Shown here: one piece after another, positions 1-45,272 of the stretch
How the letters are laid out: each line of letters begins with the position of its first letter
Position numbering within the stretch: position 1 is the first letter of the stretch
DNA from: an uncultured Alphaproteobacteria bacterium
GTDB lineage: Bacteria; Pseudomonadota; Alphaproteobacteria; HIMB59; GCA-002718135
Reading direction: 5' to 3'
NCBI GenBank assembly: GCA_902553945.1
Contig: CACDMT010000007.1
Location: 1-45,272 of the forward strand
Length of the DNA stretch: 45,272 bases
The notes under the pieces: generated by a model
Databases searched by the model: none
What the model was told of the DNA's origin: nothing
Seen by the model: the letters and a program-made list of their open reading frames with translations, nothing else
Position numbers and translations under genes: made by a program

Positions 1-2
1 AT

Positions 3-362
3 GTTGCATTAAGACTTATAAGAATATTGAGTAATCAAAAAGAGAATTTATCTGAAATAATAAATATATACCCTAAAACTTTCTCTACTCCTGAAACTAG
101 ATTTGATGTCGATGATGCAAAAAAATTTAAAATAATTGACGATATTAAAGATAGATTATCTAATTTTGATGGAAAAATAATAGGCATTGATGGGATTAGA
201 ATGGAAACAAAAGAGGGCTGGTTTTTAATGAGGGCAAGTAATACTCAGAATCAACTTACATGTAGAGTTGAATCTACAAGTGAGAGAGGATTAAAGAATT
301 TAATTAATGTTGTTGAAAATCAATTAAAATTAAGTGATATTGATTTCAAATTTATAATCTAA
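3..362 (+). CDS. Phosphomannomutase/phosphoglucomutase, C-terminal fragment (truncated by window start)
   Basis: Open frame from nt 3 (VALRLIRILSNQKENL...) continues upstream of the given ORF; GKIIGIDGIRMETKEGWFLMRASNTQNQLTCRVES matches the C-terminal domain of the alpha-D-phosphohexomutase family. Confidence 0.85.
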   Translation, partial: VALRLIRILSNQKENLSEIINIYPKTFSTPETRFDVDDAKKFKIIDDIKDRLSNFDGKIIGIDGIRMETKEGWFLMRASNTQNQLTCRVESTSERGLKNLINVVENQLKLSDIDFKFII

Positions 363-1449
363 CAAAACAATCTCTCCCATATTTTGCTAGTCTTTTACAT
401 GCACCATATGCATCTTTTTTGGTAAAATCTTCAAAACGAGACTCATAAAGTTTTTTTCCTGAAACTTCAATAAATATGATTGTAGATTTTTTACCATTAG
501 TTGTTTTTGGGTATTTATTTTTAATTATTTCAATTTGCTTTTCAGCATTTTTTCTATACTTAAAAGTTCCAACTACAATTGAATATTTATTATTAATTGA
601 CATATTATTTTTATTATCTTTTTTGATTTTTTTAATTGATGTTTTTGTAATATTTAATTTCTTATATGCATTATCCATATAATATTTAAGACGTTCGTTT
701 CTTTGCTTACCTGTGTCTCCACCAAAATATATACCTATTAATCTTTTATCTCCCCTAACTGCAGAAAATGCTAGTTGAAATCCAGAAGCTTTTATATAGC
801 CCGTTTTTATCCCATCAGCACCATCATAATTTAACATTAATTTGTTATGTGTTTTGTAAACTTTACCATTCCATTTAAAAGATGTTTTACTAAACAACTT
901 ATACTCTTCAGGGAATTTTGTTATAAGTTCATAAGATAGTTTTGAAATATCTCTTGCAGTAGTTAATTGAGCTCTATTTGGTAAACCAGATGCATTTTTA
1001 AATGTTGTACTATTCATGCCTAGTTCTCTTGCATAAGTTGTCATTAGTTTAGCAAAATCTCTTTCAGAACCACTTATTTTTTCTGAAATAACTGTTGCTA
1101 CGTCGTTTGCAGACTTAATAATCAATGCATTAACTGCATCTTTAACTTTTATTCTACTTCCTTTTTTTAAATATAATTTACTTGGAGATCTCGAAGCAGC
1201 AGTAGCTGAAACTAACATTTCATCTTCATAATTCAGTTTTCCTTTGTGTATGTAATCGAAGACTATATACAAGGTCATTATTTTTGTTAATGAAGCTGGG
1301 TAATTTCTTGTATCGGCATTCTTTTCAAAAAGAACTTCTTTAGTATCAAAATCAATCACAATTGCAGCTTTTTTAGCCAATACCTCAAATGAAATATTTG
1401 TTACAATTAAAAATACTAGAAGTATATTAATACCAAGAATTTTTTTCAC
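352..1449 (-). CDS. dacA: D-alanyl-D-alanine carboxypeptidase (PBP5/6 family, serine-type) with C-terminal SPOR-like domain
   Basis: [11 protein letters not shown] (SxxK), SANDVA (SxN), DGIKTGYI (KTG) motifs; C-terminal [25 protein letters not shown] resembles SPOR. Confidence 0.92.
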
Positions 1450-1533
1450 TATTATTTCAATAACATATACATTTCGTTCCTTACAAACATAAAAAATACT
1501 TTAAAATATAAAAAAAGACATTATTTAACTAAT

Positions 1534-1866
1534 ATGAATTCTGAACAAAACAGCAATAATAATCGAGATGATTATCAAAGAGGGTTATTGTTAGACACAA
1601 AGCCCAAGACAAAAAAACCATCAATGTATAACGTTTTGCTTATGAATGATGATTATACACCCATGGAATTTGTTGTTTTAATTTTGGAGAAAATATTCAA
1701 TAAAAAATCTGAAGAAGCTACTCAGATTATGTTACATGTTCATAAAAATGGTATTGGTGTATGTGGTACATTTACTTTTGAAGTAGCAGAGTCAAAATGT
1801 AAAGCAGTTTTTGATATGGCAAAAAAACACGAACATCCACTTCAGTGTACAATGGAAAAATCATAA
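1534..1866 (+). CDS. clpS: ATP-dependent Clp protease adaptor ClpS
   Basis: [24 protein letters not shown] and [21 protein letters not shown] signatures; directly upstream of clpA. Confidence 0.97.
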
Positions 1867-4139
1867 TGTTATCATCAAACTTAGAAAAAACATTGAGAGA
1901 ATCTTATCAACTAGCAACAAATCATAAACATGAATATGTTACCTTAGAGCATTTACTTTTATGCTTATTAGATGATCAAGATGCACTAAGTGTTCTAAAT
2001 GCTTGTGCAGTTGATACAAATTTATTAAAAATAAATATTGAAAACTTTATTTCAAAAGATTTAGAAAATTTAAAAGAAAATTTTAAAAAAGAACCTAAAC
2101 TAACCAATGGTTTTCAAAGAGTACTTCAAAGAGCAGCAATACATGTTCAATCAAGTGGAAGAGAAAACGTAACTGGTGCAAATATGATAGTTGCTCTATT
2201 TTCAGAAAAAGAAAGTCATGCGGTATATTTTCTTCATCAACAAAACATGACAAGACTTGATGCCGTTCAATATATTTCTCACGGTATTTCAAAATCTAAT
2301 GAAAATTTAGATACTGAAGACATATTAGATGAAAGAATAAATGAAAATGGAAAAACAAAAAATGTTAAACGAGCATTAGATCAGTTTTGTATTAATCTTA
2401 ACGAAAAATCTCTTAATGGTAAAATTGATAAATTAATTGGGAGAAATTCAGAATTGGATAGAACTATACAAATTCTATGCAGGAGACAAAAAAATAATCC
2501 TCTTTTTGTTGGAGATCCAGGAGTCGGTAAAACTGCTATTGCTGAGGGTCTAGCAAAAAGAATAACTGAAAAATCAGTTCCTGAAATAATGGAGGATGCA
2601 ACAATTTACTCTCTTGATATGGGAGCGCTTCTAGCAGGTACACGTTATCGGGGCGACTTTGAAGAGAGATTGAAAGCTGTACTGAAAGATTTACAAAAAG
2701 AAGATAAGGCTATTTTATTTATTGATGAAATTCATACAGTAATTGGTGCAGGAGCTACAAGTGGAGGATCGATGGATGCTAGTAATTTATTGAAACCATC
2801 TCTTGGTAACGGTACTTTAAGATGTATTGGATCAACTACTTACAAGGAATTTAAAAATTACTTTGAAAAAGACAGGGCTTTAGTAAGAAGATTTCAAAAA
2901 ATAGATATTAAGGAGCCAACAAAGGACGAAACTATTCAAATTCTAGAGGGATTAAAAACATATTACGAAAATCATCATAAAATAAAGTATTCACCTGAAG
3001 CTATTATAAGTGCAGTAGATCTATCTAATAAATATATAGGTGACAGAAAATTACCAGACAAAGCAATTGATGTAATTGATGAGGCGGGAGCTTCGCAATA
3101 TTTACTTCCTGAGTCAAAAAGAAAAAAAATTATTTTATCAAAGGATATTGAAGAAGTTGTTGCTCTTATGGCAAGAATACCAACAAAATCTGTAAATCAG
3201 AGTGATAAAGTTAATCTTAAAAATTTAGAGAGAGATCTTAAAAATTTTGTTTTTGGTCAGGATGCTGCAATTCAGGAGTTAGCATCATCAATAAAACTTG
3301 CAAGAGCTGGATTAAGAGAAGATGGCAAACCTATTGGCTCTTATTTATTTTCAGGCCCAACTGGAGTCGGTAAAACAGAGGTTGCTAGACAGTTAAGCAA
3401 GACACTAGGTATCAAATTGTTAAGATTTGATATGTCTGAATACATGGAACGCCACACAGTAAGTAGATTAATTGGAGCACCACCAGGCTATGTCGGTTTT
3501 GATCAAGGCGGATTGTTGACAGATGGGGTTGATCAAAATCCACATTGTGTTCTTTTATTAGATGAGATTGAAAAAGCACATTACGATCTTTTCAATATTC
3601 TACTGCAAGTAATGGATTATGGCAAACTAACTGATCATAATGGAAAATCAGTTGATTTTAGAAACGTTATTTTAATTATGACAACAAATGCTGGAGCTAT
3701 AGATGTATCAAAGAAAAGAATTGGTTTTAATTCTGTTAGATCAAGTGATGATAATAGTGAAGCAATAAATAAAATTTTTTCTCCAGAATTTAGAAACAGA
3801 ATTGACTCAACAATTCATTTTAATCACTTATCAAAAAAAATAGTTCTCTCTATAGTTGATAAATTTATTATTGAAATAGAGGCTCAGTTAGAAGATAAGG
3901 GTGTGTCACTTTCAATAGATAAAGATGCTAAAGAATATTTAGCAGATAAAGGATACGATGAAGTTTATGGTGCAAGAGAATTGAGTAGGGTTATTCAGGA
4001 AAAGGTTAAAAAACCAATGGCTGAAGAATTAATTTTTGGCAAATTAGCAAAGGGTGGACATGTTGAAATTTCACTAAAGAATAAAAAAATCTCATTTAGT
4101 TACTCTAATAAACAAGAGGAAAAGAAAGAATTAGCTTAG
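1866..4139 (+). CDS. clpA: ATP-dependent Clp protease ATP-binding subunit ClpA
   Basis: Two AAA+ modules (GDPGVGKTAIAEG, GPTGVGKTEVARQ), Clp_N repeats; start placed at ATG 1866 overlapping clpS stop (TAATG). Confidence 0.97.
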   Translation: MLSSNLEKTLRESYQLATNHKHEYVTLEHLLLCLLDDQDALSVLNACAVDTNLLKINIENFISKDLENLKENFKKEPKLTNGFQRVLQRAAIHVQSSGRENVTGANMIVALFSEKESHAVYFLHQQNMTRLDAVQYISHGISKSNENLDTEDILDERINENGKTKNVKRALDQFCINLNEKSLNGKIDKLIGRNSELDRTIQILCRRQKNNPLFVGDPGVGKTAIAEGLAKRITEKSVPEIMEDATIYSLDMGALLAGTRYRGDFEERLKAVLKDLQKEDKAILFIDEIHTVIGAGATSGGSMDASNLLKPSLGNGTLRCIGSTTYKEFKNYFEKDRALVRRFQKIDIKEPTKDETIQILEGLKTYYENHHKIKYSPEAIISAVDLSNKYIGDRKLPDKAIDVIDEAGASQYLLPESKRKKIILSKDIEEVVALMARIPTKSVNQSDKVNLKNLERDLKNFVFGQDAAIQELASSIKLARAGLREDGKPIGSYLFSGPTGVGKTEVARQLSKTLGIKLLRFDMSEYMERHTVSRLIGAPPGYVGFDQGGLLTDGVDQNPHCVLLLDEIEKAHYDLFNILLQVMDYGKLTDHNGKSVDFRNVILIMTTNAGAIDVSKKRIGFNSVRSSDDNSEAINKIFSPEFRNRIDSTIHFNHLSKKIVLSIVDKFIIEIEAQLEDKGVSLSIDKDAKEYLADKGYDEVYGARELSRVIQEKVKKPMAEELIFGKLAKGGHVEISLKNKKISFSYSNKQEEKKELA

Positions 4140-5269
4140 TTTTTATAGGGTAATAATATATCAAGCTTACTTTTTTCATCATTAATTAATTGACCTTCTT
4201 TATTTAAAAAACTTTCAATTGCACTGCTAAATTCTTTATCCTTAATCCAATGTGCACTCCAAGTTTTTGTAGGCACATATCCTCTTTGTAACTTGTGTTC
4301 ACCCTGAGCACCAGCTTCAACAATTTTAATATTATTTCTAATTGCGTAATCAATAGCTTGGTAATAGCAGAGTTCAAAATGTAAAAATGGAATTTCATAC
4401 TTAGCGCCCCATAATCTTCCATATAAATGAGTTTTACTTATAAAGTTAATAGCTGAAGCTATTTTATTATTATTATGAAAAGCCATTATTAAAAGAATTT
4501 GATCTTTAAAATTTATAAGCAGTTCATAAAAAAAATTTTTTGATAAATAGTTAGACCCCCATTTCCTTCCAGTTGTATCTAAGTAGCAATCATAAAAGAA
4601 TTTAATATGCTCTTCTTTAATTGAGTCACCATTTAATAATTCAACTTTCAAATCATTATTATTAATACATAAACGTTCTTTTTTAATAATTTTTCTTTTT
4701 CTAGACGACAAAGTATCAAGAAATTGATTAAAATTTTTATAGTCATTATTTTTCCAATGAAATTGAATACCAGATCTAATCATTATTTCTTTATTTTTTT
4801 TCCACTTGGACGGATTTTTGATAAAATTAAAATGTAGGGATGAAACATTAATTTTTTTTGCTTCTAAGATTATATTTTTTAATACTTCGATTTCTTTCTC
4901 CTCTTTATTTTTAACTTTAGTGTTAATAATTATTCTTTCACCTGTTACAGGAGTAAAAGGAATTGCTGATTGTAATTTTGGATAATAATTTAAACCATAT
5001 CTATGATATGCGTCTGCCCAAGAGTGATCAAAAATGTATTCACCAAATGAATGACTTTTTATATAAAGTGGGCATATAGCAATGATCTCTTCATTTTCTT
5101 TCTCAATGAAGTGATATGGTTTCCAACCAGTTTTAATTGATGCGCTTCCACTTTTTTCTAATCCATTTAAAAATTCATATTGTAGAAATGGGTGATCATT
5201 GCCAATACAATTATTCCATGCATTCTTATCAATTAAATTTAAAGAAGAGCAAAAAAAAAAATTACTCAT
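4136..5269 (-). CDS. GNAT/FemAB-like N-acyltransferase (COG3146, 'peptidogalycan biosynthesis' family)
   Basis: Family-like features: HPFLQYEFLNGLEKSGSA, HSWADAYHRYGLNYYPKLQSAIPFTPVTG, EAGAQGEHKLQRGYVPTKTWSAHWI. Confidence 0.85.
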   Translation of the reverse strand: MSNFFFCSSLNLIDKNAWNNCIGNDHPFLQYEFLNGLEKSGSASIKTGWKPYHFIEKENEEIIAICPLYIKSHSFGEYIFDHSWADAYHRYGLNYYPKLQSAIPFTPVTGERIIINTKVKNKEEKEIEVLKNIILEAKKINVSSLHFNFIKNPSKWKKNKEIMIRSGIQFHWKNNDYKNFNQFLDTLSSRKRKIIKKERLCINNNDLKVELLNGDSIKEEHIKFFYDCYLDTTGRKWGSNYLSKNFFYELLINFKDQILLIMAFHNNNKIASAINFISKTHLYGRLWGAKYEIPFLHFELCYYQAIDYAIRNNIKIVEAGAQGEHKLQRGYVPTKTWSAHWIKDKEFSSAIESFLNKEGQLINDEKSKLDILLPYKN

Positions 5270-5276
5270 AAAAAGA

Positions 5277-5741
5277 CTATTTTATTTTTATAATAGCATC
5301 TATTTCAACAGATATATTCATAGGTAAGGAATTTGATCCAACTGCAAATCTAGAATGTCTTCCTTGTTCACCAAATATATTAACTAATAAATCTGAAGCC
5401 CCATTAATTACTTTAGGTTGATCATAAAAATTACTATTACAATTTACAAAACCACCAAGTTTTAAAAAACTATCTAATCTATTCCAATCTCCATTAATAG
5501 TTTTTTTAAGTGCGGCAATTATATTAATACAACAAAGTTCAGCAGCTTTAATTCCTTCCTCAACAGTTATATCCTCAACTACCTTGCCTTTATAGATCAG
5601 CTCGCCATTCTTTACCGGTCCTTGGCCAGATACATAAACAATATTATCAGATACTTTAAATGGTACATAATTAGCAAGAGGAGAGGGCATATCAGGTATA
5701 TCTATCCCTAATTGCTTGATATTTTCTTCAAAGATGTGCAT
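5277..5741 (-). CDS. RidA family protein (enamine/imine deaminase-like)
   Basis: YVSGQGPVKNGELIYKGKV, CCINIIAALK, GRHSRFAVGSNSLPMNISVEIDAI; start trimmed to MHIFEENI. Confidence 0.9.
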   Translation of the reverse strand: MHIFEENIKQLGIDIPDMPSPLANYVPFKVSDNIVYVSGQGPVKNGELIYKGKVVEDITVEEGIKAAELCCINIIAALKKTINGDWNRLDSFLKLGGFVNCNSNFYDQPKVINGASDLLVNIFGEQGRHSRFAVGSNSLPMNISVEIDAIIKIK

Positions 5742-5785
5742 TAAGTATATATAAAACAAATTTAGCTAAGGTAAAGAAAACAAAT

Positions 5786-6382
5786 ATGTTTAAGTCTAAT
5801 AAATTTTTATTTCTGACCTTAATTATATTGATATTTGTAATATTTTTTATTGAGAGGAATATAATGGTTGATGAGAAAAAAGAAAAAATTGAAGTTAAGG
5901 GTGATATTATTCTCCTTACATTGAAAGATGGTTTAGTAAAAATAGAAACTAGACCTGATGTTGCACCACAACACGTTGATCAAATAAAAAAATTAATAAG
6001 TGAAGGACAGTATAATGGTGTTGTTTTCCATAGAGTAATTGACGGTTTTATGGCACAAACAGGTGACGTAGAATTTGGTAATTCAACAAATGATAATTTT
6101 AATTTATCAAGAGCTGGTACAGGCGGATCAAAATTACCAGATATAGAAGCAGAATTTTCTGAAGTTAACCATGGTCGTGGCGCAGTATCAATGGCAAGAT
6201 CTCAAAATCCTAATAGCGCAAATAGTCAATTTTTTATTTGTTTTAATGATTGTTCTTTTTTAGATGGACAATACAGTGTTTGGGGGCAAGTAGTAGAAGG
6301 TATGGAATTTGTAGATAATATTAATAGGGGTGAGCCACCTAGTGAACCAGATAAAATTATTAAAATGGAGATAGTTAACTAA
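5786..6382 (+). CDS. Cyclophilin-type peptidylprolyl isomerase
   Basis: FHRVIDGFMAQTGD, MARSQNPNSANSQFFICF, LDGQYSVWGQVVEGMEFVD; alternative start at 5864. Confidence 0.95.
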   Translation: MFKSNKFLFLTLIILIFVIFFIERNIMVDEKKEKIEVKGDIILLTLKDGLVKIETRPDVAPQHVDQIKKLISEGQYNGVVFHRVIDGFMAQTGDVEFGNSTNDNFNLSRAGTGGSKLPDIEAEFSEVNHGRGAVSMARSQNPNSANSQFFICFNDCSFLDGQYSVWGQVVEGMEFVDNINRGEPPSEPDKIIKMEIVN

Positions 6383-6386
6383 ATAG

Positions 6387-7469
6387 ATGTTTGTTGCAGA
6401 TTTGCATAATGATCTTGTGCAAAGAATTATAGAAGGAGAAGATGTTACGAAAGCAACATCTCATGGACATACTGATATTCCAAGACTTAAAGAATCTTGC
6501 ATCAATTTACAAATATTAATTATTTGGGTATCAAGTAAGACAGCCAATCCAAATTATTTTGATAAAGCCAACAAAATGTATGATGAAATTGAGAAGCTAT
6601 CTAGTATCAAAGATGTTGTAATACCAAAAAATTTACAAGAAATTAAAGACGGAATTAAAAATAATCAACTTCTTTTACCTATATCAATGGAAGGGGGAGA
6701 GGCCATAGAAAATAAAATAGATAATCTATACTATTTTATTAAAAGAGGTTTATTTTACTTGGGGCCTACATGGAATCATTCATTAGATTGGGTATCATCA
6801 AATTATGATGAAAAATATAATAAATCAAAACTAAAAATAAATGGATTAAATGATTTTGGTAAAGAGGTCATTAATATTTGTCAGGAAAATAAAGTTTTAA
6901 TTGATGTCTCTCATATTGGTGAAAAAAGTTTTTGGGATATTGAAAAAATTTCTAAAAAACCATTTATTGCCTCTCATTCAAGCGTAAATAAATTATGCCA
7001 ACACTTTAGAAATTTACACGATGATCAAATAATAGCTATCAAAAATAAAAAAGGCTTGATTGGTATAAATCCTTACCCTTTCTTCATAGATTCAACTTTT
7101 AAAGAAAGGGATTCAAAGGTTAGGAGTGAACATAAAGAAAAGATAAAATCTTTTGAAATACAATTTTCTAAAAAATCGAGTCAATGGCTTGCTAAGCAAC
7201 ATTTTTTTCAAAAACAATTAGCAAGTATTTGTCCTGATATAGATATATTTCTTGATCATATGGAATATATTATTAATCTTATTGGAATAGATTATGTTGG
7301 AGTAGGAAGTGATTATGATGGACTTGACTGTCTGCCTAAAGGTTGGAATGATTGCAGAGATCATTTTAAAATAGCTGAAAGATTAGAAAGTAGGGGATAC
7401 AAGCAAGAAGAAATAGAAAAAGTAATGGGAAAAAATATCTTGAGAGTATTAGAAGAAATCAATTATTAG
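6387..7469 (+). CDS. Membrane dipeptidase (peptidase family M19)
   Basis: ADLHNDL, MEGGEAIE, LIDVSHIGEKSFWDI, ASHSSVNKLCQHFRNL, GVGSDYDGLD metal-site motifs. Confidence 0.95.
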   Translation: MFVADLHNDLVQRIIEGEDVTKATSHGHTDIPRLKESCINLQILIIWVSSKTANPNYFDKANKMYDEIEKLSSIKDVVIPKNLQEIKDGIKNNQLLLPISMEGGEAIENKIDNLYYFIKRGLFYLGPTWNHSLDWVSSNYDEKYNKSKLKINGLNDFGKEVINICQENKVLIDVSHIGEKSFWDIEKISKKPFIASHSSVNKLCQHFRNLHDDQIIAIKNKKGLIGINPYPFFIDSTFKERDSKVRSEHKEKIKSFEIQFSKKSSQWLAKQHFFQKQLASICPDIDIFLDHMEYIINLIGIDYVGVGSDYDGLDCLPKGWNDCRDHFKIAERLESRGYKQEEIEKVMGKNILRVLEEINY

Positions 7470-8057
7470 TAATATAGAAATTATAACTAAGACTGTCCCA
7501 GATATTTTTTGAATTGCATTTATTCTATTTTTAAAAAAATCTTTTAAACCGTAACTAGTTACAATAATTGCAACTAAAATATACCAAATACAATCAATCG
7601 CAGAAGCAGTTATGACCAGAGTTGAATTTGTTAAAAAAGTAGAATCACTTTTAACAAATTGAGAAAAAACTGCTGAAAACCAAATTAAGATCTTTGGATT
7701 AAGTATAGATATTGAAAAACCTTGTAAAAAAGAATTTAGTTTATTTTGATTATCATCAATATTTATTTTTTCATTTTTTTGAAAAATAAATAAAATACCA
7801 TAGATAAAAAGAAAAATAATACCAACTATCTGTATTGATTTGAAAATATAAATATTGGCCAAAATAATAATGCTTAAACCTGTAACAGCAAAAACCGCAT
7901 AGACACCCATGCCTAATCCATGGCCTAGAGCACTCATTATTCCTCCAAGTCTATTATATTTTGTACTATTTCTTATTATTAAAGCTAAACTTGGTCCTGG
8001 AGACATTGCTCCAGCAATACATACTGCAGCAAATTGAAACCAAAATATTAAAGTCAT
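7449..8057 (-). CDS. LysE family translocator
   Basis: AGAMSPGPSLALIIRNS and LNPKILIWFSAVFSQF typical of LysE/RhtB. Confidence 0.92.
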   Translation of the reverse strand: MTLIFWFQFAAVCIAGAMSPGPSLALIIRNSTKYNRLGGIMSALGHGLGMGVYAVFAVTGLSIIILANIYIFKSIQIVGIIFLFIYGILFIFQKNEKINIDDNQNKLNSFLQGFSISILNPKILIWFSAVFSQFVKSDSTFLTNSTLVITASAIDCIWYILVAIIVTSYGLKDFFKNRINAIQKISGTVLVIISILLIIDFF

Positions 8058-8791
8058 AATTTAGATGAAATTTCTATGTATTTTTTTATAGTTTTTTCTA
8101 ATCCAAATTCAAAAGTATCACAAATTAAAGCATGACCAATTGATACTTCCTTAATATTTGTGATTGATCTTAAAAAAAATTCCAAATTTTCTAAATTTAG
8201 GTCATGTCCAGCATTAAATTCTATTTTTGGAAATTCATTTTCTATAAATTTAGATACTTCAACATAAGATTTGATTGCTTCCGATTTATTCTTTGAATAA
8301 TTATGAGCATAATAATAGGTATAAAGCTCCACTCTATCAGTATCAATAATATCTAAATTTTCTAATGTATTAATTGATGGATTAATAAATAAAGAAACTC
8401 TTATCTGATTATTATGAAACTCTTTAACAACATCAGTTAAAAAAATTTTGTTCTTTTCACAATCCCACCCAAAAGATGATGTTAATGCTCCAGGAGGATC
8501 AGGAACAAGTGTAACTTGATGAGGTTTTGTATTTATTATTTTTTCAATAAAGTTTTCTGAAGGGTATCCTTCAATATTAAATTCCTTATTTTCATATTTT
8601 GAAACTAGTTTTTGTAATGGAGACAAATCTGAGAATTTAGCATGTCTTTCATCTGGTCTTGGGTGAACAGTTATTCCATCAGCTCCATATTGAAGACATT
8701 TATCACTAATATTAATTATATCAGGCATATTAGCACCTCTAGCATTTCGCACTAAAGCAAATTTATTAATATTTACACTTAAAGCTGTCAT
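8054..8791 (-). CDS. pdxJ: Pyridoxine 5'-phosphate synthase
   Basis: ARGANMPD, GADGITVHPRPDERH, TLVPDPPGALTSSFGWD, FNAGHDLNLENL. Confidence 0.96.
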   Translation of the reverse strand: MTALSVNINKFALVRNARGANMPDIINISDKCLQYGADGITVHPRPDERHAKFSDLSPLQKLVSKYENKEFNIEGYPSENFIEKIINTKPHQVTLVPDPPGALTSSFGWDCEKNKIFLTDVVKEFHNNQIRVSLFINPSINTLENLDIIDTDRVELYTYYYAHNYSKNKSEAIKSYVEVSKFIENEFPKIEFNAGHDLNLENLEFFLRSITNIKEVSIGHALICDTFEFGLEKTIKKYIEISSKL

Positions 8792-8795
8792 TTTG

Positions 8796-9452
8796 TTAAA
8801 TTACTTTTCTGTATACCTGATCCATCCATTTTATTACTTTAGGATTTTTATAAATTTCTTCTCTTAGTTTATTAAGATTTTCATATTCATCTAATATAGT
8901 TGTAGGAACACCATCTAACATTCCAGATTTTAACCAACCCAGTAACCTCCATATAGCCAAGTCAGCTATAGTTAAATTATTATCTACAAAATAAACCGAT
9001 TTAGTATTGTGTTTTAAAAGATTTTCTAAAAATTGAAACCATTTAGGAAGATGGTTAGTCGCAAGGATTTTTCTAGCTATCTTTTTTCTTTCTTCATCTT
9101 TATCCCTACCCGAGAGTGTAACAAGAAAATTTATATCTTGAGCAGCTTCAATAATTTGATCAATCAAAGCAGCTTTGTAATCATCATTTTTAGGATAAAG
9201 TCCTGAGAGTTTACCACAAAATCTTGCAATAGCCCCAGTTTGAGCAAAAATTTTGCCATCAACTTCTAAAACTGGTAATTGTTTAAAAGGTGCAATTTTT
9301 TTATTAGGTAATTCTCCTATTTTCTTAAATTTATCATAATCATCGCCCTCAATTCTATAATCTTCAAAAGGAATATCTCCAATGTATAAAGATAAACGGG
9401 TAACTTCTGCTCTCCAAAATGGAATTTTAAAATAATATAACGTTATTTTCAT
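8796..9452 (-). CDS. Glutathione S-transferase family protein
   Basis: KQLPVLEVDGKIFAQTGAIARFCGKLSGLYP, NLTIADLAIW. Confidence 0.92.
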   Translation of the reverse strand: MKITLYYFKIPFWRAEVTRLSLYIGDIPFEDYRIEGDDYDKFKKIGELPNKKIAPFKQLPVLEVDGKIFAQTGAIARFCGKLSGLYPKNDDYKAALIDQIIEAAQDINFLVTLSGRDKDEERKKIARKILATNHLPKWFQFLENLLKHNTKSVYFVDNNLTIADLAIWRLLGWLKSGMLDGVPTTILDEYENLNKLREEIYKNPKVIKWMDQVYRKVI

Positions 9453-9488
9453 GTAACCAATGTTTAATAAATGATACCATATATAAAA

Positions 9489-9887
9489 ATGAATAAAAAA
9501 ATAGACATATTAATTATCATTTTAAATATATTTTTCTTTACCTATTATTCAATTCAACTTCTTGTTTTTACAGACGAATTTGCATTAGCCAATCTTGGCT
9601 TTTTTAATCATGCTATAGCCGGTTTATCTGAAATAATTGGAATTATTTTTATTACATTTGTTATAAGTTTAATTTTGGTATTATTTAGAAATATAGAAAA
9701 ACAATTACCTTTTTTTATATGTATATTAATCTTTCAACTAGCTTCATCAATTAACTTTTGGAGATATGTTCTAACCGATAGTCCAGGAGAAACTGATATA
9801 AATATAATTTCAAACAATGCTATTATTTTTTCAATAATAACTATTTTTACAATAATTTTAGTTATAAAAAATTTTAAAAAAATATAA
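9489..9887 (+). CDS. Small integral membrane protein of unknown function
   Basis: ORF with about 4 hydrophobic segments; start trimmed to MNKKIDIL; no family recognised. Confidence 0.6.
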   Translation: MNKKIDILIIILNIFFFTYYSIQLLVFTDEFALANLGFFNHAIAGLSEIIGIIFITFVISLILVLFRNIEKQLPFFICILIFQLASSINFWRYVLTDSPGETDINIISNNAIIFSIITIFTIILVIKNFKKI

Positions 9888-9952
9888 TTCTATATTATAT
9901 TTTAGAGAATCATTTAAATAGATGATAAAAATAGTAATTTAAGGAGGACAGT

Positions 9953-10354
9953 ATGATTGAGACAGCAGGAGGAATGATCCCTTTTATTTGCCATGTTTTT
10001 CTAATTTTATTTGGTGGTTTTTTTGGTCTAAGTTTTGCATTTAATAAAAATTTTGCCAAAAATAGTTTAGGATTTGAATCTATTGAAGCAAGGTTTATGG
10101 GAAGACCCCTAGGCTTTTTAATGATTGGAATTGTTTTGATGTTAATAGCAACATTATTTCAATTAGGGGGTTTTACCTCTGTAGATGAAATATTAGGCGC
10201 TATGTTTATTTTTACAGTTTTAGCATTCACTTATAACTTACTAACAACACTAAAAATATTAGAGAGTTTTGATGGTAATGATTGGCCTATAAAGCATGCA
10301 ATTAGACCACTAATCCCTATGATAGTAATCATTATAAGATATTTTTCATTATAA
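9953..10354 (+). CDS. Small integral membrane protein of unknown function
   Basis: ORF preceded by strong SD AAGGAGG; 3-4 hydrophobic segments; followed by a clear terminator. Confidence 0.7.
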   Translation: MIETAGGMIPFICHVFLILFGGFFGLSFAFNKNFAKNSLGFESIEARFMGRPLGFLMIGIVLMLIATLFQLGGFTSVDEILGAMFIFTVLAFTYNLLTTLKILESFDGNDWPIKHAIRPLIPMIVIIIRYFSL

Positions 10355-10363
10355 AATTTGTAT

Positions 10364-10391
10364 AAATAGCACTCATTTTTGAGTGCTATTT
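10364..10391 (+). terminator. Rho-independent-like hairpin
   Basis: AAATAGCACTCA-TTTT-TGAGTGCTATTT perfect inverted repeat just after the ORF ending at 10354. Confidence 0.75.
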
Positions 10392-10428
10392 AAATTCAAA
10401 ATAATATAGAGACTTAATTATAATTTTT

Positions 10429-12588
10429 ATGATTAAGAAAAATAATCTTACTATTAATGAAAAATTATATAATTTTATTAATGAAATAGTAATACCTGAA
10501 ACAAATTTAAATATTGATAAATTTTGGAGTGATTTTGCAAGTATTGTTGATGAATTTGACTCATTAAACAAGAGTCTAATAAGTAAAAGATTAGACTTAC
10601 AATCAAAATTAAATGAGTGGTATAGAAATAATAAAGGAAAAGAGATTAATATTGCAGAATATAAAAAATTTCTCTTAGATATTGATTATTTGATTGAGGA
10701 GGGAAATGATTTTAAAATTGATACACAAAATGTTGATCCCGAAATAGCTAATATATGCGGTCCTCAGTTAGTAGTTCCGATAACAAACGCCAGGTATTCA
10801 TTGAATGCAATTAATGCAAGATGGGGGAGTTTTTACGATGCAATATATGGAACAAATGTCTTGGGAGATTTACCAACAACTAAAGAGTATGACATAAAAA
10901 GAGGAAAGAGAGTTATAAAATTTGCCAAAGACCATTTAGATAAAATTGCACCTTTGAAATTATCTTCATGGAATAAAGTAACAAGTATTAATTTAATAAA
11001 TGACAAAATTAATTTTGATCTTTCTACTAGTCAAACAACAACAATTTTAGATGAAAATCAAATTGCGGGTATTCGTTTGAATTCTGAGAATAAATTAAGT
11101 GAATTAATATTAATTGTTAATAATTTGCATTGTCGTATATTTATAAATAGAAATAATATTATTGGAAAAACTGACTCAGCTGGAATTTCTGATATTGTTT
11201 TAGAATCAGCTATTTCTTCTATTTTAGATTTTGAGGATAGTGTAGCTACAGTAGATGCAGATGACAAAGTGTTAGCTTATGAAAATTTGCTAGGTTTGAT
11301 GAAAGGTAATTTAAAGTCAACATTTACAAAAAATCACAAAGAGATAACAAGAGTTTTAAATCAAGATATTAAAATTAAAACTCTAAGTGGAGAGGATAAA
11401 ATACTTAAAGGAAGATCATTAATACTAGTTAGAAATGTAGGCCATTTGATGACAACTCCTATAATATTAAATAAAGATAATAATGAAATTGGTGAAGGTA
11501 TTATGGATGGTGTAATAACTTCTTTAATCGCAATTCATGATATAAAAAAATCATCTAATAAAAATTCCATTTATAATTCTATTTATATTGTCAAACCGAA
11601 AATGCATGGACCGGAAGAAGTTGAATTTACAGTAAATCTTTTTGAGCGTATTGAGGTAATGTTAAATTTACCCAATAATACAATTAAAGTTGGTATTATG
11701 GATGAAGAGAGAAGAACAAGTATTAATTTAAAAGAATGTATACGTGCAGCAAAATCTAGACTAGCTTTTATAAATACAGGATTTCTTGATAGAACAGGAG
11801 ATGAAATACATACTTCAACTCAAGCTGGTTCATTTATAATAAAAGCAGATATGAAAAATGCTGCTTGGATAAAATCATATGAAGATAGAAATGTAGATAT
11901 TGGATTAGAATGTGGATTAAAAGGAAAAGCTCAAATTGGAAAAGGAATGTGGGCTATGCCTGATTTAATGTTGGAAATGGTAGAGCAAAAAATTTCACAT
12001 CCAATGGCAGGTGCCAATTGTTCATGGGTACCAAGCCCAACTGCTGCAACTCTACACGCTATGCATTATCACCATATAAATGTTTTTGATGTTCAAGATA
12101 AAATTAAAGCTGAGGGAAAAAGAGGCACATTAGATGATTTACTAACATTACCTTTATTAAATAAAAGAAATTTATCCGAAGAAGAGATTAATAAAGAAAT
12201 AGAAAATAATGCTCAAGGAATCTTAGGTTATGTAGTTAGATGGATTGATCAAGGAATTGGTTGTTCAAAAGTACCCGATATTAATAATATTGGATTAATG
12301 GAAGATAGAGCTACTTGCCGAATATCTTCACAGGCGATTGTTAATTGGATAGCTAGCGGTCTTATAACAAAGGAGCAAGCGCTGAATGCCTTAAAAAAAA
12401 TGGCTATTGTTGTTGATAAACAAAATATAGGTGATGAAAATTACATACCAATGTCTCCAAGTTATAATACTATAGCTTTTCAAGCTGCAAAAGACCTTGT
12501 TTTTGATGGAATTAATCAACCCTCTGGTTATACTGAACCTATATTGCATAAAAGAAGAATAGAATTTAAATTAAAAAATAAAGTTTAA
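10429..12588 (+). CDS. glcB: Malate synthase G
   Basis: GPQLVVPITNARYSLNAINARWGSFYDAIYGTN, GIMDEERRTSINL, FLDRTGDEIHTSTQAG, GKGMWAMPDLM, AGANCSWVPSPTAATLHAMHYH. Confidence 0.97.
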   Translation: MIKKNNLTINEKLYNFINEIVIPETNLNIDKFWSDFASIVDEFDSLNKSLISKRLDLQSKLNEWYRNNKGKEINIAEYKKFLLDIDYLIEEGNDFKIDTQNVDPEIANICGPQLVVPITNARYSLNAINARWGSFYDAIYGTNVLGDLPTTKEYDIKRGKRVIKFAKDHLDKIAPLKLSSWNKVTSINLINDKINFDLSTSQTTTILDENQIAGIRLNSENKLSELILIVNNLHCRIFINRNNIIGKTDSAGISDIVLESAISSILDFEDSVATVDADDKVLAYENLLGLMKGNLKSTFTKNHKEITRVLNQDIKIKTLSGEDKILKGRSLILVRNVGHLMTTPIILNKDNNEIGEGIMDGVITSLIAIHDIKKSSNKNSIYNSIYIVKPKMHGPEEVEFTVNLFERIEVMLNLPNNTIKVGIMDEERRTSINLKECIRAAKSRLAFINTGFLDRTGDEIHTSTQAGSFIIKADMKNAAWIKSYEDRNVDIGLECGLKGKAQIGKGMWAMPDLMLEMVEQKISHPMAGANCSWVPSPTAATLHAMHYHHINVFDVQDKIKAEGKRGTLDDLLTLPLLNKRNLSEEEINKEIENNAQGILGYVVRWIDQGIGCSKVPDINNIGLMEDRATCRISSQAIVNWIASGLITKEQALNALKKMAIVVDKQNIGDENYIPMSPSYNTIAFQAAKDLVFDGINQPSGYTEPILHKRRIEFKLKNKV

Positions 12589-12971
12589 CATTTATCATTA
12601 GTTATTTCATTTCTTCTCATTGGCATTGAATCTATTATGTCAAATAATGTTAAAAAAATTTTATCATCAGTGCTATAATCTTTAACCATTCCATCATATC
12701 CAATTAACCAAATACCATATTTATTTTTTATATATTCAGGTATTGCAAAATCTATATTTTCAAATTTTTCAAAAAAAATTATTTCTAAATTTCTATCTTC
12801 AATTTCACATTTATTATCTGATATAAATTTTTTAGTTTTTATAAATATTAAATCTTCATGATTTTCATAAGATATAATTAGTAATCTCTTTTCCCAATTA
12901 AATATGGATATTTGTTTTGCCATTAGTTCAAAACTTATAGAGCATATTATTAATAAAATTATGTATTTCAT
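12585..12971 (-). CDS. DUF4174-type periplasmic/exported protein
   Basis: IFNWEKRLLIIS... YGIWLIGYDGMVKDY; start trimmed to MKYIILLI because the upstream part of the listed ORF is antisense to the tRNA gene. Confidence 0.7.
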   Translation of the reverse strand: MKYIILLIICSISFELMAKQISIFNWEKRLLIISYENHEDLIFIKTKKFISDNKCEIEDRNLEIIFFEKFENIDFAIPEYIKNKYGIWLIGYDGMVKDYSTDDKIFLTLFDIIDSMPMRRNEITNDKC

Positions 12972-12977
12972 GAAAAA

Positions 12978-13052
12978 TGGTGCCACAGGGCAGATTCGAA
13001 CTGCCGGCTTACTCATTACCAATGAGTTACTCTACCCCTGAGTTACTGCGGC
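12978..13052 (-). tRNA. tRNA-Thr (GGU anticodon), CCA encoded
   Basis: Minus strand GCCGCAG TA ACTCAGGGGTAGAGT A ACTCA TTGGTAA TGAGT ... GGCAG TTCGAAT CTGCC CTGTGGC ACCA folds as a cloverleaf. Confidence 0.95.
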
Positions 13053-13063
13053 TAATATTATAT

Positions 13064-14083
13064 TCATATTGATCTTAATTCTTCTAGCTTACGATCCATT
13101 ACAAAAAACCAAATTGGAGGAATTAAAGCCATCATTAACATTACTGAATAATTAGAGGGCATTTCCATTTTTTTTTCTTCTTGTGATAGTAACGGATAAT
13201 GTTTGCCAGCACTTTTATGATGTTCACTGTGAAGACCTAAGTTAAAAGTAGACCAATTTGCAGATATATGACGACTATTCCATGAATGTGAATCAGAAAA
13301 TCTCTCATATTTTCCATCATATATATTTCTGCTCAATCCATAATGCTGAATATAATTTACTAATTCTAATAATGTTATTGAGACTAATGAATGAAAAAGA
13401 ATAAAAACTAAACCATTCATACCAGCTATATAAAAAGCTATCAATAAAAATATAAATTCTAATGAAAAATAATGCAGTACTCTATTTTGCAAACTAAAAG
13501 TTTTTATATTTTTTTTATAAAGAATATTTTTTTCTATTTTCCATGATGAAATAACACTATTAATTACACATCGAATAAAATAAAAATAAAAATTTTCACC
13601 TTTTCTAGCTGTTGCAGGATCTTCTTTTGTTGCTACGTTTTTATGATGTCCATAAACATGCTCTATTCTAAAATGACCATACAAACATAATATTAATAAA
13701 GTGACTCCTAAAAATCTCATAAATTTACTTTGTCTGTGTATTAGTTCATGAGCAGTAGTTATACCTATGGAACCTCCTGACATTCCAACAGCTGCACCTA
13801 AAGCTGCCACAGTAAAAACACTAATATTATTTTTTGATACAACAAATAATCCAAAAAATATAAGAAATAAAATACAAGGCAAAACAATAATAATTGAAAA
13901 GTTATGTAATAAATTTTCATTTAATTCTTGATCTTTTTTATTTAGGTAGGGAAGCATTAAATCAATTATAGGAACTAAGATGAACACCCATACAAACGGA
14001 GAAAGAGACCATGAGGGAGATATTAGTAATCCTAAAGAGCTTGCACTAATTAAAATAAGAGGTGTTACAAGATAAAAAAACAT
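13064..14083 (-). CDS. AlkB-like integral-membrane diiron (alkane 1-monooxygenase/fatty-acid desaturase superfamily) protein
   Basis: His boxes HELIHR, EHVYGHHKNVATKEDPATAR, NYIQHYGL, LGLHSEHHKSAGKHYPLL. Confidence 0.88.
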   Translation of the reverse strand: MFFYLVTPLILISASSLGLLISPSWSLSPFVWVFILVPIIDLMLPYLNKKDQELNENLLHNFSIIIVLPCILFLIFFGLFVVSKNNISVFTVAALGAAVGMSGGSIGITTAHELIHRQSKFMRFLGVTLLILCLYGHFRIEHVYGHHKNVATKEDPATARKGENFYFYFIRCVINSVISSWKIEKNILYKKNIKTFSLQNRVLHYFSLEFIFLLIAFYIAGMNGLVFILFHSLVSITLLELVNYIQHYGLSRNIYDGKYERFSDSHSWNSRHISANWSTFNLGLHSEHHKSAGKHYPLLSQEEKKMEMPSNYSVMLMMALIPPIWFFVMDRKLEELRSI

Positions 14084-14153
14084 TTATGATCAATTTCTAA
14101 TTTAATTTTTAGTTAAAATTGTTTTATAAACAAAATTTTTAAAAAAATGAATA

Positions 14154-15311
14154 TTAATTAATCTTTGGTTTATTAATATTCATGAGATAAAGCAAAGCTA
14201 TACCATTTCCGCCCCAAATAACTGAAAGTAAATACATATTGAAAGTAAGTCCAAAATATTCTGCCAAATAACCAACTAATACTGGTCCAAATATAAAACC
14301 TGCAAAACCAAGTGTTATGAGGTTTGATACGGTAATATTAATTGATTCATTTGAAATTTTAATTGCCTCTCTAATTACAATAGCAATGAAATTTGCAGTA
14401 CCAAATCCAAACAATAACATACCAAATATTATAAAATATAAATTCATTGTTAATAATGCTAAAAATAAAACTATGCATGAAATAATACTGAAATAGCCAC
14501 CGATTACATGAGCTCCTAATAAATTGATTAGTCTACTACCCATTAGACGTGCAACAATTTCACCTATACTAAAAAAAATTAATAGTATACCTCCTAAATA
14601 TAAAGGAATTGATAAATCTTTTGTTAACCACACTGGTGTCCAATCTAAAATAATCCCTAACGTAGCAAAATTCATCATCATCAAAAAACCATAAACAAGT
14701 ATAATTTTTTTTGGTAATTTAAATTTAACTATTTCTTTTTCAGGTTCATATTCTCTTCTTAATCCAAAAACTTTAAATATAAAAACAAACATAAATGTTG
14801 CAAAACCAAGAAGAATAAAAGTAATTCTTGGATCAGAGATATAACTTATGAAGTAAGCTGCTGCAATTGACCCAACTAGTGATCCAGAACTATAGCAAGC
14901 TTGAAATAAAGGAAGAATAATTTTATCTGTTTTTTTTTCAATAATTGATATTTGTGTATTTGTAATTGGAACTAAAAAGCCAATAGCAATTCCAAATGGG
15001 ATCCATGAAATAAGAAAATAATTATAGTTTTGAGCACTTATTAGCAAAAAAGGACAAAAAGAAAAAATTATTAATCCAATAATTGCAGTATTAGTTGTTC
15101 CAACTTTAGGTGCAACAACTCTACCGCTAATTTGATTAGAAAAGAAATTGCAAATTCCAAATATAAATAAACCAAATCCTAACTCAGACTCACTAATATT
15201 TAACCTTTCAATATTCCATGGAATATGAACAAAATAAATACTTATAGTAAACATCATAATAAATGCACTTACAAAAGATATGTTTCTTTCTTTATTAAAA
15301 CTATATTCCAT
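14154..15311 (-). CDS. MFS transporter
   Basis: About 12 hydrophobic segments, MFS-like organisation (FGICNFFSNQISGRVVAPKVGTTNTAIIG; GEIVARLMGSRLINLLGAHVIGG). Confidence 0.85.
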   Translation of the reverse strand: MEYSFNKERNISFVSAFIMMFTISIYFVHIPWNIERLNISESELGFGLFIFGICNFFSNQISGRVVAPKVGTTNTAIIGLIIFSFCPFLLISAQNYNYFLISWIPFGIAIGFLVPITNTQISIIEKKTDKIILPLFQACYSSGSLVGSIAAAYFISYISDPRITFILLGFATFMFVFIFKVFGLRREYEPEKEIVKFKLPKKIILVYGFLMMMNFATLGIILDWTPVWLTKDLSIPLYLGGILLIFFSIGEIVARLMGSRLINLLGAHVIGGYFSIISCIVLFLALLTMNLYFIIFGMLLFGFGTANFIAIVIREAIKISNESINITVSNLITLGFAGFIFGPVLVGYLAEYFGLTFNMYLLSVIWGGNGIALLYLMNINKPKIN

Positions 15312-15465
15312 TGATTTTGTGAGTATTAAGATTTCATTTTGAACTATATGGTATTGCTATACTATTTATTAATCATATAAAATGGACAAATTGCATAATT
15401 TTTAATTAAATTATTGTTAAATATTGATAGTATAATTTTTAAAATATAATCATATAATATTCATA

Positions 15466-16062
15466 ATGAAAGAAATAGATTTTTGGTTCTCAATAGGAAG
15501 CACTTATACTTATTTAAGTGTAAATAGGATAAGTGAGGTTTCTAAAAATGAAAATATTAAATTTAATTGGTATCCATTTAGTGTAAGAAAAATTATGATG
15601 GATATGGATAACATTCCTTTTACTCCTCCATCCAAAAAAATTAAGTCTGATTATATGTGGAGAGATATAGAAAGGAGAGCAAAATTTTATGGTTTTGAAG
15701 CAAAAGTTCCAGCCCCATATCCTTTAAAGGAATTTGATTTAGCAAATCAAATTGCGATCTTAGGTATGAATGAAGGATGGGGAATTGAATATGTAACCAC
15801 AACTTACAAAAGATGGTTTCAGTTAGGCAAAGAACCTGCAACAGAACCAAATCTCTCAGAGATATTGCAAGAATTGAATTTAAATAAAGAAGATGTGTTA
15901 ATCAAAGCTAACTCTTCAGAGATAAATGATCAATACTTGGGTAATACAGATAAAGCATTTAAAAATGGAGTCTTTGGTAGTCCAACTTTTATTTATAAAG
16001 ATGAAGTCTTTTGGGGTGATGACAGATTAGAAGATTGTATCAAGTGGATTGGTTTACAGTAG
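15466..16062 (+). CDS. 2-hydroxychromene-2-carboxylate isomerase/DsbA-family thioredoxin-fold protein
   Basis: EIDFWFSIGSTYTYLSVNRI, FNWYPFSVRKIM, GVFGSPTFIYKDEVFWGDDRL. Confidence 0.9.
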   Translation: MKEIDFWFSIGSTYTYLSVNRISEVSKNENIKFNWYPFSVRKIMMDMDNIPFTPPSKKIKSDYMWRDIERRAKFYGFEAKVPAPYPLKEFDLANQIAILGMNEGWGIEYVTTTYKRWFQLGKEPATEPNLSEILQELNLNKEDVLIKANSSEINDQYLGNTDKAFKNGVFGSPTFIYKDEVFWGDDRLEDCIKWIGLQ

Positions 16063-16161
16063 TATTAATTCTATAGTTTTTTATCTGCTTCAAATAGTCT
16101 TCTTACAGAATCATTTAGAATAATTAAGTATAATTTTTAATATAGCATTTAAGGAGTTAAA

Positions 16162-16527
16162 ATGAATCTTAATTTTATTTTTAAGGCACAAGGTGTTGTT
16201 CTAATTATTAATGGATTAGGCTCACTTTTTTTAGGGTCTCTGTGGATTTCACAAGGCACTGGTTGGACATCTACACCAGATTTAATAACATTTGGTCAAT
16301 TTGTTGGAGTAGTTTTGTTTGTTAATGGAATATGGAGTTGGAGATTTCCTGATATTGCAGGAGAGAATATTAAATCAATTGGAATGCTGTTCGCTTTTGG
16401 AGGATTATTATTCACTGCTATAATTTTATTTCACATAATTACTGGAGCTGTTGCTGGCGCTACACCGTATGTCAATGTAGTTTTAACTGCACTATTTGCT
16501 ATAGCTTTTTATATTTACAGTAGATAA
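16162..16527 (+). CDS. Small integral membrane protein of unknown function
   Basis: 121-aa ORF with AAGGAG SD and 4 hydrophobic segments. Confidence 0.7.
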   Translation: MNLNFIFKAQGVVLIINGLGSLFLGSLWISQGTGWTSTPDLITFGQFVGVVLFVNGIWSWRFPDIAGENIKSIGMLFAFGGLLFTAIILFHIITGAVAGATPYVNVVLTALFAIAFYIYSR

Positions 16528-16541
16528 ATAATAATAAATTT

Positions 16542-16573
16542 AAATATTAGTGGAGTTAACTCCACTAATATTT
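16542..16573. terminator. 32-bp perfect palindrome, probable bidirectional terminator
   Basis: AAATATTAGTGGAGTT/AACTCCACTAATATTT between convergent ORFs. Confidence 0.75.
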
Positions 16574-16582
16574 ATTTATTAT

Positions 16583-17197
16583 TTAATCCCAATTACTTTC
16601 CAAAACTCTAGATAAATTAAAGCCAGTAAATTCACATTTATTTAAAAATTCTCTATGGCTTGCCCAAACATTTTTTTCATTTAGTTTATCATGAGCAAGT
16701 CCATAATCTTTCATACTTCTAAATCTAATACCAAATCCATATTGCCCAATATGTGATCCTCTGAAAGTACCAACTGTTCCACCGTTTCCTCCATTTTCCA
16801 TCCAATAATTAAAAAATACTTCAGATGTTTTAATTAAATCTTCTTCATCATCATATTTAAATAACCATTGTGCAAAACAATGTTTTTGACCAGGGTCAGG
16901 ATCCATTTTATGAGCTAAGGGAATATACAAGTTCATATTTTCCCAATCTGTGACATCGAAGTAAGGACTCATGTCCTTTTGAAATTCTTCATCATTTGAA
17001 ACTTTATCATCAAACTCTCCAAAATTAGCATTATTTTCAAAACCGGCTGAAAATGAGTAAGATCCAACATTTGTACCTAAATGATTAAATAAGGCACAAC
17101 CTATTGAGCCATATTTTTCAAAATATTTTCTAGCAGTATTATAGGCCTCTACTGCTTTAGAATGTGGGATTTTATAATCCCAATTAGCAACGATCAT
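16583..17197 (-). CDS. Protein of unknown function with two apparently homologous halves
   Basis: Strong SD AAAGGAGGT (17201-17210, minus); LGTNVGSYSFSAGFENNANFGEFDDKV vs RGSHIGQYGFGIRFRSMKDYGLAHDKL internal similarity. Confidence 0.75.
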   Translation of the reverse strand: MIVANWDYKIPHSKAVEAYNTARKYFEKYGSIGCALFNHLGTNVGSYSFSAGFENNANFGEFDDKVSNDEEFQKDMSPYFDVTDWENMNLYIPLAHKMDPDPGQKHCFAQWLFKYDDEEDLIKTSEVFFNYWMENGGNGGTVGTFRGSHIGQYGFGIRFRSMKDYGLAHDKLNEKNVWASHREFLNKCEFTGFNLSRVLESNWD

Positions 17198-17320
17198 AAT
17201 TACCTCCTTTTTATTATTTATAGTTTATATGTATTATTAAATAATTATTAAATATTACTAGAATTGTATAAATTTATCTTTTAGTTGATATTTTTATATT
17301 TAGAATTATTTTAAATTTAA

Positions 17321-17440
17321 ATGATAATGAAATTAATCAATTATATCTTCCCTAAAGGACAATGGTCAATTCCAAGATTAGCAATACTTTTTATTATTTT
17401 TGCAATTCTTGATTACATAGTTATTTTCCATCAATTCTAA
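17321..17440 (+). CDS. Possible small single-TM protein (39 aa)
   Basis: ATG..TAA ORF MIMKLINYIFPKGQWSIPRLAILFIIFAILDYIVIFHQF; not in ORF track (short). Confidence 0.45.
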   Translation: MIMKLINYIFPKGQWSIPRLAILFIIFAILDYIVIFHQF

Positions 17441-17446
17441 AAAATA

Positions 17447-19264
17447 GTGGTTAGTGATTTAATTTTTTCACTAAGAGAAGTAGAAATTAAATTTGGAAAA
17501 AAAATAATTTTTCAAAATTTAGATTTAAATCTTCATAAAGGCGATATGATTGCTTTAGTGGGTAATAATGGTGTAGGAAAAAGCACATTAATGAAAACAA
17601 TTAATCGTGATCAAGACATTGATAATGGAAAAATTTGGAGTCTAACTGATTTAAAAGTTAGTTACTTTAATCAGAAATTTAATGATTTTCATCAAAACAA
17701 AATTGAAGATTTTTTTAATGATTTAATGAATGATAAAAATAAACATTTTATAGATATTTATTGTGATAAATTAAACTTAAACAAAAACTCCAATATTGAA
17801 AATTTATCAGGAGGACAAAAAAGAAAAGTTTATTTAATTAGATCTCTATTAAAAGAATCTGATGTGTTATTACTTGATGAGCCAACAAATCATCTAGATT
17901 TAGAGTGTATTGAATGGTTAGAAAATCATCTCAAAAATTTAAATAAAACAATAATTTGTGTTAGTCATGACAGAACATTTTTAAGTAACTTTACTAATAA
18001 AGTTTTTTGGCTAGATCGAGGAAATCTTAGGGTGAGCCCTAAAGGTTTTAAAAATTTTGACAAATGGTCAGAAGAACTTTTAGATCAAGAATATAGAGAG
18101 TTAAGAAATAGAAAACAATTTGTAAATTTAGAATTAGAATGGGCTAATAAAGGTGTAAAGGCAAGAGTTAAAAGAAATGAAAAACGTCTTCAAAGAGCTA
18201 AAGAATTAAAAATTCAATTAGAAAAGGATGAGACATCATATAGAAGTGCTATAAAATCATTGAAACCACAGATCGCTAAGAAATCTTCAGATCAATCAAG
18301 GTTTATTGCTGAATATAATAATGTGTCAGTAAGATATCCAAATCAAAAAAATTTTGTTTTTGAAGATCTTAATATTAAGATTAGTAAAAATGACAGAATA
18401 GGTTTGTTGGGAAAAAATGGCTCTGGAAAATCTACATTTCTTAAAACTTTATTAAATGAAATATCAATTACAACAGGTAAATTAAAACTGAAAAAAAATT
18501 TAGAATTTTCATATTTTGATCAGTTAAGAAATGATTTAAATGGAAGAAAATCAATCAAGGATATTTTAGTTCCTTCTGGAGGTGATTATCTAAAAGTTCA
18601 AGGAAGAGAGCGTCATGTTTGTAGTTATGTTAAAGATTTTCAGTTTGATCCCAAAAATATAAATCATACAATTCAAACCTTATCAGGAGGAGAGCAAAAT
18701 AGACTACTTCTTGCTAAAGTTTTAGCAAATCCAAAAACAGGTTTAATTCTAGATGAGCCAACCAATGATCTTGATTTAGAAACATTAGATTTACTTACAG
18801 AAATGTTATCAAATTATAAAGGTACATTATTAATTGTTTCACATGATAGAGATTTTTTAGATCAAACAGTTAATAAAATAATTTATTTTAATGAAGATAA
18901 AAAAGTTTTACTTTTTCATGGAGGATATAGTGATTTTTTAAAATCTTTAAAAAATAATAATAAAATTGATAAAAACATAAATAAAAAAAAGAAAAATATA
19001 AAAAAAGAAAATCAAAAAAAATTGTCTTTTAAATTCCAATATGAATTAAATAAACTACCTGAAGAAATTAAAATAATTGAAAATAAAATACAAATAATTA
19101 AAAATGATTTATCAAATACAAATTTATATATGGAAGATTCTGAAAAATTTGATAAAATAACTAAAGAACTAAATATCTTATCTGATGATCTAGTAATTAA
19201 AGAAGATCGATTATTAGAAATTATGGAAATAGAAGAAAAAATAAAATTTGAAAATGAAGCATAG
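17447..19264 (+). CDS. uup: ABC-F family ATPase (Uup-like)
   Basis: Two ABC domains (GNNGVGKSTLMK/LSGGQKRKV; GKNGSGKSTFLK/LSGGEQNRLLL), C-terminal coiled coil; GTG start. Confidence 0.9.
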   Translation: MVSDLIFSLREVEIKFGKKIIFQNLDLNLHKGDMIALVGNNGVGKSTLMKTINRDQDIDNGKIWSLTDLKVSYFNQKFNDFHQNKIEDFFNDLMNDKNKHFIDIYCDKLNLNKNSNIENLSGGQKRKVYLIRSLLKESDVLLLDEPTNHLDLECIEWLENHLKNLNKTIICVSHDRTFLSNFTNKVFWLDRGNLRVSPKGFKNFDKWSEELLDQEYRELRNRKQFVNLELEWANKGVKARVKRNEKRLQRAKELKIQLEKDETSYRSAIKSLKPQIAKKSSDQSRFIAEYNNVSVRYPNQKNFVFEDLNIKISKNDRIGLLGKNGSGKSTFLKTLLNEISITTGKLKLKKNLEFSYFDQLRNDLNGRKSIKDILVPSGGDYLKVQGRERHVCSYVKDFQFDPKNINHTIQTLSGGEQNRLLLAKVLANPKTGLILDEPTNDLDLETLDLLTEMLSNYKGTLLIVSHDRDFLDQTVNKIIYFNEDKKVLLFHGGYSDFLKSLKNNNKIDKNINKKKKNIKKENQKKLSFKFQYELNKLPEEIKIIENKIQIIKNDLSNTNLYMEDSEKFDKITKELNILSDDLVIKEDRLLEIMEIEEKIKFENEA

Positions 19265-19415
19265 GAAAATAAATTTTATAGGCTGGCTTTTATTTGTTAT
19301 TTCCTCAATTTTTTTTATTGTATCAAGTTTTGGCAATCTTTGGTCAATGTTGGGCAGTATATTCTTTTTTATAGCTTGTTTAGTTTTTCTGATACCTTTT
19401 TTCTTAAAAAATTAA
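19254..19415 (+). CDS. Possible small membrane protein (53 aa), overlaps uup stop
   Basis: ATG..TAA ORF MKHRKINFIGWLLFVISSIFFIVSSFGNLWSMLGSIFFFIACLVFLIPFFLKN; absent from ORF track. Confidence 0.5.
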   Translation: MKHRKINFIGWLLFVISSIFFIVSSFGNLWSMLGSIFFFIACLVFLIPFFLKN

Positions 19416-19416
19416 T

Positions 19417-20205
19417 TTAATAGCTATTAGATTTATTATTATCTAATTTAATCTCTTTCATTTCATTTACAATATTTTGTGCAGCATCATTCATGATTCT
19501 AAAATCAGATAACACTGTAACTAAATTAAATCCCATATCGATCATTCTTTTTGCATATTTTGTTGATCCATTATGAATACCTGAAATCTTTTTATATTTT
19601 TTAGTTTTTTTAACAATCATCTCTAGATTATCTAATATTTTTTTATCCTCTACGTCAAATTTAGGCTTTAATCCATATGAAGAGCTCATGTCTGCTGGTC
19701 CTATATAAACTCCACTTAGTTGTGGTACTGATAAAATTTCATCAATATTATTTATTGCCTCTTCTGTTTCAATCATTGCAAAGCTCAATATGTTATTATT
19801 AGCATTTTTAAAATAATCTTTTCCATAATGAAGTTGTGCACGCAAAGGACCAAAGCTTCTTTGACCTTTTTGGGGATAGTAGCAATAAGACACAAATTCT
19901 TCACAATCTTTTTTATTATTTATCATTGGGGCGATTATTCCCAAAACTCCTAAATCTAACATTTTCATTATTATTCCAGGCTCATTCCAAGGAATTCTAA
20001 CCAATGGAGAAGAAGTTGAATTTTGTAGAGCCTGAAGTATCGCTATACTAGATTGATAATCATTTTGCCCATGCTGCATATCAATAGTTATAGAGTCCCA
20101 ACCCATTTTTCCAAAAGATTCAGCTATAAATGAATTAGGCAGGTGAAGCCAACCGTTAATAATTGGTTTTTTACTATTATATAAATCGATTATTTTATTT
20201 TGCAT
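19417..20205 (-). CDS. HpcH/HpaI aldolase family protein
   Basis: GWLHLPNSFIAESFGKMGWDSITIDMQHGQNDY, LVRIPWNEPGIIMKMLDLGVLGIIAPMI, MIETEEAINNIDEI, GVYIGPADMSSSYG. Confidence 0.94.
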   Translation of the reverse strand: MQNKIIDLYNSKKPIINGWLHLPNSFIAESFGKMGWDSITIDMQHGQNDYQSSIAILQALQNSTSSPLVRIPWNEPGIIMKMLDLGVLGIIAPMINNKKDCEEFVSYCYYPQKGQRSFGPLRAQLHYGKDYFKNANNNILSFAMIETEEAINNIDEILSVPQLSGVYIGPADMSSSYGLKPKFDVEDKKILDNLEMIVKKTKKYKKISGIHNGSTKYAKRMIDMGFNLVTVLSDFRIMNDAAQNIVNEMKEIKLDNNKSNSY

Positions 20206-20283
20206 AAATTTATAATCCTTTATACATTCGAAAAATTAAATTAATAGTTTAACTTTAAATTTTATTTAAATACAAGATTATAT

Positions 20284-21099
20284 ATGAAAAATAAATTTAA
20301 AGTTTCTCAAATTCAATTTCAGGCAAAACAAACTCCCACATTAAATTCGATATTATTAGAGAAGTATTATAAAAAATCTTTATTATTTAAACCCGATTTA
20401 ATTTGCACACCAGAATGCTCCAACATCATTACCGGAGATAATAAATATTTATTTAATAACGTAAATTATCAAAATGATTGTCCGGTATTAAAAATGACTA
20501 AAACTTTTGCAAAAAAAAATAATATTAACATCAATATTGGATCTCTTCTTTTAAAACAACAAAATAAAAAAAAATTAATTAATCGATCTTTCCTAATTGA
20601 TAATTATGGAAAAATTAAATCTTTTTATAATAAAATTCATATGTTTGATGTTAACATTAATCTAAAAGAAACTTATAAAGAGTCTCATTCATTTGAGTCT
20701 GGAAATAAAATTTCTTTATTTAATATTAATAAAGTAAAATTTGGTTTTACAATTTGTTACGATTTGAGATTCCCACTACTTTTTAGAAGTTTAGTAAAAA
20801 AGGGAGCTGAAATAATTTTAATGCCAGCTGCCTTCACTGTACCAACTGGAAAAGCACATTGGGAAACTCTAATTAAAGCAAGAGCAATTGAAAATAGCAT
20901 ATTTGTCATTGCAACCAATATGTGTGGAACACATCATAATAAAAGAAAAACTTATGGGCATTCCGCAATTATAGACCCATGGGGAAAAATATTAAATATG
21001 GCAAAAAATAAACCAAAAATTATAAATACTGTTATTGATTTAAATCAAATTAAAAAAGTAAGAGCAAGGATACCGTCAATTTATAATGACAAATTTTAA
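20284..21099 (+). CDS. Carbon-nitrogen hydrolase (nitrilase superfamily, Nit-like)
   Basis: Catalytic E/K/C context: CTPECSNI, YNKIHMFDV, FTICYDLRFPLLFR. Confidence 0.93.
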   Translation: MKNKFKVSQIQFQAKQTPTLNSILLEKYYKKSLLFKPDLICTPECSNIITGDNKYLFNNVNYQNDCPVLKMTKTFAKKNNININIGSLLLKQQNKKKLINRSFLIDNYGKIKSFYNKIHMFDVNINLKETYKESHSFESGNKISLFNINKVKFGFTICYDLRFPLLFRSLVKKGAEIILMPAAFTVPTGKAHWETLIKARAIENSIFVIATNMCGTHHNKRKTYGHSAIIDPWGKILNMAKNKPKIINTVIDLNQIKKVRARIPSIYNDKF

Positions 21100-21709
21100 A
21101 TCACTAATATCTGGAATTGGAGATTTAAAAAATACTAAACAATATTATGATAATTGGGCTACAGATTATGAATCTAATTTAGAAAATTGGAATTATAAAA
21201 TTCCATTAAAAATTGCTAGGATTTTAAAAAAAAATGTAAAATATCCCCCTAAAAATATACTAGATTTAGCATGCGGAACTGGTTTATTTGGAGTTGAATT
21301 AAAAAAAATTTATAAAAATGTTAATATTTTTGGATCTGATATTTCTTCAAAAAGTATTCAATTAGCTAAAGAAAAAAAAATATATAAAAATCTTAAAATA
21401 TCTAACTTTGAAAATAAGATAATTTATAAAAAAAAATTTGAAATTATATCTTTGGTAGGAGCTATGACATATTGTAAAAAATTTGATAAACTTTTTTCAA
21501 ATGTTCAATTTTATCTATTAAATAAAGGGTATTTTGTATTTTCACATAGAATAGATTTATGGGAGAAGCAAAATTTTGATATAATTTTAAGCAATTTATC
21601 AAAAACATTCGATTTAGTTTATAAATCAAATCCTAATAATTATTTGCCAAAAAATAAAGATTTCTCAAATAAAATTAAAGTAAGGCTTGTTTTATTACAA
21701 AAACGTTAA
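21086..21709 (+). CDS. Class I SAM-dependent methyltransferase
   Basis: YYDNWATDYESNLENW, ILDLACGTGLFGVEL, FGSDISSKSIQLAKEK. Confidence 0.9.
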   Translation: MTNFKSLISGIGDLKNTKQYYDNWATDYESNLENWNYKIPLKIARILKKNVKYPPKNILDLACGTGLFGVELKKIYKNVNIFGSDISSKSIQLAKEKKIYKNLKISNFENKIIYKKKFEIISLVGAMTYCKKFDKLFSNVQFYLLNKGYFVFSHRIDLWEKQNFDIILSNLSKTFDLVYKSNPNNYLPKNKDFSNKIKVRLVLLQKR

Positions 21710-21797
21710 AAACATCAAAATATTTTTATATAATTTGTTTGAAAAGAGAGAATCGGATAAAAAGGGAAAAGGGTTTATTAATTCCATAAACCAGTTT

Positions 21798-21834
21798 AAA
21801 AAGAAGGGATGCGCGCCGTTTCCCTTCTTTTTTT
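21798..21834. terminator. Bidirectional terminator hairpin between methyltransferase and mntR
   Basis: AAAAAGAAGGGA-TGCGCGCCGTT-TCCCTTCTTTTTTT. Confidence 0.75.
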
Positions 21835-21864
21835 ATACACCAGTTAAAAATGATTTGGCAATAT

Positions 21865-22263
21865 TTATATATTTTTTTTTAATATATTGAATTTATTCAT
21901 TTTTTTTAATGTTTTATTACTTACATGATGTTCAATTCCTTCAGCGTCAGCGGCTGCAGTTGATGGGTCTATTCCTAAATTTAATAAAAATGTATAAACA
22001 ATATTATGCCTTTTTTTTGACTCACTAGCAATTTTTTGCCCTTTTAAAGTGAGAAAAATAGATCTATATGGCTCTCTTTTAACATAACCTTGGCTTTGTA
22101 ATCTTTGTACTGTTTTGTTTGCTGTTGCTTGTGCGATCCCTAATTTAGATGCTATATCAACAATCCTAGCTTCACCTTTAATATTATGAAGTTCGGCAAT
22201 TAATTCAAGATAATCTTCAGTATTCTCAGTTTTATGAGCATTACGCACTTTTGTAAAAGACAT
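21865..22263 (-). CDS. mntR: Manganese-dependent transcriptional regulator MntR (DtxR family)
   Basis: TENTEDYLELIAELHNIKGEARIVDIASKLGIAQATANKTVQRLQSQGYVKREPYRSIFLT, HHVS; divergent from Mn transporter. Confidence 0.92.
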   Translation of the reverse strand: MSFTKVRNAHKTENTEDYLELIAELHNIKGEARIVDIASKLGIAQATANKTVQRLQSQGYVKREPYRSIFLTLKGQKIASESKKRHNIVYTFLLNLGIDPSTAAADAEGIEHHVSNKTLKKMNKFNILKKNI

Positions 22264-22307
22264 CAGTTAAATATATCACAATTATTAAAAAAAAAATAAC
22301 TCTAATT

Positions 22308-22323
22308 TATAGCCATAGCTATA
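22308..22323. promoter_or_regulatory. Putative MntR box
   Basis: TATAGC-CATA-GCTATA perfect dyad, same ATAGC-N4-GCTAT architecture as the E. coli MntR box; in the mntR/mntX divergent intergenic region. Confidence 0.75.
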
Positions 22324-22344
22324 TTTTTTAGCTATATATGTAAT

Positions 22345-23496
22345 ATGAATGCATTAATTTCAGCTTTTGTTGATAAGAAAAAAATTATTTTAGCTAATGA
22401 AGGAAGATTATTAAAAAAATCTTTTTATGGTTTATTAATAATTGCTTTGGCTTTTCAAGGTGGAACTTTTGGAGAAACAATAAGAAATTCAATGGTTGAT
22501 GCATACATACAAGTATCAGTATTTGTTGGCTTTACACTTTTTGTTTTTATTGGATTAGATAGTCTAACAAAATTTAATATTAGGATTTTTTTATCTAAAT
22601 CAAAAAAATTTCATGTTTTAATTGCATCATTATTAGGAGCTTTACCAGGTTGTGGAGGTGCAATAATTGTTGTTACACAATATATCCAAGGTAGAATATC
22701 TTTTGGAGCATTAGTTGCTGTATTAACTGCTACAATGGGTGATGCAGCATTTTTAATTTTGGCAGTTGAACCTTCTACTGGTTTATTAATTTTTTTGATT
22801 GGGATTATTTTTGGATCTATATCTGGTTATTGTATTGATTTTATTCACGGAGAAGAATTTATGCAACCTAATTCTAAAATTGATATTAAATTTGAAAAAG
22901 TCAAAAAAACATTTGTATCAAATTTTAATATATTTTGGTTATTGTTATTTATTCCTGGTTTTGTCATTGGTATTATGACTGCCTTTCAAATTCAAATTAA
23001 TAATAATTTTTATAATAATATTTTTATTTTAATTGGTTCTTCAGGGGCTATTCTTTCTATTTTTATGTGGTCATTAAACCCTTTGAGTGATTTTCAATGC
23101 TCAACTGATAAAAGTAGAGGTTTTATTTCTCGTGTTGTCGATACAACAAATTTTGTTACAACTTGGGTTATTAGTGGTTTTTTAATATTTGAAATATTAA
23201 TTTATTTTATTAATTTTGATTTAAAAATATTTTTTGATTTATGGGCTCCATTTGTACCCTTAGTAGCTATTTTATTTGGTTTTTTACCAGGATGTGGTCC
23301 TCAAGTAGTAGTTGCTACTTTTTATCTTAACGGATATATTCCCTTATCTGCAGAACTTGGCAATGCAATTTCTAATGATGGAGATGCACTATTCCCCGCG
23401 ATAGCTCTTGCTCCTAAAGCTGCAATTATTGCAACTCTATATAGTGCCATACCAGCTTTAATAGTTGCATACGGATATTTGTTAATTTTTGAGTAA
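22345..23496 (+). CDS. mntX: Putative manganese transporter (MntX-like, 10-11 TM, inverted-repeat PGCG motifs)
   Basis: LLGALPGCGGAIIVVTQYIQGRISFGALVA and LFGFLPGCGPQVVVATFYLNGYIPLSAEL; adjacent mntR. Confidence 0.82.
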   Translation: MNALISAFVDKKKIILANEGRLLKKSFYGLLIIALAFQGGTFGETIRNSMVDAYIQVSVFVGFTLFVFIGLDSLTKFNIRIFLSKSKKFHVLIASLLGALPGCGGAIIVVTQYIQGRISFGALVAVLTATMGDAAFLILAVEPSTGLLIFLIGIIFGSISGYCIDFIHGEEFMQPNSKIDIKFEKVKKTFVSNFNIFWLLLFIPGFVIGIMTAFQIQINNNFYNNIFILIGSSGAILSIFMWSLNPLSDFQCSTDKSRGFISRVVDTTNFVTTWVISGFLIFEILIYFINFDLKIFFDLWAPFVPLVAILFGFLPGCGPQVVVATFYLNGYIPLSAELGNAISNDGDALFPAIALAPKAAIIATLYSAIPALIVAYGYLLIFE

Positions 23497-23629
23497 AAAA
23501 AATAAAAAAAATTCACCTTTTAAAATTTGTTTAATTTGTCATAAACAATTTTTTTGGAGAAAAAAATGGCAAAGAGATTGGGAGAATGTTAAATATTGTT
23601 CAAAAAAATGCTCTAAAAAAATAAAATAA
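23489..23629 (+). CDS. DUF2256-type small zinc-binding protein
   Basis: TTG start overlapping mntX stop; SKKNKKNSPFKICLICHKQFFWRKKWQRDWENVKYCSKKCSKKIK matches DUF2256 pattern; not in ORF track. Confidence 0.8.
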   Translation: MSKKNKKNSPFKICLICHKQFFWRKKWQRDWENVKYCSKKCSKKIK

Positions 23630-23666
23630 ATTATTTGAAATTATCATTTTTATTATATTCTTAATT

Positions 23667-23801
23667 GTGCCTAAAAAAACCACTAAACCTAATCAAAATA
23701 GTACAAAAGTTAAAGTTCGCAAAGCTAGATTGGAAAGATTGGAAAGACAATTAAAATTAAATATACAAAAAAGAAAAAATATTAAAAAATTATATGGATA
23801 A
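23667..23801 (+). CDS. Possible small basic protein (44 aa) overlapping murA start
   Basis: GTG start, MPKKTTKPNQNSTKVKVRKARLERLERQLKLNIQKRKNIKKLYG; stop overlaps murA ATG. Confidence 0.5.
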   Translation: MPKKTTKPNQNSTKVKVRKARLERLERQLKLNIQKRKNIKKLYG

Positions 23802-25050
23802 AATAATTATTAAAGGTAAATCAAGTCTATCAGGTTCATTAAATGTTCATGGATCAAAAAATGCTACATTACCAATATTAGTCTCATCACTTTTGAATTT
23901 AAATGATTTAATTTTGACAAATTTTCCTAATGTTGATGATACAAAAAATATGTTAAAACTTTTAAATAGTTTTGGGGTGAAAATTAATAAAGATAAAAAT
24001 AAATACATTATTAATAGTTTTGAATTAAAAAATATTACCGCAGATTATGACATAGTTAGAAAAATGCGCGCCTCTATATTGATTTTAGGACCATTATTAT
24101 CAAGATTTGGATATGCAAAAATTTCTCTTCCAGGTGGATGTGCAATTGGAACAAGGCCTATTGATATTCATTTAGAAGGTTTAAGTAAACTTGGCGCATC
24201 ATTTAAAATTGAAAATGGATTTGTTATAGGTAAAGTTGATGAATTTTTAGTTGGAACTTTAATTGAATTGCCATTTCCAAGTGTAGGAGCTACAGAAAAT
24301 ATTATTATGGCTTCAGTTTTAGCAAAGGGAGAAACTACAATTAAAAATGCAGCAATGGAACCAGAAATTGAAGATTTGTGTATTTGTTTAAATTCTATGG
24401 GAGCAAATATCCAAGGCTTCGGAACAAGTACAATAAATATTAATGGAGTGGCAAAACTTTATAAGTCAAATCATAAAATTGTTTCAGATAGAATTGTAGC
24501 AGGAACATATATTATAGCAGCAGTTATGTTAAATTCTAGATTTGAAATAAAGAATTTAAATCCAAATCATTTAGTTTCTCTAATAGATACACTTAAAATT
24601 ATGGGCGCAAATATTCACATAAAAAAATCTTCAATTATTGTTGATAAATCATATAAATTGCAATCAGCTAAAATAACTACATTACCTTATCCTGGATTTC
24701 CTACAGATCTACAGGCTCAAATAATGGCACTTATGTGTTTGGTTAATGGTAACTCTGTAATAAAAGAAACAATTTTTGAAAATCGCTTTATGCATGTACC
24801 TGAGCTGAATAGACTTGGGGCAAAAATAAAAGTTATAAAAGATACTGCATACATCAAAGGAAATCAAACTTTTAAAGCTGCACAAGTTATGGCAAGTGAT
24901 TTAAGAGCTAGTGTAAGTTTGATACTAGCCGGTTTATGTGCAGAAGGTGAAACCACAATTAATAGGGTTTATCATCTAGATCGAGGTTATGAACCTATAG
25001 AGAAGATGCTTTCAGGGTTAGGCCCAGACATAAGAAGAGAAAAAAAATAA
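23794..25050 (+). CDS. murA: UDP-N-acetylglucosamine 1-carboxyvinyltransferase
   Basis: LSGSLNVHGSKNATLPIL, LPGGCAIGTRPIDIHLEGL, PFPSVGATENIIMA, GFPTDLQAQIMALM, ASDLRASVSLILAGL. Confidence 0.97.
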   Translation: MDKIIIKGKSSLSGSLNVHGSKNATLPILVSSLLNLNDLILTNFPNVDDTKNMLKLLNSFGVKINKDKNKYIINSFELKNITADYDIVRKMRASILILGPLLSRFGYAKISLPGGCAIGTRPIDIHLEGLSKLGASFKIENGFVIGKVDEFLVGTLIELPFPSVGATENIIMASVLAKGETTIKNAAMEPEIEDLCICLNSMGANIQGFGTSTININGVAKLYKSNHKIVSDRIVAGTYIIAAVMLNSRFEIKNLNPNHLVSLIDTLKIMGANIHIKKSSIIVDKSYKLQSAKITTLPYPGFPTDLQAQIMALMCLVNGNSVIKETIFENRFMHVPELNRLGAKIKVIKDTAYIKGNQTFKAAQVMASDLRASVSLILAGLCAEGETTINRVYHLDRGYEPIEKMLSGLGPDIRREKK

Positions 25051-25095
25051 GTTTCTCTAGTTTTTTTGTAAATGAAGTTATAAAGGTCGCAAATT

Positions 25096-25740
25096 ATGAA
25101 TAAAATTATAATAGCTGTTCCTAGAGGTAGAATTATAAAAGAATGCCGAAGTATATTATCCAAAACAACTTTTGCCCCTGAACCTCTGCTATTTGATAAT
25201 AATACCAGAAAATTAAGATTTAAATCAAAGAAAAAAAATGTAGAATTCATAAAAGTTAGAGCTTTTGATGCCTGCACTTTTGTTGCTTTTGGCGCAGCAC
25301 ACCTAGGTATTGCTGGAGATGATGTTATTAAAGAGTTTAATTATTCAGAAGTTTATGCACCTTTAGAATTAAACATTGGACATTGTAGAATTTCTGTAGC
25401 TGCTCTTAAAAGTTTATTAAAAAAAGAAGAACCTGAAACTTGGAGTAATATAAGAGTTGCAACAAAATATCCTCAAATAACAAAAGATTATTTTTCAAAA
25501 AAAGGGATACAAGTTGAAATAATAAAACTTAATGGCTCAATGGAATTGGCACCTTCTTTAAAAATGTGTAGAAGAATAGTTGATTTAGTTTCTACTGGTA
25601 AAACTCTAAAAGTAAATGGACTTAAAGAAGTTGATGAAATAATGAAGATCCAATCTAAGTTGATTGTAAATCGTTCAGCCTACAAAACAAAAATGAATGA
25701 AATTAAAAAAATTATTTCTGAAATAGAAGATAATTTATAA
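25096..25740 (+). CDS. hisG: ATP phosphoribosyltransferase, short form
   Basis: IIIAVPRGRIIKE, AFGAAHLGIAGDDVI, ATKYPQITKDYF, GSMELAPSLKMCRRIVDLVSTGKTL. Confidence 0.95.
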   Translation: MNKIIIAVPRGRIIKECRSILSKTTFAPEPLLFDNNTRKLRFKSKKKNVEFIKVRAFDACTFVAFGAAHLGIAGDDVIKEFNYSEVYAPLELNIGHCRISVAALKSLLKKEEPETWSNIRVATKYPQITKDYFSKKGIQVEIIKLNGSMELAPSLKMCRRIVDLVSTGKTLKVNGLKEVDEIMKIQSKLIVNRSAYKTKMNEIKKIISEIEDNL

Positions 25741-27017
25741 TGAAAATAATTAAATATAATAAGAATTTTTATAAAAATTTAGATCAAGAACTTTTGAAAC
25801 GATATAAACAAAATAATATTTTAATTCATAACGATGTTAAAAAAATTATTAGAGATGTAAAAAAAAATGGTGATAAATCTATATTAAAATATACAGAAAA
25901 ATTTGATAAAATCAAAATTGATAGTAATAAATTATTATTAGATCAAAGTATTTTTAAAAGTAATAAAATAGATAAAAATATTCTAAATAGTTTTAGGAAA
26001 TCCATAAAAAATATATCCAAATTTCACAAAAAACAATTTCCTAAAAATATTTTACAGAAAAGTAAAAACATTTTACTTAAATCTGTTTGGAAGCCTATAG
26101 ACTCTGTGGGCCTTTACATACCAGGAGGTAATGCATTTTATCCATCTTCATTAATTATGAATGCTGTTCCAGCTATTATTGCCGGTGTTAAAAGAATAGT
26201 ATGTGTAACTCCACCAAGTAAAAAACATAATCCATATTTATTAGCTTTGCTTAAAGAACTAAATTTAAATGAAGTTTATAATATTGGAGGAGCTCAAGCT
26301 ATAACAGCTTTAACCTTTGGAACAAAAACTATTAAACCTGTTAATAAAATATTTGGACCAGGTAATGCATATGTCGCAGAAGCAAAAAAACAACTTTTTG
26401 GAAATGTAGGTATAGATATGATTGCTGGACCTTCAGAAATTATTGTAGTAGCTAATAACCAGAACAAACCAGATTGGGTCGCTTCAGATCTTATGGCACA
26501 AGCTGAGCACGACATAAATGCACAAGCCATATTAATAACTGATGATATAAAATTTGCTCAAGAGGTGATATTACAAATAAAAAAATTAAACACTGGATCT
26601 GTTAAAAAAAATATAATTAATAAAAGCCTTAAACAAAATGGATTAATTATTTTATTAAAAGATATATTTACTTCATCAGAAATAATTAATTATATTGCAC
26701 CAGAGCATTTACATATACATATTAAATCATATAATAAATTACTTCCATATATAAGAAATACAGGTGGTATATTTCTTGGAGAGTATTCAACAGAAGCATA
26801 TGGGGATTATATTATAGGAACAAATCACATTTTACCTACTTCTGGTTCAGCAAAATTTTCTTCAGGATTAGGTGTGCTTGATTTTATGAAAAGAAATTCT
26901 ATTGTGGAAATGAATTCGATCGCTGCAAATCAACTTGCTTCCGATGTAGAAAATATGGCAAACGTAGAAGGATTAGATGCACATAAATTATCAGTTAAAA
27001 TTAGACAAAATAATTAA
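25740..27017 (+). CDS. hisD: Histidinol dehydrogenase
   Basis: VGLYIPGGNAFYPSSLIMNAVPAIIAGV, IGGAQAITALTFGT, FGPGNAYVAEAKKQLFGNVGIDMIAGPSEI, GTNHILPTSGSAKFSSGLGVLDF. Confidence 0.97.
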   Translation: MKIIKYNKNFYKNLDQELLKRYKQNNILIHNDVKKIIRDVKKNGDKSILKYTEKFDKIKIDSNKLLLDQSIFKSNKIDKNILNSFRKSIKNISKFHKKQFPKNILQKSKNILLKSVWKPIDSVGLYIPGGNAFYPSSLIMNAVPAIIAGVKRIVCVTPPSKKHNPYLLALLKELNLNEVYNIGGAQAITALTFGTKTIKPVNKIFGPGNAYVAEAKKQLFGNVGIDMIAGPSEIIVVANNQNKPDWVASDLMAQAEHDINAQAILITDDIKFAQEVILQIKKLNTGSVKKNIINKSLKQNGLIILLKDIFTSSEIINYIAPEHLHIHIKSYNKLLPYIRNTGGIFLGEYSTEAYGDYIIGTNHILPTSGSAKFSSGLGVLDFMKRNSIVEMNSIAANQLASDVENMANVEGLDAHKLSVKIRQNN

Positions 27018-27038
27018 ATTTATCTATAAGGAGAATAA

Positions 27039-27257
27039 ATGCCAAAAGAGGGGTCAATAGAATTTCAAGGAGTTGTCTTAGAACTTCTTCCCAATGCAAT
27101 GTTTAAAGTTAAGCTTGAAAATGATCATGAAATTCTTGCGCATTCATCAGGAAAAATGAGAAAAAATAGAATTAGAGTATTGGCGGGAGATAAAGTAACA
27201 GTTGAAATGACACCATATGATTTAACAAAAGGCCGCATAACTTTTAGATGGAAATAA
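27039..27257 (+). CDS. infA: Translation initiation factor IF-1
   Basis: [64 protein letters not shown]. Confidence 0.98.
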
Positions 27258-27430
27258 ATACTAATAAAAAAATAAAAAATATTCTCAAACTTAATAAGAA
27301 ATCAAAATGTCCTCATTGTAAAAAAATTGCTGAACAGGAATTCTTCCCCTTTTGCTCAAAAAAGTGTTCTAACTTAGATTTAATGAAATGGTTGAATGAT
27401 GAATACCAAGTATTTCAAAAATCTGATTAA
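27248..27430 (+). CDS. yacG: DNA gyrase inhibitor YacG-like zinc protein
   Basis: [36 protein letters not shown]; overlaps infA stop. Confidence 0.9.
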
Positions 27431-27485
27431 AAAATTGAATATTTAATTGAATATAATATCAAAACACTTTATCAACCTAATTATT

Positions 27486-27561
<76 letters not shown>

Positions 27562-27663
27562 CTTAATATAATCAATCTGATATAATTCTTCATTTTTAAT
27601 TATTAAATTTAAATATTTTCAATTAAATCATTATGTAAAATATATTATTTATAAAATTAAATT

Positions 27664-29700
27664 ATGAAAAGTGATCCATTACTAAAACCATTTAAATTAA
27701 AACATTTAGAAATAAAAAATAGACTGATGACTTCAGCTCATGAGCCATCTTACGCAGAAAATGGAATGCCTAAAGAAAGATACAAATTATATCACGTTGA
27801 AAGAGCTAAAGGTGGAGTAGGTTTAACTATGACGGCTGGTAGTGCCATAGTTTCTCCTGACTCACCTTCAACTTTTGGAAATTTACATGCCTATAAAGAT
27901 GAAATAATTCCATGGCTAAAAAATATAACAAAAGAGTGCCATGACTATGGTTCAAAAGTAATGATTCAAATTACACATTTGGGAAGACGCACAAATTGGG
28001 ACCATTCTGATTGGTTGCCAGTTCTTTCAGCTTCAAATGTCAGGGAGCCTGCTCACCGAGCATTTCCAAAAGAAGCAGAAGATTGGGATATAGAAAGAAT
28101 AATTAATGATTATGCAAATGCCGCTCAACGTATGAAAGAAGCAAATATGGATGGAGTTGAAATAGAAGCCTACGGTCATTTTTTAGATTCTTTTTGGTCG
28201 CCCGCTACAAATAAAAGAAATGATGGATATGGAGGAGTTTTAGAAAATAGAATTAAATTCTCTTTAAAAGTTATAGAGGCAATTAGAAAATCTGTAGGAA
28301 GTAAATTTATAGTAGGAGTGAGAATGGTAGCTGATGAAGACTGGAAAGAAGGACTAACAAAAAAAGAAGGTTTAGAAATAGCGCAAAAAATAATTAACAC
28401 AAATAAAGTTGATTTTTTAAATATTATAAGAGGCCATATTGATACTGATGCAGCTTTGACTAAAGTAATACCTATTCAAGGTATGGCTTCCTCACCTCAT
28501 GTTGACTTCGCAGGAGATATAAAACAAAAAACTTCCTTCCCAATTTTTCATGCTTCTAAAATCAATGATGTTGCTACAGCAAGATATTCAGTTCAAACTG
28601 GTAAACTTGATATGGTAGGAATGACTAGAGCGCATATAGCAGAACCTAACATTGTTAATAAAATTATTACTCAAAAAGAAGATACTATTAGACCATGTGT
28701 TGGAGCAACATATTGTTTGGATAGAATCTATCAAGGTAAAGAAGCTTTATGTATTCACAATCCTGCTACTGGTAGAGAAAAATTCATACCTCATGAAATT
28801 ACTGAAAAATCAGAAAAGAAAAGAAAAATTGTTATTGTAGGTTCAGGGCCATCTGGGCTTGAAGCAGCAAAAGTTTGCTCTGAAAGAGGTCATAAAGTAA
28901 CTGTATTTGAAGCTAATAATTCTCCAGGAGGTCAAATAAATCTTATTATCAGATCAAAAAGAAGAAAAGATATGAGAGGAATTATAGATTGGAGATATGA
29001 TATTTGTAAAAAAAATAATGTAAATTTTTTTTTCAATACTTTAGCAGATAAAAATATAATTCTTAAAGAAAATCCAGATATCGTAATTATTGCAACTGGA
29101 GGAATCCCAAATATAAATAATGTACACGGAAATGAATTAACTTGCTCTACTTGGGATATAATTAGTGGATTAATAAATATAGAGGAAGAAGTAATACTTT
29201 ATGATGATAGTGGTTCATATTCAGGATTACAGGCAGCAGAAGTAATAATTGATAAAGGAGCAAAACTAGAAATTATTTCACCAGAAAGATATTTCTCACC
29301 TGAGATTGGTGGATTAAATCATGTTCCTTTTGCAAAAAAATTTATTGAAAATGATGTATTAATAACAATTAACAAAAGAGTTAAAAAAATTATTAAAGAG
29401 GGTAACAGATTATCAGTAATGATTAGCTCGGATTATTCAGAAAGAATTGAAAAAAAGAAGACATCTCAAGTGGTGGTTGAACATGGAACTTTACCAAATG
29501 ATGACCTCTATTTTGCTTTAAAAGAAGATTCAATTAATCAGGGCATTATTGATTATAAATCCTTAGTTGCTGGCAATCTCAAAGAAATTTATAAAAATAA
29601 ACAAGGAAAATATTTCTTATATAGAGTTGGAGATTCTATATCCAGCAGAAATATACATGCCGCAATTTATGACTCTATGAGAATCTGTAAAGATTTATAA
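27664..29700 (+). CDS. TMADH/2,4-dienoyl-CoA reductase-like FMN/FAD oxidoreductase (N-demethylase-like subfamily)
   Basis: OYE-like TIM barrel (HLGRRTNWDHSDWLPV, GVEIEAYGHFLDSFWSPATNKRNDGYGG) + FAD/NAD domain (VIVGSGPSGLEAAKVCSERGHKVTVFEA); RPCVGATYCLDRIYQGKEALCIHNPATGRE. Confidence 0.88.
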   Translation: MKSDPLLKPFKLKHLEIKNRLMTSAHEPSYAENGMPKERYKLYHVERAKGGVGLTMTAGSAIVSPDSPSTFGNLHAYKDEIIPWLKNITKECHDYGSKVMIQITHLGRRTNWDHSDWLPVLSASNVREPAHRAFPKEAEDWDIERIINDYANAAQRMKEANMDGVEIEAYGHFLDSFWSPATNKRNDGYGGVLENRIKFSLKVIEAIRKSVGSKFIVGVRMVADEDWKEGLTKKEGLEIAQKIINTNKVDFLNIIRGHIDTDAALTKVIPIQGMASSPHVDFAGDIKQKTSFPIFHASKINDVATARYSVQTGKLDMVGMTRAHIAEPNIVNKIITQKEDTIRPCVGATYCLDRIYQGKEALCIHNPATGREKFIPHEITEKSEKKRKIVIVGSGPSGLEAAKVCSERGHKVTVFEANNSPGGQINLIIRSKRRKDMRGIIDWRYDICKKNNVNFFFNTLADKNIILKENPDIVIIATGGIPNINNVHGNELTCSTWDIISGLINIEEEVILYDDSGSYSGLQAAEVIIDKGAKLEIISPERYFSPEIGGLNHVPFAKKFIENDVLITINKRVKKIIKEGNRLSVMISSDYSERIEKKKTSQVVVEHGTLPNDDLYFALKEDSINQGIIDYKSLVAGNLKEIYKNKQGKYFLYRVGDSISSRNIHAAIYDSMRICKDL

Positions 29701-29772
29701 ATCACTATAATTAATTATTAACAGTATTACACATCATTGTAAGTTTATATAATAAAGTATATCATTAATTTT

Positions 29773-31992
29773 GTGTTTAAAATTTATAAATTACCTTTTT
29801 TTATATTAATTTTCATAATAATTTATCTATTATTTACGAAGTTTATTATAAATGATACAGGATATTATTTTGCATATGACTATATAATTAATAAACTAGA
29901 AATTAATAATACTAAAAATAAAATATCTTTAAAAAATAATCAAAATTTAGAAATAGAAAATATAGATAATACTTTTTTGTTTAAAGATGCCTATGGTTTT
30001 GCACCTAAGGAAATAAAAAAATTAGATAAATATGAACCTTCAATTGAACAACTTTATGAAACTAATACTTGGATAAGGTCTAATGGAGGGGATTATTCAA
30101 ACAAATTTTCAAATTTAAAATTAATAAATAAAGATAATATTTATAATTTAGATTTAGATTTTAAGTTAGAATTAGACAATAATAAAATATTTAAAAAAAA
30201 ATGGATGAATAATGTAGAGACTAATCCAATTTTTTTTAATGGACTACTATTCATCATAACGCCATTCAAAGAATTAATTGCCGTAGATATTTTAAATAAA
30301 AAAATTAAATGGAAATTTAAATCTCTTAAAAAAATTGACTCAAGAGGTATAACTTTATGGATTAATAAAAATGATAAAGATAAATCTTGTATATTTGTTC
30401 CAATACGTAATGGATTATTTTGTGTAAATTATAAAACTGGCAAACTTAATAAAAATCTTGGAAAAAATGGATTTATAAAAACAGGTATTGTAAGAGCTGC
30501 ACCCATAATTTGGAAAGATTATGTTGTTGTGGCAACTGTTAATGATCAAAAGGTAAAAATAATATCTTTAATTGACGGTAAAATCATTGATGAAATTGAT
30601 ATTCATCCAAAAAATAGGAAGTTCAAAGGTGGAAGTCCTTGGGGTGGAATTTCTTTTGATAAAAAAAATAGTTTGTTATTTTTAACTACTGGAAATCCTA
30701 GGCCAGCTTTGATTGGATCTTCAAGACCAGGTAAAAATAAAAATGCTAATAGCATAATTGCAATTAATTTAGAGGAAAGAAAAATATCTTGGACATTCCA
30801 AGAAGTTGCTCACGATTTGTGGGACTATGATATTGCTTCTCCGCCTTTATTGGCAACAATTAATTTAAATAATAAATTAGTCGATGTGGTAATTGTAACT
30901 ACAAAAATTGGAAATACTCTAATTTTTAATAGGATAAATGGACAATCACTTAATGACATAAAATATAAACATGTTCCAAGATCAGATTATAAAGAAGAAA
31001 TAGTATCTCCAAAACAAATTCAAATAACAAATCCTCAGCCATTTATGGATCTTAATTTTTCAATAGATGATTTTGATGGAAGGTTAAATTCTGAAAAGCA
31101 AAAAATATTACAAAATATTGATGATTATAATTTTGGTACTTTTATCCCACCATCTTTTAAAAAAGATGTTATTGTTTATGGATTGCATGGCGGAGCTCAA
31201 TGGCCTGGTGCAGTCTTTGACCCATTTACTCAAAATATATATTTGCAAGTAAATCAAATACCTTGGTTATTAAGATTATTTGTAACATCAGAAGAAACTC
31301 ATCCACAAAATATGCAAGAAGAATTTAATCTTTATAAACAGCTTTGTTCTTCATGTCATAAAGAAAATAGAAGTGGCAATTATCTTACGGTAGATGAAAA
31401 GAATATTGACTATGTTCCAAGTCTTGTAAAATTTAATGATGAAAATTATGTAGATTATAATTATTTTATTAATAAGATATCAAAAAAACATAAAATAAAA
31501 TTCATAGATGATGATTTGATTAAAATTCACAATTTATTAATTAATTGGGATAAAAAAATTTATAACTCTAGAAATTTTAATACAAATTTTCAATGGTCTC
31601 AATTTCTTTATTCTGATGATTTACCAGTTACTAAACCTCCATGGGGGAAAATTGTATCATTAAATATAATCGATGGTAAAATTAATTGGGAAGTTCCTAG
31701 TGGTTATGTAACATCAAAAAAAATTGGCACTTCTAATTTTGGAGGTTTAATTGTTACTGCAGGAGGAATTATTTTTTCAACCGGAACTAATGATAAAAAA
31801 ATAATAGCAACAAACTCTAATAATGGAGAGGAGTTGTGGTCTTATCAAATGATAGCTGCTGGAAGTACTGCCCCAATTACTTTTGAATTAAATCAAAAAC
31901 AATATATAGCTGTTGTTTCTACGGGTGGAAGATACCATAATTATTCTAAAAAATATGGTGAATTATACGTATTTAGCTTAGATATAGATTAG
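29773..31992 (+). CDS. Membrane-anchored PQQ-dependent dehydrogenase with inserted c-type heme motif
   Basis: N-terminal TM, propeller W motifs (GEELWSYQM, GKINWEV), EVAHDLWDYDIASPPLL, LYKQLCSSCHKENRSG; GTG start. Confidence 0.87.
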   Translation: MFKIYKLPFFILIFIIIYLLFTKFIINDTGYYFAYDYIINKLEINNTKNKISLKNNQNLEIENIDNTFLFKDAYGFAPKEIKKLDKYEPSIEQLYETNTWIRSNGGDYSNKFSNLKLINKDNIYNLDLDFKLELDNNKIFKKKWMNNVETNPIFFNGLLFIITPFKELIAVDILNKKIKWKFKSLKKIDSRGITLWINKNDKDKSCIFVPIRNGLFCVNYKTGKLNKNLGKNGFIKTGIVRAAPIIWKDYVVVATVNDQKVKIISLIDGKIIDEIDIHPKNRKFKGGSPWGGISFDKKNSLLFLTTGNPRPALIGSSRPGKNKNANSIIAINLEERKISWTFQEVAHDLWDYDIASPPLLATINLNNKLVDVVIVTTKIGNTLIFNRINGQSLNDIKYKHVPRSDYKEEIVSPKQIQITNPQPFMDLNFSIDDFDGRLNSEKQKILQNIDDYNFGTFIPPSFKKDVIVYGLHGGAQWPGAVFDPFTQNIYLQVNQIPWLLRLFVTSEETHPQNMQEEFNLYKQLCSSCHKENRSGNYLTVDEKNIDYVPSLVKFNDENYVDYNYFINKISKKHKIKFIDDDLIKIHNLLINWDKKIYNSRNFNTNFQWSQFLYSDDLPVTKPPWGKIVSLNIIDGKINWEVPSGYVTSKKIGTSNFGGLIVTAGGIIFSTGTNDKKIIATNSNNGEELWSYQMIAAGSTAPITFELNQKQYIAVVSTGGRYHNYSKKYGELYVFSLDID

Positions 31993-32669
31993 TGGAAAAT
32001 AATTTTAAAAAAAAATCACACTTTTCAAGATTGACTGATAAAATTCAAAGAAGAAATAGAGGTAATACTAATATGCTTATTAAAAACTATTTTTATTATT
32101 TTCTCTCTAAGTTTAAAAATTTTACTAAAGATAAAAGAGCTCATATTTTATTACAATTAAATAAAAGTTCAGTTATTGCAGAGATTGGGGTTTGGAGAGG
32201 AGAATTTTCAAATTTAATATATAATTTTTCTTTACCCAAAAAACTTATTCTTGTTGATCCTTGGGTATTTGATCCAAAAATAAGAGGATGTGCCCCTCAA
32301 GTTGATGGCAATGAACCACTTAATCAAAAATTTTTTGATGATGCTAAACTTTCAGTATATAAAAAATTTAAAGGTTTAGAAGAAGTCAATATTGTAGATA
32401 CGGATTCATTTAATGCATCCACTATTTATGATGATAATTATTTTGATTACATATATATTGATGGTGAACATTCCTATAATGCCGTTTTTAATGATTTAAC
32501 ATATTGGTATCCTAAACTGAAAAAAAACGGTAAAATTTTTGGAGATGATTTTTATTGGCGAGAAGAAGATAATTCATTTAGTGTTAAAAAAGCATATGAA
32601 GATTTTATATTACAATACAATATAAAAAAATGGTGCGTGTTTAAATCTCAAATTTGTCTTATTAAATAG
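31992..32669 (+). CDS. Class I SAM methyltransferase (Methyltransf_24-like)
   Basis: SSVIAEIGVWRGEFSNLIYNF, ILVDPW, YFDYIYIDGEHSYNAVFNDLTYWYPKLKKNGKIFGDDF; GTG start overlaps preceding stop. Confidence 0.82.
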   Translation: MENNFKKKSHFSRLTDKIQRRNRGNTNMLIKNYFYYFLSKFKNFTKDKRAHILLQLNKSSVIAEIGVWRGEFSNLIYNFSLPKKLILVDPWVFDPKIRGCAPQVDGNEPLNQKFFDDAKLSVYKKFKGLEEVNIVDTDSFNASTIYDDNYFDYIYIDGEHSYNAVFNDLTYWYPKLKKNGKIFGDDFYWREEDNSFSVKKAYEDFILQYNIKKWCVFKSQICLIK

Positions 32670-32670
32670 A

Positions 32671-33567
32671 ATGCCTAAAGATAAAATAATTGTAAGCTCA
32701 GCAGATAGTAAATATTTTCAACTTATTAAAGAATTATTCTTATCATTAAAAAAAGCAGATGTTTTTAACGAATATCAATTTGCAATTTTAGATACTGGAC
32801 TAAGTGAAGATCAGTATACTTATTTTAAGGATAATAATGTTAAAATTGAGGAGGCTAAGTGGAATGTAGATGTGCCAAAGTATAAAATTTTAGGCAGAAA
32901 TCACTTAAAAACTCAAGTTGCTCGAGCATTTTTGCCTGATTATTTTCCAAATTTTAAAATCTATATTTGGCTTGATGCAGATTTGTGGTTGAATGATCTG
33001 AGTACATTTCATTTATACGAGAGAGGAGCTATGCAGGAATGTTTAGCGATTACACCACAATCAGATAGATCGTATTTTAATAATGCTAACGTAGAGTGGT
33101 TTATGAACTTTCCCAAGAAAGTAAAAACAATAAATTATAAAAATATATCAAAATCAATTTCAAAAAAATTAGCAAGAAAATATGCGTTTTATTCGACACT
33201 AAATGCTGGAGCATTTGCAATTAGTTCAAAAAGAGAAATTTGGGATTGTTTTCAAAAAAATATTAAACTAGCTGCAAAGAAAGGTAGAATCTTTGGAACA
33301 GATCAAGTAGCTCTTGCTTTAAGTGTGTATGAAGATAAAATTCCAACTCAATTTTTACCAGCATATTGTAATTGGATGTGCGAATTTCATCTTCCAATGT
33401 TTAATGAACAATCGAAAAAATTTATAGAACCATACTTGCCATATCACCCAATAGCTCTAATACATCTTGCAGGATTAGACGAAATAAGAAAAGATAAAAA
33501 TGTACTTACAAAGGTAAAAAATATTAAGGGAGAAACATTAAATAGATCTCTAAGATTTAATGTTTAA
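32671..33567 (+). CDS. Glycosyltransferase family 8-like protein
   Basis: IYIWLDADLWLND (DxD-like), LNAGAFAISSKREIWDCFQ, GTDQVALALSVY. Confidence 0.65.
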   Translation: MPKDKIIVSSADSKYFQLIKELFLSLKKADVFNEYQFAILDTGLSEDQYTYFKDNNVKIEEAKWNVDVPKYKILGRNHLKTQVARAFLPDYFPNFKIYIWLDADLWLNDLSTFHLYERGAMQECLAITPQSDRSYFNNANVEWFMNFPKKVKTINYKNISKSISKKLARKYAFYSTLNAGAFAISSKREIWDCFQKNIKLAAKKGRIFGTDQVALALSVYEDKIPTQFLPAYCNWMCEFHLPMFNEQSKKFIEPYLPYHPIALIHLAGLDEIRKDKNVLTKVKNIKGETLNRSLRFNV

Positions 33568-34267
33568 ATTTGATAAACTTGTTTTTGGTGATGCAGGTTG
33601 GGGTGATGAATTTCTAATTGCTACTTTAATGACATTACTAGTAAGTATAATGTCAATGGGTTTGGGATTATTCATAGCAATAATAACTGTGTGGGCCAAG
33701 CTTATTCAGAACAAAATTACTAGACTCTTAGCTAATTTTTATACAACAGTAATAAGAGGCGTACCTGAATTATTAGTAATTTATTTAATTTTTTTTGGTG
33801 GAAATGCAGTTGTTATGAAAATAGCTAAAATTTTTGGTTATCATGGCTATATCGAACTCAATGCATTTACTATTGCAACAATTGCGATTGCTATAATTTC
33901 AGCAACTTATTCAAGTGAAGTTTTAAGAGCTGCTTACTTATCAGTTTCTAAGGGTCAATTAGAAGCCGCTAGGGCATTAGGCATGAATAAATTCAGTATT
34001 TTTATAAAAGTTATTAGCCCTCAAGTAATCAGATATGCTTTACCAGGCATTGGAAATGTATGGCAAATTACACTTAAGGATACTTCGCTAATTTCTGTTA
34101 CAGGTCTTGTAGAAATAATGAGACAATCAAGAATCTCTTCAAATGTTGAGCATTCTCCTCTAACATTTTTAATAACAGCTGCAGTTTTATATTTGTGTTT
34201 AACTACTTTTTCAGGAAGATTTTTCAAATATTTAGAAATAAATTACTCAAAGGGATATTCAACATGA
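33560..34267 (+). CDS. Polar amino-acid ABC transporter permease (HisQ-like)
   Basis: TVIRGVPELLVIYLIFFGG, EVLRAAYLSVSKGQLEAARALGMNKFSIFIKVISPQVIRYALPGIGN. Confidence 0.92.
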   Translation: MFKFDKLVFGDAGWGDEFLIATLMTLLVSIMSMGLGLFIAIITVWAKLIQNKITRLLANFYTTVIRGVPELLVIYLIFFGGNAVVMKIAKIFGYHGYIELNAFTIATIAIAIISATYSSEVLRAAYLSVSKGQLEAARALGMNKFSIFIKVISPQVIRYALPGIGNVWQITLKDTSLISVTGLVEIMRQSRISSNVEHSPLTFLITAAVLYLCLTTFSGRFFKYLEINYSKGYST

Positions 34268-34971
34268 TTGAATATTTTCAGAGTTTTCAAAATACTTTAA
34301 TTTTTAAAAATTTTTTTATAGTTCTATCTGGCCTAGACAATACCCTACTGCTTTTATTAGTTTCTTTACCAATAGGTTTTATATTAGCATTAATTTTTGC
34401 TCTTGGAAGAGTATCAAAGATAAAGTTATTATCTTCTACGATTGCAAGTTATATCTTTGTTATAAGAGGGACACCATTATTAGTTCAAATTTATTTAATT
34501 TATTTTGGATTAGGTTCAGTAAAATATATTAGAGAAAGTTTTTTATGGTATGCATTAAAAGAGCCTTTTTGGTGTGGAGTAATTGCTTTAACAATCAACA
34601 CAGTTGCCTATGGGGCAGAAATTTTTAGAGGAGGTATTCAATCAATTGATAGGGGTCAAGTTGAATCAGGCTTATCACTAGGTTTTAGTAAATTTTTGCT
34701 TTTAAGAAAAATAATTTTACCTATTGCTATTAGAAAAGTTTTACCTTCATATGGTAATGAATTAATACTAATGGTTAAGGCTACTTCTTTAGTTAGTTTG
34801 ACAACTTATATGGAGATGACTGGTTTAGCTAGAAAGATAATGGCAAAAACTTTTGCACCAGTAGAAGCTTTTATCGCTGCTGGAATTCTCTATTTATTTT
34901 TAAATTTTTTAATGGTTCAATTTGTAAAATATTTAGAATGGAAATATAATCCACACTTACGACTAAACTAA
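34264..34971 (+). CDS. Polar amino-acid ABC transporter permease (HisM-like)
   Basis: VIRGTPLLVQIYLIYFGLG, GAEIFRGGIQSIDRGQVESGLSLGFSKFLLLRKIILPIAIRKVLPSYGNE; start at ATG 34264 (ATGA overlap). Confidence 0.92.
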   Translation: MIEYFQSFQNTLIFKNFFIVLSGLDNTLLLLLVSLPIGFILALIFALGRVSKIKLLSSTIASYIFVIRGTPLLVQIYLIYFGLGSVKYIRESFLWYALKEPFWCGVIALTINTVAYGAEIFRGGIQSIDRGQVESGLSLGFSKFLLLRKIILPIAIRKVLPSYGNELILMVKATSLVSLTTYMEMTGLARKIMAKTFAPVEAFIAAGILYLFLNFLMVQFVKYLEWKYNPHLRLN

Positions 34972-35442
34972 CTATCCTTTAAATTTCTTGTGACAGGAAC
35001 CACAATTTTCAGCCATTGATTTAAATGAATCATTAAGCATCTCCTGATCTTCTAATTCCACACTTAGTTTAATCATCTCAATATCATTTATAAATTTTTG
35101 GGTGTATTCTGCAAAAGTATCGATCTTCTCAATATTATCTGGATCATCAACTGTAGTCCAAATTGATTCACTAGCCTTACCATATTGACTGCCTTCAGGG
35201 AATAAACCCTTAAATTGTATTGCTGCATTAAGCAATATTTCGCTTAATCTTTGAATTTCTTCAAAATTTTCTGAAGATATAATTTTGTGAATTTTCGAGG
35301 ATGAGCTTTTTATTTCCTGCATTTTAGCCATTCTTGTATTAACTATTTCCTCTAGAGATTTGTCTTCAAGAGTGACTTGATGGGCGAAAATAAGAGTGGG
35401 TAAAACAAAGGTTAGCAATAAAATTTTAAATATAATAGCCAT
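34972..35442 (-). CDS. Cytochrome c'-like (c-prime/c556) protein
   Basis: Signal peptide, four-helix-like sequence, C-terminal ENCGSCHKKFKG. Confidence 0.88.
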   Translation of the reverse strand: MAIIFKILLLTFVLPTLIFAHQVTLEDKSLEEIVNTRMAKMQEIKSSSSKIHKIISSENFEEIQRLSEILLNAAIQFKGLFPEGSQYGKASESIWTTVDDPDNIEKIDTFAEYTQKFINDIEMIKLSVELEDQEMLNDSFKSMAENCGSCHKKFKG

Positions 35443-36319
35443 TTTTAGTAAGAATACTATTTAGGTACTTATATCCAATTTTTGCATATTCAAGTGGGTT
35501 TGCTTTTTTTGGATCTTGTTCAGCTTCAATAACTAACCAATTTGTGTATTCATTATCATATAAAATTTTTATCAATGGATTATAATCAATACATCCATCA
35601 CCTGGTACAGTAAATACACCTTCTAAAAACGAGTCTCTAAAACTTAAATCATTTTTTATTGAATTAAGAAAAATATTTTTTCTTATATCTTTACAATGTA
35701 CATGATTAATTCTTGAAATATAAGTTTTCAAAATTTTTTCATAATCTGCTTTAGCAAACATTAAATGCCCGGTATCATATAGAAGAAAAGTATTTTCATT
35801 TGTACAGGAGATAAATTTATCAACATCTTCTTCTGATTGAATTATCGTTCCCATATGTTCGTGGTAAGACATTGGCATTCCTTCATCAATTAACATGTTA
35901 GAAAGTTCATTAATTTTTTGGCAATAACTTTTCCATTCATCTTTCTCCAAACTTGGCCTGGAACTTAATGGTTTGCTCCCATCTCCTTGTATTGATCCTG
36001 ACACATCAGCAAATATAAATACATCTGCCTTTACAAGTTTTAATAAATTTAAATGATCTTGAAGAGCTAGCCATTCTTCTTTAGCTGTTCTTGCCCTTAA
36101 CAAAGATCCATACCATCCACCTGGCATTTTTAAATTGAATTTATTTAATAAGAAATTAGTTATTCCAGGGTTTCTGGGAAATTTCCCTCCAAGCTCAATT
36201 CCGCTAAAACCAGATGTTTTTGCATCTTCTAGACATTTTTCAATTGGGGTATCTCCTCCTAATTCAGGCATGTCATCATTGCTCCAAGCTATCGGAGCTA
36301 TTCCTAATTTTATTTTCAT
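35426..36319 (-). CDS. iolE: Myo-inosose-2 dehydratase-like sugar phosphate isomerase/epimerase
   Basis: KLGIAPIAWSNDDMPELGGDTPIEKCLEDAKTSGFSGIELGGKFPR, YHEHMGTIIQSEEDVDKF, VPGDGCIDYNPLIKIL. Confidence 0.88.
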   Translation of the reverse strand: MKIKLGIAPIAWSNDDMPELGGDTPIEKCLEDAKTSGFSGIELGGKFPRNPGITNFLLNKFNLKMPGGWYGSLLRARTAKEEWLALQDHLNLLKLVKADVFIFADVSGSIQGDGSKPLSSRPSLEKDEWKSYCQKINELSNMLIDEGMPMSYHEHMGTIIQSEEDVDKFISCTNENTFLLYDTGHLMFAKADYEKILKTYISRINHVHCKDIRKNIFLNSIKNDLSFRDSFLEGVFTVPGDGCIDYNPLIKILYDNEYTNWLVIEAEQDPKKANPLEYAKIGYKYLNSILTKNGYYI

Positions 36320-36362
36320 GTTGTTTTGTTTATTTCATGATAGATTAAAAATAAAGATAAAT

Positions 36363-37178
36363 ATGAACATTTTATTAGTAGACGGAAATGAAAAAGAGGC
36401 TTCTGATAGATATATTAGAATGGGTATGGAAACCCAATTTGAAGTTTATAAAAAAATTTTAACAAAAAATAGTAAAAGCAGTATTAATGTCACTTTAATT
36501 CAACCAGCTATTCATGATCAATACCTTCCAGTAGGCACAAATCTTGATGATTTTGATGCAATTGCTTGGACAGGAAGTTTATTAAATATATATGATGAAA
36601 CTGCATCTATAGTTAAACAAATAGATCTAGCTAAAGAATTATTTAAAAGAAAAAATAAAATTTTTGGAAGTTGCTGGGGGTTACAAGTTTTAGTTACCGC
36701 AGCTGGTGGGAAAGTAAGAAAAAATCCCAAAGGACTTGAGGCAATTGTTGCAAAAAATATTAAATTAAATGAAGAAGGCTGTATTCATCCAATGTATAAA
36801 AACAAAAAAAAACAGTTCAATGCATTTTGCTGGCATTATGATGAGGCTGAAACGTTACCTAATAATACTAAAGTACTTGCTTCCAACAATAAAAGTAAAT
36901 TTCAATCAATAAGTTTTACATTTAATAATTCATCTATATGGGCTGTTCAATACCACCCAGAATTTAACCCAAATTGGATGGCTGGTCTAATGATTCAAAG
37001 AAAAGATATTTTATTACAAAATAATATATATAAAAACTCTTTAGATTTTGAAAAAGAAAAAAATATTTTATTAAATCATAATGAAATAAGCGACAAAGTA
37101 TTTAACGATTATGTTGATTTAATTGATGAAAATACACATTCTTTAGAAATTGCAAATTGGCTAGAATTAAAAATCTAA
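36363..37178 (+). CDS. Type 1 glutamine amidotransferase (class I GATase)
   Basis: IFGSCWGLQVLVTAAGGKV, WAVQYHPEFNP; start trimmed to MNILLVDGNEK. Confidence 0.88.
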   Translation: MNILLVDGNEKEASDRYIRMGMETQFEVYKKILTKNSKSSINVTLIQPAIHDQYLPVGTNLDDFDAIAWTGSLLNIYDETASIVKQIDLAKELFKRKNKIFGSCWGLQVLVTAAGGKVRKNPKGLEAIVAKNIKLNEEGCIHPMYKNKKKQFNAFCWHYDEAETLPNNTKVLASNNKSKFQSISFTFNNSSIWAVQYHPEFNPNWMAGLMIQRKDILLQNNIYKNSLDFEKEKNILLNHNEISDKVFNDYVDLIDENTHSLEIANWLELKI

Positions 37179-38656
37179 TAAAAATTATTTACTGCATTAA
37201 TAACATTTTTCCATTTATTTACATTAGATTTTGCTTTTTTCTTTTTTAAATTAGGAATTGAGATAGAATTTTTTTTCCATAATTTTTTTATATCATCTGT
37301 ATTTTTAATAATTCCAGCTTGTAAGCCAGCAAGAAAGGCGGCGCCTAAAGAAGTTGTTTCTATATTTTCTGGTCTAATTATTTTTATTTGAGTGATATTA
37401 GAAAGACTTTGAAGAAAACTATTATTGTTAATCATTCCTCCATCAACTTTGATTTCACTTATTTTTATTTTTGAGTCTTTTTCCATACATTCTATTAGTT
37501 CATATGTTTGATAAGAAAGACTATCTAGTGTAGCTTTAACTATATCTTCTTTAGAGGTATTTCTTGTTAAGCCAAAAAAACTTCCTCTAGCATTTGCATT
37601 CCAATATGGCGCCCCCAATCCAGTTAAAGCTGGAACAAAAAAAACATTTTCTTCTTTGTTTGCTTTTTTATAAAGTTTGTCAGTTTCTTTAGAATTTTTA
37701 AAAAAATTTAAATTATCTCTTAGCCATTGAATTGCTGAACCAGCAACAAATATACTACCTTCATAGCAAAACATTTTTTTTCCATTTATTTTAAAAGCAA
37801 CAGTTGTAAGTAATCTATTTTTTGATAATTTAAATTTATTACCGATATTCATTAATAGAAAACAACCTGTTCCATAAGTACTTTTAGAATGACCTTTATC
37901 GAAGCAAGCTTGACCTATAGTAGCTGCTTGTTGATCACCTGCCATACCTCCTATCTTAATTGCACTTCCAAATAAATCTGTTGATCCAAAATCATATGAA
38001 TTCTCAACTACCTTAGGTAATATTTTTTTTGGTATTCCAAAAGTACTTAACATATCCTCAGACCATATTTCTTTTTTAGAGTCAAATATCATAGTTCTTG
38101 ATGCATTGGTTATATCTGTCAAATGAGATTTACCTCTAGTTAAATTCCATAGCAGCCATGTATCAATTGTACCAAAAACAAGATTATTTTTTTTAAGAAT
38201 TTCTTTTGCAGATTTTACATTTTTTAATATCCATTGTATTTTTGTAGCTGAAAAATAGGGATCAAGTGTTAAACCAGTGATTTGTTGTATTTTTTTATCT
38301 TTGATTCTTTTTTTTAAACCTAAGCAGTATTCACTTGTTCTTCTGTCTTGCCATACAATAGCATTATATACAGGTTTCCCATTTTTTTTATTCCATAATA
38401 CTGTTGTTTCTCTTTGATTTGTAATACCAATTGAAATTATGTTATTTGATTTTAATTTATTTTTTTTTAAAATTTTTTTTATTAGAATCTTTACATCATT
38501 CCATATTTCATTTGCATTATGCTCCACCCATCCATCTCTGGGGAAATATTGATTAAATTCTTTTTGTAAAATGTCGTATATTTCAAATTTTTTATTGTAC
38601 AAAACTATTCTAGAACTAGTAGTGCCCTGATCAATAACTAAAAGATAATCTCTCAT
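37175..38656 (-). CDS. glpK: Glycerol kinase
   Basis: IDQGTTSSRIVLYN, ITNQRETTVLWNKKNGKPVYNAIVWQDRRT, MAGDQQAATIGQACF, GGMINNNSFLQSLSNI. Confidence 0.96.
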   Translation of the reverse strand: MRDYLLVIDQGTTSSRIVLYNKKFEIYDILQKEFNQYFPRDGWVEHNANEIWNDVKILIKKILKKNKLKSNNIISIGITNQRETTVLWNKKNGKPVYNAIVWQDRRTSEYCLGLKKRIKDKKIQQITGLTLDPYFSATKIQWILKNVKSAKEILKKNNLVFGTIDTWLLWNLTRGKSHLTDITNASRTMIFDSKKEIWSEDMLSTFGIPKKILPKVVENSYDFGSTDLFGSAIKIGGMAGDQQAATIGQACFDKGHSKSTYGTGCFLLMNIGNKFKLSKNRLLTTVAFKINGKKMFCYEGSIFVAGSAIQWLRDNLNFFKNSKETDKLYKKANKEENVFFVPALTGLGAPYWNANARGSFFGLTRNTSKEDIVKATLDSLSYQTYELIECMEKDSKIKISEIKVDGGMINNNSFLQSLSNITQIKIIRPENIETTSLGAAFLAGLQAGIIKNTDDIKKLWKKNSISIPNLKKKKAKSNVNKWKNVINAVNNFY

Positions 38657-38658
38657 AA

Positions 38659-40593
38659 TTAAATATCTAAATTCTTAATAAAGTTTGCATTTTTTTGAAT
38701 AAATTTAAATCGCAACTCTGCTTGTTTTCCCATCAATGTTTCAAACAATTTTTCATTTGCTTTTGTATCTTTTCCAACCTTTTCAGGATTAATAGATATA
38801 AGTTTTCTGTTATTTTGATCCATAGTTGTGTCTTTAAGTTGTTCAGAAGGCATTTCACCTAGACCTTTAAATCGTGTTATTTTATAGTTATCTATTTTAA
38901 ATTCTTTTTTAATAATTTCATTTTTTTCTTTTTCATTAAAGGCATAAAAGTATTTGTTGTTATCATAAATTTTAAATAGAGGAGGCATAGCTATATATAA
39001 TCTATTTTGATCAATTAGTTTTTTCATATATTTGTAAAAAAAAGTAATCAATAAAGTAGCAATATGTGAGCCATCTACATCTGCGTCAGTCATTAAAATT
39101 ATTTTTTCATATCTTAGTTTTTTAATATCAAAGTTTTTTCCTATACCACAGCCAAGTGATTGAATTAAATTTTGAATCTCATTGTTATCTGCAATTTTAG
39201 ACAATCCTACATTGTAAACATTTAAAATTTTACCTCTAAGTGGCAATATTGCCTGTAATTCTCTGTTACGCGCTTGCTTTGCTGATCCGCCAGCACTATC
39301 ACCTTCAACAATAAAAATTTCTGTATTATTGGTAGATCTACTTGAGCAATCTACTAATTTTCCAGGCAACCTATTCCTTTCTTTAAAGCTTTTTCTGTCT
39401 AAATCTTGAATTTTTGATAAATCAGTTCTTTGTAACGCTCTTTCGACTAAATTATCTAGTAAAATTTTTGAATTTTTTCTGTTAGAATTCAGCCATAATA
39501 AGAATTCTTGTTGAGATTTATTTTCTATTTTTTTTTGAAGTGAGGGCATAATAATTCTTTTTTTTGTCTGCCCTTCAAAACTGGGGTCATTAATAAAAAT
39601 TGATATAATAATATCTGAAAAATCAATTATATCATTTTGATTTATATTATTAATTTTAGATATTTGGTTTTTTTGACCATATAGTTTTATAGCTTTTAAT
39701 ATTCCATTTTTTACACCTATTTCATGAGATCCTCCATCTGGCGTTTCAATTGTATTGCAATATGATAATAAACTTGAAGACTCATCCTTATTAAAAGAAA
39801 TATATATTTCATAATTTTCATCATCGTTAAATTTACTCTTTAGAGAAAAATTTTTTTCAAATAATTTTTTTTTATTTGAATACTCAGATTTAAAGAAATC
39901 CTCAATACCATTTTTATAATAAAAAACTTTTTTATTAGGTGTTTTATCATTGATTAGATCTTTATCAATTTCAAAAGTTATTGTTGTTCCACCAACTAAT
40001 ACAGATTTCATATTAATAAAATTATATAGTTTTTTTGGAACATAATTTGTTACATCAAAAATTAAATCATCAGGTATAAATGTAATTTCAGTGCCTTTTA
40101 GTTTTTTACTGCATTTATTTATTTTAACTTTTGTTTTTACTTTACCTTTAGAGTATTCTTGATGATAGACTTTGCCATCTTTGTAAACATCAACTATAAG
40201 ATGTGAACTTAGGGCATTTACAACTGAAATTCCCACTCCGTGTAATCCACCTGAGGTTTTATATGCATTACTATTAAATTTACCTCCTGCATGAAGAGTA
40301 GTTAGTACTACTTCTAAAGCTCTTTTATTTTTATATTTTGGATGAAAGTCAACTGGAATGCCTCTTCCATCATCTTTAATAGTAATAGTTCCATTCTTTT
40401 TATAATTAAAATATATTTTAGATGCATGTCCAGCTAAGACCTCATCTATACTATTATCTAAAATTTCATTTACTAAATGATGAAGACCATCTTGGTTTGT
40501 GCTTCCAATATACATTCCGGGTCTTTTTCTTACAGGCTCTAAACCTTCAAGAACTTCTATATCTTTAGCTTTATAAGTGGTTTTTTTTGCCAT
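38659..40593 (-). CDS. parE: DNA topoisomerase IV subunit B
   Basis: EGLEPVRKRPGMYIGST, ILDNSIDEVLAGHA, GGLHGVGISVVNALS, EGDSAGGSAKQARNRELQAILPLRGKILNV, LMTDADVDGSHIATLL; start at MAKKTTYK. Confidence 0.94.
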   Translation of the reverse strand: MAKKTTYKAKDIEVLEGLEPVRKRPGMYIGSTNQDGLHHLVNEILDNSIDEVLAGHASKIYFNYKKNGTITIKDDGRGIPVDFHPKYKNKRALEVVLTTLHAGGKFNSNAYKTSGGLHGVGISVVNALSSHLIVDVYKDGKVYHQEYSKGKVKTKVKINKCSKKLKGTEITFIPDDLIFDVTNYVPKKLYNFINMKSVLVGGTTITFEIDKDLINDKTPNKKVFYYKNGIEDFFKSEYSNKKKLFEKNFSLKSKFNDDENYEIYISFNKDESSSLLSYCNTIETPDGGSHEIGVKNGILKAIKLYGQKNQISKINNINQNDIIDFSDIIISIFINDPSFEGQTKKRIIMPSLQKKIENKSQQEFLLWLNSNRKNSKILLDNLVERALQRTDLSKIQDLDRKSFKERNRLPGKLVDCSSRSTNNTEIFIVEGDSAGGSAKQARNRELQAILPLRGKILNVYNVGLSKIADNNEIQNLIQSLGCGIGKNFDIKKLRYEKIILMTDADVDGSHIATLLITFFYKYMKKLIDQNRLYIAMPPLFKIYDNNKYFYAFNEKEKNEIIKKEFKIDNYKITRFKGLGEMPSEQLKDTTMDQNNRKLISINPEKVGKDTKANEKLFETLMGKQAELRFKFIQKNANFIKNLDI

Positions 40594-40630
40594 AATAATT
40601 CTTATCAAAACTATTAAGGTAAAAACATAA

Positions 40631-40654
40631 AAAAAACCGCCATAAGGCGGTTTT
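40631..40654 (-). terminator. glnA transcription terminator
   Basis: Minus strand AAAACCGCC-TTAT-GGCGGTTTTTTTT. Confidence 0.85.
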
Positions 40655-40670
40655 ATTTATTTAATTTATT

Positions 40671-42101
40671 TTATGCGTCGTAATATAATTTAAACTCATG
40701 AGGGTGAGGTCTAATATTAATTGGATCAACTTCACTCTCTTTTTTATAGCTTATATAAGTATCAATAACATCCTTAGTAAATACATCTCCTTCTAATAAA
40801 AATGCATGATCTTTTTCAAGAGCGTCAAGAGACTCAGCTAACGAACCTGGGGTAGATTGGATTTTTGACAAAACTTCATCACTAGCAGCATACAAATTAA
40901 TATCTGTAGGATCGCCAGGATTAATTTTATTTTTAATTCCATCCAATCCAGCCATTAACATCGCAGAAAAAGCAAGATATGGATTTGCACTTGGGTCAGG
41001 ACATCTGAATTCCATTCTCTTAGATTTTGGACTTTGTGAATAAGCAGGTATTCTTACAGAAGCTGTTCTATTCCTTTGAGAATAAACAATATTAACAGGA
41101 GCTTCAAATCCTGGAACTAATCTCTTATAAGAGTTAGTAGTTGGAGCACAAAATGCTAGCAAAGCTGGAGCATGTTTGAGAATACCACCAATATAATTAA
41201 GTGCTAAATCACTTAAATTAGCGTAGTTACCTTTCTTATACATAAGAGTGTCACCATCTTTCCAAACACTTTGATGTACATGCATTCCAGATCCATTGTC
41301 TTCAAATAGAGGTTTTGGCATAAATGTTGCTGTCATACCATGCTGTTTAGCAACATTTTTAACTACATATTTATATTTCATCATATCATCAGCCATTTTT
41401 AATAATGGTGAGAACTCTAAATCAATTTCACATTGACCGCCTGTTGCAACTTCATGGTGATGAGCTTCAACAGTTAAGCCAATATCTTGCATGGTCATAA
41501 CCATTTCTGTTCTTACATCTTGCAAGGTATCTACAGGAGGAAGAGGAAAATACCCTTCCTTGTGTCTTGGCTTATGTCCTAAGTTAGGATTTTCATCCGA
41601 TCCACTATTCCAAGTTCCTTCAGTAGAGTCAACTTCATGAAATGCAAAGTTAGATCCAGAGTCAAATTGAACATTATTGAAGACAAAAAATTCTGCTTCA
41701 GGACCAAAGAAAGCTGTGTCTCCAATACCAGATGATTTTAGATAAGCTTCAGCCTTCTTAGCTATGTTTCTTGGATCTCTGCTATAATCTACAAGTGTAA
41801 CAGGATCTTTAATGTTACAATGTAACGCTAGAGTTTTTTCAGAAAAGAAAGGATCAATGTATGCAGTAGCAGGATCAGGTAGAACGATCATGTCACTATC
41901 CTGAATTTCCTGAAAACCTCTAACAGATGATCCATCAAAGCCTAGTCCTTCAGAAAATATATCTTCTTCTAAAAATTTAATTGGTATTGTAAAATGTTGT
42001 GTTGTTCCTGGTATATCAGTGAACCTCATATCTACCATTTTGATGTCCATATCTTTAATTTCGGACATTAAGTCTTTTGATGTAGAGCTCTTTAATTTCA
42101 T
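40671..42101 (-). CDS. glnA: Type I glutamine synthetase
   Basis: [74 protein letters not shown] 42101 chosen because AAGGAG SD lies inside the longer TTG ORF. Confidence 0.97.
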
Positions 42102-42182
42102 ATCTATCTCCTTATTCAACAAATGGATAATGTTACCACTATCCGGTTAAATCATGCTCTAGTTATGAAATCTGCTTAATGC

Positions 42183-42236
42183 GCGTTCCTTCAGCTGAGC
42201 TTACTTCCGACCTACATATTAAGTAGGTTGAACGAT
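42183..42236 (-). ncRNA. Glutamine riboswitch aptamer (glnA RNA), glnA-proximal copy
   Basis: Minus: ATCGTTCAACCTACTTAATATGTAGGTCGGAAGTAAGCTCAGCTGAAGGAACGC; conserved CGTTCA.. GUCGGAAGUA.. GAAGGAACGC. Confidence 0.92.
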
Positions 42237-42251
42237 TTATAACTTTTGCAT

Positions 42252-42308
42252 GCGTTCCTTCGGCAAAATGCCTACTTCCGACTCACATAACTTTATGAGT
42301 TGAACGAT
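42252..42308 (-). ncRNA. Glutamine riboswitch aptamer (glnA RNA), upstream copy
   Basis: Minus: ATCGTTCAACTCATAAAGTTATGTGAGTCGGAAGTAGGCATTTTGCCGAAGGAACGC; same conserved core and three-helix layout. Confidence 0.94.
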
Positions 42309-42349
42309 TACGGCCTAATTACTAGCTTTTTTTTAAAAGTAAAGAAAAA

Positions 42350-42691
42350 TTAGACAGCTTCACTGTCTTTTTCCCCAGTTCTTATTCTAATCACTTGTTC
42401 AATTGTTGAAACAAATATTTTTCCATCACCTATTTTTCCTGAATATGCACTAGTTTTTATACTTTCTATAACATCTTTTACTTGATCATCTTCAACAATA
42501 ACCTCTAATTTCATTTTTGCTAAAAATTCATCATCATAAGTATCGTCGGTATCTATTCCTCCTGAAGAACCTCTTTGTCTTCCAAATCCTTTTACATCAA
42601 TTACGGTCATACCTGAAATACCTTGTTCGTGTAAAGCATCTTTAACTTTAGATAATTTAAATGGTTTTATTATTGCTTCTATTTTTTTCAT
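42350..42691 (-). CDS. glnB: PII nitrogen regulatory protein with atypical T-loop
   Basis: MKKIEAIIKPFKLSKVKDAL, GMTVIDVKGFGRQRG, SGKIGDGKIFVSTIEQVIRIRTGE. Confidence 0.94.
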   Translation of the reverse strand: MKKIEAIIKPFKLSKVKDALHEQGISGMTVIDVKGFGRQRGSSGGIDTDDTYDDEFLAKMKLEVIVEDDQVKDVIESIKTSAYSGKIGDGKIFVSTIEQVIRIRTGEKDSEAV

Positions 42692-43845
42692 ATTGTTGAT
42701 AACCTTTTAATAGCTTCTTCAATTTTTTCTATAGAATTCGCATAACTAATTCTAATAAAGTTTTCTGCTCTATCTCCAAAACTTATACCTGGTACGGTAG
42801 CAACGCCTTTTTCTTCAAGAGCTATATCAGAAAACTTTTTACCATTTAAACCAGTTTTTATTACATTGGGAAATGCATAAAATGCACCTCCAGGATTAAA
42901 ACAAGAAATATTCTGTAATTTATTGATTTCATTATGAAGATAGTTTTTTCTTTTTTCAAATTCCTTTACAATTTTATTAACTTCTTCTTGTGATCCTTTA
43001 ATGGCTTCTAATCCCGCATATTGTGATATGGAAGTGGGGCATGAATGATTGTTAACGCAAAGTTTGTTTGCATGATCAATTATTTTTTTTGGCCATACAC
43101 TCCATCCTAGCCTCCAACCTGTCATACAATAAGTTTTACTCCACCCTTCTAAAATAATCAGTCTTTCTAATAAATTGTCATATTTTAAAAAAGATGGCAT
43201 TTTAATATTTTTAAAAATAATTTTACTATAAATTTCATCACTAAGAATAAACAAATTAGGATATTCACTTAGTAACATTGCTAATTTATCAATTTTATTT
43301 TTATTCATAAAAGATCCTGTAGGATTATTCGGATTGTTTATTATTATTAAACTTGTTTTATTTGTGATAAGTTTTTTTAATTTATTTAAATCTATTTCAA
43401 AATTATTTGCTTCCTCCAAGTATAAAGGCACAGGTTTTGCTCCACTATACTTAATCATTGATCTGTAAATTGGAAAACCAGGATCTGGATATATTATTTC
43501 TTTATTTTTGCCTCCAAACAATAGGCAAGAGATAAATATAACTGGTTTACCACCAGGAGTAATAAGAACTTTTTGTGGATCAATTTTTTTTTTATAATCC
43601 TTAAATATTAAGTCAGATACTGCCTCTCTTAGCTCCGGTATACCATTTGAAGGAGTATAACCATGATAACCATCTTTTATTGCTTTTATTGCTGCTTCTT
43701 GAATATTTTTAGGAGTTGGAAAATCAGGCTGACCAATACCAAGATTAATAATATCTTTTCCACTGGACGCTAATTTGTTAGCTTTAGCAAGTATTGAAAA
43801 AGCAGTTTCTGTTTCAAGTTGAAATATTCTTTTTGAAAGTTGCAT
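42688..43845 (-). CDS. PLP-dependent class I/II aminotransferase
   Basis: INLGIGQPDFPTPKNI, IIINNPNNPTGS, SDEIYSKI, LEGWSKTYCMTGWRLGW. Confidence 0.94.
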   Translation of the reverse strand: MQLSKRIFQLETETAFSILAKANKLASSGKDIINLGIGQPDFPTPKNIQEAAIKAIKDGYHGYTPSNGIPELREAVSDLIFKDYKKKIDPQKVLITPGGKPVIFISCLLFGGKNKEIIYPDPGFPIYRSMIKYSGAKPVPLYLEEANNFEIDLNKLKKLITNKTSLIIINNPNNPTGSFMNKNKIDKLAMLLSEYPNLFILSDEIYSKIIFKNIKMPSFLKYDNLLERLIILEGWSKTYCMTGWRLGWSVWPKKIIDHANKLCVNNHSCPTSISQYAGLEAIKGSQEEVNKIVKEFEKRKNYLHNEINKLQNISCFNPGGAFYAFPNVIKTGLNGKKFSDIALEEKGVATVPGISFGDRAENFIRISYANSIEKIEEAIKRLSTI

Positions 43846-43897
43846 ATATTTGGTATAGCGGATAAAAATAAAAAGAAAACTTTTTATTAAATTTGAT

Positions 43898-43975
43898 GGC
43901 GAACGTAGCTCAGTTGGTTAGAGCGCGGCCTTGTGGTGGCCGATGTCGTGGGTTCGAATCCCATCGTTCGCCCCA
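43898..43975 (+). tRNA. tRNA-His (GUG anticodon), with G-1 and CCA encoded
   Basis: GGCGAACGTAGCTCAGTTGGTTAGAGCGCGGCCTTGTGGTGGCCGATGTCGTGGGTTCGAATCCCATCGTTCGCCCCA. Confidence 0.97.
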
Positions 43976-44050
43976 TTTTTAAATTTATTTTCTATATTTA
44001 CATTATCTATTGTTTTTTTAGTTAATCTACATAAAAGCAAAATATTAATA

Positions 44051-44135
44051 GGGCCGGTGGTGGAATTGGTAGACACGCTAGATTTAGGTTCTAGTGCCGT
44101 GAGGTGTGAAGGTTCAAGTCCTTTCCGGCCTACCA
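44051..44135 (+). tRNA. tRNA-Leu (UAG anticodon), CCA encoded
   Basis: GGGCCGGTGGTGGAATTGGTAGACACGCTAGATTTAGGTTCTAGTGCCGTGAGGTGTGAAGGTTCAAGTCCTTTCCGGCCTACCA. Confidence 0.97.
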
Positions 44136-44154
44136 TGTTTTATAAGGAGTGTAA

Positions 44155-45272
44155 GTGAATATAAAAGAAGTAAAATCAAAAAAACTTTATAAGGAATATT
44201 CATTAGAAATTCCTTTTGATGAAATAGATCAAAAAATTAATGAAAAAATTATTGAATTGATTCCCGGTGTTACAATTCCAGGTTTTAGGAAAGGAAAAGC
44301 ACCCATAACCATTGTAAGAAAAAAATATGAAGATAATGTTTTAAATGATGTTCTTCAAAATATAGTAAATTTAAAAACAAATGACTTAATAAAAGAAAAA
44401 AAATTTAACTTATTTAGACAACCTAAGATAGATTTAAAAAATTTTGAAAAAAATAAACCTGTCAAAATTGATCTAAAAATTGATTTGCAACCAGAAATAA
44501 AATTAAAAAATTTTAAAGATATAAATTTAAATAAATATGAAATTGATTTAAATAAAAAAACCTTAGATGAACATTTTGATAAATTTATTTCTTCTCAAAA
44601 AGACTATAAAAAAATAACAGAAAACCGTGAAATAAAAAAATCAGATAAAGTTTTAATAAACTTTGATACAGATGAAGTAAACATACCGGAATATTTGAAA
44701 ACTCAAAAAAATATACCTATAGATACCGAAAGTGAACAAGAAATTCTTCCAGGTCTGAATAAAGAATTAATTTCCTCTAAAGCTAAAGTGGGAGAAATTA
44801 AAAATTTATCTTTTGATATGAAAGCAGTCTTGCAAGATAATAAAATTGATAAAGTTGATTACAAAATTGAAATAATTTCTATTGAAGAAAAAATTAAATT
44901 TGAATTAACAAAAGAATTTCTAGAAAAAAATGGTTTTAAAAATGAAATTGAGCTTAAAGATTTTTTAAAAAATAATTTATCACAGCAATACAACCAGGGA
45001 TTAAAACAAATAGAAAAAAAACAACTTATGGATTATTTGGATAAAGATTATAAATTTGATCTACCTGAAGGTGTTTTAGAGGATGATTTCAATGAAATTT
45101 GGAATAGATTAGAACATGCTAAAAAAGATGGAACACTTGATGCAGATGATAAATCTTTAAATGATGATGAATTAAGAAAGAGATATAAGAAAATATCTGA
45201 AAGAAGAGTTAAATTAGGTGCTCTAATGCAATTTATAGCGAGAGAGGAAAAAATCTCGATTTCAGAGGATGA
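44155..45272 (+). CDS. tig: Trigger factor (truncated at window end)
   Basis: GTG start after AAGGAG; MNIKEVKSKKLYKEYSLEIPFDEIDQKINEKIIELIPGVTIPGFRKGKAPITIVRKKYEDNVLNDV; no stop before window end. Confidence 0.95.
   Translation, partial: MNIKEVKSKKLYKEYSLEIPFDEIDQKINEKIIELIPGVTIPGFRKGKAPITIVRKKYEDNVLNDVLQNIVNLKTNDLIKEKKFNLFRQPKIDLKNFEKNKPVKIDLKIDLQPEIKLKNFKDINLNKYEIDLNKKTLDEHFDKFISSQKDYKKITENREIKKSDKVLINFDTDEVNIPEYLKTQKNIPIDTESEQEILPGLNKELISSKAKVGEIKNLSFDMKAVLQDNKIDKVDYKIEIISIEEKIKFELTKEFLEKNGFKNEIELKDFLKNNLSQQYNQGLKQIEKKQLMDYLDKDYKFDLPEGVLEDDFNEIWNRLEHAKKDGTLDADDKSLNDDELRKRYKKISERRVKLGALMQFIAREEKISISED

Follow-up and report, generated by a model that had tools for sequence, protein, structure and literature searches.

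The glnA leader and its gene context

The window, i.e., the whole stretch of 45,272 nucleotides that was analysed, carries on its minus strand glnB and glnA, between which two glutamine aptamers follow one another (Table 1). A preceding sequence-only reading had named the flanking genes as glnB and glnA, and both identities are borne out by their profile scores. The nitrogen-assimilation gene glnA lies directly downstream of the aptamer pair. Where glnB ends lies a terminator-like stem, which hints at a separate promoter for the glnA leader; as judged from the nucleotide sequence, this promoter is probably located within window positions 42368-42309. Within the same interval, CTAGTAATTA is found just 5' of aptamer 1 and is common to most glnA leaders of the genus. 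The host is probably a marine bacterium.

Table 1. Positions of genes, aptamers and predicted pairing elements around the glnA leader of the window.
Feature	Position	Strand	Basis
Glutamine aptamer 1, distal (RF01739)	42308-42249	-	63.4 bits, E 2.6e-13
Glutamine aptamer 2, proximal (RF01739)	42236-42180	-	61.2 bits, E 1e-12
glnA, type I glutamine synthetase, 476 aa	40671-42101	-	TIGR00653 664.8 bits, cut-off 429
glnB, PII protein with altered T-loop	42350-42691	-	PF00543 113.6 bits; T-loop alignment
Ribosome binding site AAGGAG of glnA	42108-42113	-	read from sequence
Terminator-like stem, glnB end	42352-42368	-	7 pairs, then AATTTTTCTT; consensus match only
P0 5' strand, inter-aptamer linker CAUGC AAA AGUUAU	42239-42252	-	duplex -10.9 kcal/mol with 42166-42153
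P0 3' strand AUAACUagaGCAUG (AUAACU AGA GCAUG)	42153-42166	-	conserved in glnA, amt and ATP-grasp leaders
Anti-start element GAUUUCAUA-A-CUA	42160-42172	-	pairs with 42106-42094, MFE fold, z -4.14
Sequestered start region UAG-A-UAUGAAAUU, with glnA start codon 42101-42099	42094-42106	-	predicted fold
Sequestor apical part, AUUUAAC/GUUGAAU and GGAUAGUG/CAUUAUCC	42114-42152	-	MFE fold; stem varies, pairing kept in relatives

Two complete aptamers of one class

Aptamers were identified by cmscan with Rfam 15, whereby the gathering score of RF01739 is 35 bits. The sequence-only reading had recognized two tandem glnA-type glutamine aptamers on the minus strand and proposed a check with the Rfam glnA RNA covariance model; in this search both copies exceed the gathering cut-off by more than 25 bits. 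Both matches are full length (model positions 1-53 of 53), no pair is broken in the cmscan alignment, and the three-helix junction with the conserved CGUUCA, CGGAAGUA and GAAGGAACG is present in both copies, which are separated by 12 nt as counted between the two Rfam matches. The sequence blocks shared by the copies were found as described before, and so were the P2 stems, which differ and yet stay paired (ACUCA/UGAGU and ACCUAC/GUAGGU). Assignment to the glutamine-II class (RF01704) was rejected, as the aptamers reach 16.4 bits against a cut-off of 33, hence their class is glnA type I. Besides these two aptamers, the above-threshold Rfam matches in the whole window are tRNAs. Judged by covariance model, the RF01739 elements are predicted L-glutamine aptamers, and the window leader, with two complete aptamers of the same class, is a predicted tandem riboswitch. 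As proposed in the sequence-only reading, such a pair may respond to glutamine more steeply or cooperatively.

A predicted start-codon sequestor and linker helix

The expression platform had been called not obvious in the sequence-only reading, a statement that was revised here, as a predicted start-codon-sequestering fold is present 3' of aptamer 2. In this fold GAUUUCAUA (42172-42164) pairs with UAUGAAAUU (42102-42094), which places the glnA start codon inside a long predicted hairpin, and the 109 nt following aptamer 2 fold with -25.6 kcal/mol (z -4.14), none of the shuffled sequences being equally stable. The GGATA..TATCC hairpin described earlier comprises 8 pairs (42144-42125) and is the tip of this start-codon hairpin. 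Folding of relatives revealed pairing of the start codon with the anti-start region in 20 distinct glnA leaders, the pairing probability being 0.65 in one of them (L174) and 0.94-1.0 in the remaining ones; the 20 comprise divergent leaders with different apical hairpins. The mean folding z of the glnA leader class is -2.7. When compared to shuffled elements, the anti-start duplex reaches a median p of 0.003 for glnA and is less certain at the other loci, with p 0.08 in amt leaders and 0.12 in ATP-grasp leaders. In amt leaders the counterpart of the anti-start element is UUUCCAUA, which lies opposite the AUGGAG ribosome site; in ATP-grasp leaders it lies opposite the point where a short upstream reading frame begins, the frame having been read by eye.

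This upstream frame, seen by eye in the CP_ATPgrasp leaders (L006, L007, L008 and others), comprises approximately 17-20 codons, follows the riboswitch and terminates at or near the start codon of the ATP-grasp gene, with a UGAUG overlap in several leaders; its arrangement suggests translational coupling to the ATP-grasp gene. For SAR86 leaders, an anti-SD pairing CUUCUAUAG:CUAUAGGAG was considered, which is striking in single sequences and was rejected given a set-wide median p of 0.35.

Next to the sequestor a second helix was predicted, referred to as P0, which is formed by the inter-aptamer linker and a stretch 3' of aptamer 2, encloses aptamer 2 and overlaps the anti-start element with its 3' strand. 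In the window, shuffled linkers reach about -3.7 kcal/mol as compared to the P0 duplex energy given in Table 1, and in 52 distinct leaders P0 amounts to -10 to -12 kcal/mol versus about -4 for shuffled linkers. The alphaproteobacterial tandem linker is nearly fixed (15-16 nt, CAUGC-A(2-4)-GUUAU-AA) and pairs with AUAAC/AUAGC..GCAUG just 3' of aptamer 2; among distinct cellular tandem pairs, 105 of 142 possess a linker of 15-16 nt. P0 recurs 5' of glnA, of two amt genes and of an ATP-grasp operon, whereby the pairing is kept with a G-U wobble in the amt and ATP-grasp leaders. Variants comprise a shifted register (L033), a bulged form (L136, L055, L069) and a wobble (L044), and the internal loop of glnA has one base more than that of amt on both strands. 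P0 was judged by per-sequence duplexes, the MAFFT alignment shifting the glnA linker by one base, and since one of its arms hardly varies, it shows only limited covariation. As AUAAC is used by both P0 and the anti-start element, the two folds exclude each other, and such an exclusive pair of P0 and sequestor is, in the modelled folds, the anatomy of a translational switch. The likely expression platform is a sequestor that acts on translation by hiding the start codon and cannot form together with the linker helix P0.

The suggested mechanism assumes two folds. In fold A the linker would pair with AUAACU..GCAUG to form P0, so that the anti-start element would not engage the start codon, and in fold B GAUUUCAUA, located in the same stretch, would pair with UAUGAAAUU and bury the start codon. 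Glutamine binding is proposed to tip the balance between the P0 and sequestor folds, most likely towards the closed one, whereby plentiful glutamine would result in less glutamine synthetase and, at the sister loci, in fewer ammonium transporters.

Distribution within the lineage

A covariance-model search of 121 relatives identified RF01739 in 71 of 73 genus genomes, the window included, with up to eight aptamer copies per genome; the 48 order-mates, of which those listed belong to another family, gave no match. Tandem pairing is a conserved feature of the genus. A relative of 96% completeness carries eight copies arranged as four tandem pairs, which locate 5' of glnA, of two amt genes lying 2 kb apart and of an operon for a circularly permuted ATP-grasp protein (CP_ATPgrasp) and alpha-E, the downstream genes glnA, amt, CP_ATPgrasp and Alpha-E having been identified by Pfam. 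With one design placed before all these genes, the four loci would constitute a small regulon. Between the two riboswitch-controlled amt genes, a 124-aa protein is encoded in the genus (L175, 3832-4206), for which no Pfam match was obtained.

A sample of 386 genomes of the class added just four carriers, all from the same family and each with one copy. Genomes of this single-aptamer alphaproteobacterial family (L182-L185) are 1.4 Mb in size; their aptamer lies 5' of a gene that is ATP-grasp-like by sequence resemblance, and a CUCUUUC..GAAAGAG pairing is able to cover the ribosome site.

Protein sensors of glutamine

In proteobacteria, the uridylyltransferase GlnD serves as glutamine sensor, and the GlnD/PII/GlnE cascade passes the glutamine signal on to glutamine synthetase and to ammonium transport. 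GlnD was found in none of the 73 genus genomes and is present in 40 of 48 order-mates, which is the mirror image of the riboswitch distribution; the genomes are incomplete (53-96%), and the absence of GlnD from all 73 is beyond what such gaps can explain. GlnE was detected in none of the four genus genomes tested and in two of three order-mates, and as to NtrC, the genus yielded nothing beyond a relative below threshold (181-193 bits against a cut-off of 558.6). Motifs of PII and GlnA are altered. In five genus genomes compared, the PII T-loop reads RGSTGGIDTNDSYDDEF or similar where E. coli PII and the order-mates have KGHTELYRGAEY; the genus PII is without the YRGAEY loop. The GlnA proteins of the genus carry NLYAASD versus NLYDLPP in an order-mate (G073). 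In this order-mate and a further one (G075), glnB and glnA are adjacent and have no riboswitch.

Taken together, the riboswitch regulon appears to replace the covalent GlnD/GlnE cascade. The corresponding evolutionary proposal is that an RNA sensor replaced the protein glutamine sensor, whereby four tandem riboswitches, their aptamers coupled to the ribosome site via the linker helix, took over the control of nitrogen assimilation as GlnD, GlnE and the uridylylation/adenylylation motifs of PII and GlnA were lost; we regard the odds for and against it as even. GlnD and glutamine aptamers coexist elsewhere (G503, G128, G262, G359) and the contrast is a single one between two lineages, hence replacement is to be read as inference and not as a rule.

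Alternative readings and the sign of regulation

Control by transcription attenuation would require the 42144-42125 hairpin to act as an aptamer-controlled terminator, and in a pattern scan this hairpin is indeed terminator-like with its 8 pairs. However, it is followed by ATTTGTTGAA without a U tract, its counterparts in the amt and ATP-grasp leaders likewise have no U run, and the hairpin itself belongs to the larger fold that holds the start codon. A terminator at this position was accordingly rejected, and attenuation is considered highly improbable. It may further be argued that the two aptamers act independently, P0 being chance complementarity and the linker being conserved for another reason. 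The almost invariant GCAUG arm of P0 is little informative, P0 is not the lowest-energy fold of the window glnA leader, and pairs from SAR86 and phages mostly have linkers of 4-10 or 20-23 nt without CAUGC..GUUAU, all of which would fit such independence. Against this stands that P0 pairing is kept over four gene contexts and several lineages despite changes of sequence and length in both strands, and independent action of the aptamers is regarded as unlikely.

The preferred reading is that a tandem type I glutamine riboswitch controls translation of glnA, with the closed fold at high glutamine being likeliest, a model to which we assign a probability of about 0.72. Its sign is favoured on physiological grounds, about 2 to 1 for OFF over ON, as the regulated genes are glnA and amt, for which repression by glutamine is expected. 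Folding energies give no glutamine-driven closing of the glnA start codon: glnA leaders are predicted to be closed in nearly all states, and formation of the aptamers weakly favours the open fold in the leaders of amt and ATP-grasp. The same architecture could operate with opposite sign, glutamine stabilizing the aptamers and P0, opening the start and switching glnA and amt on. When both P1 helices were forced, P0 rose from about 0.5 to 0.92 (amt) and 0.83 (ATP-grasp), the start codon opening in these predictions, and pairing of the aptamer 1 GAACG with the aptamer 2 CGUUC provides a candidate unliganded fold. Moreover, in cyanobacteria glutamine riboswitches of types 1 and 2 switch expression on when they bind glutamine (PMC6316151). 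On the other hand, no shift was predicted for the glnA leader, the energy model leaves out tertiary contacts and ligand energy, and glutamine-activated glutamine synthetase and ammonium uptake would constitute a positive feedback against established nitrogen physiology. Activation by glutamine is held to be the less probable sign, albeit one with a real chance of being correct.

Relation to known systems

Tandem glnA RNAs were reported in 2010 by Weinberg et al. and glnA RNAs were linked therein to glutamine synthetase, PII and ammonium transporters (PMC2864571), hence the pair itself is not new. The arrangement described here shares with these tandem RF01739 elements the aptamer, the kinds of genes and the tandem organization, and differs by the linker-platform helix P0, the predicted start-codon sequestor and a putative four-locus regulon in a lineage without detectable GlnD. 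Within the papers searched, which leave aside Ames and Breaker 2011 and Klahn et al. 2018, neither P0 nor the start-codon platform nor the GlnD contrast was found to be described, and none was found that deals with these riboswitches in the present lineage. The cyanobacterial gifB type 1 glutamine riboswitch is an ON switch that controls a glutamine synthetase inhibitor (PMC6316151); it belongs to the same aptamer class and likewise resides in a 5' leader of nitrogen metabolism, whereas here glnA and amt would be the regulated genes. The parallel with SAM-II/SAM-V consists of two aptamers sharing a leader in a streamlined marine bacterium, or of a comparable principle for sharper control; the ligands are other ones, and SAM-II/SAM-V unites two classes, while both aptamers here belong to one. 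The GlnD/PII/GlnE cascade fulfils the same task with proteins instead of RNA.

Glutamine riboswitches were described as restricted to cyanobacteria (PMC6316151), with marine metagenome sequences and phages as exceptions, to which a regulon in a streamlined lineage is added here. As the genomes of this lineage show no GlnD, it becomes directly testable whether RNA has taken the place of a protein that senses a metabolite, and P0 would provide a concrete route by which two copies of one aptamer act as a unit, joint action of copies being a question usually left open for tandem riboswitches.

A pattern scan of named genomes, some hits of which may be chance matches, extended the tandem arrangement to records bearing the labels SAR116, SAR86, SAR92, Porticoccaceae and MarineAlpha5. 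Three SAR86 records (L043, L054, L106) contain three aptamers in a row, with linkers of 5 and 22 nt in L043 and L106. Tandem glutamine aptamers also occur on at least 118 viral contigs from IMG/VR (L210-L327), with short linkers of mostly 5-10 nt; directly after them comes a short hairpin that spans the ribosome site, the stem of which varies while its pairing is kept (CAUCU..AGAUG, CAAUCU..AGAUUG, CACUC..GAGUG).
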